A DNA stretch of 64,000 nucleotides from assembly GCF_013409995.1 (NCBI RefSeq), contig NZ_JACCBX010000006.1:246437-310436 (forward strand). The letters run 5' to 3'. Positions 1 to 64,000 of this stretch are shown here, piece after piece (the first letter of the stretch is position 1; each line of letters begins with the position of its first letter). The position numbers and the translations under genes were made by a program. The notes beneath the pieces were generated by a model, which was given only the letters and a program-made list of their open reading frames with translations, did no database searches and was not told the origin of the DNA. Origin of the DNA: Neobacillus driksii. Lineage in GTDB: Bacteria > Bacillota > Bacilli > Bacillales > Cytobacillaceae.

Positions 1-1
1 T

Positions 2-1417
2 ATTATTCATAATACGAGAGTGGGCCTTTTTATAGTTTCAGCCCTTTTGATTTTATTGGTGGGAATTATTTCATATGTGTTGGCGGTATCATACACTCGA
101 CCAATTAAGAAAATACAGGCAAAACTGGACATTCAGGGAGTACATAAAAAACAAAATGAATTTTCCTTTTTGGCTGATTCTATCGATAAAATTGTTGGAC
201 AAAATGAGCTGTTAACAGCTAGTCTGTCAATTCAGAAACCTCAATTGGAGACATTATTTGTTTTAAGTTTATTTAGAAAACGGATATCTGAAAACGACGT
301 GACGAATCGTTTAGAGCAATTTGGCTACCATTTTGAAGAGGAAAAGGTGTTTTATACAGGTTTGATACAAATAGATAACTTTGATGATCAACAAATTGGA
401 GATAAAACACTTTTATTATTGGCAATTAACAATATCGTAGGAGAAATGGTCCCGAAGGCTGAACGCTTAAACCCGATCGTTTTAAATGATGAAATGCAGG
501 CTACCATCTTTATCTTAGATAAAAGCGACCCAGAACCTGAGCGACGAATCATGAAGTACTACGAGGAAATCCAAGTAGCGGTGAAAAAATCGCTGAATAT
601 TATCATTAGTGTTGGAATCAGTCCAATCTATGACACTTTAATAGATAGTAAAAAAGCGGTAGATTTAGCAAAAGAATCGCTTCATTACCGAGTAAATGTT
701 GGACCAGAGTCAATTATTTTCTATAATGATATTTCTTCGATGTTAAATGATGCGTCTATATCCAAATTCCCTGTAGAATCGCTTAATGAGTTATTGAATG
801 CGATTCGTTCTGGTCATGAGGAAGACGTCATGAACTTGGTTGATCGGCTTGTAGAAGAGATTTTTCGTTTAAATAAAAATCCGATTAGCTTAGGGGTGAC
901 CTTAATACGAGTCATAAATGAGCTTGTACAATTAGGACAACTATTAGGTGCTGAATCTAAAATCTTTGAAAATATTAAGAAATTGTATCAAGCAGCCATG
1001 AATGCCTATTATCCAGAAAAAATGAAGGAAATGTTAATTAACGATTTAATCAAACCCGTTATTATAAGTACCCACGATAAGACAGAAAGAGGATTTAAAT
1101 CCTTGTCAGAAAAAATCGTATATATTGTACAAACGGAATATGATCAGGAAATTTCCCTGGATATTATTGCAGATCGATTGCATTACAATCCTAACTATTT
1201 AAGCAATGTATTCAAAAAAGAGTATGGAGAGAATTTTGTAGACTATCTAATGAACTATCGCCTGCAAATGGCACAAAGCTTGTTAAAGGATACAGATTTG
1301 GCCATTAAAGATATTGCAGAACGCTTGCAATATCGGAATTCTCAAAACTTTATTCGATTCTTCAAAAAGAAATTAGGAATGACCCCAGGAGATTATCGTA
1401 AGGAATATATGCATTAG
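2..1417 (+). CDS. AraC-family regulator with membrane sensor segment (YesS-like), 5' partial
   Basis: The reading frame is open to the first bases of the window and enters directly into a transmembrane helix (SALLILLVGIISYVLAV) followed by a HAMP-like TRPIKKIQ stretch. The GTG at 20 is therefore probably internal, and an N-terminal membrane helix plus extracellular sensor lie outside the window. The last 100 or so residues form an AraC-type double helix-turn-helix (DIIADRLHYNPNYLSNVFKK, then DIAERLQYRNSQNFIRFFKK), ending in the usual GMTPGDYRKEY. B. subtilis YesS has this layout and activates rhamnogalacturonan genes. Position next to the pectin locus suggests the same job here. The gene converges on the following permease and shares a terminator with it. 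Confidence 0.85.
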   Translation: MIHNTRVGLFIVSALLILLVGIISYVLAVSYTRPIKKIQAKLDIQGVHKKQNEFSFLADSIDKIVGQNELLTASLSIQKPQLETLFVLSLFRKRISENDVTNRLEQFGYHFEEEKVFYTGLIQIDNFDDQQIGDKTLLLLAINNIVGEMVPKAERLNPIVLNDEMQATIFILDKSDPEPERRIMKYYEEIQVAVKKSLNIIISVGISPIYDTLIDSKKAVDLAKESLHYRVNVGPESIIFYNDISSMLNDASISKFPVESLNELLNAIRSGHEEDVMNLVDRLVEEIFRLNKNPISLGVTLIRVINELVQLGQLLGAESKIFENIKKLYQAAMNAYYPEKMKEMLINDLIKPVIISTHDKTERGFKSLSEKIVYIVQTEYDQEISLDIIADRLHYNPNYLSNVFKKEYGENFVDYLMNYRLQMAQSLLKDTDLAIKDIAERLQYRNSQNFIRFFKKKLGMTPGDYRKEYMH

Positions 1418-1426
1418 AAATTTATT

Positions 1427-1466
1427 CCAACAAAAAAAGCTTCATGAGAGAAGCTTTTTTTGTTGG
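1427..1466. terminator. Bidirectional rho-independent terminator
   Basis: A perfect 16-bp inverted repeat (CCAACAAAAAAAGCTT with its complement) around an 8-base loop has A- and T-tracts that can act on both strands. It sits between the converging regulator and the minus-strand permease. Confidence 0.9.
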
Positions 1467-1475
1467 AACTTTATT

Positions 1476-2360
1476 TTATCCTTTTACAGATCCAACTAAT
1501 GCACCTTTGACGAAGTATTTTTGCACAAATGGGTAAGCAATTAACATTGGAACAGTAGCGATTACAATAACAGCCATTTTAATCGTTTGAGCAGGAGGTA
1601 CGACATCTACTGAGGACCCTTCGGCTTGCATACCACTAGAGACAATGACAATTTGACGTAATAATACTTGTATCGGCCACTTGGCAGAATCATTAATGTA
1701 AAGAATAGCTGTCATATACGTATTCCAGTAGGTGACTGCATAGAACAAAGAAATAGTAGCGATCGATGGTAATGCCAGCGGCAGCATGATTTTAACGAAG
1801 ACACCAAAATCTGTACAGCCATCCATTTTAGCGGATTCTTCTAAACTATCAGGTAAGGCTTGGAAGAAGTTTCTCATAATAATTAAGTTGAATGCATTAA
1901 TTGCAACAGGCAAGATTAAAGACCAATAAGAATCAATTAAACCAACGGATTTAACAACTAAGAAGGTTGGAATCATACCGCCACTGAACAGCATGGAGAA
2001 AACAACAATAAAATTAATTGAATTTCTCCCCACTAGATATCTTCGGGATAAGCCATACGCCATAAAAGCAGTTAGAACCATACTAACTAAAGTACCTATA
2101 CCAGTTACTCCAATCGAAACAGCTAATGACTTAAAGAGGGTAGGCGTTGACAAGATATAGCGATAGGCATCCAATGAAAAAGTACGTGGAAATAAGATAA
2201 ACTTTCTTGCGACCACTTCCTGAGTAGATGCAAATGAACTTGCGATCACATTAACAAATGGAAGAAAACAGATAAGTGCAATCAAAATTAGTATGGTTCC
2301 ATTAATAATGGGAAAGGCTAGACCTCCTTTGTTTCTTTTATTCTTTTTCGTTTTCTTCAT
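1476..2360 (-). CDS. Carbohydrate ABC transporter permease, LplC/YtcP type
   Basis: This is an inner permease of a sugar importer of the family taking up rhamnogalacturonan or similar oligosaccharides. It has about six hydrophobic helices, the cytoplasmic EAA-type loop (EESAKMDGCTDFGVFVKIMLPLALP) that docks to the ATPase, and the typical LplC tail KYFVKGALVGSVKG. I place the start at the ATG at 2360 because GAGGAGG lies 7-8 bases upstream; an ORF 11 codons longer has no such site. Its expected partner, the LplB-type permease at 2685, is on the opposite strand, so the two halves of the channel are divergently transcribed, which is uncommon. No ATPase gene is present; a shared MsmX-type ATPase is the likely energiser (inference from family knowledge). 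Confidence 0.92.
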   Translation of the reverse strand: MKKTKKNKRNKGGLAFPIINGTILILIALICFLPFVNVIASSFASTQEVVARKFILFPRTFSLDAYRYILSTPTLFKSLAVSIGVTGIGTLVSMVLTAFMAYGLSRRYLVGRNSINFIVVFSMLFSGGMIPTFLVVKSVGLIDSYWSLILPVAINAFNLIIMRNFFQALPDSLEESAKMDGCTDFGVFVKIMLPLALPSIATISLFYAVTYWNTYMTAILYINDSAKWPIQVLLRQIVIVSSGMQAEGSSVDVVPPAQTIKMAVIVIATVPMLIAYPFVQKYFVKGALVGSVKG

Positions 2361-2392
2361 GTAAATCCTCCTCGCTTGAATATAATAAGCCA

Positions 2393-2413
2393 TTTATCTT
2401 TTAGTAAGATAAA
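2393..2413. repeat. Inverted repeat upstream of the LplC-type permease
   Basis: TTTATCTT and AAGATAAA flank a 5-base spacer, giving a perfect 8-5-8 palindrome 33 to 53 bases before the minus-strand start codon. It could be an operator or an RNA hairpin in the leader. I cannot assign a protein to it. Confidence 0.35.
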
Positions 2414-2587
2414 CCAACCTTATCATTCGATCCGAATTCCGTATATAATCAATATCCCACTATTGATTCAACAGCAAAGACAGCGTTTTTAAAGTAAAAA
2501 ATTTATAATATAAACGGATAATCACAACCATTTAAAAACTATCATTATGGTGGATACCATCCTCAAAAACCTTGATACTAAAGGGGT

Positions 2588-2602
2588 TTGTAAGCGTAAT
2601 CA
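2588..2602 (+). promoter_or_regulatory. Candidate CcpA-binding cre site
   Basis: TTGTAAGCGTAATCA fits the consensus WTGNAANCGNWNNCW at all 15 positions. It lies about 80 bases downstream of the candidate -10 box and about 83 bases before the LplB-type start codon, a place where CcpA would act as a roadblock. This fits catabolite repression of the pectin operon. Confidence 0.6.
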
Positions 2603-2684
2603 TAAAATGATTATGTACGTAATTTTCCAATTTCAGTATGCTTAAAACAAGAAAGGAAAACAAAATGAATAGAGGAGGAGTGAA

Positions 2685-3662
2685 ATGGAAGGTGCTGTAA
2701 ACCAAAATAGTCAACCCTTGTCCATTATGACAGCAAGGGAGCTAAAAATTAAAAAAAGGCAAAAAATCATTGCGGGATTAAAAACGAATAAGTTCTTATA
2801 TCTAATGATTTTTCCTGGATTACTTTATTTCATTATATTTAAGTACTTACCAATGGCGGGTCTCATTATTGCGTTTCAAGACTATCAGCCATTCTTAGGG
2901 ATCTTAGGAAGTCCATGGGCGGGTCTCAAACATTTTATTCGTTTATTTACGGAACCCACTTTCTTCATGTTATTAAAGAATACGTTAATTTTGTTTGCTT
3001 TAAATCTTGTAATCTTTTTCCCATTACCAATTATCGTGGCTCTGATGTTGAATGAAGTGAAGAATAGATACTTTAAAGCTGGAATTCAAACGATTATCTA
3101 TATTCCTCACTTTATGTCTTGGGTAATTATTGTTTCAATCTCATTTATCTTTTTGAATGTGGATGGCGGTATTATTAATGAATTCTTGGCTGTAATAGGA
3201 ATGGAAAAAATCAGCTTCTTAACAGCACCAGATTGGACAAGGACGATTTATATCGCACAAATTATCTGGAAAGAATTAGGATGGTCAACGATTATTTATC
3301 TAGCTGCTATAACAGCTGTGGATACACAATTATATGAAGCAGCTGAAATGGATGGTGCAGGCCGTCTTCGAAAAACATGGCATGTAACATTACCTGCTAT
3401 TCGTCCAGTCATTATCACTCTATTAATCTTGAAGATTGGAAGCACCTTGGATCTCGGTTTTGAGCATATGTACCTATTGCTTAACTCCTTAAATCGCAGT
3501 GTTGCGGAAATTTTTGATACTTACATCTATACTGCAGGTTTAAAAAATGGGCAGTTGAGTTTCAGTACTGCTGTGGGTTTATTTAAAGGGCTTGTTGGAT
3601 TGGTATTAGTCATTCTAGCAAATAAACTAGCGAAAAAGTTTGGAGAAGATGGCGTGTATTAG
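2685..3662 (+). CDS. Carbohydrate ABC transporter permease, LplB/YteP type
   Basis: This 325-residue permease has a basic cytoplasmic N-terminus, the LplB-family opening LYLMIFPGLLYFIIFKYLPM, six predicted helices and the EAA loop YEAAEMDGAGRLRKTWHVTLP near residues 215-235. The ATG follows GAGGAGG at a normal distance. It heads a long co-directional run with the DUF624 protein (21 bases downstream) and the lipoprotein SBP. Together with the divergent LplC-type gene it should form the channel of an oligosaccharide importer comparable to YteP-YtcP-YtcQ of B. subtilis. The substrate, probably unsaturated rhamnogalacturonan oligosaccharides, is inferred from the surrounding enzymes. Confidence 0.92.
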   Translation: MEGAVNQNSQPLSIMTARELKIKKRQKIIAGLKTNKFLYLMIFPGLLYFIIFKYLPMAGLIIAFQDYQPFLGILGSPWAGLKHFIRLFTEPTFFMLLKNTLILFALNLVIFFPLPIIVALMLNEVKNRYFKAGIQTIIYIPHFMSWVIIVSISFIFLNVDGGIINEFLAVIGMEKISFLTAPDWTRTIYIAQIIWKELGWSTIIYLAAITAVDTQLYEAAEMDGAGRLRKTWHVTLPAIRPVIITLLILKIGSTLDLGFEHMYLLLNSLNRSVAEIFDTYIYTAGLKNGQLSFSTAVGLFKGLVGLVLVILANKLAKKFGEDGVY

Positions 3663-3682
3663 ACAGGGAAGGAGGGGATATC

Positions 3683-4366
3683 ATGCTCAAATCAGTGGAA
3701 AGGTTAAACCACGTTTTAACGATTATCCTTAATTTGGTTTACGTGAATTTTTTATGGATACTCTTTACCATTTTGGGATTAGGTATATTCGGGATAGGCC
3801 CCTCCACTTATGCCTTGGTTAGTATCTGCAGGCAATGGGTTCGTGGTCAAAGCCTGCCTATTTTCAAAACCTACTGGAAGTATTACAAAGAGAGTTTTAG
3901 AGAATCCGTCATTATTAGCTGGATCTATCTAATAGGCGCGATTGTTTTAATCGTTGATTTAAATCATGTATCCAATTGGTACGTTAGAGTCGCATTATTT
4001 GTTATTAGTTTTATCTATTTAGTATCACTTGTTTATATCTTTCCGATTATGGCTCATTATAATTGGAAGGGAATTCGCATTAAAATCAAGATGTCTCTAT
4101 TATTTGGTTTTTCCTGTTTACAGTATTCACTTGTTTTATTTTTAGTTACAGGTGTAATGTATTGGGGTGCAACCAACTTTTTTCCAGGAGTTTTAACCTT
4201 TTTAGGTATTAGTTTCTTATTCTATTTGATTACTTGGACAGCTAATCAAGTGTTTACAAGAATGGAAACGATGGATGCCGAAGAGATAGAAGATAAATAT
4301 ATTCACCAAAATGTAAAGGAGAATTGGGATGAAAAAACAAAAGGTATCAAAGTTGGCCAGTGTTAG
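3683..4366 (+). CDS. DUF624 (YesL-like) membrane protein
   Basis: This 227-residue polytopic protein has about five hydrophobic segments and the DUF624 hallmark of an early aromatic NFLWILFTILGLGIFGIGPSTYAL block followed by a charged loop (YWKYYKESFRESV). It belongs to the YesL family, which sits in sugar ABC loci of Bacillus and relatives; the molecular role is unknown, perhaps assisting transporter assembly. The ATG has an AAGGAGGGG site. The last 38 bases overlap the start of the binding-protein gene, which implies translational coupling. Confidence 0.85.
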   Translation: MLKSVERLNHVLTIILNLVYVNFLWILFTILGLGIFGIGPSTYALVSICRQWVRGQSLPIFKTYWKYYKESFRESVIISWIYLIGAIVLIVDLNHVSNWYVRVALFVISFIYLVSLVYIFPIMAHYNWKGIRIKIKMSLLFGFSCLQYSLVLFLVTGVMYWGATNFFPGVLTFLGISFLFYLITWTANQVFTRMETMDAEEIEDKYIHQNVKENWDEKTKGIKVGQC

Positions 4367-5840
4367 TTTAGCAGGTGCACTTCTATTGGCAGGGTGCAGT
4401 AGTACAGCTTCTACCGACAAAAATTCCTCAAAGAAAGAAGATCAAAACAGTAAAACAGAAATTTCCTGGTTAAATATTTTGCACACAGCTTCACCACCGA
4501 CAGATACAGTGTTAGATCAAATAGAGAAAAAAACAAATTCAGAAATTAAATTCTCTTGGATCCCAGATGCTTCAAAAGAGGAACGTCTTAATACAGCATT
4601 AGCTTCAGATTCATTAGCTGATATTGTTACGTTAACGATTTTGGAAAATTCTTCAGTACGTAATGCATTGAAATCAGGGATGTTCTGGAATGTAGAAGAT
4701 TATTTAGATGAGTTCCCTAACTTAAAAGCGATTTCGAAAGATATTCGAGTTTCAGCTTCAATCGAAGGTAAGCTTTATGGGATACCTTTCCAAAAAGATC
4801 TAGCGCGAAACGGTGTCGTCATCCGTAAAGATTGGTTAGATAAAGTAGGTTTGGCTGTTCCTAAAACAACAGAAGAATTAATGGAAGTAGCGAAAGCGTT
4901 TACAGAAAAAGATCCTGATGGTAATGGGAAAAATGATACGACCGGATTTATGGATCGCAGTGATTTAATTTTTGGTGCTTTCAAAACGTTGGGTTCATAC
5001 TACGGTACTCCAAATAATTGGCAGGTGGATAAGAAGGGCAACTTTACAGCTGAGTTTGAAACCGATGGCTATATTAAAACGATGGACTACATGAAAGAGT
5101 TATATGAAAACGGCTGGATTAACAAAGACTTTGCTGTAACAGCCAAAACAGATCAACAGCAAAACTTTGCTCAAGGCAAGGCAGGTATTTATGTTGGTGC
5201 CTTATTTGACGCAAAAAACTTACAAACAATGGCAGCGGGTATTCAAGATAATATGGAACTTGCCTTAGTAAATGATATGACATCTGATTCTAATTCTGAA
5301 CGAGCCATTTGGTCTGCGGGTAATGGTATTGGAGGATTATTAGCATTCCCACGCTCAGAAGTAAAGGATGAAGCAGAATTAAAACGTCTTTTGAAATTCG
5401 TTAATGATTTACTAGAGCCTGAAACCTATACGTTAATGACCTACGGAATTGAAGGTACACATTATAAACTCAATGATGAAGGTGCCTATGAAATTATTAA
5501 TCAGGATTTATGGCAGCAAGAAGTTCAGCCATTTGCCTCTTCACGTCCGAAAGAAAACGGTTTTGGTCTAAAGGATCCTAACCCAATTAAAGCTCTGGCA
5601 GATGAAATGATTGCTGAAAACGAAAAATATGCTGTCTTTAATCCAGCTGTTCCTTTAGAATCACCAACCTACACCACACAAGGATCGGAATTACAAAAGA
5701 TTATTACGGATGCTACTTATCAGTACATTTTAGGTGAAATCCCTCTTGATGATTTTAAGAAGGCAGTTAAAAGTTGGAATGACCAAGGCGGAAAAACAAT
5801 AAAAGAGGAATATAAAGCAGCGTATAACGAGGCAAAATAA
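4329..5840 (+). CDS. Extracellular solute-binding lipoprotein, LplA/YtcQ type
   Basis: This 503-residue protein has a basic N-terminus, a hydrophobic core and a lipobox (LLAGC, Cys about residue 23), so it is a diacylglyceryl-anchored binding protein. The size, the DPDGNGKNDTTGF calcium-loop-like segment and the C-terminal DDFKKAVKSWNDQGG region are typical of the large LplA/YtcQ group that binds oligosaccharides. It is encoded with the LplB permease and overlaps the DUF624 gene. It would deliver pectin-derived oligosaccharides to the LplB/LplC channel (substrate inferred). A long stem-loop follows its stop codon. Confidence 0.93.
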   Translation: MKKQKVSKLASVSLAGALLLAGCSSTASTDKNSSKKEDQNSKTEISWLNILHTASPPTDTVLDQIEKKTNSEIKFSWIPDASKEERLNTALASDSLADIVTLTILENSSVRNALKSGMFWNVEDYLDEFPNLKAISKDIRVSASIEGKLYGIPFQKDLARNGVVIRKDWLDKVGLAVPKTTEELMEVAKAFTEKDPDGNGKNDTTGFMDRSDLIFGAFKTLGSYYGTPNNWQVDKKGNFTAEFETDGYIKTMDYMKELYENGWINKDFAVTAKTDQQQNFAQGKAGIYVGALFDAKNLQTMAAGIQDNMELALVNDMTSDSNSERAIWSAGNGIGGLLAFPRSEVKDEAELKRLLKFVNDLLEPETYTLMTYGIEGTHYKLNDEGAYEIINQDLWQQEVQPFASSRPKENGFGLKDPNPIKALADEMIAENEKYAVFNPAVPLESPTYTTQGSELQKIITDATYQYILGEIPLDDFKKAVKSWNDQGGKTIKEEYKAAYNEAK

Positions 5841-5845
5841 TCACC

Positions 5846-5893
5846 AATGGAGGTCTTTTTATTGAATTTTGTTCAATAGAAAGTACCTCCATT
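5846..5893 (+). other. Intercistronic stem-loop after the binding-protein gene
   Basis: AATGGAGGT pairs with ACCTCCATT, and the inner segments TATTGAA/TTCAATA extend the stem. No T-run follows, so this is probably an RNA-stabilising or processing hairpin that leaves more SBP mRNA than downstream enzyme mRNA, not a full terminator. Confidence 0.55.
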
Positions 5894-5943
5894 CTACATC
5901 CTGCATATCCAAAAATAGTAATGAGAATAGGAGATTGATTGTG

Positions 5944-7059
5944 ATGAAATGGTCCGTTAAAACAGCAAATTCAATTATGCAAAGACTTCCTCGTTTATAT
6001 GAGGACAAAGGCTATAAAGGAAAATGGTCATATGATTATGGAGTGATATTTAAAGGGTTTGAAAGAGTCTGGAAGCAAACGGGAGAACAAAAGTATTTTA
6101 ACTATATAAAGGAAAACATGGATTACTTTATCCAAGAAGATGGGTCCATTAAAGGGTATCGTCTAGACGAATATAATATCGATCATATCAATAATGGGAA
6201 AATGTTATTTGTCCTATACAAAGAAACAGGAGAGGAAAAGTATAAAAAAGCTGCTGAATTATTACGCAGCCAGCTTGAAACACATCCTAGAACATCTGAA
6301 GGTGCATTTTGGCATAAACAAATTTATCCTTATCAAATTTGGCTTGATGGATTGTACATGGGCTCACCTTTTTATGCAGAGTATCAAACAACCTTTGCAA
6401 ATGGAGAAGGTTTAGAAGATATCGTTCGTCAGTTTAAGATTAGTTATCAACATTTAATAGATGAAAAGACAGGTCTATTATATCATGCATGGGATGAAAA
6501 AAAGGTTCAGCCATGGGCGAATAAAGAAACTGGTTTGTCTGAGAACTTCTGGGGCCGCTCGATGGGCTGGTATTTATTAGCGTTAATAGATACTTTAGAA
6601 GTCTTGCCTAAAGATACAGCGGATCGAGATTTTCTTGTACAAATAACAGAGAAAACATTAAAGGCACTAGTAAACTACCAAGATGAAGCAAGTGGGGTCT
6701 GGTATCAAGTACCAGATAAGGGACATGAAAAGGGTAATTACTTAGAAGCATCTTGCAGCAGCATGTTTGTATGTGCAATAGCAAGAGGAATTCGTCTGGG
6801 TGTTTTAGATCACAAAGAATGGGAAGGACAGTTAAAGAAATCACATCAAGGATTATTGAATGAATTTGTTTTACAAACGAAAGAAGGCTGGGTGAATTTA
6901 AATAAGAACTGTCAGGTTGCTGGACTAGGCGGCGATGATCAACGGGATGGTACCTATACTTATTACATTAGTGAACCGATTATTTGTAATGACCAAAAAG
7001 GGTTAGGTGCGTTTTTACAAGCTTTAGCTGAATTTGAAGATGTAATCAATGAGGAGTAA
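5944..7059 (+). CDS. Unsaturated rhamnogalacturonyl/galacturonyl hydrolase, GH105 (YesR/YteR family)
   Basis: The protein is about 371 residues, the normal GH105 length, without a signal peptide. It contains the family hallmark QIWLDGLYMGSPFYAEY, whose Asp is the hydrating catalytic residue in YteR, and the alpha6/alpha6-barrel features SENFWGRSMGWYLLALIDTL and LEASCSSMFVCAIARGIRLG. The enzyme removes the 4,5-unsaturated uronic acid from the non-reducing end of lyase products in the cytoplasm. GTG at 5941 or ATG at 5944 follow GGAG by 7 and 10 bases; either could be the start. The longer frame from 5869 runs through the upstream hairpin and is rejected. Its place directly after the importer fits processing of imported unsaturated oligosaccharides. 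Confidence 0.92.
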   Translation: MKWSVKTANSIMQRLPRLYEDKGYKGKWSYDYGVIFKGFERVWKQTGEQKYFNYIKENMDYFIQEDGSIKGYRLDEYNIDHINNGKMLFVLYKETGEEKYKKAAELLRSQLETHPRTSEGAFWHKQIYPYQIWLDGLYMGSPFYAEYQTTFANGEGLEDIVRQFKISYQHLIDEKTGLLYHAWDEKKVQPWANKETGLSENFWGRSMGWYLLALIDTLEVLPKDTADRDFLVQITEKTLKALVNYQDEASGVWYQVPDKGHEKGNYLEASCSSMFVCAIARGIRLGVLDHKEWEGQLKKSHQGLLNEFVLQTKEGWVNLNKNCQVAGLGGDDQRDGTYTYYISEPIICNDQKGLGAFLQALAEFEDVINEE

Positions 7060-7063
7060 TGAT

Positions 7064-8398
7064 ATGAGCACATACAATATTACCGAATTTGGAGCATACA
7101 ATGATGGGAGTTTATGCACCCAATCTATTCAAAAGGCTATCGACGAAGCACATAAAAACGGAGGCGGAAAAGTCGTAATTCCGTCAGGAGAATTTTTAGC
7201 AGGTGCTTTATTTTTAAAAGATAATATTGAATTACACTTGTCTGCAGGAGCTACCCTGAAATTTTCGGATCAACAAAAGGACTATCCAGTGGTAGTTTCT
7301 CGTTGGGAAGGTGTTGTACGAGAGGTATATGCTTCGTGTATTTATGCAGAGGACGCTAACAATATTTCTATAACTGGTTTTGGTACGATTAATGGCAACG
7401 GGAAGAATTGGTGGCATATTTTTCAAAATGACCGAGAAAACCTGGCTTATCCACGGCCAAAATTGATTAGTTTTGATGGATGTGAGCACATCACCATACG
7501 AGATGTATCCTTAATCAACTCACCTAGCTGGACCGTGAATCCGATTCGTTGTCACAATGTAACAATCGATAATCTTTCTATTATTAATCCAGCAGATTCA
7601 CCTAACACAGATGGGATTGACCCGGAATCTTGTAAAAACGTAAGAATCAGCAACTGTCACATTGATGTAGGAGATGACTGTATCGCGATTAAAGCTGGTA
7701 CAGAAGATACTGCTGAAAGGGTATCTTGTGAGAACATTACCATTACAAACTGTACGATGGTTCATGGCCATGGGGCAGTGGTATTTGGCAGTGAGATGAG
7801 TGGTGATATCCGGAATGTTACGATTAGTAACTGTACCTTCCAGGATACAGATCGGGGAATTCGATTGAAATCACGACGAGGTCGAGGAGGAATTGTGGAA
7901 GATATCCGAATTGACAATATTGTCATGGAAAGGGTAATGTGTCCATTTATATTGAACTTGTATTACTTCTGTGGACCTAAAGGAAAGGATAAATATGTCT
8001 GGGATAAAAATCCATACCCAATTACAAAAGAAACGCCATCCTTTAGAAGAATACACTTTTCTAATATTACGGCCCGAAATGTCCATGCTTCAGCAGGATT
8101 TATCTATGGCTTAGCTGAGCAATACGTCTCCGATATTACATTTAATAACATTGATATTTCTATGGCAGAAAATGCGATTCCCGGGAAACCAGCGATGATG
8201 GCAGGAATAGAGGATATGAATAATCGCGGTTTTTATGTAGGTTTTGCGAAAGACATCCTATTTAACCGAGTAACCATTGAGAACCATGAAGGACCAGCAT
8301 TCCATGTCGAATATAGTGAGGATGTCGAGATTACCCATTGCAAGTCTAAAAATACAAAAGCTGAAGAAGTACTTCTTAAGGAAGTAGGGGTAGTGTGA
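7064..8398 (+). CDS. Glycoside hydrolase family 28 (polygalacturonase-like), cytoplasmic
   Basis: This 444-residue right-handed beta-helix protein has all GH28 catalytic blocks in order: SPNTDGIDPES, VGDDCIAIKAG, HGHGAVVFGSEMSG and RGIRLKSRRGRGG. There is no signal peptide, so it probably works inside the cell on imported oligogalacturonides or rhamnogalacturonan fragments, likely as an exo-enzyme. ATG 7064 has GAGGAG seven to nine bases upstream; the GAGGAG itself lies in the stop region of the GH105 gene (4-base gap). The stop overlaps the next gene's GTG, so translation is probably coupled. Confidence 0.93.
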   Translation: MSTYNITEFGAYNDGSLCTQSIQKAIDEAHKNGGGKVVIPSGEFLAGALFLKDNIELHLSAGATLKFSDQQKDYPVVVSRWEGVVREVYASCIYAEDANNISITGFGTINGNGKNWWHIFQNDRENLAYPRPKLISFDGCEHITIRDVSLINSPSWTVNPIRCHNVTIDNLSIINPADSPNTDGIDPESCKNVRISNCHIDVGDDCIAIKAGTEDTAERVSCENITITNCTMVHGHGAVVFGSEMSGDIRNVTISNCTFQDTDRGIRLKSRRGRGGIVEDIRIDNIVMERVMCPFILNLYYFCGPKGKDKYVWDKNPYPITKETPSFRRIHFSNITARNVHASAGFIYGLAEQYVSDITFNNIDISMAENAIPGKPAMMAGIEDMNNRGFYVGFAKDILFNRVTIENHEGPAFHVEYSEDVEITHCKSKNTKAEEVLLKEVGVV

Positions 8399-9294
8399 TA
8401 GAGACAAGACGTACACAACTTCTCAATTTGTTAGGAGAACGTTCGAAATCGGCAAGGATATCTGCTGAATTAATAAATGTAGAAAATAGGCAGGGGTTTG
8501 TATTAGAAACTTTAATGTTGCAATTAAATGGCATTGAAACGGTCCCTGCTTATTTTGCTAAACCATTAAATGACGTTGAACCTTTACCAACGGTTATCTT
8601 TAATCATTCACATGGCGGCAATTTTGACCAAGGGAAAGAAGAACTCTTAACTAGCAGCTCTTATTTGCAAAGTCCTTCCTTCGTAGAAGAGATAATCGAA
8701 CTTGGGTTTGCGGTTTGTTCGATTGATATGTGGGGCTTTAACCAACGCAAAGGGAAACAAGAAAGTGAATTGGTAAAGGAAATGCTGTTAGATGGCCAAA
8801 CTTTGTGGGGAATGCGGCTATTCGATAATATGGCCTTGTTAGACTATCTTGAAACTCGCCCCGACGTCAACCCTGACAGAATTGGTGCAATTGGCATGTC
8901 CATGGGAGGATTAATGAGTTGGTGGCTGGCCGCACTAGATGAGCGTATAAAGGTGACAGTAGATATAGCAGCACAAGTGGATATTGAAACATTAAAACAG
9001 AAACGTGGTTTAGATCATCATGGATTCTATTATTATGTTCCTGGATTTCTAAAACATTTTTCTACATTAGAAGTTCAAGAAATGATTGCCCCAAGACCAC
9101 GCCTCAGTATGATTGGTAAGGATGATCGAATGTGTCCCATTGAAGGTGCAGAATTTTTAAACGAACAACTGAAAAAAACGTATGAACAACAATGTTTTCC
9201 TCAAAATTGGGAAGGCAGAATTCTTACAGGCGGACATCAAGAAACAAAGGAAATGAGATCATTATGGAAAACATTCTTAAAGAAACACCTTTAA
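8395..9294 (+). CDS. Alpha/beta-hydrolase esterase (dienelactone hydrolase / acetyl-esterase-like)
   Basis: This 299-residue alpha/beta hydrolase has a nucleophile elbow GMSMGG (Ser about residue 177), a likely catalytic Asp in GKDDRMCP and His in TGGHQETKEM near the C-terminus. An oxyanion-type HSHGG is in the N-terminal half. No signal peptide is seen. In this operon it probably removes acetyl or other esters from imported pectic oligosaccharides, as Rgae or YesT do by a different fold; this is inference. The GTG start overlaps the stop of the GH28 gene by 4 bases and no ATG is available nearby. Its 3' end overlaps the next gene by 31 bases. Confidence 0.8.
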   Translation: MIETRRTQLLNLLGERSKSARISAELINVENRQGFVLETLMLQLNGIETVPAYFAKPLNDVEPLPTVIFNHSHGGNFDQGKEELLTSSSYLQSPSFVEEIIELGFAVCSIDMWGFNQRKGKQESELVKEMLLDGQTLWGMRLFDNMALLDYLETRPDVNPDRIGAIGMSMGGLMSWWLAALDERIKVTVDIAAQVDIETLKQKRGLDHHGFYYYVPGFLKHFSTLEVQEMIAPRPRLSMIGKDDRMCPIEGAEFLNEQLKKTYEQQCFPQNWEGRILTGGHQETKEMRSLWKTFLKKHL

Positions 9295-10202
9295 ACTTTC
9301 TTAAAAGTCTAGTAGTTGGAAGAAATGAAATCTGTGATTTTTCTAATATCCAAGAGGCTCTAGATAGTTGTTGTGATGAAAATGGACCGGTAAAAATAAC
9401 GGTTTTAAGTGGAGAGTATTATGAAACTATTTCCTTATATCAATCTAACATTACATTGATAGGAATTGGCTCAGTTAAGGTGATTGGAAATCGATACGCG
9501 TTACAAAAAGATGAACATCTGCGAGAAATAGGTACCTTTCAGACGGCGACTCTGTTTATCAACGGTGAAAATATTAGTTTAGAAAATATCGAGATTATTA
9601 ATAATGCAGGACCAGGAGAAAAGGTGGGTCAGGCGGTTGCATTATATAGTGAAGGAAACAACGTAACCTTTAAAAACTGTTCCTTTAAAGGCTATCAGGA
9701 CACTGTTTGTTTAGGACCGCTGCCAGAAGTTCAAAAAAATGGCCTGCCTTTTTCTACTCCTGAAATAAGAACCAAATTTGCAGAAAATAAGAGTCTTTTT
9801 ATTAATTGCTATATAGAAGGAACCGTCGATTTTGTTTTTGGTGGTGGTGAAGCAGTGTTTCAGGGTAGTGAAATTAAGTCATTGAAAAGACCAAACAACA
9901 AAGAAGGCTACGTTACAGCTGCTTCCACTTCAATAAGTAAAAAAGGCTTTTATTTCTATCAATGTTTTATTACTGCAGACGCAGATGTTAAAAATGTCTT
10001 TTTAGGAAGACCGTGGCGCCCCTATGCGAAAACTACATTTGCTGACTGTATGATCGGTTCACACATCCATCCAGATAGATGGGATGATTGGGGAAACAAA
10101 GCTAATAGAATAACGGTAACTTATAAGGAATTAAACAATCAATATAGCGATCAAAGTGATATGAACCCATTAGATTGGATTGATTTCATACAACTAGATT
10201 AA
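9264..10202 (+). CDS. Pectin methylesterase-like protein (CE8 fold), no signal peptide
   Basis: The protein is about 312 residues with pectinesterase signatures in order: GYQDTVCLG, GTVDFVFGG (catalytic Asp pair region) and LGRPWRPYAKTTF. It should hydrolyse galacturonate methyl esters. Most bacterial CE8 enzymes are exported; this one lacks a signal peptide, so a cytoplasmic role on imported methylated oligogalacturonides is inferred. I choose ATG 9264 because the frame further upstream encodes a basic, non-conserved extension inside the esterase gene. The ribosome site is weak (AAAGGA about 13 bases upstream), consistent with coupling to the overlapping esterase gene. Confidence 0.88.
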   Translation: MENILKETPLNFLKSLVVGRNEICDFSNIQEALDSCCDENGPVKITVLSGEYYETISLYQSNITLIGIGSVKVIGNRYALQKDEHLREIGTFQTATLFINGENISLENIEIINNAGPGEKVGQAVALYSEGNNVTFKNCSFKGYQDTVCLGPLPEVQKNGLPFSTPEIRTKFAENKSLFINCYIEGTVDFVFGGGEAVFQGSEIKSLKRPNNKEGYVTAASTSISKKGFYFYQCFITADADVKNVFLGRPWRPYAKTTFADCMIGSHIHPDRWDDWGNKANRITVTYKELNNQYSDQSDMNPLDWIDFIQLD

Positions 10203-10221
10203 TAGGAAAGGAACATGGAGA

Positions 10222-10683
10222 ATGAAGCGAAAATGGGAAGTGATAATTGGAATAGCAGGTGTCATACTTTGTGTGATTTTCTTAGGCGGGTTTTCATTGA
10301 CGATAACTTCTATGGAGGAAAGTACTTATCAGACAACCGTTTTTCCTATCTTGCAGGAGGGTGTTTCTAAAGAGTACGTTTCAGAGAGTTTTGAAGCGGT
10401 GAAAGCGTTAGCTATATGGTTTGGTGTCGCCCTGCTAATCGTAGTTATATTTGTTGCTCTGGCTATTCTATCGATTTGGCGAAATAAATATCCGAAAAGG
10501 GGAGCAGTGCTGTTTATTTTTGCCGGCTTAGCAACTTTATTTGGGACCCAGTTTATTGCTTTTCCCATTGCTTTTCTCTTTTTTACAACAGCAGGCTTAT
10601 GCCTCCTTAGAAAAATAAAGGACAAAGAAGGAGTAGAAAATGTATCAAACAAAAATTACAAATCCGATTTTACCCGGATTTAA
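10222..10683 (+). CDS. Small membrane protein, DUF4064-like
   Basis: This 153-residue protein has a basic start (MKRKWEVIIGIAGVILCVIF), a helix, a periplasm-side loop, then three closely packed hydrophobic segments and a charged tail. The MKR-WE-IIGI opening and arrangement resemble the DUF4064 family, which has no known function. An AGGAAAGGAA site precedes the ATG. The last 44 bases overlap the GH43 gene, so it is a real member of this operon. Role unknown; no catalytic motif is visible. Confidence 0.65.
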   Translation: MKRKWEVIIGIAGVILCVIFLGGFSLTITSMEESTYQTTVFPILQEGVSKEYVSESFEAVKALAIWFGVALLIVVIFVALAILSIWRNKYPKRGAVLFIFAGLATLFGTQFIAFPIAFLFFTTAGLCLLRKIKDKEGVENVSNKNYKSDFTRI

Positions 10684-12208
10684 TCCAGATCCCTATATTT
10701 TAAAGGTAGAAGATACGTATTATATTGCGGTATCGTCCTTCGAATGGCTGCCGGGTGTTCGTATTTATCAATCAAAGGATTTAGTAAATTGGGAACATGA
10801 AACGGATATTCTATCGAATCAAGTCGATTTACGCGGCAATCCACAAAACGGAAGTATTTGGGCTCCGCAGCTTAGTTACTCTGAAGGTTTATTTTTTCTT
10901 GTCTATACCGATGTAAAAAGTACAAAACGACCATTTAAAGACAGCCATAATTATTTAATTTCTGCACCAAGTATTAATGGTCCATGGTCACCGCCTGTGT
11001 ACTTAAATAGCAGCGGCTTTGATCCGTCTTTATTCCATGATCGTGACGGACGTAAGTGGCTGTTAAACGAAATTTGGGATTATCGAATAGAAACAGGCAA
11101 TAAATCAGTAGGAGTTGTCCTTCAAGAATACGATCCGGAAAATCACCTGTTAACAGGACCTGTCTATAAAATATTTGACGGTACAGAATTAGCAAAAACA
11201 GAAGCACCACATATTTACCGACATAATGATTATTACTATTTAATTACCGCAGAAGGTGGGACAGGTTCCGGTCATTCGGTTACGGTTTGTCGCGCTAAAG
11301 AGATTACGGGACCATATGAATTGGATCCACACTATCCGATGTTGACCGCTAGTGATAAACCCGAATCACCTTTACAATGTTCAGGTCACGGCAGTATTGT
11401 TCAAACCCCTCTGGGCAACTGGTATATGGTCTATTTATGCACGCGTCCATTAATGGGGAAAGCAGCGATTTTAGGACGTGAAACGGCTATTCAAGAAGTT
11501 TATTGGACAGAAGATGGCTGGCTGCGATTAGTGGATGGCGGCAATGGCCCATTAGCAGAAACAGAAATCATTACGGCAGAGCCGGTTGTACAGAGGAAGG
11601 ATACAAACTTTCGTGATGATTTTACGGGTGTTCTCGATAAAGAGTGGAACAGCCTGCGTATTTTGGCGGATGATTCTTGGTGTGATTTAACAAGTAGAGA
11701 AGGATATTTACGTGTAATATCTGGTGATTCCATTCAATCCTTATTTGAACATCATATATTGGCTATTCGCCAAAAAGATTTCCGGTTTCATGCATTTACG
11801 AAAATAGACTATACCCCTAAAACTTATAATCAAATGGCTGGATTGCTGCTGTACTTAAATGATAGTAATTATCTGTATGCCTATTTGACTTATGATGAGG
11901 AAAAAGGCCGTGTTCTTCGATTGATGAAGTGCAGAGATGGTGAATTTTCACTAACTCCTGGCATAATTCCAACAGAAGATGGTCAAGTAGAGTTAAAGAT
12001 TGAAGTCAACGGACCAGTTGGAAATTATTATTATAGAATGGCTGGAGACAATCTTTGGCACGGAATTGGAGAATCTCAAGATTTGTTATTCTTGGCTGGA
12101 GGATTTACCGGTAACTTTGTAGGAATTGCTGTTCATGATATGGACCGTAAAGCCGGTTCTTATGCTGATTTTGATTTCTTTGAATATCGTGGACTTGATT
12201 CACTGTAA
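10640..12208 (+). CDS. Glycoside hydrolase family 43 (beta-xylosidase/arabinofuranosidase type)
   Basis: This 522-residue enzyme has the five-bladed propeller residues of GH43: base Asp in GFNPDPYI near residue 14, pKa-modulating Asp in SGFDPSLFHDRDGRKW near 128, and acid Glu in KTEAPHIYR near 187. The last 200 residues form the concanavalin-like C-terminal domain typical of XynB-type enzymes (FHAFTKIDYTPKTYNQMAGLLLY). No signal peptide. It would trim xylose, arabinose or galactose from side chains of imported oligosaccharides; the exact sugar cannot be told from sequence. AAGGAG lies 7 bases before the ATG, inside the previous gene. Confidence 0.92.
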   Translation: MYQTKITNPILPGFNPDPYILKVEDTYYIAVSSFEWLPGVRIYQSKDLVNWEHETDILSNQVDLRGNPQNGSIWAPQLSYSEGLFFLVYTDVKSTKRPFKDSHNYLISAPSINGPWSPPVYLNSSGFDPSLFHDRDGRKWLLNEIWDYRIETGNKSVGVVLQEYDPENHLLTGPVYKIFDGTELAKTEAPHIYRHNDYYYLITAEGGTGSGHSVTVCRAKEITGPYELDPHYPMLTASDKPESPLQCSGHGSIVQTPLGNWYMVYLCTRPLMGKAAILGRETAIQEVYWTEDGWLRLVDGGNGPLAETEIITAEPVVQRKDTNFRDDFTGVLDKEWNSLRILADDSWCDLTSREGYLRVISGDSIQSLFEHHILAIRQKDFRFHAFTKIDYTPKTYNQMAGLLLYLNDSNYLYAYLTYDEEKGRVLRLMKCRDGEFSLTPGIIPTEDGQVELKIEVNGPVGNYYYRMAGDNLWHGIGESQDLLFLAGGFTGNFVGIAVHDMDRKAGSYADFDFFEYRGLDSL

Positions 12209-12247
12209 CCATTATGAAGTCCGAAAATAGTAGGGAGGTTAGGATAG

Positions 12248-15190
12248 TTGAAAATTTTTAAGGTTAGTATTTATATTTTACTCGCATTTTTACTGCTACT
12301 CAGTCAAGTTGGTGCAACAGCTTTAGCAAACAAACCATCTTCTGAAAATGACCTGCATGCTCCAGTAAACCTACTGATACCCAATCTTGCTATAGACGAG
12401 GACAGTATAACCCTTGTTTGGGAAAAACCTGAAGAGTATCACGATATTACAGATTTCAATGTCTATATGAATGGAAAGAAAATTGGCAGCGCTTTAAAAG
12501 ATAATCACGGCCCTGCAAAAGCATATATCGATAATTTCTATAAAAATATTGATAAGGATGATTTCCATGTTGATATTCTTATTCATAATTTCATGGTGGA
12601 AAATCTTAAACCAAACAAATCCTATGAATTTTATGTTACCTCGGTAAATGCTGAAGGAATCGAATCAACTCCTTCCAATAAAGTTATTGGGAAAACAACA
12701 GCAGTACCGGAAATTTTCAATATTGTTGATTTTGGTGCAACACCTGATGATGGAACAAAAGATACAAAAGCCATTCAAGCAGCAATTGATGCTGCTGCAC
12801 CAGGGGCGAAGGTACTAATACCGGAAGGGAAATTTATCTCTGGAGAAATATGGCTTAAGTCCGATATGACGCTGCAAGTAGATGGATATTTACTTGGGTC
12901 AGAAGATGCGGAAGATTACAGCATGAATTTCTGGCTGTACGATTACTCGACCGATGAGCGTTCCTACTCTCTAATCAATGCTCATACCTACGATTACGGC
13001 AGTTTAAGGAATATTAGAATTGTAGGTAACGGGATCATTGATGGAAACGGCTGGAAATATGATAAAAGCCATCCAACAATTGATGAACTTGGCAATGAGC
13101 TGCCTCGTTTAGTTGCGGGTAATAACACTAAAGTTACAGGGGATGTAAAAGTAGAAAATGGAAAAATGAGCCCTTTAAATCCTGATGCGGAGAGTACATT
13201 TGGAATACTGGCTGCAAATCAGTCTTACGCTGCCCAAGTGATGGGGATGGATGAAAAATCTGCTTATTCCGGACGATCCAATCTAATTACAGTCCGCGGG
13301 GTGGACGGTATGTATTATGAAGGCATTACCCAGCTTAATCCAGCTAATCACGGGATTGTGAACCTTCATAGTAAAAACATTGTAGTAAATGGCACCATTT
13401 CCAAAACATACGACGGAAATAATGCCGATGGATATGAGTTCGGTGATTCTCAAAACATTATGGTCTTCAATAACTTCGTAGATACTGGAGATGATGCGAT
13501 TAACTTTGCTTCTGGAATGGGCCAGGCGGCTGCGGACAAAGAACCAACGGGAAATGCATGGATTTTTAATAATTATATTCGTGAAGGTCACGGTGGAGTA
13601 GTAACAGGTAGTCATACCGGAAGTTGGATACAAGATTTTGTTGTAGAAGATAACATTATGTATAAAACGGATGTTGGCTTACGTAGTAAAACGAATACAC
13701 CTATGGGCGGCGGAGCAAGAAACATCCTGTTCAGAGATAATGCGTTAGAGGGAATAGATGGAGATGGTCCTTTTGTTTTCACTTCTGCTTATACAGATGC
13801 GAATGCTTCTATTCTTTACGAACCTGCTCAAAAAATATCCCAATTTAATGATATGGAGATAGTCAATACAACAGTACGCAACCAAGGCGGCAGTAAAAAA
13901 CAGTCGATCCTAGTAAGTGGTAATGATGATGTAGGGGAAGTCTACCACGAAAATATTACCTTCATGAATGTAAAATTTGATAATGTCTATTCTGTAAATA
14001 TGGATTACGCGAAGGATTTTAAATTCATTAATGTAGCTTTTACAAACGTCAAAGATAATGCTGGAAATCAATGGAGAATCAAAAACTCAACAGGGCTAGT
14101 GTTTGAAGATACAACACAAGCTCCTGAAAATGCTATCCAAAAACCGGAATGGTCAGAAACTGCGACAGTCCAAGCTCAAGCTTCATCAGATGGAAAGAGT
14201 GTTACCCTAACTTGGGATAAAGCGACCGATAATATAGCTGTTACAGGGTACACAATATTTAAAGACGGAGAAAAAATAGGTTCTAATTATACGACAACGC
14301 CGAATTCAAGCTATACAGTTAAGGGATTATCTCCGGCTAGAGAATACACGTTTAAGGTTGAAGCCGCTGATGCAACTGGGAATCGTACTTCAGATGGTCC
14401 TGAAGTGACAATAAAAACTCCTGGTACAGCGGATGTAACAGCGCCAGTGCTTCCTGAAAATACTGAAATTTCAGAACCTACTATTAAAATACCTGCTAAT
14501 GAAACCTTTAGCGGAAAAGAAGCTGATGTTGTTTATGCCGGCTTCACTTGGGCCTCTGTTGCTTGGAACGCCGCGAGTGATGATGTTGGTATTGCAGGAT
14601 ATAACGTTTATGCTAACGGAAAGTTACATGGATTTGTTAAATCTAGTAAATACACGCTAACAAATCTTCAGCCAGGTACAAACTATGAGATTGAAGTGGA
14701 AGCAGTCGACCAAGCAGGAAATAAGACACGTTATGACAGTTCGCTTGAAATCGAAACGGCGGTTCCATATGCAATCGGGGCTCCAACCTTTGATGGAGGG
14801 TTAACGGCTGCGATTGGAAAGGATGGAACGAGCGTTTCCCTTTCTTGGAGCAAGGCTGCTGCTGTTAACCAAGAAGTTATAGGTTACCGTGTATATGTTG
14901 ATGGGCAGCCGATAAAGCCTGAAGGGGTTGAATTTACTCCAATCAACGCTGAAATGACCACTTCTGAAACGAATTACACTGTAACCGGCCTTAAACAAGG
15001 CAAAAGATATACGTTTAAAGTAGAAGCTGTAGGACGTGGAATCAAATATTCCAAACGAGAAAGACTCTCCGGTACTATTTTAAACGGTCTTGTAAAAGTG
15101 GATGGGTATCGCTGGAGCGGCAATGGACCAAGCGCAACGGTTCATCTGATTCCTGGGAAAGCAGTTAGTGAAGAAGCAAAAAATAAGTAA
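12248..15190 (+). CDS. Exported multidomain GH28 polygalacturonase with fibronectin type III domains
   Basis: The protein is 980 residues, beginning with a signal peptide (hydrophobic core IYILLAFLLLLSQVG, likely cleavage after ALA near 27). An FN3-like domain covers about 35-150 and a GH28 beta-helix about 155-640, with NADGYEFGDS, TGDDAINFASG, GHGGVVTGSHTG and DVGLRSKTN at the catalytic positions. Three further FN3-like repeats follow (about 635-720, 750-850, 855-960), the first with TWDKATDNIAVTGYTIFKDG. Start is TTG 12248, nine bases after GGGAGG; no better ATG exists. It should attack polygalacturonan or rhamnogalacturonan outside the cell. It has no sortase motif or S-layer domain, so it is probably secreted freely. 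Confidence 0.92.
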   Translation: MKIFKVSIYILLAFLLLLSQVGATALANKPSSENDLHAPVNLLIPNLAIDEDSITLVWEKPEEYHDITDFNVYMNGKKIGSALKDNHGPAKAYIDNFYKNIDKDDFHVDILIHNFMVENLKPNKSYEFYVTSVNAEGIESTPSNKVIGKTTAVPEIFNIVDFGATPDDGTKDTKAIQAAIDAAAPGAKVLIPEGKFISGEIWLKSDMTLQVDGYLLGSEDAEDYSMNFWLYDYSTDERSYSLINAHTYDYGSLRNIRIVGNGIIDGNGWKYDKSHPTIDELGNELPRLVAGNNTKVTGDVKVENGKMSPLNPDAESTFGILAANQSYAAQVMGMDEKSAYSGRSNLITVRGVDGMYYEGITQLNPANHGIVNLHSKNIVVNGTISKTYDGNNADGYEFGDSQNIMVFNNFVDTGDDAINFASGMGQAAADKEPTGNAWIFNNYIREGHGGVVTGSHTGSWIQDFVVEDNIMYKTDVGLRSKTNTPMGGGARNILFRDNALEGIDGDGPFVFTSAYTDANASILYEPAQKISQFNDMEIVNTTVRNQGGSKKQSILVSGNDDVGEVYHENITFMNVKFDNVYSVNMDYAKDFKFINVAFTNVKDNAGNQWRIKNSTGLVFEDTTQAPENAIQKPEWSETATVQAQASSDGKSVTLTWDKATDNIAVTGYTIFKDGEKIGSNYTTTPNSSYTVKGLSPAREYTFKVEAADATGNRTSDGPEVTIKTPGTADVTAPVLPENTEISEPTIKIPANETFSGKEADVVYAGFTWASVAWNAASDDVGIAGYNVYANGKLHGFVKSSKYTLTNLQPGTNYEIEVEAVDQAGNKTRYDSSLEIETAVPYAIGAPTFDGGLTAAIGKDGTSVSLSWSKAAAVNQEVIGYRVYVDGQPIKPEGVEFTPINAEMTTSETNYTVTGLKQGKRYTFKVEAVGRGIKYSKRERLSGTILNGLVKVDGYRWSGNGPSATVHLIPGKAVSEEAKNK

Positions 15191-15277
15191 CTATTAATTA
15201 ACTGTAGGTGCTATATGATAAGGGGTCTTTAATCGTTAAAGCCCACCCAAATATGATCATGAGGAGATGATTAAATC

Positions 15278-17701
15278 TTGAATAAAAGAGTAATTAGAGG
15301 AAAGAAAATGAAGGCTTCCATAATAGCTGCGGCAATAACCATTTCAAGCATAGCTGCAGTTCCTATAGATAATAAAGCGAATGCCGTTACTGCAGCGGTT
15401 GATAATCTTGATAAAGTACTTGCATTTCCAGGGGCAGAAGGCGGGGGCCGTTATACTTCCGGTGGAAGATTTGGTGAAGTCTATATCGTTAATACTCTAG
15501 AAGACTATGGAACTGGAGAAAAGGCTATCCAAGGTTCCCTGCGTGATGCCGTAAGTAAGGATAACCGCTTCATTGTCTTTAATATTTCCGGAAACATCAA
15601 CTTAAAAGAACCGCTTTCCCTACGAAAACGCAAGAATGTCACGATTGCCGGACAAACTGCCCCGGGTGATGGAATCACCATCACTGGATATGAAACGAAT
15701 ATCAGTGACTCTGAGAATGTGATTATTCGCTATCTCCGATTCCGTCCAGGTGCTGAAAATGTGCATACCGGTGATTCTATGGACGCCATTTGGGGTAGAA
15801 GCATGAAAAATGTCATGATTGATCATATATCAACAAGCTGGTCTACTGATGAAACGATGTCGTTATATCGTGCGGAAAACATGACTGTACAGTGGTCAAT
15901 TGTAGCAGAAAGTTTAGCCATGAGCGGTCATACGAAGGGTCGTCATGGGTATGGTGGAATATGGGGTGGAGTAAATACCACATACCATCACAATCTGGTT
16001 GCAAACCATACCTCTCGAAATCCGCGTTTAGGCGGGGGTACTGCCGAGGCAGATGACAACAATCATCTTGGCTTATTTGATATAAGAAATAATGTAATTT
16101 ATAACTGGGGATTTAACACTGCATACGGCGGAGGCAGAGCCTATGCCAATTATATAAATAATTATATGAAGCCGGGATTAGGCACACGTACAAGTGTGGA
16201 ATCTCGGGTGATTGATGCAGGGGAGAAAGACAAACCTGGTAAATTTTACATTAACGGAAATGTACTTGAAGGAAATGCAGAAATAACCAACGACAATTCA
16301 AAAGGCATTTATGTTTCTGAAAGCGCTGCCCCAACAACAGAGATCGTCAATGAAGAATTTATGATGGATGGAACAACTCAAGAAGCACTTCGAACAACAA
16401 CTGCTGAAGAAGCATATACAGAGGTTTTAGCAAAAGCTGGAGCAACGTATCCAAAAAGGGACGCCTTGGATGCAAGAATTATAAACGAGGTGAAGAACAA
16501 TCTAGGGAGATTTGTGAATCGCCATGAAGAAGTAGGAGGTCTTCCATATACTGAAACAATTTCTCGTCCAATAGATTTTGATAAAGATCAAGACGGGATA
16601 GCAGATGATTGGGAGCTTAAAAATGGGTTAGATCCGAGTAATGCTAATGATAGCCGAGAATTATCGGCAGATCAAAGCGGTTATTCTAATATTGAAAATT
16701 ATGTTAATTCCTTGATTGATATGGAGTACAACCCAGAAAACCCAGAAGTTTCATTGAAAAGCCCTACAAATAATCAGATTGTTAAAACAGGTGAAACAGT
16801 TACAATTGAAGCAAATGTAACCGGTAAGTCAGAGATTCAGAGAGTAGAATTTTATAATGGAGATCAGATTATTGGAACCGCCGTAAGCGAGCCATTTACT
16901 CTGACCACCAAATTCCCAGATGGTACCTATTATATTTCCGCCAAGGCAATTGATCAATCGGGTCTCATGACACAAGCGACAGCATCCGTTATACATGTCA
17001 ACAGCGATACCAATCTAAAACAATGGAAATCAACGGATATTGGAACACCAAATATTCCAGGTCACGCTTCCCTTACAAATGATGTCATGACGGTAAAAGG
17101 TTCTGGAAAGTTAATAGCAGCTGATGATAAATTCCATTTTACTTATCGTAATTTGGCAGGAGATGGAGAATTGATCGCAAGGGTAGAGACTATGACACCT
17201 GTTGACCACCATGCTTTTGCTGGATTAATGATCCGGGAAACTCTTGAAAAAGATGCAAAAACCGTGGCGTTAGGTCTTTCCTATACCAAATCTTATTCTT
17301 GGAAGGAAAACGGAACAACTTACTATAGAAATCCATGGTCGGCCTATTTAGCCTCACGTTATGAACAAGGTGGAAATATGGACGAGTTGGATGAAAACCT
17401 TGATGCTCCTAGTAGCGCAATGGAATCTGGAGTTGCGTTACTAAATGATATTCCATTTAAAGATAAGGACCAGCATTTGGGTTATTATTTAAAACTTAAA
17501 CGATCAGGTGATGTTTTTAGAGCAGAGGGATCTACCGATGGAATTAACTGGATGATAATAGGAGAAAGAAAGATAGAAATGAATAAGAAAGTTTACATTG
17601 GAATGGCCGTTGATGGTAACAAAGTGTCCAACCGTTTAGATAATCTAAATACTGCTACTTTTTCTGATATACATTTCAACTTTTCAAAATCAAGCAAATA
17701 A
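15278..17701 (+). CDS. Exported pectate lyase (PL1-like beta-helix) with C-terminal Ig-like and laminin-type domains
   Basis: This 807-residue protein has a signal peptide (ASIIAAAITISSIAAV core). Residues 48-390 form a parallel beta-helix starting AFPGAEGGGRYTSGGRFGEVY and GSLRDAV, with VMIDHISTSWSTDE and HTSRNPRLGGG, the latter carrying the lyase-type Arg. Around 430-450 there is a calcium-loop-like DKDQDGIADDWELKNGLDP. About 490-570 is an Ig-like domain (VEFYNGDQIIGTAVSEPF), and the last 220 residues resemble a DUF1349/laminin-G domain. It cleaves polygalacturonate outside the cell by beta-elimination, making the unsaturated ends used by the GH105 enzyme. TTG 15278 follows GGAG by 11 bases; ATG 15308 with GAGGA is an equally possible start. 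Confidence 0.9.
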   Translation: MNKRVIRGKKMKASIIAAAITISSIAAVPIDNKANAVTAAVDNLDKVLAFPGAEGGGRYTSGGRFGEVYIVNTLEDYGTGEKAIQGSLRDAVSKDNRFIVFNISGNINLKEPLSLRKRKNVTIAGQTAPGDGITITGYETNISDSENVIIRYLRFRPGAENVHTGDSMDAIWGRSMKNVMIDHISTSWSTDETMSLYRAENMTVQWSIVAESLAMSGHTKGRHGYGGIWGGVNTTYHHNLVANHTSRNPRLGGGTAEADDNNHLGLFDIRNNVIYNWGFNTAYGGGRAYANYINNYMKPGLGTRTSVESRVIDAGEKDKPGKFYINGNVLEGNAEITNDNSKGIYVSESAAPTTEIVNEEFMMDGTTQEALRTTTAEEAYTEVLAKAGATYPKRDALDARIINEVKNNLGRFVNRHEEVGGLPYTETISRPIDFDKDQDGIADDWELKNGLDPSNANDSRELSADQSGYSNIENYVNSLIDMEYNPENPEVSLKSPTNNQIVKTGETVTIEANVTGKSEIQRVEFYNGDQIIGTAVSEPFTLTTKFPDGTYYISAKAIDQSGLMTQATASVIHVNSDTNLKQWKSTDIGTPNIPGHASLTNDVMTVKGSGKLIAADDKFHFTYRNLAGDGELIARVETMTPVDHHAFAGLMIRETLEKDAKTVALGLSYTKSYSWKENGTTYYRNPWSAYLASRYEQGGNMDELDENLDAPSSAMESGVALLNDIPFKDKDQHLGYYLKLKRSGDVFRAEGSTDGINWMIIGERKIEMNKKVYIGMAVDGNKVSNRLDNLNTATFSDIHFNFSKSSK

Positions 17702-17753
17702 TTGACTGTATTCATATAAATTTGTACCAAAAAAAAACTGACAAAATCAGAAA

Positions 17754-17768
17754 AAACAGCGCTTTCGA
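17754..17768 (-). promoter_or_regulatory. Possible cre site before the GH78-like gene
   Basis: On the minus strand TCGAAAGCGCTGTTT matches 13 of 15 consensus positions, including the central AANCG core. It lies in the 180-bp gap before the GH78-like gene, which otherwise holds only A/T-rich sequence and no obvious terminator. CcpA control is plausible but weaker than for the site at 2588. Confidence 0.35.
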
Positions 17769-17881
17769 TTCTTTTTCGATTAAAATAAACTATTCATAAA
17801 TCATCAAAATCTTCCCGCCCGCCAATCTGGTATCCAATATCATCCGAGAAATCTCAAGCGGGAGAATCAGGAGTTGGTGTT

Positions 17882-19450
17882 ATGAGTATTCAAAAACTAG
17901 AAAATCATGTGATTATACGAAATGAGGGATTTATCGAACAAGCAGAAACGTTGAAGCCTCAACTTCATGAAACGATTGTGGAACCAAAAGCAATTGTAGA
18001 AATAAAAAGCGATAAAGACGTGATTCATGGCTGGAAATCGGAGTTTGTTGCTCCTGCCTCTACTCTAGCAGAGACAGAATATGGAAAGGGCGATTCAGTT
18101 ATTCTTGACTTTGGTAATCACCAAGTCGGGTATCTCTCCATCAAGATTCGCCCAGAGGGAAGTCCACCTGATGCACCTCTTAAAGTAAAGCTGACAATTG
18201 GTGAAATGCCCGTTGAAATCGCCGAACCATTTGAAAACTATACTGGTTGGCTTAGCAGCTCGTGGCTTCAAGAAGAAACAATTATTGTAGATGTATTGCC
18301 AACAGAAATTACTTTGCCGCGCCGGTACAGTTTCAGGTATGTGAAATTAGAGGTAATCGATACATCACCAAAATACCGTATTGTTTTTGAAAAGGTAGAA
18401 TGTCGTGCTGTGACATCTGCCAATATAAATGACATCCAAACGATTTCCCGCCAAGATAAAGAACTTCAAAAAATGGATGAGATTAGTATCAAGACACTAG
18501 CAGATTGTATGCAGGATGTTTTTGAAGACGGTCCAAAACGAGATCGGAGACTTTGGCTGGGCGACTTGCGCCTGCAAGCTTTAGCCAACTATGAAACCTT
18601 CAAAAACAATGATCTTGTCAAACGCTGCTTATATCTTTTTGCAGGTGTTCCCGATGACAAAGGAAAGGTTGCCGCGAATGTTTTTGTGGCGCCAAAACTA
18701 ATTGCAGATGATACTTATTTATTCGATTATTCCTTGTTCTTTGCTTCCACTTTACATGATTACTATTTTGCTTCAAGTGATTTAAAGACTTTACAAGAGC
18801 TTTGGCCCACAGCCTATAAGCAGGTTGAACTTGCACTTGAACGTTTGGATAAAAATCATATTTTAAAAGATTCAGCCGACTGGTGGTCATTCATCGATTG
18901 GCAGGAAGGATTAAACAAACAAACTCCTTCGCAAGCTATATTAATTTATACGATGAAACAGGGTATTCGTCTTGCCCAAGAATTGAATGCACCTCAACAG
19001 AACCTTTTGGAAGACCGTTTGGAAAAAATTGAGACAGCTGCGAAAACATTTTTGTGGGATGAACAGCAGCAATTCTTTATTAGTGGTGCAGAACGTCAAG
19101 TATCTTGGGCAAGTCAAATTTGGATGGTGCTTGCCGGAATATTTAGTAGGGAAGAGAACCAGAAACTTATCAATCATCTGTTAACAGATAAACCTGAAGT
19201 TGGAATTGCGACCCCGTACATGTACCATCATCTCGTCGAGGCACTTCTTGTTTCTGAAGAGAAAGAACAGGCAATAGCTGAAATGAAAACGTATTGGGGC
19301 GGAATGATTCAAGATGGAGCTGATACATTTTGGGAATTGTATGATCCAAATAACAAAGATTTTTCACCCTATGGAAGCCATTTAATCAACAGTTATTGTC
19401 ATGCCTGGAGCTGTACCCCAACCTATTTAATAAGAAAATATGATTTGTAG
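17882..19450 (+). CDS. Alpha-L-rhamnosidase-related protein (short GH78-like)
   Basis: This 522-residue protein is made mostly of a beta-sandwich (residues 30-190) and an alpha/alpha-barrel. The barrel carries EDGPKRDRRLWLGDLRLQ near 217-235, the equivalent of the GH78 motif with the acid residue region, and ends in NSYCHAWSCTPTYLIRKY, the usual GH78 C-terminus. It is about half the length of the canonical rhamnosidase at 31384 and lacks its N-terminal domains and a signal peptide. It is probably a cytoplasmic rhamnosidase or related exo-glycosidase acting on imported fragments. Start ATG 17882 follows CAGGAG. A terminator ends the transcript. Confidence 0.78.
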   Translation: MSIQKLENHVIIRNEGFIEQAETLKPQLHETIVEPKAIVEIKSDKDVIHGWKSEFVAPASTLAETEYGKGDSVILDFGNHQVGYLSIKIRPEGSPPDAPLKVKLTIGEMPVEIAEPFENYTGWLSSSWLQEETIIVDVLPTEITLPRRYSFRYVKLEVIDTSPKYRIVFEKVECRAVTSANINDIQTISRQDKELQKMDEISIKTLADCMQDVFEDGPKRDRRLWLGDLRLQALANYETFKNNDLVKRCLYLFAGVPDDKGKVAANVFVAPKLIADDTYLFDYSLFFASTLHDYYFASSDLKTLQELWPTAYKQVELALERLDKNHILKDSADWWSFIDWQEGLNKQTPSQAILIYTMKQGIRLAQELNAPQQNLLEDRLEKIETAAKTFLWDEQQQFFISGAERQVSWASQIWMVLAGIFSREENQKLINHLLTDKPEVGIATPYMYHHLVEALLVSEEKEQAIAEMKTYWGGMIQDGADTFWELYDPNNKDFSPYGSHLINSYCHAWSCTPTYLIRKYDL

Positions 19451-19458
19451 AATTTTAG

Positions 19459-19498
19459 ACAACCCAGCAATCTTTTTGCAGGGTTGTTCTTTTTTTTG
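19459..19498 (+). terminator. Rho-independent terminator
   Basis: ACAACCC pairs with GGGTTGT around a 15-base interior and is followed by TCTTTTTTTT. It ends the enzyme operon. Confidence 0.85.
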
Positions 19499-19623
19499 GT
19501 CTGTTTTCGATTGTCCTAAAAAATACATACATAATCAAAAAAATAGTACACTTTCTGTACTCCTAAGGGATAGGCTATGATGTTTATATAGGAGACCGGT
19601 CCTTATAGAAAAAAATCAGAATT

Positions 19624-19638
19624 TTGAAAACGCTTTAT
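19624..19638 (+). promoter_or_regulatory. Candidate cre site before the GH3 gene
   Basis: TTGAAAACGCTTTAT matches 14 of 15 cre positions. It lies 24-38 bases before the chosen GH3 start codon, immediately upstream of the GGGGGAGG ribosome site. The same 160-bp gap holds AGTACA/TGTACT at 19547-19561 and an imperfect TATAGGA/TCCTTATA repeat near 19587-19607, whose roles I cannot assign. Confidence 0.5.
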
Positions 19639-19661
19639 ATTTGGGGGAGGAAGTGAAAGGA

Positions 19662-22600
19662 ATGAAAAAATCCCACCTCTTTAAGTTGGGAAAAAGAACA
19701 CTATCAGTCATGCTTATTACTACGCTAACAGCAGGGTTGGTTAACTTCCATGCACCGGAGAAACAGGCAGAGGAGACCATTTTCTTTAAAAAACAAGTCG
19801 GCGGTGTATTTGATGGAATGCCGTTATTTGACGGTGTGCCTGAGCATTTAGATGAGTTTGTTGACACTTACTTTGAATACACGGGTTTAGAAGGACCAGC
19901 AGTTTATGCAACTGGTTCGAGGAATCATTACACGTTACAGCGTGGTGCAAATGCTGGAAAAGTTATTCCGGGTGCGCTTTCCGCAGCTGATAACGTTCAA
20001 GGAATTTCTACAGATTTTCCGGCATTAGTAGGAATGGGCCAAACCTGGAACAAAGATCTCCTTTCTGATATCGGAAAAGTAATGGGCAGCGAAAAAATCA
20101 GTACTCTTAAAGTAAAACAAGGCGAATCGAACATTCATGGCGGTGCCAATGCTTCGGCAACGGTTGCATTCACGGTTGTAAGTGATATGCGGATTAATCC
20201 ATTGAGTGGGAGATTTGACGAGGGATTCTCGGAAGATGCTCATATGGCTGCTGAGATGATTGACGGAATGGCAGCTGGTCTTAGTGGAACGGACCAAGAA
20301 AAAAGTGAAGATGGATTCTGGATGCGCGCAGCCGTAGGAACAAAGCATTTCTCCGTCTATAATGCACAGTGGTTCCGCCAAAGTGCGAATAATAGTGCAG
20401 GTGCCCGTTCGATTTTTGAATATCAAACGCGCAGTCCTATGAAAGCGCTTAGCACGGGTTCAGTTGCGGGAGTAATGACATCATTTGGCCGCACTAACGG
20501 CATACCTAACATCATTTCCCCGTATCAAATTCATGCTAATAATTTCTCAAAGTATGGAGTTTATAGTTCTCCGGACTTTAATGGTGACCAACTTGTCTTC
20601 CAAGGAGCACAAGGGAATGGCTACGACACGCAATATGCAACGGACCGAACCAATGCAACGATTTTAATGATTTTGGCTAAGGCAAACGCTGGTCGTCCAG
20701 GACCGAACCCGGCGAATGCATTGGCAGATGTTACAGCTCTTGTAGACGCAGTTGAGCAAGGCACATATGGTTTAACGAAGGAACATTTAATAGAAGCTGC
20801 TCGTCCACATGTAAACCAATTGGTTCGTGTTGGTGTCTTTAATGAAGTAGATGAAAATGGAATTCCAAAGAACTATCCTTTTGCACAAGAAGCGAAGGAT
20901 GTAAGAGCGGTGCCAGCCACGTTCAATGCACCTGAACATCAGGAAGTAGCTTTGCGTGCAGCTCAGGAAAGTATCGTGCTCCTTAAGAATGATGGCACAC
21001 TGCCTCTTGAGAAAAATAAGAAAGCTGCAGTTTCCGGTGTTTATGCAGATTCTAGATTCAAAACTACCTATTCGGTTGGAACAACACCAAGTATCGAAAA
21101 CTCTGGAATCTCTCCATTGTCGGCGATTATTAAAGCCAATGGGGCAAGCAATGTTTCTTATGACCCGGCAGTTAAAGTGGTTGCATTGAAATCCAAACTG
21201 AACGGACAAACCGTTTCAGCGGACGTTAACGCACCAGATGTAACAAAAGGTTCCCAGCTCGTAACGACATCTGAAGCTTTAGATGTGACGAACCCTGCAC
21301 ACTTGTTCGAGGTTTACAATTGGGGACAAGAAGGTTATAGCTTGCGTTCAGTAAAGAACGGACGCTGGGTAACATCTCCTACAGGTGCTAATGCAGCTGT
21401 AGAGAATTCAAATAATACAGCATTAAATCTTACCAATAACGACTGGGATCTTGCACAGATGGTCGGACAAACGAGTGCAATCCCGCCAACCATTCGTGTG
21501 GAGAAAAATGAAGATCAATCTGTCTCACTGATTGCAAGCGGATTTCGCACTGGTTTCTCAGGGGATTTCACCAATTGGTATTATTCAAATGGACGATATA
21601 TAACAACAGGTTCTGATGGGAAATTGAAAACAGCTGCCTCAACCCTTGGTAATAAAGCAAATGCCGCTAACCGAAATGATGAGGTGAAATTTGAAGAAAC
21701 TGTTGTTAAAGAAGTAGGCTCAGAAGCTGTCAAACGTGCAGAAACAGACGACTATGCGGTTGTTTTTGTCGGAGCTATTCCACGCCACAGTGCAGGGGAA
21801 GGAAATGACCGTTCTGACTTGAATATGAGTAATGCAGACTACGTACTAGTTGATAAAGTTTCTGCTGCTTTTGCTGCAAAAGGGAAAAAGACCGTTGTCG
21901 TGGTAAAAACTAGCTTCCCTGTTGGCATGGAAAAGATCCAAAACAATCCGAATGTATCTGCTATTGTATACCAGCCATATGGCGGACAGTATGATAGCAA
22001 AGCGTTAACTCAAGTTCTATATGGTGACTATGCACCAACAGGCCGTTTGTCTTCTACATGGTATGCAGATATGTCATCATTCCCAGCTATCAGTAAATAC
22101 TCTATCCCTGAGGGGAATACAACGATCAGTCTAGCAGATATTGACCCACGATTTGAGGTAGATATGACGAATGCAGATCCTATTGAACAAAAGCTGACAT
22201 ATATGTATACCGATGCAAAGGTTACTTATCCGTTCGGATATGGTCTTTCATACAGCAGCTTCTCCTACAGTGATTTCACTGCACCGGAAAGTGCTGACGA
22301 AAAGGGTCCATTCGAAGTCAGTGTAAAAGTCAAAAATAACGGTAATGTAAACACTTCCGAAGTTGTTCAGTTATATGCAAAAAATAACAAATCAGTATAT
22401 GGCGATTATGCTCCTCAAAAACAGCTAGTTGCATTTGAAAAAGTTTCCCTCGATGCAGGTGAAACAAAAACAGTGACCCTTTCTGTAGATCCTAAAGATT
22501 TAGCCATCTGGGATGTCAATAAAGGTGATTTCATTGTAGAAGAAGGAAACTATACGCTAATGGCAGGAGCCTCATCAAAGGATATTAAAGCAGAGAAGAA

Positions 22601-23102
22601 AATCAAGGTAGCCGGCGAATCTCTTGCAGCACTGCCTGCAAATAAACCTTTTAATGTGTTTGACCATGCCTTTGCTGCTAACGAAGTGGTTTATCATGAA
22701 GTATCTAAACAAAGAACCGCAGAAAATCTAAAAGCTGAGAAAGTCGTGGGCGGATATCATGCTGTCCGTTCGAAACAGAATGGATCTTGGATAGCGTTGC
22801 CGAAAGTAGTTCTGACAGGCTCAAATAAGGTAACTGCATCTGTTGCAAGTGATGTGGCCGGCGGAAAAATTACTTTGCATGCTGACTCTGAAAACAGCAC
22901 TCCTTTTGCAGAAATCAATGTTCCAACTACGAGCAAGAACACATATACCATTCAAAATGCCGGGGTAACGGTAAATGAGTTAGGTTATAAGGAGGTAACG
23001 GTCGATTTGGGTAAAAATGCACCAAAAGGACAGCATACGATCTATGTAAAATTCCATGCACCGGACCTTCGAATTGATAGCCTCTCTTTTAAGGTTAAGT
23101 AA
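19662..23102 (+). CDS. Exported glycoside hydrolase family 3 with accessory domains
   Basis: The protein is about 1146 residues with a signal peptide (TLSVMLITTLTAGLV). GH3 features are KHF in VGTKHFSVYNAQWFRQ, TSFGRTNGIPNI, a likely nucleophile Asp in YSSPDFNGDQL, EGNDRSDLNM in the second domain and the PFGYGLSYSSF motif before an FN3-like domain (about 890-990). About 530-690 lies an inserted domain (HLFEVYNWGQEGYSLRSV) not part of minimal GH3. The last 130 residues look like a CBM6/CBM35-type sandwich. It probably acts on beta-linked glucose, xylose or galactose side chains outside the cell. ATG 19662 is preferred over the TTG seven codons upstream, which lies over the ribosome site. Confidence 0.87.
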   Translation: MKKSHLFKLGKRTLSVMLITTLTAGLVNFHAPEKQAEETIFFKKQVGGVFDGMPLFDGVPEHLDEFVDTYFEYTGLEGPAVYATGSRNHYTLQRGANAGKVIPGALSAADNVQGISTDFPALVGMGQTWNKDLLSDIGKVMGSEKISTLKVKQGESNIHGGANASATVAFTVVSDMRINPLSGRFDEGFSEDAHMAAEMIDGMAAGLSGTDQEKSEDGFWMRAAVGTKHFSVYNAQWFRQSANNSAGARSIFEYQTRSPMKALSTGSVAGVMTSFGRTNGIPNIISPYQIHANNFSKYGVYSSPDFNGDQLVFQGAQGNGYDTQYATDRTNATILMILAKANAGRPGPNPANALADVTALVDAVEQGTYGLTKEHLIEAARPHVNQLVRVGVFNEVDENGIPKNYPFAQEAKDVRAVPATFNAPEHQEVALRAAQESIVLLKNDGTLPLEKNKKAAVSGVYADSRFKTTYSVGTTPSIENSGISPLSAIIKANGASNVSYDPAVKVVALKSKLNGQTVSADVNAPDVTKGSQLVTTSEALDVTNPAHLFEVYNWGQEGYSLRSVKNGRWVTSPTGANAAVENSNNTALNLTNNDWDLAQMVGQTSAIPPTIRVEKNEDQSVSLIASGFRTGFSGDFTNWYYSNGRYITTGSDGKLKTAASTLGNKANAANRNDEVKFEETVVKEVGSEAVKRAETDDYAVVFVGAIPRHSAGEGNDRSDLNMSNADYVLVDKVSAAFAAKGKKTVVVVKTSFPVGMEKIQNNPNVSAIVYQPYGGQYDSKALTQVLYGDYAPTGRLSSTWYADMSSFPAISKYSIPEGNTTISLADIDPRFEVDMTNADPIEQKLTYMYTDAKVTYPFGYGLSYSSFSYSDFTAPESADEKGPFEVSVKVKNNGNVNTSEVVQLYAKNNKSVYGDYAPQKQLVAFEKVSLDAGETKTVTLSVDPKDLAIWDVNKGDFIVEEGNYTLMAGASSKDIKAEKKIKVAGESLAALPANKPFNVFDHAFAANEVVYHEVSKQRTAENLKAEKVVGGYHAVRSKQNGSWIALPKVVLTGSNKVTASVASDVAGGKITLHADSENSTPFAEINVPTTSKNTYTIQNAGVTVNELGYKEVTVDLGKNAPKGQHTIYVKFHAPDLRIDSLSFKVK

Positions 23103-23132
23103 AAAGTATAACCTGTTTTAAATAATAGAATT

Positions 23133-23170
23133 ACAGCCCTTGTCAATGACAGGGGCTGTGCTCTATTTTT
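23133..23170 (+). terminator. Rho-independent terminator after GH3
   Basis: ACAGCCCTTGTC pairs with GACAGGGGCTGT around a short loop, followed after a few bases by TTTTT. It isolates the GH3 gene as its own transcript. Confidence 0.75.
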
Positions 23171-23296
23171 CTATGAGACTCATTTAAAGTAAAAAAATCA
23201 TATAGTAAAACTCTAAATTTCAGTTTATGATGACAGTATAATAGTTCCGTGCGGAGAATCTTAGGTGAATACATACTTTTGAAAAGGTGGACAATC

Positions 23297-25060
23297 ATGA
23301 GAGAAAGATTCAGAAGAGTCAGAAACCATTTTCACAGTGATAAAATTAGATATAAATATTTTTTTATCATGATCTGTTTATCTATTTTTCCACTCATTTT
23401 ACTAGGTTTTATTTCTTTCAATATTGCCAAAAATACACTAGTTCAAAATCAGTTGGAAACGACTGGAAATAATCTTCAGTCATATAGTGAGGTGACTGAT
23501 CTATTATTTCGAAACATAATTAATATGGAACGTGTCATATCATGGAGCAAGAGTGTACGCCAGGAATTGGTGGACAGTGCGGCTTTTTCAGAAATAGGCA
23601 AGAATGTCTTAGACGAGAATACAACAAAACGGATGCAAGATTTAATATCCAGCTATTTTATAGATACAGAAGATATCGATTCCGTTTGTCTATTTGATGT
23701 TTATTTTCGTCCTGTTTGTTACGGCAATCATAATAGTATTGGAAGTTATGATACAAGCCACATCTACAAGGATATCGCAGATTCAGATTGGTATAAAGAG
23801 AGTGTACATGCACAAGGAAGGCCGATATTCTACAGTTTTAATGTCCTTGCGCTTGCAGAGGATGATACCACTTTTTCATCAGTCAAACTGTTACGTGATC
23901 CACAAAATGTCTTTAATCCAAAGCAAATTGGCTTACTGGTTGTTAATATTAAAAAATCAATGTTTTCTAGAGTCATAAATGATGATAGTGAGAGTGTGAT
24001 TGCTGTTATTGATTCTTCAAAGAAAGAAGTAAATACCGTTTTTAGTAATCCATCCACGTTGGATTCTGATTTTGCTAGTGGGAAAGACATTCAGGTAACT
24101 TTTCAAAAATTGAAACAGCAAGGGTATCTAATTAGCAGTTACACAAACCAAACCACTGGTTGGACTTTCGCCAATATTACGAAAGAAAAGGACCTGCTGA
24201 AGCAGTCCAATAAAATTGGAATTATAACAGCGGGTATTTCTTCTATTATCGCTTTTATTGCGCTGTTAATCTCTTTCATTCTCTCTGGAAAAGTTGCAAG
24301 GCCATGGGTGCAGTTAAAGAGAATGACCATTGACTGGGCCAAAGGATTGTGGGGGTCTGGTGAAGACCATGAGACTGATACTATAGGAGCAATCGGAGAA
24401 ACATTTCAACGAATAACGGTTGAAAACAAAGAGTTAAATGAGCGGCTTGTTCATTCACAGTTAAAGGAGCGGGAGGCAGAACTCCGCGCTTTACAAGCTC
24501 AAATAAAACCACATTTTTTATATAATACATTGGACTCTATTTATTGGATGGCAATCTTGCAAAACAACCGTGAAATAGCAGAAATCGCAGTGGCCTTATC
24601 GGAAAGCTTTAAATTAAGCTTAAATAAAGGAGAAGATAAGATTCCTATAGCAAAGGAACTGGAACATATCCACCACTATTTAACCATCCAAAATCTCCGT
24701 TACAAGGACCGTTTTCGGTATATCGAAGATGTAGATCCAGAATTACTAAATAAACCTATTCTTAAGCTGTTGCTTCAGCCGTTTGTAGAAAATGCCATTT
24801 ATCACGGCTTAGAGCCAAAATTTGGGGAAGGTACAATTGAGTTAAAAGGAAGAATCTCTGGTGAATGGATTCTATTCACGATCTGTGACGATGGTGTCGG
24901 AATAGAGGACATGAATGTTACTGAAACTGGTTATGGACTTAAAAATGTCCGTGAAAGACTCCTGTTGTTTTATGGACAAGATAGTTCGCTTAACGTAACG
25001 AGTAAGGTAAATGAGGGAACATGTATAGAAATTAAATTTCGCGATGTTCGGGGGGATTAG
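23297..25060 (+). CDS. Sensor histidine kinase, YesM family
   Basis: This 587-residue kinase has an N-terminal helix (YFFIMICLSIFPLILLGFI), an extracellular Cache-like region of about 250 residues, a second helix (IGIITAGISSIIAFIALLI) and a HAMP-like linker. The His_kinase block QIKPHFLYNTLDSIYWM carries the phosphoacceptor His near 405, and the ATPase has LLLQPFVENAIYHG, CDDGVGIEDM and GYGLKNVRERL. ATG 23297 has AAAGGTGG; the frame starting at 23249 has none. A TATAAT at 23237-23242 may be its -10 box. It is followed two bases later by its response regulator. The sensed signal is probably a pectic oligosaccharide, perhaps via the adjacent binding protein (inference). Confidence 0.93.
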   Translation: MRERFRRVRNHFHSDKIRYKYFFIMICLSIFPLILLGFISFNIAKNTLVQNQLETTGNNLQSYSEVTDLLFRNIINMERVISWSKSVRQELVDSAAFSEIGKNVLDENTTKRMQDLISSYFIDTEDIDSVCLFDVYFRPVCYGNHNSIGSYDTSHIYKDIADSDWYKESVHAQGRPIFYSFNVLALAEDDTTFSSVKLLRDPQNVFNPKQIGLLVVNIKKSMFSRVINDDSESVIAVIDSSKKEVNTVFSNPSTLDSDFASGKDIQVTFQKLKQQGYLISSYTNQTTGWTFANITKEKDLLKQSNKIGIITAGISSIIAFIALLISFILSGKVARPWVQLKRMTIDWAKGLWGSGEDHETDTIGAIGETFQRITVENKELNERLVHSQLKEREAELRALQAQIKPHFLYNTLDSIYWMAILQNNREIAEIAVALSESFKLSLNKGEDKIPIAKELEHIHHYLTIQNLRYKDRFRYIEDVDPELLNKPILKLLLQPFVENAIYHGLEPKFGEGTIELKGRISGEWILFTICDDGVGIEDMNVTETGYGLKNVRERLLLFYGQDSSLNVTSKVNEGTCIEIKFRDVRGD

Positions 25061-25061
25061 A

Positions 25062-26549
25062 TTGTTAAAAGCTGTTATTTTTGATGATGAATACATCGTC
25101 CTTCAAGGCTTACAAAGGATGATCGACTGGTCAAAATACGGAATAGAATTAGTCGGAACCGCAAGTAATGGGTATGCTGCTATTGATCTTGTTGAAACCC
25201 ACTCACCGGACATTGTTTTTACAGATATTCGAATGCCTGGAATGGACGGCTTACAGGTTGTAGAGAAAATCCTCGCAGCAGCACCCGAGATTATATGTAT
25301 CGTTTTTAGCGGTTTTAATGAATTTGAATATGTAAAAAAAGCGATAAAGCTTGGTGTTTCAGATTATTTAGAAAAACCGATAACCATTCCCATGATGGAG
25401 GAAACACTAAAAAAAATTCAAGAAAAAGTACAACAGCAGAAAAGCGTGTTATCTCTTGAAGAAAAATGGGAGGATAGCCGTAACGAACTGATAGAAAAAG
25501 CAACCTTGGGTTTACTGCTTGAAGGTGTGGAAGCATTTCCTAAGTGGAGGAACAGTTTTGGTGAGGGGGCAAAGGATATTGTAGGGGTTACGGTCCTTGC
25601 GCTATCGGAGAAAATTCAAGAGCTGCCAAATGACTCCTCTTATCTTCCAGTCTATGTTCGGAATGGAGCAGAACATTTGCTTGTCATCTTTCATTATCAT
25701 GAAGATACGACGGAACTATGGAAGCTATTATTATATTGGCCGGGTGAAAATGGGTTATCGGTAGGTTCTGGCCGTACCTATCAAAACCTAACAGATGCAC
25801 CCAAGGGGTACAAAGAAGCCCTGCAGGCATTGAGATACGGTCACTTTCTAGAACAGGGAGGATGGACACGATTTGAGGAGATTGGAGAGAATCCAAATAT
25901 CCCTGGTGATCTATCTGAACTAGAAGAATCTATCATTTTCTATTTGCGTACTGGTGATAAAGCAGGACTATTTAAGCAGCTTAATGAATTTATTAGTAAA
26001 ATCCAATCTCAGCGTTTAAATCCAGATTTGATTGAGAGGGAAATATTAAAGTTGATTTATCTAGGAATGGAAGTAGCGAAAGAAACAGGGGAAGATATTT
26101 CGAAAATCAGTCAGGGAAATTACTTGCCCCATATTGAAATTAGGATGCTCAATACAAAAGAAAAAATGTTCAATTGGCTCAAGAATCAAATGGAAATGAT
26201 AATGGATTGGTTCCTTCTGATTCGCCGGGATAAGAAGCATGAGGCAGTAGAAAAAGCATGCGTATATATTCAAAAAAACTTTTCTAAGGATTTAACTTTA
26301 CAGGATGTAGCAGAGTATGTGGGGATGAATCCTACCTACTTCAGTCTTCTCTTTAAGGAAGAGATGAAGATTTCGTATATTAAATATTTAACGAAGTTTC
26401 GGATTGAGCGTGCGAAGGAGCTTTTACAGGAAGGGTATAAAGTCGCAGATGTAAGTGAAAAAGTTGGATACCATACGTACCGCCATTTTTCTGAATTATT
26501 CAAGAAACAGGTTGGAGTAAATCCAGGACAATATCGAGATTCCTTTTAA
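25062..26549 (+). CDS. Response regulator with AraC-type output, YesN family
   Basis: This 495-residue regulator has a receiver domain with acidic pair DDE at 8-10, phosphoacceptor Asp near 54 (VFTDIRMPGMDG) and the conserved Lys in YLEKPIT near 104. A middle region is of YesN type, and a C-terminal AraC double helix-turn-helix runs from DLTLQDVAEYVGMNPTYFSL to GYHTYRHFSELFKK. TTG 25062 follows GGGGGGA, and the histidine kinase stop is directly upstream. It should activate the neighbouring importer and hydrolase genes when phosphorylated by the YesM-like kinase. Confidence 0.93.
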   Translation: MLKAVIFDDEYIVLQGLQRMIDWSKYGIELVGTASNGYAAIDLVETHSPDIVFTDIRMPGMDGLQVVEKILAAAPEIICIVFSGFNEFEYVKKAIKLGVSDYLEKPITIPMMEETLKKIQEKVQQQKSVLSLEEKWEDSRNELIEKATLGLLLEGVEAFPKWRNSFGEGAKDIVGVTVLALSEKIQELPNDSSYLPVYVRNGAEHLLVIFHYHEDTTELWKLLLYWPGENGLSVGSGRTYQNLTDAPKGYKEALQALRYGHFLEQGGWTRFEEIGENPNIPGDLSELEESIIFYLRTGDKAGLFKQLNEFISKIQSQRLNPDLIEREILKLIYLGMEVAKETGEDISKISQGNYLPHIEIRMLNTKEKMFNWLKNQMEMIMDWFLLIRRDKKHEAVEKACVYIQKNFSKDLTLQDVAEYVGMNPTYFSLLFKEEMKISYIKYLTKFRIERAKELLQEGYKVADVSEKVGYHTYRHFSELFKKQVGVNPGQYRDSF

Positions 26550-26594
26550 TACTCATTAATAAATAATCAACTACAAATGAAGAAAGAAGCGGGA

Positions 26595-27914
26595 ATGAGT
26601 ATGTTAATTGTTAGAAAAGTTTTAACACCATTGTCAATCCTAGCGCTATTTTTTGGCGTATTGACAGGCTGCAGCAGTAACGAAGGAAGTATATTAAATA
26701 CAACCGATCCAAAAGAGAGCACCATTAGTATTTTAATTGATAATCAAATCGAACAGGATGGAATCAGGGCAGTTGCGGCAAATATTGAAAAAAAATATCA
26801 TATTAAAACAGAAATAGAAACACGCCCGAGCGGTGTTGAAGGTCATGAGGTCATCAAAACCCGATTAGCGACAGGTGATATGGCTGATTTGGTTTTTTAT
26901 AATTCCGGTTCTCTTTTGCAGGCACTCAACCCAGAGCAATACTTTGTTGATTTAACACAGGAGCCTTTTATCAACAATGTGGTGAACTCCTTTAAAAAGT
27001 CAGTAACCGTAAATGACAAAGTATTTGGACTTCCATTTGGGAATGCATTAGCTGGCGGATGGCTGTATAACAAAAAGGTTTATCGTCAGCTCGGACTTTC
27101 TGTTCCAAAAACTTGGAACGAATTGATAGCAAATAGTGAAAAAATTAAGGCTGCTGGTAAAACAGCAGTGATCGGGACATACAAGGATGATTGGACATCT
27201 CAACTAATCGTCCTTGCCGATAACCATAATGTAATTTCTCAAAACCCGACATTTGCTGAGGATTTAGCTGCCAATAAAGCTAAATTTGCCACTTCACCTG
27301 CTGCATTAAGAAGCTTTGAGAAATTATCAGAAGTATACCAAAAAGGTTATTTAAATAGTGACTTTAAAACAGCTTCCTATAAGGATGGAGTAGAAATGCT
27401 TGTAGATGGGACTGGTGTTCAATATCCAATTGTCTCAGGTGTTTTGTCGGTAATTAAACGGGATTTTCCAGATAGAATTAATGATATTGGATTTTTCCCT
27501 CAGCCTGGCGACAGCGCTGATACAAATGGAATGACGGTCTTTATGCCTGCTGCGATTTATGTTAACAAGAATACTCAGAATTTAGAGGCTGCAAAAAAGT
27601 GGTTAACTTATTTTGCATCTTCCGAGGGGGTAAAAACCTTTCTTTCTAATAAAATTATTGTCGGTCCATTAGCGATTAAGGGGACGGAGGTTCCAAATAA
27701 TATCATACCTGCAGTGAAGGATATGTTACCTTATTTTGAATCCCAAGACACCACTCCGGCACTCGAAAACCTTATCCCATTAAAGGGGCCAAATTTACCA
27801 CAAATAACAGTACAAGTAGGCAGCGGTCAGCTATCAGCAAAAGCCGGTGCAACATTATACGACCAGGATGTAGAGAAACAAGCAAAGGAACTTGGTCTCA
27901 CAGGTTGGGAATAG
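26595..27914 (+). CDS. Sugar-binding lipoprotein in the two-component operon
   Basis: This is a family-1 solute-binding protein of about 439 residues with lipobox LTGC. It is a close paralogue of the protein at 28108: both share blocks such as NPEQ-FVDL, GGWLYNKKVY and GLSVPKTW and have the same length. It lies 45 bases after the response regulator and a terminator separates it from the importer genes. It could supply the importer with a second specificity or present sugar to the YesM-like kinase, as in three-component sensors (inference). Starts at 26595 or 26601 are possible; the ATG at 26577 lacks a ribosome site. Confidence 0.88.
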   Translation: MSMLIVRKVLTPLSILALFFGVLTGCSSNEGSILNTTDPKESTISILIDNQIEQDGIRAVAANIEKKYHIKTEIETRPSGVEGHEVIKTRLATGDMADLVFYNSGSLLQALNPEQYFVDLTQEPFINNVVNSFKKSVTVNDKVFGLPFGNALAGGWLYNKKVYRQLGLSVPKTWNELIANSEKIKAAGKTAVIGTYKDDWTSQLIVLADNHNVISQNPTFAEDLAANKAKFATSPAALRSFEKLSEVYQKGYLNSDFKTASYKDGVEMLVDGTGVQYPIVSGVLSVIKRDFPDRINDIGFFPQPGDSADTNGMTVFMPAAIYVNKNTQNLEAAKKWLTYFASSEGVKTFLSNKIIVGPLAIKGTEVPNNIIPAVKDMLPYFESQDTTPALENLIPLKGPNLPQITVQVGSGQLSAKAGATLYDQDVEKQAKELGLTGWE

Positions 27915-27929
27915 CTAAATTACATGATC

Positions 27930-27968
27930 AGTCTTCTTTCTATTAACATAGAAAGAGGGCTTTTTTTT
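27930..27968 (+). terminator. Rho-independent terminator
   Basis: AGTCTTCTTTCTAT pairs imperfectly with ATAGAAAGAGGGCT around TAAC, followed by eight T. It ends the kinase/regulator/SBP transcript. Confidence 0.85.
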
Positions 27969-28028
27969 ATGTTCCTAATCCAAAAAAATCAGACGTATAT
28001 CAAAAAAAAGCATCACTTAAAAACTCGG

Positions 28029-28043
28029 TTGAAAGCGCTTAAA
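28029..28043 (+). promoter_or_regulatory. Candidate cre site before the second importer
   Basis: TTGAAAGCGCTTAAA matches 14 of 15 cre positions and contains the near-palindromic GAAAGCGCTT core. It lies 65-80 bases before the SBP start, where CcpA would repress the importer when better sugars are present. Confidence 0.55.
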
Positions 28044-28107
28044 ATAAAAGTATCACCAAGTAAGAGCCAGTAATTTTAGATGAGACATTTTATAAGGGGG
28101 AAAAAAG

Positions 28108-29427
28108 ATGTTCAATACTAAAAGAAAAAAGTTAGTACCATTATTACTTAGCAGCGCACTAATGGCAGGGATATTAGCAGGCTGTACCAGCAAGGAAGAA
28201 ACCACTTCAGATGGTGGGAAGAGTTCAGCAACAGAAACGGTAACATTTTTAATTGATAACCAAACACAACTAGATGGAATCCAGGCGATCATTGACGAAT
28301 TTGAAAAGAAAAATAATATAAAAGTAGAAATCGAGACTCGTCCAGGGGGGGCTGAGGGCGACAATATTATTAAAACACGACTTGCAACTGGAGATATGAC
28401 AGATTTGGTTTGGAATAACTCAGGTTCACAACTGCAGGCACTAAATCCTGAGCAAAATTTCGTAGACCTGAGTAAAGAACCATTCATGGAAAGTATTATG
28501 GACGACTACAAAGCAGCAGTTTCTGCAAATGGAAAAGTGTTTGGAATTCCGGGTACTCCGACAAATGCAGGCGGCTGGTTATATAACAAAAAGGTTTATG
28601 CCGAACTAGGCCTTTCTGTTCCAAAAACTTGGGAGGAATTAATGGCTAATAACGAAAAGATTAAACAAGCTGGTAAAACAGCCGTTATTGGAACATTCAA
28701 GGATACATGGACATCACAAGTAATTGTTCTCGCGGATAACTACAATGTCCTTCAAGAAAATCCGACTTTTGCCGAAGATTTTACTGCAAACAAGGCAAAA
28801 ATCGCTACTACTCCAGCTGCACTTCGCAGTTTTGAGAAATTAGAAGAAGTATTTAAAAAAGGTTACCTGAATAAAGAATTCTTGGCTACTGGCTATGATG
28901 CAGGATTAAAAATGTTAGCCGACGGTGAGGGAGCCCATTATCCAATGATTACGTTTGCATTAGCTAATCTAGCAACAACTTACCCAGATAAAATGCAAGA
29001 TATCGGAGTTTTCGCTCAGCCAAGTGACAGTGCAGAAAAAAATGGTTTAACAGTGTGGATGCCAGCAGGTATCTTTATTAACAAAAATAGTGAGCATATT
29101 GACGCAGCAAAGAAATTTTTAGAGTTTTACGTTTCCCAAGAAGGTGTGACCATCTATTCGTCTAAAATTCCGCCGACTGGACCGTTTGCTATTGAAGGTG
29201 TAGAAGTGCCTGATGATGTGTACCCAGCAGTGAAAGACATGATTCAGTACTTTGATGCTGGTAATAATGCCCCTGCTCTTGAATTCTTGAGCCCTGTTAA
29301 AGGTCCAAGCTTGGAGCAAATTACAACACAGGTTGGAAGTGGAATTAGTTCTGCAAAAGAGGGCGCAGAGTTATACGACAAAGATGTTGAAAAACAAGCA
29401 AAACAATTAGGTCTTGAAGGTTGGTAA
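28108..29427 (+). CDS. Sugar-binding lipoprotein of the second ABC importer
   Basis: This 439-residue solute-binding protein has lipobox LAGC (Cys about 26) and a strong AAGGGGGG ribosome site. It is colinear with the protein at 26595, pointing to a tandem duplication. It heads the operon with two MalF/MalG-type permeases. Substrate is unknown; the GH78 rhamnosidase at the end of the operon suggests rhamnose-containing oligosaccharides. Confidence 0.92.
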   Translation: MFNTKRKKLVPLLLSSALMAGILAGCTSKEETTSDGGKSSATETVTFLIDNQTQLDGIQAIIDEFEKKNNIKVEIETRPGGAEGDNIIKTRLATGDMTDLVWNNSGSQLQALNPEQNFVDLSKEPFMESIMDDYKAAVSANGKVFGIPGTPTNAGGWLYNKKVYAELGLSVPKTWEELMANNEKIKQAGKTAVIGTFKDTWTSQVIVLADNYNVLQENPTFAEDFTANKAKIATTPAALRSFEKLEEVFKKGYLNKEFLATGYDAGLKMLADGEGAHYPMITFALANLATTYPDKMQDIGVFAQPSDSAEKNGLTVWMPAGIFINKNSEHIDAAKKFLEFYVSQEGVTIYSSKIPPTGPFAIEGVEVPDDVYPAVKDMIQYFDAGNNAPALEFLSPVKGPSLEQITTQVGSGISSAKEGAELYDKDVEKQAKQLGLEGW

Positions 29428-29454
29428 AAAATTATTTTCATCAATAATTCATTG

Positions 29455-29478
29455 GCCCTGCCTAGATTCTAGCAGGGC
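29455..29478 (+). other. Stem-loop between SBP and permease genes
   Basis: GCCCTGC pairs with GCAGGGC around CTAGATTCTA. Only a weak T-run follows, so it may reduce read-through or protect the 3' end of the highly expressed SBP message. Confidence 0.5.
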
Positions 29479-29514
29479 TGTTAATTTCTAAAGGGTTAAA
29501 GGGAGGATCAGCAG

Positions 29515-30381
29515 GTGAATAAGTTAGCAAATAAAACCTATACGTATTACTTCTTATTACCAGCAGGAATTGTTTATTTTGTCTTTTTCTTGTTGCCAAC
29601 GATTATGTCCCTGTTTTTCAGTATGACATGGTGGACATTAACAGATTGGGAATTTATAGGTCTAGAAAACTTTAAAACTTTTTTATCAGAACCATCTTTA
29701 AATATTGGTTTTAAAAACACATTAATATATGCAGTAGTAACTAGTGGTTTGAAAGTTATTTTAGGTTTATTGCTCGGAGTGTACTTAAGTTCCAAGTTGA
29801 AAACAGTAGGATTTATTCGTTCGATGATCTTTTTTCCGACACTGTTAAGTACGATTGCAGTTGGTATTGCCTTTACTATGATGATGCACCCTTCACAAGG
29901 AATTATTAATATTGTACTTTCAGGTTTAGGAATTGTCGGTCCTGACTGGTTAGGCGATACCGATATTGCCCTTTTATCTGTAGCCTTGGTAGATGTGTGG
30001 AAAGGAGTTGGAATGGCAACCGTCATTTTCATTGCTGGTATTATGTCGATTCCACAGGATTATTATGAGGCACTTAAAATTGATGGTGGAAATGCATGGC
30101 ATAATTTTAAAAGTATTATCATACCGCTTAGCCGTCCGGCAATGAACACAGTTATTATTCTCTCTTTTATCGGCGGGTTACGTTCTTTTGATTTAATCTG
30201 GACGATGACAAAAGGGGGACCAGGATTCAGTACGGATTTGATTGCCTCTATTATATATAAGCAGTATCAAGCTGGCTTTTTCGGTCTATCAACAGCAGGT
30301 AATGTTATTTTATTCATACTGGTTTCTGCCTTAGCTTTCCCTCTATATTCGTATCTCAATAAAAAAGAGGTGGATTTATAA
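29515..30381 (+). CDS. Sugar ABC transporter permease, UgpA/MalF type
   Basis: This 288-residue permease has six helices, the opening YYFLLPAGIVYFVFFLLPTI, and the EAA loop YEALKIDGGNAWHNFKSIIIP near residues 184-204. The GTG start follows GGAGG at a normal distance. Its stop overlaps the next permease's ATG by one base. It forms a heterodimeric channel with that protein and is energised by an ATPase encoded elsewhere. Confidence 0.93.
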   Translation: MNKLANKTYTYYFLLPAGIVYFVFFLLPTIMSLFFSMTWWTLTDWEFIGLENFKTFLSEPSLNIGFKNTLIYAVVTSGLKVILGLLLGVYLSSKLKTVGFIRSMIFFPTLLSTIAVGIAFTMMMHPSQGIINIVLSGLGIVGPDWLGDTDIALLSVALVDVWKGVGMATVIFIAGIMSIPQDYYEALKIDGGNAWHNFKSIIIPLSRPAMNTVIILSFIGGLRSFDLIWTMTKGGPGFSTDLIASIIYKQYQAGFFGLSTAGNVILFILVSALAFPLYSYLNKKEVDL

Positions 30382-31274
30382 TGAGTAAGGTCATATTGGG
30401 GGATTATAAAGCAAACCCGATTATAGATAAAAAAAGTAAAACAAAAACAGGCAAGAAGCTATGGAACATTTTTATTGAATGTTTCGGGGTTCTGGCAACA
30501 TTAGCAATCTTTGGAATTCCGTTTTATTTTGTCGTTATTAATGCGTTTAAAAATACACAGGAATCTTCTTTATTAAATATGAAATGGCCCAGTTCCTTTC
30601 ATTTAATGGAGAATATTCAAGAGGTCATCACAGCGAGAGATGGAATGATTATTCGTGCGTTTTTTAATAGTGCAATGATTACTGGATTGTCTATCATTCT
30701 CTTAATCATCCTCGGTGCTGCTGCTGGATATGTATTGCAGCGGAAAGTGACGAAAGTGACTCCTTTTTTTAACTTTCTGTTACTAGCGGGGCTGATTATT
30801 CCTCCAGCTGTTGTTCCGACCATATGGGTACTGCAAGAAATTGGATTGTTTAAAACACTGCCGGGAATAGTCCTTATAGAGGTGGCACTAAACTTGCCAT
30901 TTACGATTATTTTGTATCGAGGGTTCATGGTTACGATTCCAAGATCGCTGGATGAGGCAGCACTAATTGATGGATGTGGAAGGTTTCGGTTATTCTTCAA
31001 TATCATTTTGCCGTTGTTAAAGCCAGTTTCTGCCACTGTCATCGTATTGACTGCTGTTAGTGTCTACAATGATTTCGTAAATCCTTTATACTTTTTTCCT
31101 GGTGCAGAAAACGCCACATTACAGTTAACACTTTATAATTTCATGAGTATGTACATTACAAAGTGGAATTTATTGTTCACGAATGTCCTATTAATTTCAA
31201 TACCACCGCTGATCTTGTTCATAATCTTCAACAAGAAGATTGTTGCAGGAATGACAGCTGGATCTGTCAAGTAA
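30381..31274 (+). CDS. Sugar ABC transporter permease, UgpE/MalG type
   Basis: This 297-residue permease has a cytoplasmic basic N-terminus, six helices, the EAA loop DEAALIDGCGRFRLFFNIILPLL and the MalG-type C-terminus MTAGSVK. It is the second half of the importer. No ATPase gene follows, so a housekeeping MsmX-like ATPase probably serves both importers of this locus (family knowledge). Confidence 0.93.
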   Translation: MSKVILGDYKANPIIDKKSKTKTGKKLWNIFIECFGVLATLAIFGIPFYFVVINAFKNTQESSLLNMKWPSSFHLMENIQEVITARDGMIIRAFFNSAMITGLSIILLIILGAAAGYVLQRKVTKVTPFFNFLLLAGLIIPPAVVPTIWVLQEIGLFKTLPGIVLIEVALNLPFTIILYRGFMVTIPRSLDEAALIDGCGRFRLFFNIILPLLKPVSATVIVLTAVSVYNDFVNPLYFFPGAENATLQLTLYNFMSMYITKWNLLFTNVLLISIPPLILFIIFNKKIVAGMTAGSVK

Positions 31275-31383
31275 GGGGATATTACTACTGATTTTAACTA
31301 TATATATTAAATGAAAAAGAATGGAGACCAGAATTTGCAGTTTTCCTGTATGAACCGGGTCTTTTCCAATGGGGAGGAACAAA

Positions 31384-34224
31384 ATGGAATGGAAAGCAAA
31401 ATGGATTTGGGATCAGAGCGGTGAACATCCAAGAAATCAATGGTCTTGTTTTAGAAGGACATTCACGGTTCCTTCCGATGCTGAAAATGCAACATTATCA
31501 TTATCCGCTGACACCAAGTATACCGTTTATATAAATGGTGAGCTTATAGGTTCAGGGCCAGTTCGTGGCTGGACAAACGAATGGTATTTTGACGAGTACG
31601 ACTTAAGCGGCTTAAAAGAAGGAGAAAATGTCATTGCGGTTTTAGTAAACCATTACGGTGTTGGAACCATGCATTATATAGAAGGACGCGGTGGACTAAT
31701 CGCCCAAATTGATTTCTATCAAAACAATCAGGTGATTGATCAGATCCTAACAGATGAAAGTTGGAAAACCTCCAATCATGATGGATTTATTAAAGAATCC
31801 GTAAAAATGTCTAATTGTTTATCGTGGGCAGAAATTTATCATGCAGAGCTATTTGATAGTAATTGGGAACAGCTTCATTTTGATGATTCTTCTTGGCACA
31901 ATGCTGAAATTATTGGTGCTTATGGGATGAGTCCTTGGAAAAATCTCGTCCCTAGGGATATACCCCATCTAACCAATGAACCTATATATCCAAAAAGTGT
32001 TCTAGCACGTAAAGAAGTGAAACCGATTCCTCAGCACTTTTCGATTGATTTAAAACCTTCCTTTTTTCCGGGTCAATTCGATAATAACTCTGGAAAAATA
32101 ATTCAAGGTTATGTAGTAACTGAAATCCAAGCCAATGATGATGTTGCTGGATTTATGACCCTGTCTTTTGACGCACATGCAGAAGCAAAATGGGAGTTTA
32201 AACTGAACGGGGTAAACTATAAAACGCATAATGGAAAATATGAAACTGTTAATTTAAGAAAAGATGCAAACTTATTAATAGTAGATGTAGGAGGGTCGTT
32301 TCACGAACCAACTATTCATTTAGCCTTTGATTTTCCTGAAAAGGTAGAATTTAAAGCACCTTTTTCCCATAACGATTCTAGATTTTCGGTCATTGGACCA
32401 TTTTATACAGAAACCCGACTGCAAATAGGGCAACCAGTTCAAAGTTCACTCCCACCTACAGAGGAATATTTACAAGTAAAGTCATTGTCATCGCTAAGTG
32501 AATTAGAATTATTTAGAAAGCGGATTAAGGACATTCCAAATAACCATGTTTGTACTGATAATGTAAGTCTTCTTTCGATTTTAAAAAAAGAAATAGGAAC
32601 CCATTCTCTTAACTTCCAGCATCAAAATATGGTTGCAGCTAATCATAGTTTTACAAATGTTCAACCATTGGAACAAGGAGATACAGAATACCTAATAGAT
32701 TTTGGAAAGGAATATTTAGGATATATAGAATTTGAATTAGAAGCTGAAAGAGGAACCATTTTCGATTTTTTCTTGTTTGAAAGTATCCATCAGGATGGAA
32801 GAATCGAGCATACTTTTTCATTGAATAATTCCTTGCGTTATATCTCGAGGGACGGCCGGCAGTGTTATCGATCCTATATCCCTAGGGGTTTCCGCTATAT
32901 GCTGCTTACGATACGAAAGCTTAAAAGTCCTTGTAAAATCTATAAAATTAAAGTAGATGTAACTACATTCCCAACAGGAAATGTAGGATCCTTTAGCAGT
33001 TCTGATTATCAATTAAACCAAATATGGGAAATTTCAAAGCACACGATACGTATGTGTACTCAGGATACGATCATTGATTGCCCAGCCTATGAACAGGCTC
33101 TTTGGACGGGTGATTCATATAACATCTCACTGATGAATTACTATGCATTTGGAAACTATGATCTTGTTAGGCGATGTTTAAGATTAATTTCTAGATCCGT
33201 TTATCGTTCTCCACTGCCAGAATCCCATGTGCCAAGCGGGTGGCAAAATGTATTAACGGCATGGTCTATTTTATGGATGATGGCCTGCAGGGAATATTAT
33301 CGCTATTCCGGTGACTTAGAATTTATTAAAGAAGTCTACCCTGAACTAAAGCTGACCGTTCAACGTTTTCAAGAATTTATGAATGAAGATGGGTTAGTGG
33401 AAATTTATGCCTGGAACATGTTAGATTGGGCCCCGATGGATACAGGACATAAAATTGTAACCCATCAAAATGCTCTACTAGTCGATGCTCTAAGACAAAC
33501 CGCTTTCCTGGCCTCGACCATTGGAGAACATAAAGATGAAGCCAACTTTTTGACGCTAGCAAATAGCTTAAAACAGGCAATAAACGAACATTTATGGGAT
33601 GAAGAGGGAAAAGTTTTTATTGATAGTATTCATGAGAATGGAGAAAAATCTAAAACTCGGAGTATCCAAACCAATTTAATCGTTTATTTATCTGATTGCG
33701 CAGAAGGACAACGCAGGCAAATAATCGAGGAATATTTAAGAAAACCGCCAAAAGATTTTGTGCAAATAAAAAGTCCTTTTGTTCTTTTTTTCTATTACCA
33801 GGCTTTAATGCGTTTAGGTGAGAACGAGATGATATTAAATAATATCCGGGAAATCTATGGTTTTATGTTGGAAAATGACGCGACAACATGCTGGGAAGGC
33901 TGGGAATTAATCGAAGGTGACTTCAGCCGCAGTCATTGTCACGCCTGGTCTGCAGCCCCAACCTATATCTTTGGTGAATTGTTTTTAGGCGTGAAGCCAC
34001 TAGAACCAGGATTTTCAAAAGTAGCGATTTCTCCGAATTTAAATGGCTTAAAGTGGATGAAGGGATCTGTGCCGATTCCTCATGGTAAGATTGATATTTA
34101 CTGTAAAGATTTAGGGGATTATATTGATTTGCAAATTACGCTGCCAGAAGAAGTAGGAGCGGAGATTATAACAGGTACAAACACCAAAGTTCAGGTGAAT
34201 GGTAAATATTACCGAAGTGTTTGA
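31384..34224 (+). CDS. Alpha-L-rhamnosidase, GH78
   Basis: This 946-residue enzyme is close to the usual GH78 length, with N-terminal beta-sandwich domains (AKWIWDQ, FRRTFTVP, YVNGELIGSGPVRGW-like block). The catalytic alpha/alpha-barrel carries DCPAYEQALWTGDSYN near 565-580 and ends in SRSHCHAWSAAPTYIF and a small C-terminal beta domain. The normal DCPQRDERLGW motif is changed to DCPAYEQALW, seen in a subset of the family. No signal peptide, so it should release rhamnose from imported fragments. ATG 31384 follows GGGGAGG; it is 110 bases after the permease with a GACC/GGTC hairpin between, probably still one transcript. Confidence 0.85.
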   Translation: MEWKAKWIWDQSGEHPRNQWSCFRRTFTVPSDAENATLSLSADTKYTVYINGELIGSGPVRGWTNEWYFDEYDLSGLKEGENVIAVLVNHYGVGTMHYIEGRGGLIAQIDFYQNNQVIDQILTDESWKTSNHDGFIKESVKMSNCLSWAEIYHAELFDSNWEQLHFDDSSWHNAEIIGAYGMSPWKNLVPRDIPHLTNEPIYPKSVLARKEVKPIPQHFSIDLKPSFFPGQFDNNSGKIIQGYVVTEIQANDDVAGFMTLSFDAHAEAKWEFKLNGVNYKTHNGKYETVNLRKDANLLIVDVGGSFHEPTIHLAFDFPEKVEFKAPFSHNDSRFSVIGPFYTETRLQIGQPVQSSLPPTEEYLQVKSLSSLSELELFRKRIKDIPNNHVCTDNVSLLSILKKEIGTHSLNFQHQNMVAANHSFTNVQPLEQGDTEYLIDFGKEYLGYIEFELEAERGTIFDFFLFESIHQDGRIEHTFSLNNSLRYISRDGRQCYRSYIPRGFRYMLLTIRKLKSPCKIYKIKVDVTTFPTGNVGSFSSSDYQLNQIWEISKHTIRMCTQDTIIDCPAYEQALWTGDSYNISLMNYYAFGNYDLVRRCLRLISRSVYRSPLPESHVPSGWQNVLTAWSILWMMACREYYRYSGDLEFIKEVYPELKLTVQRFQEFMNEDGLVEIYAWNMLDWAPMDTGHKIVTHQNALLVDALRQTAFLASTIGEHKDEANFLTLANSLKQAINEHLWDEEGKVFIDSIHENGEKSKTRSIQTNLIVYLSDCAEGQRRQIIEEYLRKPPKDFVQIKSPFVLFFYYQALMRLGENEMILNNIREIYGFMLENDATTCWEGWELIEGDFSRSHCHAWSAAPTYIFGELFLGVKPLEPGFSKVAISPNLNGLKWMKGSVPIPHGKIDIYCKDLGDYIDLQITLPEEVGAEIITGTNTKVQVNGKYYRSV

Positions 34225-34310
34225 AAGGTAGAAGGGAAACTAGCTTATTTCGAATGGAAAGATGAATGACTTATTGAGGAATATGAATATATTTTATGAC
34301 TTTTGAACCG

Positions 34311-34339
34311 CGCAGTGACTTCAACTTGTGCGTTTTTTT
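34311..34339 (+). terminator. Rho-independent terminator after GH78
   Basis: CGCAGT pairs with ACTTGTGCG (small bulge) around GACTTCA and is followed by seven T. It closes the pectin locus. Confidence 0.65.
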
Positions 34340-34372
34340 GATAAAGAATTAAAATTTTATTTTATTAATATA

Positions 34373-34401
34373 TTGTCACCTAATTATTATCATGTTACTA
34401 T
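34373..34401 (+). promoter_or_regulatory. SigA-type promoter of the PyrR-controlled transcript
   Basis: TTGTCA and TACTAT are separated by 17 bases. Transcription from here would begin a few bases upstream of the first PyrR-binding hairpin. Confidence 0.65.
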
Positions 34402-34416
34402 TAGTTGAAATTAAAT

Positions 34417-34523
34417 CCCTTTAAATCTGGTCCAGAGAGGCCAAAAAGGCGAAGTATACTTCATACATATTTATTATGTCTATGAATGCCTTTTTGTCCT
34501 TTGGATAAAAGGGCATTTTTTTT
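34417..34523 (+). promoter_or_regulatory. PyrR-dependent attenuator (binding hairpin, antiterminator, terminator)
   Basis: The hairpin at 34417-34449 has the PyrR-binding loop GGTCCAGAGAGGCC between CCCTTT and AAAAGG arms, as in Bacillus pyr leaders. Bases 34439-34450 (GGCCAAAAAGGC) can pair at 11 of 12 positions with 34488-34499, which is the 5' arm of a 14-bp terminator at 34486-34516 followed by eight T. When PyrR with UMP holds the first hairpin, the antiterminator cannot form and the terminator wins. This is the established B. subtilis mechanism; its operation here is inferred from sequence. Confidence 0.85.
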
Positions 34524-34532
34524 CACTCAAAT

Positions 34533-34566
34533 CTTTTAATCTGAGTCCTGTGAGGCTCGAAAGGAG
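34533..34566 (+). promoter_or_regulatory. Second PyrR-binding hairpin overlapping the ribosome site
   Basis: CTTTTAATCTGAGTCCTGTGAGGCTCGAAAGGAG contains the PyrR loop GAGTCCTGTGAGGCTC, with CTTT pairing to AAAG. The 3' arm includes the AAGGAG ribosome site (34561-34566) of the transporter whose ATG is at 34577. Bound PyrR would therefore also block translation. No terminator lies between this hairpin and the gene. Confidence 0.75.
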
Positions 34567-34576
34567 AACAACAAGA

Positions 34577-35794
34577 ATGGATTATCGTAAAAAAACAGTA
34601 GTGGCATCAGTAGCAGGTTTAACACTAGAGGGCATGGATATCATGTTTATATCCTTTGCCATGTCGATGATTATTGCGGAGTTTCATATTGATATGACAG
34701 CTGGTGGACTTATTTCTTCTATTACTAATTTAGGAATGCTCGCCGGGGGAGTTATTTTCGGTGTTTTAGCAGATAAATTCGGAAGAGTTAAAGTTTTCAC
34801 CTATACGATATTATTATTTGCAATCGGTACTGCCTTAACCGGGCTCGCACAAAATATTGAACAAGTATACTTATTTCGGTTTATTGCCGGCCTAGGCGCA
34901 GGTGGAGAATACGGGATTGGTATGGCGCTTGTTGCTGAGGCATGGCCAAAGAAGAAACAAGGGCGTGCTTCTTCATACGTTAGTGTCGGTGCTCAATACG
35001 GGGTTATCCTTGCAGCACTTCTTAGTGCGATGATCCTTCCGACTTTGGGATGGAGAGGATTGTTTTTTGTTGGATTGGCCCCAGTAATATTCGCCTTTAT
35101 CGTACGAAAGAAACTAGACGAATCACCTGAATGGCTTGCGTCACAAAAGAAAAAGCAACCAGTTCAGAAGCAAGGGAAATTAAAGCAACTATTTGCTACT
35201 CCTAGAATTACAGTAACCACCATCGCATTAGCAATCATGGCAACCGTTCAAATCGCAGGTTATAATGGTTTAATGATTTGGCTGCCATCCATGCTTCAAC
35301 AATCCCAAGGATTATCGGTTTCAAGTTCGGCGCTTTGGACGATCAGTACCGCTGCAGGAATGATTGCAGGTATGTTAACATTTGGACAATTTATGGATCG
35401 TTTTGGAATGAAACGCTCCTATGGAATCTTCTTAGCAGCTTCCGCTGTAGCGGTCTTCCTTTATTCCTATGCTTCAGGCAGCACAGGACTTCTAATTGGC
35501 GGTGCAATTGTTGGGTTCTTCTCGAATGGAATGTTTGCAGGTTACGGAGCATTAATTAGTAAGTATTATTCAGTAGAAATTCGTAGTACGGCAACAAATA
35601 CGATTTTTAACTTCGGCAGGGCTTTAGGGGGATTATCTCCTATCTTAGTAGGATACATTCTGCAGCATGCAAATGTAACGGTAGCAATGACGTATCTAGC
35701 ATTACTATACTGTATCTCTTTTATAGCAATGATTAGTTTGCAAAAAGGAAACAGTAAACAAGAAGAAATCACTACTTTTTCTGAAGCAGTATAA
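34577..35794 (+). CDS. MFS transporter (aromatic-acid/organic-acid symporter type) under PyrR control
   Basis: This 405-residue transporter has 12 predicted helices, the loop-2 motif GVLADKFGRVKVF, the YLFRFIAGLGAGGEYGIG segment typical of AAHS/sugar-type MFS members, and DRFGMKRSYG after helix 8. An acidic LEGMDIMFISF is in helix 1, as in organic-acid symporters. ATG 34577 follows AAGGAG by 10 bases; the GTG at 34550 lies inside the PyrR hairpin and is rejected. The double PyrR leader says it is made when UMP is scarce, so a pyrimidine or pyrimidine precursor (such as orotate or dihydroorotate) is a likely substrate. That is inference; the family itself transports aromatic and other carboxylic acids. 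Confidence 0.85.
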   Translation: MDYRKKTVVASVAGLTLEGMDIMFISFAMSMIIAEFHIDMTAGGLISSITNLGMLAGGVIFGVLADKFGRVKVFTYTILLFAIGTALTGLAQNIEQVYLFRFIAGLGAGGEYGIGMALVAEAWPKKKQGRASSYVSVGAQYGVILAALLSAMILPTLGWRGLFFVGLAPVIFAFIVRKKLDESPEWLASQKKKQPVQKQGKLKQLFATPRITVTTIALAIMATVQIAGYNGLMIWLPSMLQQSQGLSVSSSALWTISTAAGMIAGMLTFGQFMDRFGMKRSYGIFLAASAVAVFLYSYASGSTGLLIGGAIVGFFSNGMFAGYGALISKYYSVEIRSTATNTIFNFGRALGGLSPILVGYILQHANVTVAMTYLALLYCISFIAMISLQKGNSKQEEITTFSEAV

Positions 35795-35801
35795 GGAAAT
35801 C

Positions 35802-35848
35802 AAAAAGCCATTCTCTCAAACTTGCAGTTAGGAGGGGATGGCTTTTTC
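35802..35848 (+). terminator. Rho-independent terminator after the MFS gene
   Basis: AAAAAGCCATTCTCTC pairs with GAGGGGATGGCTTTTT. It separates the PyrR-controlled gene from the aldolase gene. Confidence 0.85.
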
Positions 35849-35880
35849 ATTGTAAAAAAAATGAATTTTTGGAAAATAGA

Positions 35881-35910
35881 TTGACTCTTCCGAATGAAAC
35901 ATGATATAAA
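35881..35910 (+). promoter_or_regulatory. SigA-type promoter of the aldolase gene
   Basis: TTGACT and TATAAA are spaced by 18 bases, about 80 bases before the start codon. Confidence 0.6.
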
Positions 35911-35988
35911 CACAGTAAGAATTTAGTACTTTAAAGTATTTGACTTACAAATAATGACAAAATAGGATTTACAGGAGGAATTACTTTC

Positions 35989-36948
35989 ATGGGACATCGT
36001 AGCAAAATTTTAGACTGCACCATTCGAGATGGAGGCTTAGTTAATAATTGGGATTTCAGTGTTGAATTTGTTCAAGACTTGTATAATAGCTTAAGTGCAG
36101 CTGGTGTTGAATACATGGAGATTGGTTACAAAAACTCCCCAAAACTACTGAATGCCACTGAGCCAAATCCATGGAGATTTCTCGACGATAACTTTTTGAA
36201 AGAAATCTTCCCTGAGAAAAAATTCACGAAGTTTTCTGCTCTAGTCGATATTGGCCGTGTCGATCCGAATGACATTTTACCACGCGAACAAAGTGTTTTA
36301 GATATGATCAGAGTGGCATGCTACATCCGAGAAGTAGATAAAGGGTTAGAGCTTGTACAAATGTTTCATGATTTGGGCTATGAAACTTCCCTTAATATTA
36401 TGGCTTTATCGAGCGTACCAGAAAAGCAGCTTACCAAAGCATTTGATATGGTGAGGGAAAGTCCTGTAGATGTTGTATATATCGTTGATTCTTTCGGAAG
36501 CTTGGATCCAACAGATATTGAGCACCAGGTAAAAAAATTCCAAGAGTTGATCCCTAACAAACAGCTTGGAATTCATACACATAACAACATGCAGTTAGCA
36601 TTCGCCAATACATTAGCGGCATTAAACAACGGGGTTACATACCTGGATTCTTCTGTATACGGCATGGGACGTGCTGCAGGTAACTGTAACACAGAACTTC
36701 TTGTCAGCTACATCCAAAAGCCAAGCTATGAACTGAAGCCAGTACTAGGAATGATCGAAAAGCACATGCTGGAAATGCGCCAAAAATGGGAGTGGGGTTA
36801 CATTATTCCTTATATGATTTCTGGTGTACTAAATGAACATCCACGTGTCGCCATGGCTTACCGTGACAGCGCCGATCGTGATAAATTCGTTGATTTTTAC
36901 GACAAGGTAACATCACCAGAAGTCTCTGTTTCTCCAGCGACGAAATAG
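35989..36948 (+). CDS. HMGL-like / DmpG-type aldolase domain protein
   Basis: This 319-residue TIM-barrel protein of the pyruvate-carboxyltransferase/HMG-CoA-lyase superfamily has the metal/proton-shuttle opening LDCTIRDGGLVNNWDF (Arg-Asp pair near residue 12), VDSFGS in the middle and GIHTHNNMQLAFANTLAALNNG with metal-binding His-x-His near 190. GMGRAAGNCNTELL follows. It resembles 4-hydroxy-2-oxovalerate aldolase but is shorter, and no acetaldehyde dehydrogenase partner is nearby, so substrate is unknown. Own promoter, CAGGAGG ribosome site and terminators on both sides make it a single-gene unit. Confidence 0.8.
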   Translation: MGHRSKILDCTIRDGGLVNNWDFSVEFVQDLYNSLSAAGVEYMEIGYKNSPKLLNATEPNPWRFLDDNFLKEIFPEKKFTKFSALVDIGRVDPNDILPREQSVLDMIRVACYIREVDKGLELVQMFHDLGYETSLNIMALSSVPEKQLTKAFDMVRESPVDVVYIVDSFGSLDPTDIEHQVKKFQELIPNKQLGIHTHNNMQLAFANTLAALNNGVTYLDSSVYGMGRAAGNCNTELLVSYIQKPSYELKPVLGMIEKHMLEMRQKWEWGYIIPYMISGVLNEHPRVAMAYRDSADRDKFVDFYDKVTSPEVSVSPATK

Positions 36949-36957
36949 GTTAAACAG

Positions 36958-36993
36958 AAAACGAGTACCTCTCATGATAGAGGTACTTGTTTT
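36958..36993. terminator. Bidirectional terminator
   Basis: AGTACCTCT and AGAGGTACT form the stem, extended by ACG/TGT with A- and T-rich flanks. It lies between the aldolase gene and the end of the minus-strand phosphoesterase gene. Confidence 0.8.
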
Positions 36994-36997
36994 GTGT

Positions 36998-37738
36998 TCA
37001 CTTTTTTAATCCCCGATATTTTGCTGTAGTTAATTCCTGAATATATTCCTCAAGCTCAGGCATTTCCATCTCTTTCGCTATTTGTATGGATGATTCGATA
37101 TCGTATGGAACTCGAACAAGCTGTATCGAGAATACTCCATTTTCGCTTTGGTTATATTCTCCTTCAAGAATGGCATAGGAGGCTTGAGTGAGATCAAGCG
37201 GATTTCCTACGCTGCCGACGTTACATAATGTTTTACCTTTAATAGTTTGCTGATAGGCATTATGAATATCTCCATAAAAAACTACATCTGGATCTCTTTC
37301 TCCTGAGATATTTTCTGTGTGTTCTGTGTTTTCGAACATACTTAAGCGACGTTCAAGAGAGTCCCACGGTTGTATTCTTTCATATACACTCCGCGGTGAA
37401 GCATGAAACATTCTGACTAGTTTTCCGCTCATCATAAACTCTACTGAAAACGGCAGTTCTTCTAAATCATTCATTTGTATTTTCGTTAATTGGTTTTGAT
37501 GCCATTTGATTGTGTTAGACTCTTGGGGTTTAGGAAAGAAATCATCCCAATTGCCTCGAACCACCATTTCACAATGCTTTTGGATCATTTGTATTGCTAT
37601 GCTTGATTGTGGTCCTTTACCAACTATATCACCTAAACAAATAATTCTTTTAATGTGTCTAGAATCGATATCCTCAAGGACCGATTCTAGTGCAGGGATA
37701 TTTCCGTGAATGTCTGAAATAATAGCGATTTTATCCAT
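36998..37738 (-). CDS. Calcineurin-like metallophosphoesterase (YfcE/MJ0936-type)
   Basis: This 246-residue enzyme has all metallophosphoesterase blocks: SDIHGNIPALESVL (Asp-x-His), CLGDIVGKGPQS (Gly-Asp), VVRGNWDD (the usual GNHD/GNWD), and the late VFYGDIHNAY and VGSVGNPLD. It is probably a cytoplasmic phosphodiesterase or protein/small-molecule phosphatase; the substrate cannot be predicted. It follows the uracil-DNA-glycosylase-like gene by 13 bases, so the two form one minus-strand unit ending at the shared terminator. Confidence 0.9.
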   Translation of the reverse strand: MDKIAIISDIHGNIPALESVLEDIDSRHIKRIICLGDIVGKGPQSSIAIQMIQKHCEMVVRGNWDDFFPKPQESNTIKWHQNQLTKIQMNDLEELPFSVEFMMSGKLVRMFHASPRSVYERIQPWDSLERRLSMFENTEHTENISGERDPDVVFYGDIHNAYQQTIKGKTLCNVGSVGNPLDLTQASYAILEGEYNQSENGVFSIQLVRVPYDIESSIQIAKEMEMPELEEYIQELTTAKYRGLKK

Positions 37739-37751
37739 GTTTACAAAACTC

Positions 37752-38483
37752 CTAACGATTTATATAAAAATAATTCTCGATTTGTCTCTTCATTTCCTGT
37801 TTATTTTCTCGAAATTGTTTATGTCGATGACCATTACTCCCTGAAGGATGAGGGAATCCCTTCAAAGTATGTGTATTATTGCCAAAATGGTCAAGTACCT
37901 TGCTTACATTCACTCCTAAAGGGATAATTAGTGGATCTTCAATCCTAGAGATATCTTTAATAAAATATCTTTTTACATAGTCCAATAGCATTTCAGTTTT
38001 TAAAATATTTGGGCGTGAACCATTATAATTTTGATGATTGAAAAATACAGCATGTGGGAGTATGGAGGTAGTGTAGACAAGATGATTAGCTTTACCAAAA
38101 AGTTCGCTTGAAGAAGAAATACCCAGATGTCTTGGTATTTCAAGTTCATCTAGCATCGCTATGAGATTATTTCTCATCGTTCCCTCAAAACTAGCACTTT
38201 TTTTCACCTTATGAAGGAGTTCTTCATCATTTAAATGTCTATTCTCAATGACTGTTGTATAAGCTTTTCTCATCTGGTGAAGTCCAGGTGTAATCCCTGC
38301 AATAACTACCCTAGCTTTCTCATTTATGTAGTCAAATGGTGTGTAATAAACCTCAAGTTTTTTCTTTTCATCTTTTTCCAATAAAAATGTTGAATTTAAA
38401 AGATCGTGATCGTATAAAGGCAAGTCTAGAGACAATATTTTTTCTTTATATAATTGAAATTTTGCTTCAGTAACCATTCCCAC
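37752..38483 (-). CDS. Uracil-DNA-glycosylase-like family protein
   Basis: The protein is about 243 residues. RVVIAGITPGLHQM (residues about 45-60) is in the position of the UDG water-activating motif, and GFPHPSGSNGHRHKQF near 215-230 fits the HPS-containing second motif. A role in base-excision repair is possible but the motifs are divergent and the substrate may differ. I choose GTG 38483 because GGAGG lies 8 bases upstream; the longer frame has a 50-residue extension without support. It is co-transcribed with the phosphoesterase. Confidence 0.6.
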   Translation of the reverse strand: MGMVTEAKFQLYKEKILSLDLPLYDHDLLNSTFLLEKDEKKKLEVYYTPFDYINEKARVVIAGITPGLHQMRKAYTTVIENRHLNDEELLHKVKKSASFEGTMRNNLIAMLDELEIPRHLGISSSSELFGKANHLVYTTSILPHAVFFNHQNYNGSRPNILKTEMLLDYVKRYFIKDISRIEDPLIIPLGVNVSKVLDHFGNNTHTLKGFPHPSGSNGHRHKQFRENKQEMKRQIENYFYINR

Positions 38484-38505
38484 TAATATGACCTCCAATT
38501 CTTTT

Positions 38506-38522
38506 ACAAAGGTGACCTTTGT
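38506..38522. repeat. Perfect 17-bp palindrome before the UDG-like gene
   Basis: ACAAAGGT-G-ACCTTTGT is a perfect 8-1-8 inverted repeat located 23-39 bases upstream of the minus-strand start codon. It has the form of an operator for a dimeric repressor. The intervening 38523-38758 stretch shows no gene. Confidence 0.45.
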
Positions 38523-38758
38523 GGACACGATATAAACATTATTATGCAAAATAATTTGGCGTGGGCAAAAAAATTTTGCGGTGAATCTACGTAAAGGAAT
38601 AATAAAATGTATATTTCTTATCGGAACCATCATGGCACACTTATTGCATTATAGAAGAACAAGATATAAAACAATTTTATGTTGCCAATAGTGAAAATCA
38701 CCGGAGGTGCTCAGGAGGTTTAGTTCTATTATAAAAAAATTGAAGCGAGGGATGTTTG

Positions 38759-38908
38759 ATGTGGGTCATTACGGTGTATTCAGGAGAGAGTATTCAAATG
38801 TTTGAGTTTGATAATCAAGAAGAAGCAAGAGCTACTTTCAAGAGTATAAAAGGGTGTAAATTTCTTAGTGAAGTGATTTACTATAATGATTTTGATGTAG
38901 TTGAATAA
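38759..38908 (+). CDS. Small hypothetical protein (49 residues)
   Basis: The frame starts ATG with GAGGGA upstream and encodes an acidic, Tyr/Phe-rich protein beginning MWVITVYSGES, with FDNQEEARATFKSIKGCKF in the middle and YYNDFD near the end. The alternation suggests a small beta-alpha-beta fold. It stands alone between the UDG-like gene and the riboswitch. The function is unknown and the call rests on the ribosome site and protein-like composition. Confidence 0.5.
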   Translation: MWVITVYSGESIQMFEFDNQEEARATFKSIKGCKFLSEVIYYNDFDVVE

Positions 38909-39033
38909 AATATTTAACTGAAATAGTCAGTATTTTAGGCAGACTCAGGCAATTTTATATTTTTGTAAAAAAATATTTTACTTTTCTTAAAATAGCAACT
39001 ATTATAATATTGAAAATAGTTTCAAATTTCTTA

Positions 39034-39180
39034 ATCGCTGAAACCGTTTAGGCACGGGGGAACCATACTGGATTGTATTCAGTCCAAGGGGTGAATCCTT
39101 TTTAAGGTAGGGCTACTCAGGAGGCCCGAATCCGACAGCTAACCTCGTAAGCGTTTATGAGAAGGAAGGTGGAACTTGTG
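39034..39180 (+). ncRNA. c-di-AMP (ydaO/yuaA) riboswitch
   Basis: The leader holds the ydaO motif landmarks in order: TCGCTGAAACCG, GGGGGAACCA, GGGGTGAATCC, AGGGCTACTCAGGAGGCCC, then GAATCCGACAGCTAACCTCG with GTAAGCG. A TATAAT at 39003-39008 is the probable -10 box. It lies upstream of an amino-acid permease and is followed by a terminator hairpin, so c-di-AMP binding should shut the gene off by termination, as known for this class. Confidence 0.92.
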
Positions 39181-39194
39181 GCACGATTCGTTAG

Positions 39195-39237
39195 GTGTCT
39201 ACAAGTCTATTTACCCATGGCTTGTAGACACTTTTTT
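39195..39237 (+). terminator. Expression-platform terminator of the c-di-AMP riboswitch
   Basis: GTGTCTACAAG and CTTGTAGACAC form an 11-bp perfect stem followed by six T, 105 bases before the permease start. Confidence 0.9.
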
Positions 39238-39341
39238 GTTCCTTTACTAGATTTTCCTACGAGGGGGACATTAATTATCAAAAAGAAAGTATCCTTCCGT
39301 TTGTAACCGTTTTCTACTAAAAAATGAAAGGGCTGAAGTAA

Positions 39342-40826
39342 ATGTTACCAGAACGCGAAATTGAAAGATTCCAGCAATCTGCAAATCAACAGGAACAGAC
39401 ATTAAAACGTGAGTTAAAATCCAGGCATTTAACCATGATATCAATCGGAGGTGCGATTGGAACCGGATTGTTCCTAAGCAGCGGGGCAGCAATCAGTTCA
39501 GCCGGCCCCGGGGGAGCATTACTAGCGTATGCGATAGTGGGAGCAATGGTTTTTTTTATCATGACTAGTTTAGGAGAAATGGCTGCCTTTATGCCAGTCA
39601 GCGGTTCATTTAGCACGTATGGAACGAAATTTGTGGATCCAGCATTTGGTTTTGCGATTGGGTGGACTTACTGGTTTAGCTGGTCGATGACCATTGCAGC
39701 TGAGCTGGCTGCCTCTACCATGATCATGAAATTCTGGTTTCCAGATAGTCCTTCGTTGGTTTGGAGTGGTTCATTTTTAGCACTTATATTTCTATTAAAC
39801 TATTTATCTGTTAAGGGTTATGGGGAAGGGGAATATTGGTTATCCCTAATTAAAGTATCAGCGATTGTTATTTTTATCGTTGTTGGCTTACTAATGATTT
39901 TCGGAATTATGGGAGGGGAAGCAGTAGGGTTTAAAAACTTTACAGTTGATAAAGCTCCTTTTTCAGGCGGTATTTTAAGTGTTTTTGTTGTTTTTATAGC
40001 AGCAGGTTTTTCTTTCCAAGGAACGGAAATCGTAGGGGTTACAGCGGGAGAAAGTGAGAATCCTGAAAAAAATGTCCCGAAAGCGATTAAAAGTGTTTTT
40101 TGGAGGATTCTAATTTTTTATATTTTGGCAATTGCTGTGATTGGTCTCCTGATTCCTTATACTAATCCGAATTTACAAAATGATAATGTAATGGTAAGTC
40201 CATTTACCCTTATCTTTGAAAAAGCAGGGATTGCCTTTGCAGCTTCACTTATGAATGCGGTTATTTTAACGGCGGTATTATCGGCTGGTAATTCCAGTTT
40301 ATATGCTTCAACTCGCATGTTGTATTCAATGGCGAAAGCAGGACAAGCACCACGGATTTTTGGAAAACTTAACAGCAGGGGGGTTCCGGTTGCAGGTATA
40401 ATTCTAACCTGTGCTATAGGTGCGCTTGCCTTTTTAGCTTCCTTTTTTGGTGATGGCATGGTCTATATTTGGTTAATGAACGCAATCAGTATAACAGGAT
40501 TTATCTTTTGGCTCGGTATTTCTATCAGTCATTATCGGTTCCGTAAAGCCTTTATCGCTCAAGGGTATTCGCTTGACATGTTGCCGTATAAGGCAAAATG
40601 GTTTCCGATTGGGCCAATCTTCGCAATTGCTTGTGGAATTATCGTTATATTAGCTCAAAATTTCCAAGCTTTTCTTGCCGACCAAATTGATTGGGGCGGT
40701 GTGGTAGCGGCATACTTAGGCATACCGTTTTTCCTAAGTTTATATTTTGGCTATAAACTGATAAAGAAAACAAAAGTGGTTAAACTTGAAGAAGTGGAGT
40801 TTGACTTTGATAAGAAATATAATTAA
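39342..40826 (+). CDS. Amino-acid permease, APC superfamily (AapA/YbxG/GABA-permease group)
   Basis: This 494-residue permease has 12 predicted helices and the APC hallmark LKSRHLTMISIGGAIGTGLFLSSG in helix 1. It also has GPGGALLAYAIVGAMVFFIMTSLGEMAAFMP, FSFQGTEIVGVTAGESENPEKNVPKAI and the conserved AGNSSLYASTRMLYSMA. It imports an amino acid with protons; the specificity is not readable. The upstream c-di-AMP riboswitch indicates repression when c-di-AMP is high, fitting control of osmotically active amino acids. A hairpin terminator follows. Confidence 0.92.
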   Translation: MLPEREIERFQQSANQQEQTLKRELKSRHLTMISIGGAIGTGLFLSSGAAISSAGPGGALLAYAIVGAMVFFIMTSLGEMAAFMPVSGSFSTYGTKFVDPAFGFAIGWTYWFSWSMTIAAELAASTMIMKFWFPDSPSLVWSGSFLALIFLLNYLSVKGYGEGEYWLSLIKVSAIVIFIVVGLLMIFGIMGGEAVGFKNFTVDKAPFSGGILSVFVVFIAAGFSFQGTEIVGVTAGESENPEKNVPKAIKSVFWRILIFYILAIAVIGLLIPYTNPNLQNDNVMVSPFTLIFEKAGIAFAASLMNAVILTAVLSAGNSSLYASTRMLYSMAKAGQAPRIFGKLNSRGVPVAGIILTCAIGALAFLASFFGDGMVYIWLMNAISITGFIFWLGISISHYRFRKAFIAQGYSLDMLPYKAKWFPIGPIFAIACGIIVILAQNFQAFLADQIDWGGVVAAYLGIPFFLSLYFGYKLIKKTKVVKLEEVEFDFDKKYN

Positions 40827-40948
40827 TCAAATTTCGCTTTTTGACAAAATGATTTAAAAAATAGTGCATTTCTTACTTTACTTATTGGATTAATTGGAGT
40901 AGAATTTAGAAAATTCATAAATAATTTTCATTTGCCGATTGGACATCC

Positions 40949-40990
40949 AAAGGCTCCTATACGCATTCCGCGTAAAGGGGCCTTTTTTAT
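40949..40990 (+). terminator. Rho-independent terminator after the permease
   Basis: AAAGGCTCC pairs with GGGGCCTTT and an inner TACGC/GCGTA stem, followed by a T-run. Confidence 0.85.
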
Positions 40991-41018
40991 TTAATAAAGT
41001 TAGAAAGGGGTTGGGAAA

Positions 41019-41921
41019 ATGAATATTGATCATCTTGAAGCTTTTATGTATGTAGTACATTTGGAGAGTGTTCATAAAGCAGCTGAAGCACTATATTTAT
41101 CACAACCAACCGTTACTGCGAGAATCAAAACGTTAGAACGAGATCTTGGAATCGAATTGTTTTTGCGTAACGGGAGAAGTTTGACACTATCTGAGGAAGG
41201 AAAAGCATTTATCCCATACGCGGAGCAAATTATTGGTACCTATCAACAAGGGAAGAAGCGATTGAAGAAGGAAGATAATCCTGATGAAATTGTGATTGGG
41301 GCTAATAGTATTACATCACAATACTTTATTCCTTTTGCGCTTCCTTTCTTAAAGAAAGCAAATCCTCAATTACGATTTAAATTTCATTCAGCGACAAACG
41401 ATGTATTGCTGGATAAACTTCTTCAGAAGCAGGTTGATATCGCCTTTATGAAGGATGTTACTCATCGTGGAATACAAAAGCTTGAGCTTCTAAACAATTC
41501 TGTCCGCTTGGTCGTTTATCCTGGACATTCCTTTCAATCCCTAGAGAACTTATCTGTTCAGCAGTTAGCCAGCGAACCTATGGTTTTTTTCGAATGCGGC
41601 GCTTTTGACTGGAATCGGATCCATAAATTATTTGAGATGGCAAATGTTAATCCTCGTATAGAATTTTTAGTCGACCATCTTGAAGTAGCAAAATCTATTA
41701 TTCTAAGTGGAAATGGCATCGGTTTTTTACCATCCCTGTGCATGAAAGATGAGCTTGTGAGAGGCAGCCTAATTGAAGTAGATGTTTCTCATATTCTTCA
41801 AATTAACCAGCATATTTTTGCCACACACTTGAATAATGGATTTATGTACCCCGAGCTCTGGAATGATATTCTTCGGTCTGTTAGAGAATTTGAGAAGGAA
41901 AGGGACCTGACTTTTATTTAA
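41019..41921 (+). CDS. LysR-family transcriptional regulator of the sulfur region
   Basis: This 300-residue regulator has an N-terminal helix-turn-helix (HKAAEALYLSQPTVTARIKTLERDLGIELFLRNGR) and a substrate-binding domain ending in a typical LysR C-terminus. It sits at the head of the organosulfur genes, as ytlI does beside the ytmI operon of B. subtilis, and the three shared inverted repeats downstream are its likely targets. It probably activates them in response to a sulfur-status metabolite (inference). AAAGGGG precedes the ATG. Confidence 0.9.
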   Translation: MNIDHLEAFMYVVHLESVHKAAEALYLSQPTVTARIKTLERDLGIELFLRNGRSLTLSEEGKAFIPYAEQIIGTYQQGKKRLKKEDNPDEIVIGANSITSQYFIPFALPFLKKANPQLRFKFHSATNDVLLDKLLQKQVDIAFMKDVTHRGIQKLELLNNSVRLVVYPGHSFQSLENLSVQQLASEPMVFFECGAFDWNRIHKLFEMANVNPRIEFLVDHLEVAKSIILSGNGIGFLPSLCMKDELVRGSLIEVDVSHILQINQHIFATHLNNGFMYPELWNDILRSVREFEKERDLTFI

Positions 41922-41947
41922 TTTTTTCATGTAAAGATTACAATTTT

Positions 41948-41992
41948 CTATCAGCTATCTTATTGCCATTACAATCTTCTAGGTGATAGGAT
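41948..41992 (+). promoter_or_regulatory. Promoter and LysR-type operator A
   Basis: CTATCAGCTA and its counterpart TAGGTGATAG form the arms, 42 bp end to end. Inside is a -35 TTGCCA and a -10 TAGGAT, spaced 18. The upstream arm precedes the -35, as for LysR activators. It drives the 122-residue protein gene. See copies B (42527) and C (51015). Confidence 0.65.
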
Positions 41993-42047
41993 TAAACACA
42001 ATAAAATAACAAGCAATGATTTCTTAATAAAAGAGGGAAACGCACCG

Positions 42048-42078
42048 TTTTAATTCCTACTATTCAAGTGAGTATTAT
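42048..42078 (+). promoter_or_regulatory. AATTCC motif, possible CymR-type operator
   Basis: TTTTAATTCCTACTATTC lies between promoter A and the ribosome site. Very similar stretches occur at 43722 and, reversed, at 51081-51108. In Bacillus the Rrf2 regulator CymR binds sites ending in GGAATT; assignment here is tentative. Confidence 0.3.
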
Positions 42079-42105
42079 TGGATATAAAGAGAAAGGATGA
42101 TTAGT

Positions 42106-42474
42106 GTGACAACGCAAAATAATAACCATTCGAGGGTATTTGTAGAAGCAAAAAAGGAAAATTTCTTTGAAACAAGTAAGTATCTAAATTTGCCAGATTT
42201 ACAGTTTTTCAATTGGTGCAATCGACAGTACCAGGTTAACAGAGGTGTATATAATACGATTGATCAATGGTTTTACGAATATGGAATTGTCAATATTCAT
42301 TTCCGTAGAATTCAGATTTTGGCGTTTTTGGATTTTGTCAAAGACGATATGTTAGAAAAACAACCTAAATTTATCCGCTTTGGTCATGGAGGTCTCTCCA
42401 AAAGGCTAAATGAATTTATGAATGATTTTGGTCAAAGCAACAATGTAATCCCCCTTAAGAAACCAAGTAAATGA
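42106..42474 (+). CDS. Uncharacterised 122-residue protein in the LysR regulon
   Basis: I do not recognise the family. The protein is soluble-looking, rich in Asn, Phe and aromatic residues (FFNWCNRQYQVNRG, DQWFYEYGIVNIHFRR) with a basic C-terminal tail (IRFGHGGLSKRLNEF, then LKKPSK). One Cys is present; there is no signal peptide or membrane segment. GTG 42106 has AAAGG nine bases upstream and is preferred over ATG 42097, which directly abuts that site. Its promoter carries the same operator as the two monooxygenase transcripts, so it is probably part of the sulfur response: a regulator, chaperone or metabolic accessory. Confidence 0.7.
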   Translation: MTTQNNNHSRVFVEAKKENFFETSKYLNLPDLQFFNWCNRQYQVNRGVYNTIDQWFYEYGIVNIHFRRIQILAFLDFVKDDMLEKQPKFIRFGHGGLSKRLNEFMNDFGQSNNVIPLKKPSK

Positions 42475-42526
42475 GATAATTTAAAGATTAATTGATAGAT
42501 TTTTTTTATTAGTATCAAATATTTTC

Positions 42527-42571
42527 CTATCGAGTAAAGTATTGCCAATTTATTGTTTTCGGTGATAGGAT
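42527..42571 (+). promoter_or_regulatory. Promoter and LysR-type operator B
   Basis: CTATCGAGTAAAG and TTTTCGGTGATAG are the arms, 42 bp end to end. The -35 TTGCCA and -10 TAGGAT are spaced 18, as in copy A. It precedes the monooxygenase at 42639. A GGAATAAAAT stretch at 42612 may be a degenerate reversed AATTCC motif. Confidence 0.65.
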
Positions 42572-42638
42572 GAGAATCAATACAAAACACACTTTTCTTA
42601 TCAATTAGGTCGGAATAAAATCGTGGAGGAGAATTAAC

Positions 42639-43694
42639 ATGAGCTATAAGCTAAGTATTTTAGATCAAAGTCCCATTTTTCCAGGGAGCACGGCTTTTAA
42701 TGCGTTACAGAATACCGTTCGATTGGCTCAAAAAGCAGAAGAATGGGGCTACTCACGTTTTTGGGTATCAGAGCATCACCATACAGATCAATTGGCAGGT
42801 TCCTCTCCTGAGGTGTTAATTTCGTATATTTTAGCTCGAACAAATACAATTCAAGTAGGTTCAGGGGGTGTTATGCTTCAGCATTATAGCCCTTATAAGG
42901 TGGCTGAAAACTTCCATGTCTTATCAACTCTCGCTCCGGGAAGAGTGGATCTAGGAATTGGTAAAGCACCAGGAGGGCTTCCATTATCAACAAAGGCCCT
43001 CCAGTATGGCACGGTTAATGATGGAAAGGACTTTTCTGAACGGCTTTCTTTTTTAAACGAATTAATTGAAAATTCTGTTGATGCTGAACACCCTCTTACT
43101 GGAATTCAAGCAACACCGATTCCCGAGAAAAAACCTGAAATTTTTTTACTTGGTGCAAGTGCTAATAGTGCTCAGCTTGCGGCAGAACAGGGGATATCAT
43201 TTGTATTTGCAAAATTTATTAATAGTGATGAAAGGGTAATTGAACAGGCGGCAAAGGTTTATCGTGATGGTTATCCAAATGGAAGATTCATCATCTCCTT
43301 GGCTGTTATAGCTGCTTCAACTCAATCAGAAGCTAAACAACTGGCAGGAGACAGAAAAATTGTTAAAGTCCATCTGAAGAGCGGTCGCTCGGTAACGTTA
43401 CAAACTATTGAGCAAGCAGAAGTGTTTGGGAAGCAGTCGGGGGAACCATTTGAAATCACAGAACAAAAAGCAGACATTGTGGCTGGAACCCCTGACTATG
43501 TAAACGAAATTTTAGAAAAACTTTATCGAACGTATCAAGTGGATGAATTTATTATACATACACCGGTAGAAAAAGAAGAAGAAAGAATTAAATCATTTCA
43601 GTTGTTAAGTCCGCTTAACACGAAACGAAATACGGGAATAGAGATTAGAGGAGAGTACCCATATATTGCAAGTAGAATATTTTTAAACCAGTGA
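42639..43694 (+). CDS. Luciferase-like flavin monooxygenase, MsnO8 family (CmoO/YtmO-like)
   Basis: This 351-residue TIM-barrel monooxygenase begins YKLSILDQSPIFPG and has RFWVSEHHHTDQLAGSSPEVL, GSGGVMLQHYSPYKVAENFHVL and GRVDLGIGKAPGG, all diagnostic of the MsnO8-type LLM family that includes B. subtilis YtmO/CmoO. It should use FMNH2 and O2, with FMNH2 from the reductase at 58048, to oxidise an organosulfur substrate. The LysR-type promoter B and the peptide-type importer downstream support that role. Exact substrate unknown. Confidence 0.85.
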   Translation: MSYKLSILDQSPIFPGSTAFNALQNTVRLAQKAEEWGYSRFWVSEHHHTDQLAGSSPEVLISYILARTNTIQVGSGGVMLQHYSPYKVAENFHVLSTLAPGRVDLGIGKAPGGLPLSTKALQYGTVNDGKDFSERLSFLNELIENSVDAEHPLTGIQATPIPEKKPEIFLLGASANSAQLAAEQGISFVFAKFINSDERVIEQAAKVYRDGYPNGRFIISLAVIAASTQSEAKQLAGDRKIVKVHLKSGRSVTLQTIEQAEVFGKQSGEPFEITEQKADIVAGTPDYVNEILEKLYRTYQVDEFIIHTPVEKEEERIKSFQLLSPLNTKRNTGIEIRGEYPYIASRIFLNQ

Positions 43695-43721
43695 GAACTG
43701 TTTAATTAAGGATATATTATA

Positions 43722-43750
43722 TTTTAATTCCGAGTATTCGGGTATAAATA
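43722..43750 (+). promoter_or_regulatory. AATTCC motif before the peptide importer
   Basis: TTTTAATTCCGAGTATTCGG contains a CCGA/TCGG palindrome and resembles the motif at 42048. It lies in the 128-bp gap between the monooxygenase and SBP genes; a local TATAAA follows, so a second promoter is possible. Confidence 0.3.
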
Positions 43751-43822
43751 ATATGAAAAAATTTTACATTGCGAAGTAGTTTGTAAGACTTCCATTTTAA
43801 AATTTGAGAAGGAGCGTTTGAT

Positions 43823-45469
43823 GTGAAACTAGTAAATTGGACTAAGGTTATTTCTATCTCAATGGCGTTATTGCTTCTGTTATCTGGTTGTGCAAATAGT
43901 GCTAGTACAAAAAATAGTTCAGCAGAAACAAACAAAGAGGCCGATGCACAACCTAAACAAGGTGGGGAATTAACCTATGCTCTCGCAACATCTCCCGATT
44001 CACTTGATCCGCATCGAAGCGGTTTAGCCGTAGCGGGACGTGTATTCCGCACCATTTTTGATAACTTAGTTATTCAAGCAGAGGATGGTTCAATCCAACC
44101 ATGGCTGGCAACGGAATGGACGGTTTCGGAGGATGGAAAAAGTTATATATTTCAATTGCGCGCAGACGTGAAATTTCACGATGGGACACCCTTTAACGCT
44201 GAGGCTGTAAAATTCAGTTTTGATCGTATTATTGATCCAAAAACAAAATCAGGAAATGCACTAAGTCTTCTTCGACCTTACGTGTCTTCAGAAGTTTTAG
44301 AAGAGTATACGATAAAAATTAACCTTGCAACGCCTTCTACTGCATTCTTAAGTAACTTAAGTCAAAACCAGCTCGGGATTGTTTCACCGACTGCGGTAGA
44401 AAAATATGGTGATCAGTTTGGTAAAAACCCAGTGGGGACTGGACCATTTAAATTTGTTAATTGGACAGAAAATGCCGACATTCAAGTTGAGAAAAATAGT
44501 GATTACAATTGGGGACCTTCTAACGTAGAAAACAAAGGAAAACCTTACTTGGATAAAATTAGCTTTAAAATTGTTCCGGAAGAGGCAACACGAATTGGCA
44601 GTGTGCAAAGCGGACAGGTGCTTGCGGCTGAAACAGTACCACCACAAAATATTGCTTCCTTAAAGAATGATCCTAAAACACAATTACTTACTGTAAACAC
44701 AATAGGCTTGCCATATACACTCTTTTTCAATCAAAGAAAAGAACCTTGGAATAATGTAAAGGCCCGTCAAGCTGTTCAACTTGCAATTGACGTTGATTCG
44801 ATTGTAAAGACATTATACTTAGGCACATACGAAAGATCCTGGTCACCGCTGACCCCTGGGATAGTAGGATATGATAAATCACTCGAAGGCAGTGTGAAAG
44901 TAGATATCGACAAGGCTAATAAAATTCTTGACGAGCTCGGCTATGAAAAAGGTTCAGATGGTATTCGTGTAAAAGATGGTAAGCAGCTTACATTGAATTA
45001 TGTAGACGGATCACCTAATCGTGAGAAACGAAATGATATTGCTGTCATTGTCCAGCAGCAGTTAAAAAGAATTGGAATCAAGGTTGAGATTAACATTACA
45101 AAAGACGTTGCGTCGGTAATCTATACGAACGCTGATTACGATTTATATGGAAACAGCCAAGTGAATTCTGATCCAAATGCGCTTCGTGCGATCTACCATA
45201 CACGAACACCAGAGGAGGAAGCTGTTTTTAAAGGATTACCTGGAGGTTCTGACACAGAATTAGACCAGTTGCTAGAACAAGGAACTTCAGAGCTTGACCA
45301 GGCAAAGCGTGAAGAAATTTATAAAAAAGCGCAGCAAAAAATTATTAAAGATGCGTGGATCATTCCAATTTATGTATTTCCATATACGGTTGCTGCCTCT
45401 AAAACAGTAAATGGTATTACATTCGATGCATTAGGCTATCCATTATTCAATGATGTAAGTATTGAATAA
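43823..45469 (+). CDS. Family-5 peptide/glutathione-type solute-binding lipoprotein
   Basis: This 548-residue DppA/OppA/GsiB-like protein has lipobox LLSGC (Cys about 24) and the family motifs GGELTYALATSPDSLDPHRS, VKFHDGTPFNAEAVKFSFDRI and VGTGPFKFVNW. It binds a peptide or similar ligand at the cell surface and feeds the downstream DppB/DppC channel. In this sulfur context the ligand could be glutathione, its S-conjugates or cysteinyl peptides (inference). The GTG start follows AAGGAGCG. Confidence 0.92.
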   Translation: MKLVNWTKVISISMALLLLLSGCANSASTKNSSAETNKEADAQPKQGGELTYALATSPDSLDPHRSGLAVAGRVFRTIFDNLVIQAEDGSIQPWLATEWTVSEDGKSYIFQLRADVKFHDGTPFNAEAVKFSFDRIIDPKTKSGNALSLLRPYVSSEVLEEYTIKINLATPSTAFLSNLSQNQLGIVSPTAVEKYGDQFGKNPVGTGPFKFVNWTENADIQVEKNSDYNWGPSNVENKGKPYLDKISFKIVPEEATRIGSVQSGQVLAAETVPPQNIASLKNDPKTQLLTVNTIGLPYTLFFNQRKEPWNNVKARQAVQLAIDVDSIVKTLYLGTYERSWSPLTPGIVGYDKSLEGSVKVDIDKANKILDELGYEKGSDGIRVKDGKQLTLNYVDGSPNREKRNDIAVIVQQQLKRIGIKVEINITKDVASVIYTNADYDLYGNSQVNSDPNALRAIYHTRTPEEEAVFKGLPGGSDTELDQLLEQGTSELDQAKREEIYKKAQQKIIKDAWIIPIYVFPYTVAASKTVNGITFDALGYPLFNDVSIE

Positions 45470-45492
45470 AAGAGAGAAGGAGCTGATACATT

Positions 45493-46425
45493 GTGACTCT
45501 AGTAAACAAGGTATTGTTGAAAATCTCGACTGCATTTGTATCGATTATTGGCTCCTCAATCCTTGTCTTTTCCATCATCTATTTGCTTCCGGGGGATCCA
45601 GTGCTTTCTATGATTGATCCCTCAGTTGCAACACCTGAAATGGTCGCGAATTTACGCAAGGAATTGGGGCTCAACCAGCCGTTTTACATTCAATTCTCAG
45701 AATATTTTATGAATGTACTTCAAGGTGATTTTGGTCAATCTGTAGTGAATAGTGAGCCAGTACTGCCAAAGATAGTAGAACATTTTCCAGCCACACTGGC
45801 CTTAACGATTACAAGCGCGGTATTATCTGTTGTTATTGGAGTTACGTTTGGTGTTCTATCGGCCATTTATCGTAATAAATGGATTGATATTATCGCTCGT
45901 ATCATCGGATTATTTGGTATATCAATGCCGACTTTTTGGTCGGGGATTTTACTTATTCTTATATTTTCTGTCTATTTAAACTGGCTGCCTAGCATAGGGT
46001 CTGATGGTTGGAAAACATTAGTGCTGCCATCCCTTTCATTGGGTTTAGTGGGGGCGGGCTTTATCATTCGGATGGTGCGTAATAGCATGCTTGATGTGAT
46101 TAATGAGCAATTTATTGTTACTTTGCGTGCTAAGGGTCTTTCGGAACGGGTCGTTATGTATCGTCATGCCCTTCGCAACGCACTTATTCCTGCCATAACC
46201 ATCATTGGACTAAATATCGGGGAACTATTGGCCGGTACAGTTGTTATTGAAACGGTATTCTCAAGACAGGGGATTGGTCGAATTGTAGCAGATGCCATTA
46301 TGGCTAAAGACTTACCTGTCATACAAGGTGTTGTCTTCTTCAGTGCTATTGTTTATGTGGTGATTAATCTTTTAGTTGATTTATCGTATTCATTCATTGA
46401 CCCACGGGTAAGAAGAGCTCATTAA
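45493..46425 (+). CDS. Peptide-type ABC permease, DppB family
   Basis: This 310-residue permease begins with a DppB helix and YLLPGDPVLSM. It has the LRKELGLNQPFYIQF region and a loop with RAKGLSERVVMYRHALRNALIP, the ATPase-docking EAA-like motif. The GTG start follows GAAGGAG. It lies 23 bases after the SBP gene and 37 before DppC. Confidence 0.93.
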   Translation: MTLVNKVLLKISTAFVSIIGSSILVFSIIYLLPGDPVLSMIDPSVATPEMVANLRKELGLNQPFYIQFSEYFMNVLQGDFGQSVVNSEPVLPKIVEHFPATLALTITSAVLSVVIGVTFGVLSAIYRNKWIDIIARIIGLFGISMPTFWSGILLILIFSVYLNWLPSIGSDGWKTLVLPSLSLGLVGAGFIIRMVRNSMLDVINEQFIVTLRAKGLSERVVMYRHALRNALIPAITIIGLNIGELLAGTVVIETVFSRQGIGRIVADAIMAKDLPVIQGVVFFSAIVYVVINLLVDLSYSFIDPRVRRAH

Positions 46426-46462
46426 AGGAAAACCAAAATAATAAAGTGGGAGGGAAATGGTG

Positions 46463-47353
46463 ATGAAGGAAGTGGTAAATACCAAAACGGTGCTGCATGT
46501 TCCAAAATGGAAATTCACTAAGCAAAAAACAAACTTCTCTGTAGAAAATCTATTTATTTTAGGTGCAGGCATGGTTGTGATATTCATTATCTTGTGTGCC
46601 TTATTTCCAAAATGGATTGCTCCCTATTCGCCAACCTTTATGGATACATCCCTTATTTTAAGTCCTCCGAATTCAGCACATTGGTTCGGAACTGATTATT
46701 TTGGGAGGGATGTTTTGAGTCTTGTCATCTATGGCAGCAGCGACTCTCTTATAATTGGAATTGCTTCCGTTCTAATTGGAGGATTGATTGGCGGAATAAT
46801 CGGCTCAGTATCCGGTTATTTTGGCGGCATAATTGATGTGGTCGTAATGCGGTTAATTGAAATTTTGATGACGATTCCTGGTATTCTTCTAGCATTAGCC
46901 ATCGCTGCTGCACTTGGACCAGGATTAATGAATATTGTCTTAGCAGTTGCAGTTTCATCCATTCCAGGTTATGCACGTGTAATGAGAGGACAATTGATGA
47001 GTATTAAAAAGCGCAAATATGTTGAGGCTTCTCGTTCCATAGGTACACCTGAATGGAGGATATTTCTTTGGCACCTATTACCAAATTCCTGGTCCCCGCT
47101 TTTAGTCATGGCGACAATTGGTCTCGGTACCTCCATATTAATTGGATCAGGGTTGAGCTTTCTTGGACTGGGTATTATTAAAGAAATTCCAGATTGGGGA
47201 GCCCTTCTTTCGCAGGGTCGAGGTTATTTGACTGTAGGCTGGTGGATTTCCACGTTTCCTGGCTTAGCTATTACCCTTTTTGTTCTCTCTGTAAATATAA
47301 TTGGAGATAAACTTCGAGATACATTTGATCCGAAAACAAGCAGAACTAGATAA
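46463..47353 (+). CDS. Peptide-type ABC permease, DppC family
   Basis: This 296-residue permease has the DppC cytoplasmic N-terminus, HWFGTDYFGRDVLSLVIYGS and the docking loop EASRSIGTPEWRIFLWHLLPN. ATG 46463 is chosen because GGGAGGG lies 8 bases upstream; the ATG at 46457 is too close to it. Partner of the DppB protein. Confidence 0.93.
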   Translation: MKEVVNTKTVLHVPKWKFTKQKTNFSVENLFILGAGMVVIFIILCALFPKWIAPYSPTFMDTSLILSPPNSAHWFGTDYFGRDVLSLVIYGSSDSLIIGIASVLIGGLIGGIIGSVSGYFGGIIDVVVMRLIEILMTIPGILLALAIAAALGPGLMNIVLAVAVSSIPGYARVMRGQLMSIKKRKYVEASRSIGTPEWRIFLWHLLPNSWSPLLVMATIGLGTSILIGSGLSFLGLGIIKEIPDWGALLSQGRGYLTVGWWISTFPGLAITLFVLSVNIIGDKLRDTFDPKTSRTR

Positions 47354-47367
47354 AGGAGGAACTTCAG

Positions 47368-49398
47368 ATGGAAAAGCTCCTTGATATTCAACATTTGAAA
47401 GTTGATTTTACCATGAAGGATGGTGATCTTACCGCAATCAAAGATGTATCGTTACATATTAACATCGGTGAAACTGTCTGCATTGTCGGCGAGTCTGGGA
47501 GCGGCAAGAGCGTTACATCGAAGGCAATCATGAGGCTCATTGATTATGAAAATGGAAAGATATCAGCAGGAAGCATTGTACTAGATGGAATGGACCTAGC
47601 CCAACTCTCTCAAAAAAAACTTCGTTCGATTTGTGGGAAAAAAGTGGCGATGATTTTTCAAGAACCAATGGCTGCTTTTGATCCGGTTTTTACGATTGGC
47701 AGCCAAATTATCGAAACCATTCTTGAAAACAAGCAATTTACAAAATTACAGGCGAAAGAACGCGCGCTTTATTTATTGAATCGGGTTGGTATTTCCGACC
47801 CTGCATTACGATTGAATCAATATCCGAATGAACTCTCTGGAGGAATGCTGCAACGTGCAATGATTGCGATGGCACTTGCATGTGGTCCTGACCTATTGAT
47901 CGCAGATGAGCCAACAACTGCACTTGACGTCACAATTCAAGCTCAGATACTGAAGTTACTACAAGAAATAAAGGAAGAGTTTGGTATGTCGATTCTCTTA
48001 ATCACACACGATATGGGTGTTGCTGCACAAATGGCAGACAGGATTATTGTGATGTATGCAGGAAGAATTGTTGAGTATGCAACGGTATCGCAAATGTTTG
48101 AGCTTCCTCACCATCCTTATACACGTGGATTGCTGCAGTCGATTACCACAATAGATAGTGATCGAAGTAAAAAACTTTACTCTATAAATGGGTCTATTCC
48201 AGGATTGGCTGATCTGCCTCCGGGATGCCAGTTTCATCCGCGCTGTCCATTTGCAACAGAACGCTGTTCAATGGAGTTACCTCCATTAAGAGAAGTGAAT
48301 GATCGCTATACGGCATGCTGGTATGCAGAGGACTTAGTAGAGTCATTTGATTGGAAACAACCGTCAGGGGAAACAAAAAATGATAGGCACTCTATTAAGG
48401 AAATAGTCCTAAGCGATTCAAAGCGTGGCTCTGAACCATTGTTTACTATTCAGCAATTGAGCAAATTTTATCCGATTGGCAAGAAGAGTCCTTTCTCTCG
48501 AAATTCTTCCTACTTACGAGCAGTGGAGAATGTGACTTTCACGATTGAGAAAGGGGAGACATTCGGTCTTGTCGGGGAATCTGGAAGTGGAAAATCTACA
48601 TTGGGCAGGGTTCTATTGCAGTTAGAGAAACCAACGAGTGGAAAAGTATTTTTTCAAGGGCAGGATCTGTCGAAATTGGATGCAAAAGAATTACGTGAAA
48701 AGAGAAGAAATATGCAGATGATTTATCAAGATCCATATGGTTCTGTTAATCCCCGTTGGAAGGTTGGAGACATTATTGGTGAACCGCTTCAGGTTCATGA
48801 TTCGCTTAGTGCAAAAGATAAGCATGATAGGGTTCAAGACTTATTAGAGGTTGTTGGCTTAAATAAAAGTAGTTTTAATCTTTATCCACATGAATTTTCT
48901 GGAGGTCAGCGGCAGCGTATCGCCATTGCCAGAGCGATTGCTCTTAATCCTCAGTTTATTTTAGCTGATGAAGCAGTATCTGCTTTAGATGTATCAGTAC
49001 AGGCACAAATCGTTAATTTACTCCAGGATTTACAGAGGGAGAGGGATTTAACTTATTTATTTATTGCTCACGGCTTAAATATTGTACGACATGTATCTGA
49101 TCGAATCGGTGTGATGTACTTGGGACAAATGGTGGAAATGGCACCGAGTGAAACATTATTCTTGCATCCTGCCCACCATTACACAAAGGGTTTAATTGAT
49201 TCGATACCAATTGCGGACCCTGCCCGTACCAGAGAACGAATATCTTTAAAGGGGGAAATTCCATCACCAGCAAATCCCCCAGCTGGATGTAGATTTCATA
49301 CCCGCTGTCCAGCAGCGACAGCTCGTTGTCGAGAAGAACAGCCTATTTTTAGGGAAATTCATACGGGGCACTGGGTTGCTTGCCATGATCCTCTATAA
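47368..49398 (+). CDS. Fused DppD-DppF / GsiA-type ABC ATPase
   Basis: This 676-residue protein is a tandem fusion of two ATPases. The first has GESGSGKS (near 40), LSGGMLQRAMIAMAL and ADEPTTALD, followed by an oligopeptide-type C-terminal Cys motif (CQFHPRCPFATERC). The second has GESGSGKST (near 405), FSGGQRQRIAIARAI and ADEAVSALD, again with a Cys-rich tail (CRFHTRCPAATARC). The second Walker B has Ala where Pro is usual, probably tolerated. The Cys motifs may hold an iron-sulfur cluster as in DppD. It powers the importer; the fused form resembles the GsiA glutathione transporter. Confidence 0.93.
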   Translation: MEKLLDIQHLKVDFTMKDGDLTAIKDVSLHINIGETVCIVGESGSGKSVTSKAIMRLIDYENGKISAGSIVLDGMDLAQLSQKKLRSICGKKVAMIFQEPMAAFDPVFTIGSQIIETILENKQFTKLQAKERALYLLNRVGISDPALRLNQYPNELSGGMLQRAMIAMALACGPDLLIADEPTTALDVTIQAQILKLLQEIKEEFGMSILLITHDMGVAAQMADRIIVMYAGRIVEYATVSQMFELPHHPYTRGLLQSITTIDSDRSKKLYSINGSIPGLADLPPGCQFHPRCPFATERCSMELPPLREVNDRYTACWYAEDLVESFDWKQPSGETKNDRHSIKEIVLSDSKRGSEPLFTIQQLSKFYPIGKKSPFSRNSSYLRAVENVTFTIEKGETFGLVGESGSGKSTLGRVLLQLEKPTSGKVFFQGQDLSKLDAKELREKRRNMQMIYQDPYGSVNPRWKVGDIIGEPLQVHDSLSAKDKHDRVQDLLEVVGLNKSSFNLYPHEFSGGQRQRIAIARAIALNPQFILADEAVSALDVSVQAQIVNLLQDLQRERDLTYLFIAHGLNIVRHVSDRIGVMYLGQMVEMAPSETLFLHPAHHYTKGLIDSIPIADPARTRERISLKGEIPSPANPPAGCRFHTRCPAATARCREEQPIFREIHTGHWVACHDPL

Positions 49399-49427
49399 AG
49401 TAAGAGATAGAATCGGGGGAAATAAGA

Positions 49428-50483
49428 ATGAAATTTGTATTGTTTGATCTTATAAGTAATCAACCTAATGGTTTGTCGGGTGAACTATTAACCGCACAAG
49501 AAAGAATTCAACAGGTAATCGACCAGGCTGTTTTAGCTGAATCCCTTGGATTTGATGGCTATGGGGTCGGTGAGAGGCATGGTGCTCCATTTTTATCTTC
49601 TTCACCAGCAGTATTGTTAACAGCCATTGCTGCCAAAACCTCTAAAATACGCATACTGCCTACTGTATCGGTTTTGAGTATTCTTGATCCTGTTCGGGTA
49701 GCAGAGGATTATGCCACACTGGATCATCTATCCGGTGGAAGGTTAGAGATGATGATTGGGAAAGGTAACGATCCACGCCATTACCCGTTATTTGGTATAA
49801 AAGAGGAAGAACAATGGGCTTCACTTGCTGAACGATATGATCTTCTGAAGCGCTTATGGACCGAAGAAAATGTCTCATGGGAAGGGACATACCGTCCACC
49901 ATTATGCAATGTAACGACAGAACCTAGACCGTTTCAAAAAAAGATACCCATTTGGCATGGCAGTGCATCAAGTCCACTTTCTACTGAGCTGGCAGCTAAG
50001 AATGGGGAGCCGATCTTTTCATCAAATGCCTTTCATCCAATGGGTAAATATAAAGAGTTAATCGATCATTACCGCGAGAGGCTTGAGTATTATGGCTATG
50101 ATTCGAATAAAGCAATAGTCGGTGCAGGTGCAGGCAGTTTATACTTGGCCAATACAACGGAAGAAGCAATAAAACGTTTCCGTCCCTACTATGATATTCA
50201 AATGAATTCAGATGCAGCAAAACATAATCAATCTCCATTTAAGAACCTTGAAGACCACATTCAACATGGTTCAGCATTAATAGGAAGTGTAGATTTAATA
50301 ATAGAGAAAATTCTTAACTATCACCAAGCTTTTGGACATCAGGTGCAAGCCATTGGAGTAGGGGGCTTAAGTATCGAAGAACAATATGAACAGCTTGAGA
50401 GGTTTGCTGAGGAGGTTATCCCAGTACTTCGACGAGAAATTCCTAGTACGGTTTGGGAAGAAGAACAATCAACATTGATATAG
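49428..50483 (+). CDS. Luciferase-like flavin monooxygenase (second LLM enzyme)
   Basis: This 351-residue LLM protein has GYGVGERHGAPFLSSSPAVLL, RVAEDYATLDHLSGGRLEMMIGKGNDPRHYPLFG and the FMN-phosphate-type HGSASSPLSTELAAKNGE. It is of the alkanal-monooxygenase-like group often annotated CE1758 family, not the MsnO8 or NtaA/SnaA group. It directly follows the importer ATPase (29-base gap), so it should act on the imported compound with reduced flavin. A terminator follows. Confidence 0.87.
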   Translation: MKFVLFDLISNQPNGLSGELLTAQERIQQVIDQAVLAESLGFDGYGVGERHGAPFLSSSPAVLLTAIAAKTSKIRILPTVSVLSILDPVRVAEDYATLDHLSGGRLEMMIGKGNDPRHYPLFGIKEEEQWASLAERYDLLKRLWTEENVSWEGTYRPPLCNVTTEPRPFQKKIPIWHGSASSPLSTELAAKNGEPIFSSNAFHPMGKYKELIDHYRERLEYYGYDSNKAIVGAGAGSLYLANTTEEAIKRFRPYYDIQMNSDAAKHNQSPFKNLEDHIQHGSALIGSVDLIIEKILNYHQAFGHQVQAIGVGGLSIEEQYEQLERFAEEVIPVLRREIPSTVWEEEQSTLI

Positions 50484-50522
50484 GTAAATGTACTTATACT
50501 TAGTAAATAATCCAATAGTATA

Positions 50523-50561
50523 CAAAAGGTCTTCATTAATCATTTATGAAGTACTTTTTAT
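50523..50561 (+). terminator. Rho-independent terminator
   Basis: AAAAGGTCTTCAT pairs imperfectly with ATGAAGTACTTTTT. It ends the importer transcript. Confidence 0.65.
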
Positions 50562-50565
50562 TATC

Positions 50566-50590
50566 ATAATTCCTAGTTGAGTAGTAGGTT
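50566..50590 (+). promoter_or_regulatory. AATTCC motif before the DUF2325 gene
   Basis: ATAATTCCTAGTTGAGTAG resembles the AATTCC motifs at 42048 and 43722. No clear promoter boxes are seen with it. Tentative. Confidence 0.22.
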
Positions 50591-50629
50591 TAGTTGGGTT
50601 TTGGTAAGCAATTATGAGGAGGTTGGGCC

Positions 50630-50926
50630 ATGAAGTCCCTGTTAGTTATAGGAGGAGATCGTATCGGTAATATTCTTAAAAATTTAGAGGGGGAGGGCTT
50701 CGGGGAAGTAATCCATTTAAATGGACGGAAAAAAAAGATGGTTCGCACTGATATACCAAGAAAAGTAGATTTAATCTTAGTGTTAACAGACTTTATCAAC
50801 CACAATCTCACAGGAGCCATAAAACGTAAGGCACAAGAATATGGGATTCCGATTTGCTTTTCGAAGCGGTCTTGGTGTTTTATACATGAGGAGATAAAAA
50901 GAAGTCAAATGAATGTTAATAAATAG
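50630..50926 (+). CDS. DUF2325 family protein
   Basis: This 98-residue protein opens with a Rossmann-like strand and loop (KSLLVIGGDRIGNI) and has LNGRKKKM, VDLILVLTDFINHNL and IPICFSKRSWCFIHEEI, matching the small DUF2325 family of Firmicutes. No catalytic function is known. GAGGAGG precedes the ATG. It lies between terminators and operator C in the sulfur region, so a link to sulfur or redox stress is possible but unproven. Confidence 0.8.
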   Translation: MKSLLVIGGDRIGNILKNLEGEGFGEVIHLNGRKKKMVRTDIPRKVDLILVLTDFINHNLTGAIKRKAQEYGIPICFSKRSWCFIHEEIKRSQMNVNK

Positions 50927-51014
50927 CGTGCTGTTTTACTAAATTATTGGATTTGGATCAAATGAATCAACTGTTTTGTTTGATAGATTTTATGAATCAA
51001 TACAATATATTTTT

Positions 51015-51058
51015 CTATCAGGTAAAGTATAGAATCTTTATTCTTTACGTGATAGGAT
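51015..51058 (+). promoter_or_regulatory. Promoter and LysR-type operator C
   Basis: CTATCAGGTAAAG and CTTTACGTGATAG are complementary at 12 of 13 positions, 41 bp end to end, the best copy of this operator. The -10 TAGGAT lies at the same place as in A and B; the -35 (TAGAAT) is poorer, consistent with activator need. It precedes the CmoJ-like gene. Confidence 0.7.
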
Positions 51059-51080
51059 AAATCACAAGAATAATTATAGT

Positions 51081-51108
51081 ATTCCAATCAAATAACTTGG
51101 AATTAAAA
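51081..51108 (-). promoter_or_regulatory. Inverted repeat with GGAATT, possible CymR-type operator
   Basis: ATTCCAA-N9-TTGGAAT is a perfect 7-9-7 palindrome followed by TAAAA, lying between promoter C and the ribosome site. TTGGAATT is the conserved end of CymR sites in B. subtilis; the match is suggestive only. Confidence 0.4.
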
Positions 51109-51122
51109 AAGGAGGATATTCA

Positions 51123-52457
51123 ATGTCTATTCAAAAAAAATTGAAATTTGGCGCTATTATTCATGGGGTTGGAGGAAATATTGCTGGTTGGAGACATCCT
51201 GATATTCAAGCAGATGCAAGCGTAAGTTTGAAGTTCTATACCAATCAGGCACAAAAGGCCGAAGAAGGAAAATTCGACTTAGTTTTTATTGCCGATGGCT
51301 TGCATATTAACGAGAAATCGATTCCGCACTTTTTAAATCGTTTCGAACCATTAACGATTTTGTCGGCACTTGCAGCCGTTACTTCAAATATAGGACTTGT
51401 GGGAACACTGTCTACTTCATATAGTGAACCCTTTAATGTTGCAAGGCAATTTGCATCGCTTGACCATATCAGTAATGGCCGTGCGGGCTGGAATGTTGTT
51501 ACTTCTCCATTAGAGAAGACGGCATTAAACTTTAGCAAAACAATCGAGGAACATCCTGATCATGCGAAAAGGTACCGAATTGCTGCAGAATACTTGCAAG
51601 TTGCGAAAGGACTTTGGGATTCTTGGGAAGATGATGCATTTGTTCGAAATAAAGAAACCGGGGTATTTTTTGATTCAGATAAATTACACCAATTAAATCA
51701 CAGAGGAGAATTTTTCTCCGTACAGGGACCACTGAACATCGGCAGATCCAAGCAAGGCAGACCATTAATATTCCAAGCTGGTTCCTCGGAGGCAGGAAAA
51801 GACCTTGCCGCAAGAGAGGCGGATGCTATATTCACAGGTCATCCAACATTATCAGCCGCACGAGAGTTTTATCAGGATGTTAAAAACAGAGCAAAAGCTT
51901 TGGGACGTAATCCAGATGAACTCGCAATCCTTCCAGGGATCGCACCAATTATTGGTGCAACGGATGAAGAAGCTGAAAGAAAATATCAAGAAATTACAAA
52001 TCTAGTATCAATCGATAAAGCTCTAGATTATCTAGGTCGATATTTTGAGCATCATGATTTCTCGCAATATCCTCTCGATGCTCCGTTCCCTGAATTAGGA
52101 GATTTAGGTAAGAATAGCTTCCAAAGTCATACTGATCGAATTAAACAGCAAGCAAAGGCACATAATTTAACACTTCGACAAGTTGCATTACAAGAGACAA
52201 CACCAAAACCAACATTTATTGGAACTCCTGAAAAAGTAGCTGATCTCATCCAGGAATGGTTTGAAGGTAATGGCGCTGATGGGTTTATAATTGGTTCAGC
52301 GGTTCCAAATGGATTGAATGATTTTGTGGACTTTGTAGTACCGATTCTTCAAAAACGAGGACTATTTAGAACAGAATACGAAGCTGAAACATTACGTGGT
52401 AACCTAGGAATTCCTTATCCAGAAAACCGTTATGCAAAAAAGGTGACAACGCGTTGA
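51123..52457 (+). CDS. cmoJ: Flavin monooxygenase of the NtaA/SnaA/SoxA family, CmoJ (YtnJ)-like
   Basis: This 444-residue protein closely follows B. subtilis YtnJ/Cmo[104 protein letters not shown] and a [14 protein letters not shown] ending. CmoJ is known to cleave the C-S bond of N-acetylated S-alkyl cysteine derivatives with FMNH2. It is transcribed from operator C. A strong terminator hairpin separates it from the cmoI-like gene. Confidence 0.9.
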
Positions 52458-52510
52458 CAAAACAAAAAATTAGTAAAAGGAAGAGTATATTTGCCGACTA
52501 GACAACTAGA

Positions 52511-52556
52511 GGCTCTCTATTTAAGATGATAAATCTTTTAATGGAGAGCCTTTTTT
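52511..52556 (+). terminator. Strong rho-independent terminator inside the ytmI-like cluster
   Basis: GGCTCTC and GAGAGCC with an inner TTAAGAT/ATCTTTTAA stem are followed by six T. It lies between the cmoJ-like and glutaredoxin-like genes. No promoter is evident between it and the next start, so partial read-through or a hidden promoter is needed for the downstream genes. Confidence 0.85.
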
Positions 52557-52596
52557 ATAAAAAATAAAAATGAAAAATGATATGGAGGAAAAAAAG

Positions 52597-52872
52597 ATGG
52601 GAAAAGAATTATCCGTTGTGGTTTGGGCTAAAGAAGGTTGTCACTATTGTGGTGAGGTAAAACAATATTTAAAAGATAATGGGTATATATATGAAACGAT
52701 CGATGTTACCCATCATGATGAGCGTAGAGATATTTTGGAAGTTAAGTATGGAGTCAGACATGTACCTGTAGTTGAAATTGGTCAGGGTGAGTTGTATGTA
52801 GGGGTAACAAAGGTGGGAATTGACCATCTTGAAAAAGTCCTTGAGAAATTTAATAGTAAAATTTCGAGTTAA
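52597..52872 (+). CDS. cmoI: Glutaredoxin-like protein, CmoI (YtnI)-like
   Basis: This 91-residue thioredoxin-fold protein has CHYC in AKEGCHYCGEVKQYLKDNG and the cis-Pro motif HVPVVEI. Length, motif and neighbours agree with YtnI/CmoI of the ytmI operon, where it may reduce a sulfoxide or disulfide intermediate. ATG 52597 has GGAGG 8 bases upstream; the frame from 52570 contains that site and is rejected. Confidence 0.85.
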   Translation: MGKELSVVVWAKEGCHYCGEVKQYLKDNGYIYETIDVTHHDERRDILEVKYGVRHVPVVEIGQGELYVGVTKVGIDHLEKVLEKFNSKISS

Positions 52873-52879
52873 TTCCGAC

Positions 52880-52936
52880 TAAAAACATATATTTAATAGG
52901 TTAATAAACATATAAGTTAAAAGGGATGGATGGAAA
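52880..52936 (+). promoter_or_regulatory. Intergenic leader before the cystine-type SBP
   Basis: The 64-bp gap begins at the stop with TTAATTCCGACT, another AATTCC-type stretch, followed by A/T-rich sequence. It might hold a secondary promoter or operator; no clear -35/-10 pair is visible. Confidence 0.2.
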
Positions 52937-53773
52937 ATGAAAATGAAGAAAAAATTCATGATAGTAATACTAGGACTGCTTGCTTTAGTCCTTGGTGCAT
53001 GCTCCTCTCAAGAGACGAAATCAACTAAAGAAGAAAGTTCAGGTAGTGCTAATGAGGGCGCAAAAGTCCAAAAAATAATAGTTGGAACTGGGACACAATT
53101 TCCTAATGTTTGCTTCATTGATGAGGATGGAAAGTTAACTGGATATGATGTTGAATTAGTTCGAAAAATTGATGAAAAGCTGCCTGAGTACGAATTTGAA
53201 TTCAAAACGATGGAATTTTCTAATCTTTTATTAAGTTTAGAAACAAATAAGATTGATTTTGTGGCACACCAAATGGAAGTAAATGAGGAACGCCAAGAGA
53301 AATTCCTGTTTAATGAGGAACCATATAATATCTTTCCGCTTCATGTAACGGTTCATAAAGATAATAACGATATTCATTCAATTAAGGATTTAAAAGGGAA
53401 AAAGGCTATTGTAAGTGCAACCAGTAATTCAGCTGTTTTTTTAGAAAAATACAACAAAGAAAATAATGCAGGAATTGAAATCGTTTATGCGGGGAATGGA
53501 CCTGATTCTACGATTAATCAAATAAAAACAGGTCGCGCAGACGCAACGATCACGACACCATTTTCTGTCGATTTCAGTAACGATGCCGTAGATGCACAAC
53601 AAAAGGTAGTAGGTGAGCCGCTGCTTAATTCAAAGGTATATTTCCTTCTTAGAAAAGATGAAACACCTTTACAAAAAAGAATTGATGAAGCACTGGTTGA
53701 ATTGAAAAAAGAAGGAGTAGTAAGTGAGTTGAGTAAAAAATGGTTAGGAGCTGACTATACCGTTAATTTTTAA
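52937..53773 (+). CDS. Amino-acid-binding lipoprotein, TcyJ/TcyK-like
   Basis: This 278-residue family-3 binding protein has lipobox LGAC (Cys about 22), the motif DGKLTGYDVELVRKIDEKLP and a hinge LKGKKAIVSATSNSAV. B. subtilis has two such proteins, TcyJ and TcyK, for one importer; only one is present here. Ligand is likely cystine or an S-substituted cysteine. First gene of a five-gene transport/processing run. Confidence 0.9.
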   Translation: MKMKKKFMIVILGLLALVLGACSSQETKSTKEESSGSANEGAKVQKIIVGTGTQFPNVCFIDEDGKLTGYDVELVRKIDEKLPEYEFEFKTMEFSNLLLSLETNKIDFVAHQMEVNEERQEKFLFNEEPYNIFPLHVTVHKDNNDIHSIKDLKGKKAIVSATSNSAVFLEKYNKENNAGIEIVYAGNGPDSTINQIKTGRADATITTPFSVDFSNDAVDAQQKVVGEPLLNSKVYFLLRKDETPLQKRIDEALVELKKEGVVSELSKKWLGADYTVNF

Positions 53774-53808
53774 AATGTGGGAGAAGCGTTTGGGAGGTTT
53801 GAAACAAA

Positions 53809-54519
53809 ATGGGGAAAGCATTTGATCTGATGTTAATAATTGAGTTTATTCCGACACTTATTCAATACCTAGGAATAACTCTACAGATATTAGCAGCATC
53901 TATTATTCTAGGACTTGTCCTCGGTATCGCAGCAGCGATACCGAGACTTTATAAAATACCAATTTTGAATCAACTAGTGATATTATACGTTTCATTTATT
54001 CGGGGAACTCCAATATTAATACAATTATTCCTTGTTTTTTATGGTCTGCCAGCAATTCTCCTACTGTTATTTTCTATTGATATTACAAGGATGGAGGCCA
54101 TTTATTTTGTCATCATAACCTACGCAATTAGTAATGGTGCTGGATTTTCAGAAATTTTTCGAGCGGCCATTCGTGCAGTGGATTACGGTCAGACCGAGGC
54201 AGCCTTTTCTGTCGGGATGACAAGCAGACAGAACTTTTTCCGGATCGTTCTTCCGCAGGCCGTTAGGATTGCATTTCCGAATATGGCAAATTCAGTGATC
54301 GGTTCTTTAAAGGATACTTCTCTTGCCTTTACCATTGGAGTGATGGACATGATGGGTAGAGGAGATACCCTTATAGCTGCAACCGCACATGCACTTGAAG
54401 TTTATCTCTCTCTATCAATTATTTACTATATTATTGTCGTAATGTTTGAAAAGATATTTAGTAAACTAGAAAAATATTTCAATCGCTATCAGAAGGCTGA
54501 TGTAACGGCCGTTGCTTAG
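53809..54519 (+). CDS. tcyL: Polar amino-acid ABC permease, TcyL-like
   Basis: This 236-residue permease has the His/Glu/Mtr-family block VSFIRGTPILIQLFLVFYGLPAI and the docking loop EIFRAAIRAVDYGQTEAAFSVGMTSRQNFFRIVLPQAVRIAFPN. Five or so helices. GGGAGG precedes the ATG. Half of the heteromeric channel with the next gene (17-base gap). Confidence 0.9.
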   Translation: MGKAFDLMLIIEFIPTLIQYLGITLQILAASIILGLVLGIAAAIPRLYKIPILNQLVILYVSFIRGTPILIQLFLVFYGLPAILLLLFSIDITRMEAIYFVIITYAISNGAGFSEIFRAAIRAVDYGQTEAAFSVGMTSRQNFFRIVLPQAVRIAFPNMANSVIGSLKDTSLAFTIGVMDMMGRGDTLIAATAHALEVYLSLSIIYYIIVVMFEKIFSKLEKYFNRYQKADVTAVA

Positions 54520-54536
54520 GAAGGAGGATCACTTAC

Positions 54537-55247
54537 ATGACAATTGATATTCCATTTATTTGGATAGCATTTAAAGAAATTATTAAGGCGCTTCCTATTA
54601 CACTGATCCTAACCATTGTTCCCTTGCTGGCCGGTTTTTTAATCGGTATTGGTGTGGCTCTCGTAAGAATTTATAAAATGAAATTTCTCTATCGAATCGC
54701 AAATGGTTATGTGTCCTTTTTCAGAGGAACACCCATTATCATGCATATTATGGTCATTTATTTTGGCTTCCCACTATTACTCGATCAACTTTCACTCAGG
54801 TTTGATTTAGGTATCCAAACAAATAAAATCCCGATTATTTTGTTTGTATTAATAGCCTTAACATTGGCTGCAGGTTCGTATTTATCTGAAATAATCCGAT
54901 CTGGTATTATCAGCGTTTCAAATGGGCAAATGGAGGCTGCTTACTCGGTTGGGATGACAAAGTTTCAGGCGATGAACCGCATTATCTTACCACAGGCTTT
55001 AGCTCAGTCTATTCCGAATTTCACGAATATTTTTGTTGGCTTCCTGCACACTTCATCAATAGCTTTTCTTGTATCTCAGAAAGAAGTAACGGGGGCTGCT
55101 AATATTGTGGCTTCGGTTAACTTGAAATTTCTAGAAGCCTTTATTGCCGCTGGTATTATCTATTGGGGCATTACGATTCTAGTAGAAGGGATATCTTTTT
55201 TACTTGAAAAAAAGGTGACTGCTTATAATCGAGGAGGCGTGTCATGA
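54537..55247 (+). CDS. tcyM: Polar amino-acid ABC permease, TcyM-like
   Basis: This 236-residue permease has [24 protein letters not shown] and [46 protein letters not shown]. It is the partner of the previous permease. AAGGAGG precedes the ATG and its stop overlaps the ATPase start by 4 bases. Confidence 0.9.
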
Positions 55248-56014
55248 TTTATTTACAAGGTATCAAAAAATCATTTAATCAGTTGCCAGTGTTAAAAGGA
55301 ATTAACTTAAAAATTGAAAAGGGGGAGGTCGTTACCATCCTTGGTCCAAGTGGATCGGGCAAAACGACACTGTTAAGGTGCCTCAATTTCTTAGAAAAAC
55401 CAAATGCTGGAATAGTTCAAATAGGAAATATAATTGTTGATTCAGAAAAAGCCACAAAAAAAGAAATGCTCGCGATCAGAAAACAATCGGCCATGGTTTT
55501 TCAGCATTATAATTTATTTGCCCATAAAACAGTGGTGGAAAATGTGATGGAAGGGTTAATCGTGGCAAAAAAGGTAAAGAAAAAGGACGCAAGACATCAA
55601 AGTGAAAGAGTTCTAGAGAAAGTGGGCTTAAGTGATAAACTGCATCACTATCCTTCTCAGCTTTCAGGCGGGCAGCAACAAAGGGTTGGGATTGCTAGAG
55701 CCTTAGCGTTAAATCCAGAGGTAATTCTTTTCGATGAGCCTACATCTGCACTTGATCCTGAGTTAGTTGGAGATGTTCTATCCGTTATTAAATCGATTGC
55801 ACAAGAAGGTATAACGATGGTGGTTGTCACCCATGAAATGAGTTTTGCAAGAGAAGTATCGAATCGGGTGTTGTTCATGGATGAAGGAGTAATCGTCGAG
55901 GAAGGTACACCATTGGAAATTTTTCATGCAGCAAAGGAGGAACGTACCCGTCGTTTCTTACAACGAATTTCTGGTGAATCATTTTTTACACCTCTGAAAG
56001 AACAGGTGAATTAA
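55244..56014 (+). CDS. tcyN: Polar amino-acid ABC ATPase, TcyN-like
   Basis: This 256-residue ATPase has Walker A GPSGSGKT near 34-41, Q-loop FQHYNLF, signature [17 protein letters not shown], Walker [16 protein letters not shown] and H-loop VTHEM. It energises the TcyLM-like channel. The ATG overlaps the previous stop, and GAGGAGG lies inside the previous gene. Confidence 0.93.
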
Positions 56015-56046
56015 CAACATCCATAGGGAGGAAGGTGAATGTTTTG

Positions 56047-56556
56047 GTGACAAACCAAATCATCATTGATGAGATTAGAGAAGATGAAAAGGAACAGGTA
56101 AGGAATTTATTAGTACAGAGTTATCAACAGTATGAACATTCCTATAAAGATCCTGAAGTTTGGAAATGGTATTTAGAAAATATACAAGCCTCCGTTGATA
56201 ATGCAGATGTCGATAAGATATTAGTGGCAAAAAGCAATCAGGATATCCTTGGAAGTTTGCAGCTTTTTCAATCCTCGGAGAAGGCATATGCAAGGCCAGA
56301 CCTTGAAATTTTCTCACCAATTATTCGTTTGTTAGGTGTTCATCCTGAAGCAAGAGGGCGTGGAGTAGCACAAGAGTTATTAAAAGCAAGTGTTGCCTAC
56401 GCCAAGGAGGTTGGAGCGACAAGCTTATATTTGCATTCAAGTGATAAAATGCATAAAGCCATCCGGCTGTACGAATGGTTTGGTTTCAAACGAGATCAAA
56501 CCAAGGAATTTCAAAATCAAGAGATATTAGTAAAATGCTTTCGATTTGATTTATAG
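56047..56556 (+). CDS. GNAT acetyltransferase (SnaA/YtmI-like)
   Basis: The protein is about 169 residues with the acetyl-CoA-binding motif VHPEARGRGVAQELLKA (R/Q-x-x-G-x-G/A) and the C-terminal RLYEWFGFKRD block. Position between the cystine-type importer and the M20 deacetylase matches the N-acetylation step of S-(2-succino)cysteine and S-alkyl-cysteine salvage in B. subtilis, where SnaA is the ytmI product. The start is uncertain: GTG 56047, TTG 56044 and GTG 56035 are all possible after GGGAGGAAGG; I prefer 56047 on spacing to AAGGTG. Confidence 0.8.
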   Translation: MTNQIIIDEIREDEKEQVRNLLVQSYQQYEHSYKDPEVWKWYLENIQASVDNADVDKILVAKSNQDILGSLQLFQSSEKAYARPDLEIFSPIIRLLGVHPEARGRGVAQELLKASVAYAKEVGATSLYLHSSDKMHKAIRLYEWFGFKRDQTKEFQNQEILVKCFRFDL

Positions 56557-56570
56557 AAGGAAGTGAGGAT

Positions 56571-57725
56571 ATGGATCGAACTGAATTGGAATCGCACCTC
56601 ATCTCAATAAGGCGTCATTTACATCAATACCCAGAATTATCAAACGAAGAATTTGAAACAACAAAGTCCATTAAAAAATGGCTGCAGGATAAAGAAATTG
56701 ATATTCGCAGGACAGGATTGTCAACAGGTGTCTTTGCAGAAATAAAGGGCGCGAATCCAGGTCCTATTGTCGCCATTCGTGCAGATATTGATGCTCTTCC
56801 GATCGTGGAACAAACAGGTCTTCCATATGCCTCAAAAGTCAAAGGAAAAATGCATGCATGCGGTCATGATTTTCATACTGCAGCAGCTATAGGTGCGGCT
56901 TATCTTTTGAAAGAAACTCAAGCTGAGATGAATGGAACAGTTCGGATTATTTTTCAGCCTGCCGAAGAATCAGGCGGTGGTGCCCAAAAGGTGATTCATG
57001 ATGGTCAGCTCGAGGGAGTAGAAGCCATAATTGGACTTCATAATAAACCAGACCTTCCTGTGGGAACTGTTGGCTTAAAAGATGGACCTTTAATGGCTGC
57101 AGTCGATCGATTTCATATTGTTCTCTATGGTAAAGGAAGCCATGCTGCAATACCGCAACATGGAAAGGATCCAATTGTAGCGGCAGGGCACCTTATAACT
57201 GCTCTTCAGTCTGTAGTTAGTCGGAATGTGTCTCCTCTTCAAAGTGCGGTATTAAGTGTGACGAAAGTTGTGGGCGGCAGCACATGGAACGTTATTCCAG
57301 ATAATATCATCCTTGAGGGGACCATTCGGACTTTTGACAATAAAGTTCGAGCAGACGTAAAAGCAAAATTTTATACAATTGTTCAATCCATTGCCACAGC
57401 TTTTTCACACGAAGTTGAAATTGGCTGGTTTCCAGGTCCACCACCACTAGATAACCATAAGTCGGTGACGGAGATTGCAAGGTATGCTGCTAAAAAGTAT
57501 TCCTTAAAAGTACTTGATCCGGAACCATCAATGGCCGGTGAGGATTTCTCCTACTATCTTTATAACGTCCCAGGGACTTTTGCATTTTTCGGTACAAACG
57601 GAAACGAGGAGTGGCATCATCCCGGATTTACCCTTGATGAATCGGCAATTATTAAAGCCGCATATTTTTTATTTGAAAGTTCTAGAGAATTATTAAATAG
57701 ACCTGTTTCTAGTTTACGAATCTAA
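56571..57725 (+). CDS. M20D amidohydrolase / N-acyl-cysteine deacetylase-like (HipO/YxeP/SndA group)
   Basis: This 384-residue metallopeptidase-family enzyme has IRADIDALPIVEQTGLPY, metal ligands in HACGHDFHTAAAIGAA and FQPAEESGGGAQKVI, a dimer domain starting HAAIPQHGKDP, and a late AGEDFSYYL and WHHPGF. In this operon it should remove the N-acetyl group after C-S cleavage, releasing cysteine. It lies 14 bases after the acetyltransferase. Confidence 0.9.
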   Translation: MDRTELESHLISIRRHLHQYPELSNEEFETTKSIKKWLQDKEIDIRRTGLSTGVFAEIKGANPGPIVAIRADIDALPIVEQTGLPYASKVKGKMHACGHDFHTAAAIGAAYLLKETQAEMNGTVRIIFQPAEESGGGAQKVIHDGQLEGVEAIIGLHNKPDLPVGTVGLKDGPLMAAVDRFHIVLYGKGSHAAIPQHGKDPIVAAGHLITALQSVVSRNVSPLQSAVLSVTKVVGGSTWNVIPDNIILEGTIRTFDNKVRADVKAKFYTIVQSIATAFSHEVEIGWFPGPPPLDNHKSVTEIARYAAKKYSLKVLDPEPSMAGEDFSYYLYNVPGTFAFFGTNGNEEWHHPGFTLDESAIIKAAYFLFESSRELLNRPVSSLRI

Positions 57726-57783
57726 AGATTATGATCCATACGAAAACGTTGTATTTATTAAATTATAAATAGGAGTGATTCGG

Positions 57784-57999
57784 ATGGGAGAGATTCTTCG
57801 GAATGCTGTTGAAAATAAGCGCAATAAACTAATAAAAAAACTGATTGCTTATAATGTATATAAGAAAGAAGATAAACACCTTTTTGAGCTATCACTAACG
57901 GACTTAGAAAATGAATATAAAAGATTTAAATCCCTTAGTCATCCCCACAGTGATATTGGTTCTATCAAATTAACTGGACCTAAATCAGACAAAAAGTAA
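57784..57999 (+). CDS. Small basic protein, FbpA-like (Fur-regulated basic protein family)
   Basis: This 71-residue, Lys-rich helical protein (LRNAVENKRNKLIKKLIAYN, then ELSLTDLENEYKRF) matches the pattern of the small FbpA family of Bacillus, known from the iron-sparing response. AGGAG lies 7 bases before ATG 57784. No Fur box is visible upstream, and it sits between the deacetylase and FMN-reductase genes, so it appears to be produced with sulfur genes here. Function in this setting is unknown. Confidence 0.65.
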   Translation: MGEILRNAVENKRNKLIKKLIAYNVYKKEDKHLFELSLTDLENEYKRFKSLSHPHSDIGSIKLTGPKSDKK

Positions 58000-58047
58000 A
58001 AAATGATTTTTGTAAAAAAATCCAACGAGGAAAGGAAGTACACAATA

Positions 58048-58602
58048 ATGAGTAAAGTGACAATTATTTCTGGCAGTCCTTCAGAACATACGAAATTAAA
58101 TGGGGTTTTACATGGTGTGATAAATCATTTGAATGGGGTTGGAATAACGCCTGAAATCATTAATATCCGCAATCTTCCATCAGAAGATTTAATTCAAGCG
58201 AGGTTTGATAGTGAAGAAATAATAAAGCAAAATAAGAAAGTTGAGCACTCAAATCTGGTCGTGATACTGACTCCGGTTTACAAAGCATCCTTTTCAGGAG
58301 TACTAAAAACTTACTTGGATCTTCTTCCGCAAAATGGTCTCGAAGGCAAAAGGATCTTACCCATTGCTGTTGGTGGAACTTTCGGTCACTTATTAATGCT
58401 GGATTATGCTCTGAAACCTGTCCTTACAGCTCTAGGTGCAACCCATATTTTAAAAGGTGTATTTATTTTAGATAATCAAATAAAGAAATTAGGAAATAAT
58501 CGTTATGAATTAGATTCAGAAGCGAGCAATCGATTAGTTTCTTCATTTAATAATATAGAAACATTGTTTCCTGGAAAAAGAGTATCTGGTTCGGTGCTTT
58601 AA
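58048..58602 (+). CDS. NAD(P)H-dependent FMN reductase (SsuE-like)
   Basis: This 184-residue flavodoxin-like protein has the FMN-phosphate loop SGSPSEHTKLNG, LTPVYKASFSGVLKTYLDLLPQ and AVGGTFGHLLMLDYALKPVL, all SsuE/MsuE signatures. It should make the FMNH2 used by the three LLM monooxygenases. ATG 58048 with AGGAAG nine bases upstream is chosen over the frame beginning at 58003. A terminator follows. Confidence 0.9.
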   Translation: MSKVTIISGSPSEHTKLNGVLHGVINHLNGVGITPEIINIRNLPSEDLIQARFDSEEIIKQNKKVEHSNLVVILTPVYKASFSGVLKTYLDLLPQNGLEGKRILPIAVGGTFGHLLMLDYALKPVLTALGATHILKGVFILDNQIKKLGNNRYELDSEASNRLVSSFNNIETLFPGKRVSGSVL

Positions 58603-58637
58603 ATTTATACTTCAAATACAACTTAATTAATTTTACT

Positions 58638-58669
58638 AAAAGAGGGAATTATAAAAAATTCTCTCTTTT
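58638..58669 (+). terminator. Terminator of the organosulfur operon
   Basis: AAAAGAGGGAATT pairs with AATTCTCTCTTTT around a short A-rich loop, with TTCTT following. Confidence 0.8.
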
Positions 58670-58817
58670 CTTGTATTAGATTTTTTGATTTGTAGTTCGG
58701 AAATCTTACATATATTAAATTCCAGGAAAGATGTATGTTATAATACTATCAAATTATGATACGGCAGACTATTAAAGATATCAACAAATCAATCTATTAA
58801 AGCAAGGAGTGAATAAA

Positions 58818-59084
58818 ATGATTATACGAAGTAAAGCAGATGTTGAGCAGTTTTGCGATAGGTTTGGTGAATTGGCCAACTGGGATGGTTCGAAGTACTA
58901 CATAGCTATACAAGATGAGGAAAACAGCGGAACCCTAACATTTATGCAATATCCTGATGGAAAGCTGACAGCATATAGGAAATATCAATCATATTGGGAC
59001 ATAAATGAGCTTCCGGTCGATAATAAAGACATATGGCGGTATAGAAAAGTTTTAAATAGTTTCTTAAAAAATATCAATAATTAA
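58818..59084 (+). CDS. Small hypothetical protein (88 residues)
   Basis: I do not recognise the family. The sequence is an alpha-beta mix with IIRSKADVEQFCDRFGELANWDG at the start and LTFMQYPDGKLTAYRKYQSYW in the middle, without membrane segments. AAGGAG lies 8 bases before ATG 58818. Single gene flanked by terminators. Confidence 0.65.
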   Translation: MIIRSKADVEQFCDRFGELANWDGSKYYIAIQDEENSGTLTFMQYPDGKLTAYRKYQSYWDINELPVDNKDIWRYRKVLNSFLKNINN

Positions 59085-59088
59085 CAAG

Positions 59089-59118
59089 AGCGACTCCTAT
59101 TTTCAGGGTCGCTTTCTT
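59089..59118 (+). terminator. Rho-independent terminator
   Basis: AGCGACTCC pairs with GGGTCGCT, followed by TTCTTT. It ends the small hypothetical gene. Confidence 0.75.
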
Positions 59119-59139
59119 TACATTACTCAGAAATCAGGC

Positions 59140-59372
59140 CAAACACGGCGTCGATAATTTTATTCAGCTGGTATTGGGAATGGTTTTTCATTTAAGAACT
59201 TGAACGCCCATGATACGCTGCATACCGTTAAAAGAGCATTAGATTTTTATCATCAAAATGATTCATGGAACGCTAAATAGAAAATGCGATGAATCAAGAT
59301 TATAGTTGGTTTCAATCAGCTAAAAAATACAATGAAATATATGAGGAGCTGTTAGCAGACTCTTTGGAGTAG
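59140..59372 (+). pseudogene. Decayed 3' end of a glycogen synthase (glgA) gene
   Basis: Three short frames in succession read VDNFIQ, then [20 protein letters not shown] followed by [15 protein letters not shown], then AMNQDYSWFQSAKKYNEIYE and ELLADSLE with a stop at 59370-59372. Together they match the C-terminal end of GlgA (GNGFSF-NAHD-L, then AM-DYSW--SA--Y--LY). At least two frameshifts and an early stop break it, and the rest of the gene and its glg neighbours are absent. The remaining part of the 385-bp gap holds only two terminators. Confidence 0.8.
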
Positions 59373-59409
59373 GGAAACTTGTTAAGGGATACAATTCGAA
59401 TTTGCCAAA

Positions 59410-59455
59410 TAAAAGGGAAGATGTAATTGATTTTTAACTTACATCTTCTTTCTTT
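59410..59455 (-). terminator. Terminator of metE
   Basis: On the minus strand GAAGATGTAA pairs with TTACATCTTC, followed by a T-rich run. It lies 15 bases after the metE stop codon. Confidence 0.75.
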
Positions 59456-59469
59456 TATGGGAATTAATA

Positions 59470-61761
59470 TTATACAGTTTGTTGTTTCCGTTGACGAAGT
59501 TTTCGTGCAGCAGTTACCATATTTTTTAATGAAGCAATGGTTTCTTCTTCATGGCGTGTTTTTAAACCACAATCTGGATTCACCCAAAACTGTTCTTTCG
59601 AAATAATCTCGAAACTTTCTTTTAATATTGTGTCGATTTCTTCTACGCTAGGGACACGTGGGCTGTGTATATCATACACACCTAAACCGATACCAAGTTC
59701 ATATGGATTTTGTTTTAGTGATTGAATCAGTTCCCCATGGCTTCTAGACGTTTCTATTGAAATGACATCTGCGTCAAGGGCACGAATCGGCTCTATAAAG
59801 TTATTAAACTCACAATAGCACATATGGGTATGAATTTGTGTTTCATTTCTGACACTTGAAGTCGCAAGTTTGAATGCATTTACTGCCCATGATAAATATT
59901 CATTCCAGTCTTCTTTCCTGAGTGGCAAGCCTTCGCGTAAAGCGGGTTCATCCACCTGAATAATGGCAATGCCTGCATTTTCTAATGCATGAATTTCTTC
60001 CTTCAAAGCTAAGGCAATTTGGTTGGCTACCTGTTCACGAGAAAGATCATCTCGGACAAAAGACCAATTCAAGATGGTAACAGGACCTGTTAACATTCCC
60101 TTAACATACTTAGACGTTAGCTGTTGTGCTTCTACTACTTCCTTTACTGTCATTGGCGATGTCCACTCGACGTCACCATAAATAATCGGCGGTTTCACAC
60201 AACGTGATCCATAGGATACCACCCAGGCTTTTTCTGTAAAAGCAAAACCTTTCAGCTTTTCCCCAAAGTATTCCACCATATCAGTGCGCTCAAATTCACC
60301 ATGAACAAAGACATCAAGGCCAATCTCTTCCTGAATGTGTATCCATCGAGCGGTTTCAGCTTTCAAAAATTCAGAGTATTGTATGTCGGTAATTTCTTTT
60401 CTACGCCATGCTGTGCGAGTACGTTTTACTTGATTGGATTGAGGGAAGCTTCCAATCGTCGTGGTTGGAAAATCAGGCAATTGTAAAGCTTCTTTTTGTA
60501 AAGATTGACGTTCTTTAAAGGGCATTGGACGTGTAAAATGCTCTTGTCTGACTTGTAATAAAAGCTCCTTCACACGTGGATTGTTCCTTGTCTCATGCTG
60601 CTCTAAGGCTTGAATGGCTACTATACTTTGTGACACATTTTTACTTCCTGACCAGTTCTCGTCTGAAACGAAGGAGGTTATATGCGTTAACTCGATGATT
60701 TTCTCATCGGCGAACGATAAGGCATTTAGTAATGTCTTATCCAGAGTCTTTTCAGAGTTAGTTGTGACAGGTACATGTTGTAAACTGCAAGAAGATTGAA
60801 CCCACGCTTCATTTACGCCGCTTAAGGATAAAATAGCTTTGGTCATCATTGCTTTTTCTGCTAAACTTGCACGCCAAATATCACGCCCATTAATGATACC
60901 AATCCCTAATACTTTATCTTGTGGGAAACCATATTTACGTAGTGAAGCCATATTCTGATTGGCACCATGAATAAAATCTAGCCCAACGCCAGCAACAGGT
61001 AATTGTATTAACTCTTCATACGCTGATAATCCTTCAAAATAGGTTTGTAACATCAGTTTTGCTGCAGGAACATCTTCTCGTAATTGTTTATAAATTTGTT
61101 GAACGAGTTTGATATCTTCCGGTGCTAGTGAAAGGACTAATGCTGGTTCTTCCACTTGAATCCACTCTGCTCCAGCATCTACAAGTTGTTGGAGTACTTG
61201 AACATAAAGAGGTATGAGTCTTAATATAAATGCTGCTTTTGATTTAGAATCGTAGCCTTTAGATAATTGAACAAAAGTATAGGGGCCTATAATGGTTGGC
61301 TTTGTCATTAGACCTAGTTCGAACTTTGCTTCTAAAAAATAATCTAAAATGTAGTTTTGTGTTAATTTAAGTGGCTGACCTTCATACTCAGGTACAATGT
61401 AGTGGTAGTTTGTATTAAACCATTTCGTCATTTCAGAAGCCACCACATCATTTGCTCCACGCGCCATTGCGTAATAAGTCGTGTGGTCTAACTTTTCTCC
61501 TGTCCACTTATAACGTGCTGGAATTAAACCGAACATTGCCGCAAGGTCCAGCATACGGTCATAAAAAGTAAAGTCTCCGACCGTGATGATGTCTAATCCT
61601 AATGATTGCTGGTGCTTCAAATGATTTAAGCGAATGGTTTTCATTTCAAAAATAAACTGTTCCTCTGATTTTTCACCCTTCCAAAATGATTCAACACAAC
61701 GTTTCCACTCTCGATTACCGCCAATGTATGGGTAACCGATGGTTGTACTTGCTAAATTCAT
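59470..61761 (-). CDS. metE: Cobalamin-independent methionine synthase
   Basis: This 763-residue protein is full length for MetE. The N-terminal barrel has GYPYIGGNREWKR and the C-terminal catalytic barrel has TTTIGSFPQSNQVKR, zinc ligands in HTHMCYCEF and NPDCGLKTR, and VDEPALREGLPLR. It transfers the methyl group of 5-methyl-tetrahydropteroyl-polyglutamate to homocysteine in the cytoplasm. ATG 61761 follows GGAGG; an upstream in-frame extension runs into the leader and is rejected. Its leader holds a cobalamin riboswitch and terminator, so it should be off when B12 is available. Confidence 0.97.
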   Translation of the reverse strand: MNLASTTIGYPYIGGNREWKRCVESFWKGEKSEEQFIFEMKTIRLNHLKHQQSLGLDIITVGDFTFYDRMLDLAAMFGLIPARYKWTGEKLDHTTYYAMARGANDVVASEMTKWFNTNYHYIVPEYEGQPLKLTQNYILDYFLEAKFELGLMTKPTIIGPYTFVQLSKGYDSKSKAAFILRLIPLYVQVLQQLVDAGAEWIQVEEPALVLSLAPEDIKLVQQIYKQLREDVPAAKLMLQTYFEGLSAYEELIQLPVAGVGLDFIHGANQNMASLRKYGFPQDKVLGIGIINGRDIWRASLAEKAMMTKAILSLSGVNEAWVQSSCSLQHVPVTTNSEKTLDKTLLNALSFADEKIIELTHITSFVSDENWSGSKNVSQSIVAIQALEQHETRNNPRVKELLLQVRQEHFTRPMPFKERQSLQKEALQLPDFPTTTIGSFPQSNQVKRTRTAWRRKEITDIQYSEFLKAETARWIHIQEEIGLDVFVHGEFERTDMVEYFGEKLKGFAFTEKAWVVSYGSRCVKPPIIYGDVEWTSPMTVKEVVEAQQLTSKYVKGMLTGPVTILNWSFVRDDLSREQVANQIALALKEEIHALENAGIAIIQVDEPALREGLPLRKEDWNEYLSWAVNAFKLATSSVRNETQIHTHMCYCEFNNFIEPIRALDADVISIETSRSHGELIQSLKQNPYELGIGLGVYDIHSPRVPSVEEIDTILKESFEIISKEQFWVNPDCGLKTRHEEETIASLKNMVTAARKLRQRKQQTV

Positions 61762-61800
61762 GTACAATTCCTCCTTTTCATTTACATATTTCCAAATACA

Positions 61801-61830
61801 AAAAAGCCATCTCCGTGAACCGGAAATGGC
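61801..61830 (-). terminator. Expression-platform terminator in the metE leader
   Basis: On the minus strand GCCATTTCC and GGAGATGGC pair, followed by a T-run, 40 bases before the metE start. It would form when the upstream riboswitch binds B12. Confidence 0.85.
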
Positions 61831-61943
61831 TATAACAATCAAGTTAAAGGTATGTCTAAGAAATCAAACAACTCATAACTCGTTGCCGTACAAATGAATG
61901 TCACCACCTATTTCCACGTAGGTATCTGGTGTGTACTACAAAT

Positions 61944-62094
61944 TGGCAGGTCTCCTGGCTTATCATCAATGCTCCTCACACCTTCCCGTCAAAAGACAGT
62001 GGTATTGCGTGATTCACTCCGAATTACAGTTGCGGGACAGCGACGGACTTGCACCGTTCTTCCCTATTAAGCCAAGCCTCAGCTTGGCACCAAT
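61944..62094 (-). ncRNA. Cobalamin riboswitch controlling metE
   Basis: Read on the minus strand it has the class landmarks: a GCCAAGCTGAGGCTTGGC stem, AATAGGGAA, GTGCAAGTCC, GCTGTCCCGCAACTGTAA, CCACTG, ACGGGAAGG and the terminal AAGCCAGGAGACCTGCC. It lies about 180 bases before metE and is followed by a terminator, matching repression of the B12-independent enzyme when B12 is present. Confidence 0.95.
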
Positions 62095-62175
62095 TCTTAC
62101 ACGATATGTAATTGCCAATTAATATAACATATAAAAAATCGTTCGTACACAATTTTCTGAGAATTATTTTTGTTA

Positions 62176-62204
62176 TTGTCAAAGTGAAAATAGTATATTA
62201 TAGT
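62176..62204 (+). promoter_or_regulatory. SigA-type promoter of the ribonucleotide reductase transcript
   Basis: TTGTCA and TATAGT are spaced 17 bases, about 65 bases before the plus-strand cobalamin riboswitch. Confidence 0.65.
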
Positions 62205-62267
62205 TGAACCTATACAATATTTAGTAGTGAGTTATAAATTAAAACACTAAATATAGATAATAACCAA

Positions 62268-62417
62268 TATGAATGGTGTCTATATAGACTTAATAGGGAA
62301 TCTGGTGAGAATCCAGAACTGTACCCGCAACTGTAAGTGCTGACGAAATAATGATATCCACTGTCTACGGACGGGAAGGGATTAGAGTAGGTGGAAGCAC
62401 AAGCCAGGAAACCTGCC
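62268..62417 (+). ncRNA. Cobalamin riboswitch controlling ribonucleotide reductase
   Basis: Landmarks in order are AATAGGGAATC, GGTGAGAATCC, ACTGTACCCGCAACTGTAAG, CCACTG, ACGGGAAGG and AAGCCAGGAAACCTGCC. A further hairpin (TATCTTC/GGAAGATA, 62432-62459) and a terminator follow before the gene. B12 binding should end transcription before the reductase. Confidence 0.95.
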
Positions 62418-62522
62418 ATTTCTATTAAGTATTATCTTCTTCGGGAGCTGGGAAGATATAACGAGGGTATCCTACTATTACAGTGAATGAGCCTGTATGA
62501 TAGATTATTCCACGTTATCAAA

Positions 62523-62548
62523 CCCATCTTCATAGATGGGCTTTTTTT
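62523..62548 (+). terminator. Expression-platform terminator before ribonucleotide reductase
   Basis: CCCATCT and AGATGGG around TCAT form a 7-bp stem followed by CTTTTTTT, 47 bases before the start codon. Confidence 0.9.
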
Positions 62549-62594
62549 GTTTCACTCACGAAGTCATTATGAACAGAAATGAGGAATATTTAGT

Positions 62595-64000
62595 ATGGCA
62601 ATAAAAAGTGTTTATTCTGAAAAAGATTCAGTTTTAATGGCAGTGAAAAGAGCATCTGAAAAATATAATCTGGACACCACTGAAATAGATAAAAAGATCG
62701 CTAATCTTGAAGACTCTTCATTATATGAACAATCTCTTTTTTACGCATTAAATCAAATTTCAATGACCGAACCAAATTGGACATTTCTAGCAGCAAATCT
62801 GTATTTAGACGAACTATATCGAAATGCTTCTAGCAGCAGGGGGTACAAGCCTGAAAATAAATATGGAGACTTTTACTCGCTGATTGCTGAATTAACAAGA
62901 ATCGGAATCTATTCAGAGGATTTATTACATGATTATACAAAAGAAGAAATTGAGCTATTAGGCGCAGAAATAACAGCTGAACGTGACCATTTGTTTAATT
63001 ATATAGGGCTGTTTTTACTAGCGGACCGTTATTTGGCAAAGGATTACGAAGGGAAACTATATGAGTTGCCTCAAGAGCGCTTTATGATCATCGCCATGAC
63101 ATTGATGAGAAAAGAACAAAAGGCAAACAGGATAAACTTGGTAAAAGAGGCCTACTGGGCACTTAGCCACTTATATATGACCGTTGCTACACCCACTCTA
63201 TCAAATGCCGGAAAAAGCTTTGGGCAGCTCTCTTCCTGTTTTATTGATACAGTAGACGATTCTTTAGATGGAATTTATTTAAATAATTGGGATATTGCTA
63301 GATTAAGTAAAGATGGCGGCGGGCTAGGTGTTTATCTAGGCAAGGTACGTGCCTTAGGTTCAGATATCAAAAAATTCAAAGGTAATTCTTCTGGGGTGGT
63401 ACCATGGATTCGGCTTATAAATGATACAGCTGTGAGTGTTGACCAACTGGGCCAACGGCAGGGAGCGATTGCTGTTTATTTAGATGTTTTTCATAAGGAT
63501 ATTATGAATGGCTTTTTAGACTTAAAGACAAATAACGGGGACGAAAGACGAAAGGCACATGATATTTTTACAGGCGTGTCCATACCTGACTTGTTTATGA
63601 AGAAATTAGAAGAAGTAGATGAAAATGGACGAAGTGTTGGAGAATGGCATACCTTTTGTCCTCATCAAGTAAAACAAATAATGGGGTGGAAGGACCATGA
63701 TGGAAATCTTTTGGGCTTGGAAGATTTTTATGATGAGTGTGATGAGAAGTACTTTACCGAAAAGTATGAAGAAGCAGTAAACCATCCGTTTCTTCCTCGA
63801 AAAACCTATCGTGCCATGGATATTATGGCGAGGATTATGATTTCTCAATTAGAAACCGGTACGCCGTATATGTTTTATCGCGATGAGGTAAATCGTCAAA
63901 ATCCAAACAAACATGTTAGAGGAAAGGGTCGTGCGTCGATTTATTGCAGCAATTTGTGTACAGAGATAACACAAAATATGTCTGCCACAACGATTGTTAA
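62595..64000 (+). CDS. Class I ribonucleoside-diphosphate reductase alpha subunit, 3' partial
   Basis: The frame from ATG 62595 (GAGG upstream) stays open to the window end, giving the first 468 residues. It has ATPTLSNAG, QLSSCFIDTVDDS with the redox-active Cys, SKDGGGLGVYLGKVRALGS, GQRQGAIAVYLDVFH and SIYCSNLCTEI with the active-site Cys near the end of the visible part. No N-terminal ATP-cone is evident, so overall dATP feedback may be absent. This oxygen-dependent, B12-independent reductase is placed under a cobalamin riboswitch, which suggests that a B12-dependent class II enzyme exists elsewhere in the genome. The beta subunit gene probably follows outside the window. Confidence 0.93.
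   Translation, partial: MAIKSVYSEKDSVLMAVKRASEKYNLDTTEIDKKIANLEDSSLYEQSLFYALNQISMTEPNWTFLAANLYLDELYRNASSSRGYKPENKYGDFYSLIAELTRIGIYSEDLLHDYTKEEIELLGAEITAERDHLFNYIGLFLLADRYLAKDYEGKLYELPQERFMIIAMTLMRKEQKANRINLVKEAYWALSHLYMTVATPTLSNAGKSFGQLSSCFIDTVDDSLDGIYLNNWDIARLSKDGGGLGVYLGKVRALGSDIKKFKGNSSGVVPWIRLINDTAVSVDQLGQRQGAIAVYLDVFHKDIMNGFLDLKTNNGDERRKAHDIFTGVSIPDLFMKKLEEVDENGRSVGEWHTFCPHQVKQIMGWKDHDGNLLGLEDFYDECDEKYFTEKYEEAVNHPFLPRKTYRAMDIMARIMISQLETGTPYMFYRDEVNRQNPNKHVRGKGRASIYCSNLCTEITQNMSATTIV

Follow-up and report, generated by a model that had tools for sequence, protein, structure and literature searches.

The leader and its two PyrR-type sites

The window, by which we mean the whole 64,000-nucleotide stretch of Neobacillus driksii DNA analyzed, contains a lone MFS transporter gene preceded by a promoter-like sequence and a leader with two PyrR-type hairpins, sites 1 and 2 (Table 1). 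Promoter-like sites number 5 against 1.9 in shuffles, which makes the promoter call weak evidence when taken alone.

Table 1. Features of the transporter leader and gene (positions in the window)
Feature	Position	Strand	Evidence
Sigma-A-like promoter, TTGTCA-N17-TACTAT	34373..34401	+	consensus scan and leader alignment
PyrR site 1, anti-antiterminator hairpin	34416..34452	+	RF00515; −8.6 kcal/mol
Antiterminator, alternative to site 1 and terminator	34438..34500	+	fold of 34432-34500, −19.9 kcal/mol
Intrinsic terminator, 16-pair stem 34484-34518 and U-tract	34484..34523	+	terminator scan, folding
PyrR-type site 2 hairpin	34532..34565	+	RF00515, 35.4 bits (below cut-off); −8.1 kcal/mol; pair counts in 33 distinct sequences
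Shine-Dalgarno AAGGAG	34561..34566	+	sequence, type A alignment, accessibility computation
Lone MFS transporter, 405 aa, AAHS-like	34577..35794	+	Pfam MFS_1, 183 bits

Site 1, with the loop TCCAGAGAGGC (34431-34441), lies within a match to the Rfam PyrR model RF00515 (34414-34523, 60.8 bits, gathering score 54, E 6.7e-6 for the window). The antiterminator and the terminator stem that follow it (−19.9 and −20.2 kcal/mol) have bases 34484-34500 in common and exclude each other, the arrangement of a PyrR transcription attenuator, and this arrangement is present at site 1 only. Terminator-like sites number 2 in 420 bases, where 0.1 is expected from shuffles. A preliminary description of this DNA had claimed a complete attenuator upstream of the transporter, and the Rfam match over the cut-off, the antiterminator and the 16-pair terminator stem bear this out; the positions that it gave for both PyrR loops are also correct.

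Site 2 carries the loop TCCTGTGAGGC (34546-34556). Its lower stem pairs 34532-34537 with 34560-34565 and takes up five of the six AAGGAG bases (34561-34565) ahead of the transporter ATG at 34577, so that the ribosome site does lie in the 3′ arm of a second PyrR-type loop, as had been proposed. The RF00515 match here (34529-34650, 35.4 bits) has an E-value of 0.0033 for the 551 bases searched and 0.0092 for the whole genome, in which the next weaker match has an E-value of 0.143 (seven weaker matches, E 0.14-0.74). It scores below the gathering threshold of 54 because only the 5′ hairpin part of the model fits, the terminator half being absent; the loop, the upper stem and the internal bulge agree with the PyrR model in the alignment. 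The Rfam comparison that the preliminary description had suggested for both hairpins is therefore positive for site 1 and falls short of the cut-off for site 2. The loop motif TCCNGNGAGGY alone was dropped as evidence, since its 26 matches in the 6.5-Mb genome are at chance level (31 for the reversed control). The hairpin core combined with AAGGAG and a start codon occurs once in the genome, and the reversed control not at all.

The transporter is related to the aromatic acid/H+ symporter family (AAHS, TIGR00895), of which it is not a member (277.3 bits, curated cut-off 418.55), and among the 120 listed of 2405 matches the named relatives are called MFS transporter, MFS family permease or major facilitator family transporter. 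Family and structure searches did not reveal its substrate: solved structures gave distant MFS and SLC22/SV2-type matches only and were set aside as a clue, as were the neighboring genes. Since at most 11 of the 80 transporter loci share any one neighbor family, the unit appears to consist of a single gene and its leader. The transporter is probably an importer of a pyrimidine-related compound.

The window also contains a c-di-AMP riboswitch (39026-39168, 102.4 bits) upstream of a 494-aa permease-like ORF at 39342, and two back-to-back cobalamin riboswitches on opposite strands (61928-62109 on the − strand, 122.9 bits, and 62257-62434 on the + strand, 118.9 bits).

PyrR and other PyrR elements in the genome

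One PyrR over the family cut-off is encoded in the genome (NF003549, 269 bits, cut-off 138). Its gene clusters with a uracil-permease-family gene and pyrB, with a dihydroorotase-like start alongside (assigned by eye). The pyr operon holds three further PyrR elements over the RF00515 cut-off, and the site 2 loop TCCTGTGAGGC recurs as the loop of one of them (C4:89837-89847). In the genome of one transporter relative (L052, genome G816), two adjacent RF00515 matches over the cut-off (C22:9764-9876 and C22:9900-9994) lie beside pyrR, apparently as tandem attenuators in the pyr operon.

Conservation of the leader in one clade

A scan of bacterial genomes yielded 111 relatives of the transporter, and the best 80, all from Bacillales, were kept with their upstream DNA. 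Type A comprises the window and those 35 of the 80 loci in which the second loop is 24-35 bases upstream of the start codon; the other 45 are type B. In type A, which was chosen partly by the very feature counted (site 2 near the start codon), the site 2 loop starts 26-32 bases upstream of the start codon, and the 3′ arm contains AAGGAG in all 36 leaders except L029 (AAGGGG). The PyrR-type hairpin contains the Shine-Dalgarno of the next gene in the 36 aligned type A leaders, the window among them. PyrR was found in all 33 genomes searched from the 35 relatives with this layout (L013 and L014 left out).

In a maximum likelihood tree of 81 proteins, a single branch (100/93; 200/200 bootstrap trees) divides the 36 type A rows from all others, and no row on their side is without the site 2 layout. 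The layout thus changed once within this sample, in a tree that is unrooted and so without direction.

All type A leaders but one (35 of 36) have a first site and, between the two sites, a hairpin with a U-rich tail; in the exception, L043, the contig reaches only 85 bases upstream of the start codon. Other type A loci that had apparently lacked a first site proved to have a variant first loop, GAGAGTCC or GAGAGACC. The former occurs in five leaders (L014, L015, L017, L023, L028) with a mismatch in the upper stem and an intact site 2; because of this mismatch, site 1 may be weaker in these five. In L030, extra DNA lies between the first site and the start codon, and both sites remain, about 270 bases apart.

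Identity to the window was computed in 34 aligned type A leaders, all but L030 and L043. It is 0.93 for the loop of site 2, 0.89 for its hairpin and 0.89 for the first 60 coding bases, with values of 0.48 for the linker before site 2 and 0.67 for the spacer to the ATG. The promoter hexamers reach 0.89, compared with 0.63 for the spacer between them.

Covariation support for site 2 is thin. In 33 distinct type A sequences, the share of cells forming standard pairs is 96% for the Shine-Dalgarno stem and 86% for the upper stem. L036 and L038, whose sequences are identical and count as one, sit one column off in the lower stem of this alignment and are in part scored as unpaired there. One upper-stem pair is changed on both sides in 11 of the 33 rows, a count that none of 500 shuffles attained. 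The weaker measures were reached by more of the shuffles (cells paired, 12/500; covariation score, 21/500; further pair types, 136/500), and the number of site 2 pairs changed on both sides, which is 1, was reached by 393 of 500. Offsetting the partner strand by 1, 2 or 3 columns always reduced four measures: paired cells, cells with changes on both sides, pair types and score. The number of pairs changed on both sides, by contrast, stayed as it was with offsets of −1 and −2 and rose to 2 with +1. The Shine-Dalgarno stem varies too little among these sequences for covariation testing.

Accessibility of the ribosome site in a folding model

As a stand-in for PyrR, a bias of +/−4 kcal/mol was placed on each of three upper-stem pairs of site 2 in the 36 type A leaders. 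The mean probability that the Shine-Dalgarno is unpaired was 0.44 with the hairpin disfavored, 0.26 without bias and 0.18 with the hairpin favored. The difference between the disfavored and favored states (mean 0.25) exceeded 0.1 in 29 of the 36 leaders, was at most 0.1 in 7 and was opposite in none. For the window the corresponding probabilities were 0.60, 0.47 and 0.22. Without bias the hairpin forms with a mean probability of 0.58 across the 36 leaders and of 0.26 in the window. When the whole 233-base leader is folded, the Shine-Dalgarno is partly buried regardless.

Because the unbiased value (0.26) is nearer to the closed (0.18) than to the open state (0.44), and the hairpin forms unaided with a probability of 0.58, PyrR may add little to the closure of site 2 in this model. 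Masking of the Shine-Dalgarno by site 2 is clear in the computed ensembles; its opening is uncertain.

A proposed different second stage in type B relatives

Of the 45 type B loci, 42 have a first site by a relaxed pattern. The same pattern gave a second loop-like site in 44, located 81-135 bases upstream of the start codon, but none in L072, which has other or extra DNA at that place and stands apart in the tree. In 41 loci the first site is followed by a hairpin (−10 kcal/mol or lower) that ends in a U-rich tail; in one (L074) the second site is. Folding and complementarity were computed for 40 of the 45 loci (L046, L062, L066, L072 and L080 left out). The PyrR stand-in had little effect there, with 12 of these 40 going up and 2 down (mean 0.04).

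In type B leaders, UCCAUUC and the bases following it are complementary to the ribosome-binding region beyond their own shuffles (mean z −2.17; 36 of 40 loci below −1 and none above 1), with control segments at a mean of 0.03 (4 below −1, 5 above 1); as the sequences are related, these counts are not independent. UCCAUUC is also complementary, in most loci of the alignment, to GAAUGGA on the 3′ side of the PyrR hairpin. Extension of the latter pairing into the hairpin arm, which would make it exclusive with PyrR, is weak (mean z −0.47; 9 of 40 below −1, 1 above 1; control 0.40). We propose that type B leaders contain a PyrR-controlled sequestor of the ribosome-binding site, in which UCCAUUC and the CCUUC-like bases after it would pair either with GAAUGGA beside the PyrR hairpin or with the ribosome-binding region. 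Type B leaders would then join control by PyrR to a translational platform of the riboswitch kind.

A conserved type B leader peptide starting at the ATG in GAATGGA was considered and rejected. Among 43 ORFs in the 45 loci, two of them not from ATG, 13 have fewer than 10 codons and 16 reach the transporter start, and the varying frame of the conserved letters also contradicts it.

A broader reading, which we hold with slightly more doubt than belief, is that this Bacillales transporter family is marked by a two-stage PyrR leader, attenuation followed by control of translation, with two exchangeable second stages: a Shine-Dalgarno inside the PyrR hairpin in one clade, and a sequestor of the ribosome-binding site replacing the second terminator in the others. 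Types A and B would then offer a natural comparison of how an attenuator read by a protein becomes a translational switch.

PyrR-type hairpins at ribosome sites elsewhere in the phylum

Of 397 genomes searched in the order, 18 contain the combination of hairpin core, AAGGAG and start codon; in the phylum sample it is 42 of 398. Each sample includes this Neobacillus driksii genome, and neither gave a match to the reversed pattern. Among the 18 order loci (one per genome), 11 have a terminator-like hairpin within 140 bases and outside a long ORF and were read as ordinary attenuators; one of these attenuator-like loci, L097, also has a 203-aa pyrR-like frame. Four others (L100, L106, L107 and L113) are this transporter with a type A leader, L113 having a weak hairpin (−8.6 kcal/mol) inside the coding sequence. 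L110 is by eye a relative near type B, L111 looks similar, and L103 falls in neither class.

Another 29 phylum loci, part of all matches, were fetched. A terminator-like hairpin is present in 22 of them, including L140 and L141; L143 and L144 were placed in neither class. The idea that all AAGGAG hairpins of the phylum are translational sites was ruled out, as most of those fetched are then followed by a terminator-like hairpin. In the remaining 5 of the 29, the PyrR-type hairpin overlaps the Shine-Dalgarno directly and has no terminator-like hairpin. These precede pyrB-like genes (L117 and L138, called by Pfam; L137 and L139, by eye) and a uracil-permease-family gene (L118), and no second PyrR-type loop lies within 250 bases upstream of any of the five.

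In the attenuator-like locus L142, the AAGGAG hairpin is preceded at 94 bases by another PyrR-type loop, a possible tandem. In L140 and L141 (about 1500-1660 on the match strand), the PyrR-type hairpin overlaps the Shine-Dalgarno of a leader ORF of 26-31 aa, inside which lies a terminator-like hairpin (about −11 kcal/mol); the gene downstream resembles dihydroorotase by eye. PyrR may there control a leader peptide that is coupled to termination.

Masking of a Shine-Dalgarno by a PyrR-type hairpin is thus not confined to the transporter, and its combination with an upstream attenuator was seen only here among the loci examined. The preliminary description had called the tandem on a lone transporter unusual. 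This has to be amended, as a second PyrR-type site is the rule in the 80 relatives and the overlap also occurs singly before other genes of the phylum.

A putative two-stage PyrR switch

We infer PyrR binding, a translational effect, an open state and the substrate from these features, and judge with good confidence that the transporter leader is a two-stage PyrR switch combining attenuation with translational masking. When UMP and UTP are high, PyrR would hold the site 1 hairpin and block the antiterminator, and most transcripts would end at the terminator. Transcripts that escape would carry site 2, where bound PyrR would stabilize the hairpin that pairs AAGGA, keeping ribosomes from starting. 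When pyrimidines are short, PyrR would leave, the terminator would not be made and the modest site 2 hairpin could open to ribosomes. Of the transcriptional and translational control claimed in the preliminary description, the computable features mostly fit (the attenuator, the hairpin on the Shine-Dalgarno, the PyrR gene, and the identity of 0.93 for the loop versus 0.48 for the linker); the score of site 2 below the Rfam cut-off and its frequent closure without aid in the model do not. Our confidence is not higher because type A is partly defined by the counted feature and because the unbiased ensemble is near the closed state.

Site 2 might instead bind PyrR without any translational role, as a capture site that raises local PyrR or supports an oligomer across the two sites, with all regulation at the terminator. 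Retention of a second site in 44 of 45 type B loci, although it is 81-135 bases from the start codon, suggests that two sites may matter per se. The 3′ arm of the type A hairpin nevertheless contains the Shine-Dalgarno in 36 of 36 rows, with the loop 26-32 bases before the start, and site 2 is made after the terminator, by reasoning too late to serve attenuation on the same transcript; we consider a pure capture site unlikely. The overlap could also be incidental, site 2 being the relic of a second attenuator at which PyrR is irrelevant, or the ribosome site being constitutively weak. PyrR hairpins naturally end in AAAAGG-like arms that easily come to overlap a Shine-Dalgarno, 11 of the 18 order loci look like ordinary attenuators, and the hairpin often forms without PyrR in the model. 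Against a relic stands the loop, which has no part in ribosome binding and is 0.93 identical in 34 type A leaders next to a linker at 0.48, and we regard this explanation as about equally unlikely.

That the second hairpin is a general stability element and no PyrR site at all is very improbable. Its score below the Rfam cut-off and the chance-level occurrence of the loop motif in the genome would agree with such an element, but the loop, upper stem and internal bulge fit the PyrR model and the identical loop occurs in a PyrR element of the genome's own pyr operon. If the two-stage switch is correct, a single RNA-binding protein acts on the expression of a gene twice in succession, from which a steeper and tighter response would be expected than from either step alone, and the Bacillales PyrR regulon gains a translational branch and an uncharacterized transporter, probably for pyrimidine uptake.

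Comparison with known systems

Tandem riboswitches with mixed terminator and ribosome-site control are known, in which two sensors act in series on one mRNA. The transporter leader resembles them in its serial sensors, and here a protein would read both RNA sites. PyrR-dependent translational repression was reportedly described in Mycobacterium smegmatis by Fields and Switzer in 2007; that case resembles ours in PyrR acting on translation and differs in coming from another phylum. The single PyrR-type hairpins at L117, L118, L137, L138 and L139 have the same geometry of loop and AAGGAG, with the start codon 6-10 bases on, unlike the present leader in having no partner loop upstream.

PyrR attenuation is described in two reviews (PMC7430163, PMC4347634). 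The pyr operon attenuators of Bacillus subtilis (RF00515), as presented there (PMC7430163), share with site 1 the antiterminator and terminator, the recognition loop and the regulator. They differ in being three attenuators at three places of one operon, whereas here two sites precede a lone transporter and the second is without a terminator. In Streptococcus pneumoniae, the putative uracil transporter gene SP_1286 has an upstream pyrR RNA that includes a putative terminator, and qRT-PCR gave a repression of about 2-fold (PMC10942264), so a PyrR-type leader on a transporter gene, and PyrR control of a transporter, are not new. The available sections of that study give one pyrR RNA per gene and do not mention ribosome-site masking, unlike the leader here. 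RNA-seq of B. methanolicus placed PyrR sites beside a SAM riboswitch, T-box or yybP-ykoY leader in six upstream regions, one of them before an MFS gene (PMC4342826).

Among the papers listed by searches of the open full-text literature, which mostly lacks subscription papers, none describes, as judged from titles and the beginnings of abstracts, two PyrR sites with mixed control or a PyrR switch with a riboswitch-like translational platform. Beyond the known PyrR control of a transporter, what seems to be new is dual-level PyrR control of one lone transporter, likely in its anatomy and predicted in its function, which is conserved over one clade and has a different putative second stage in its relatives.
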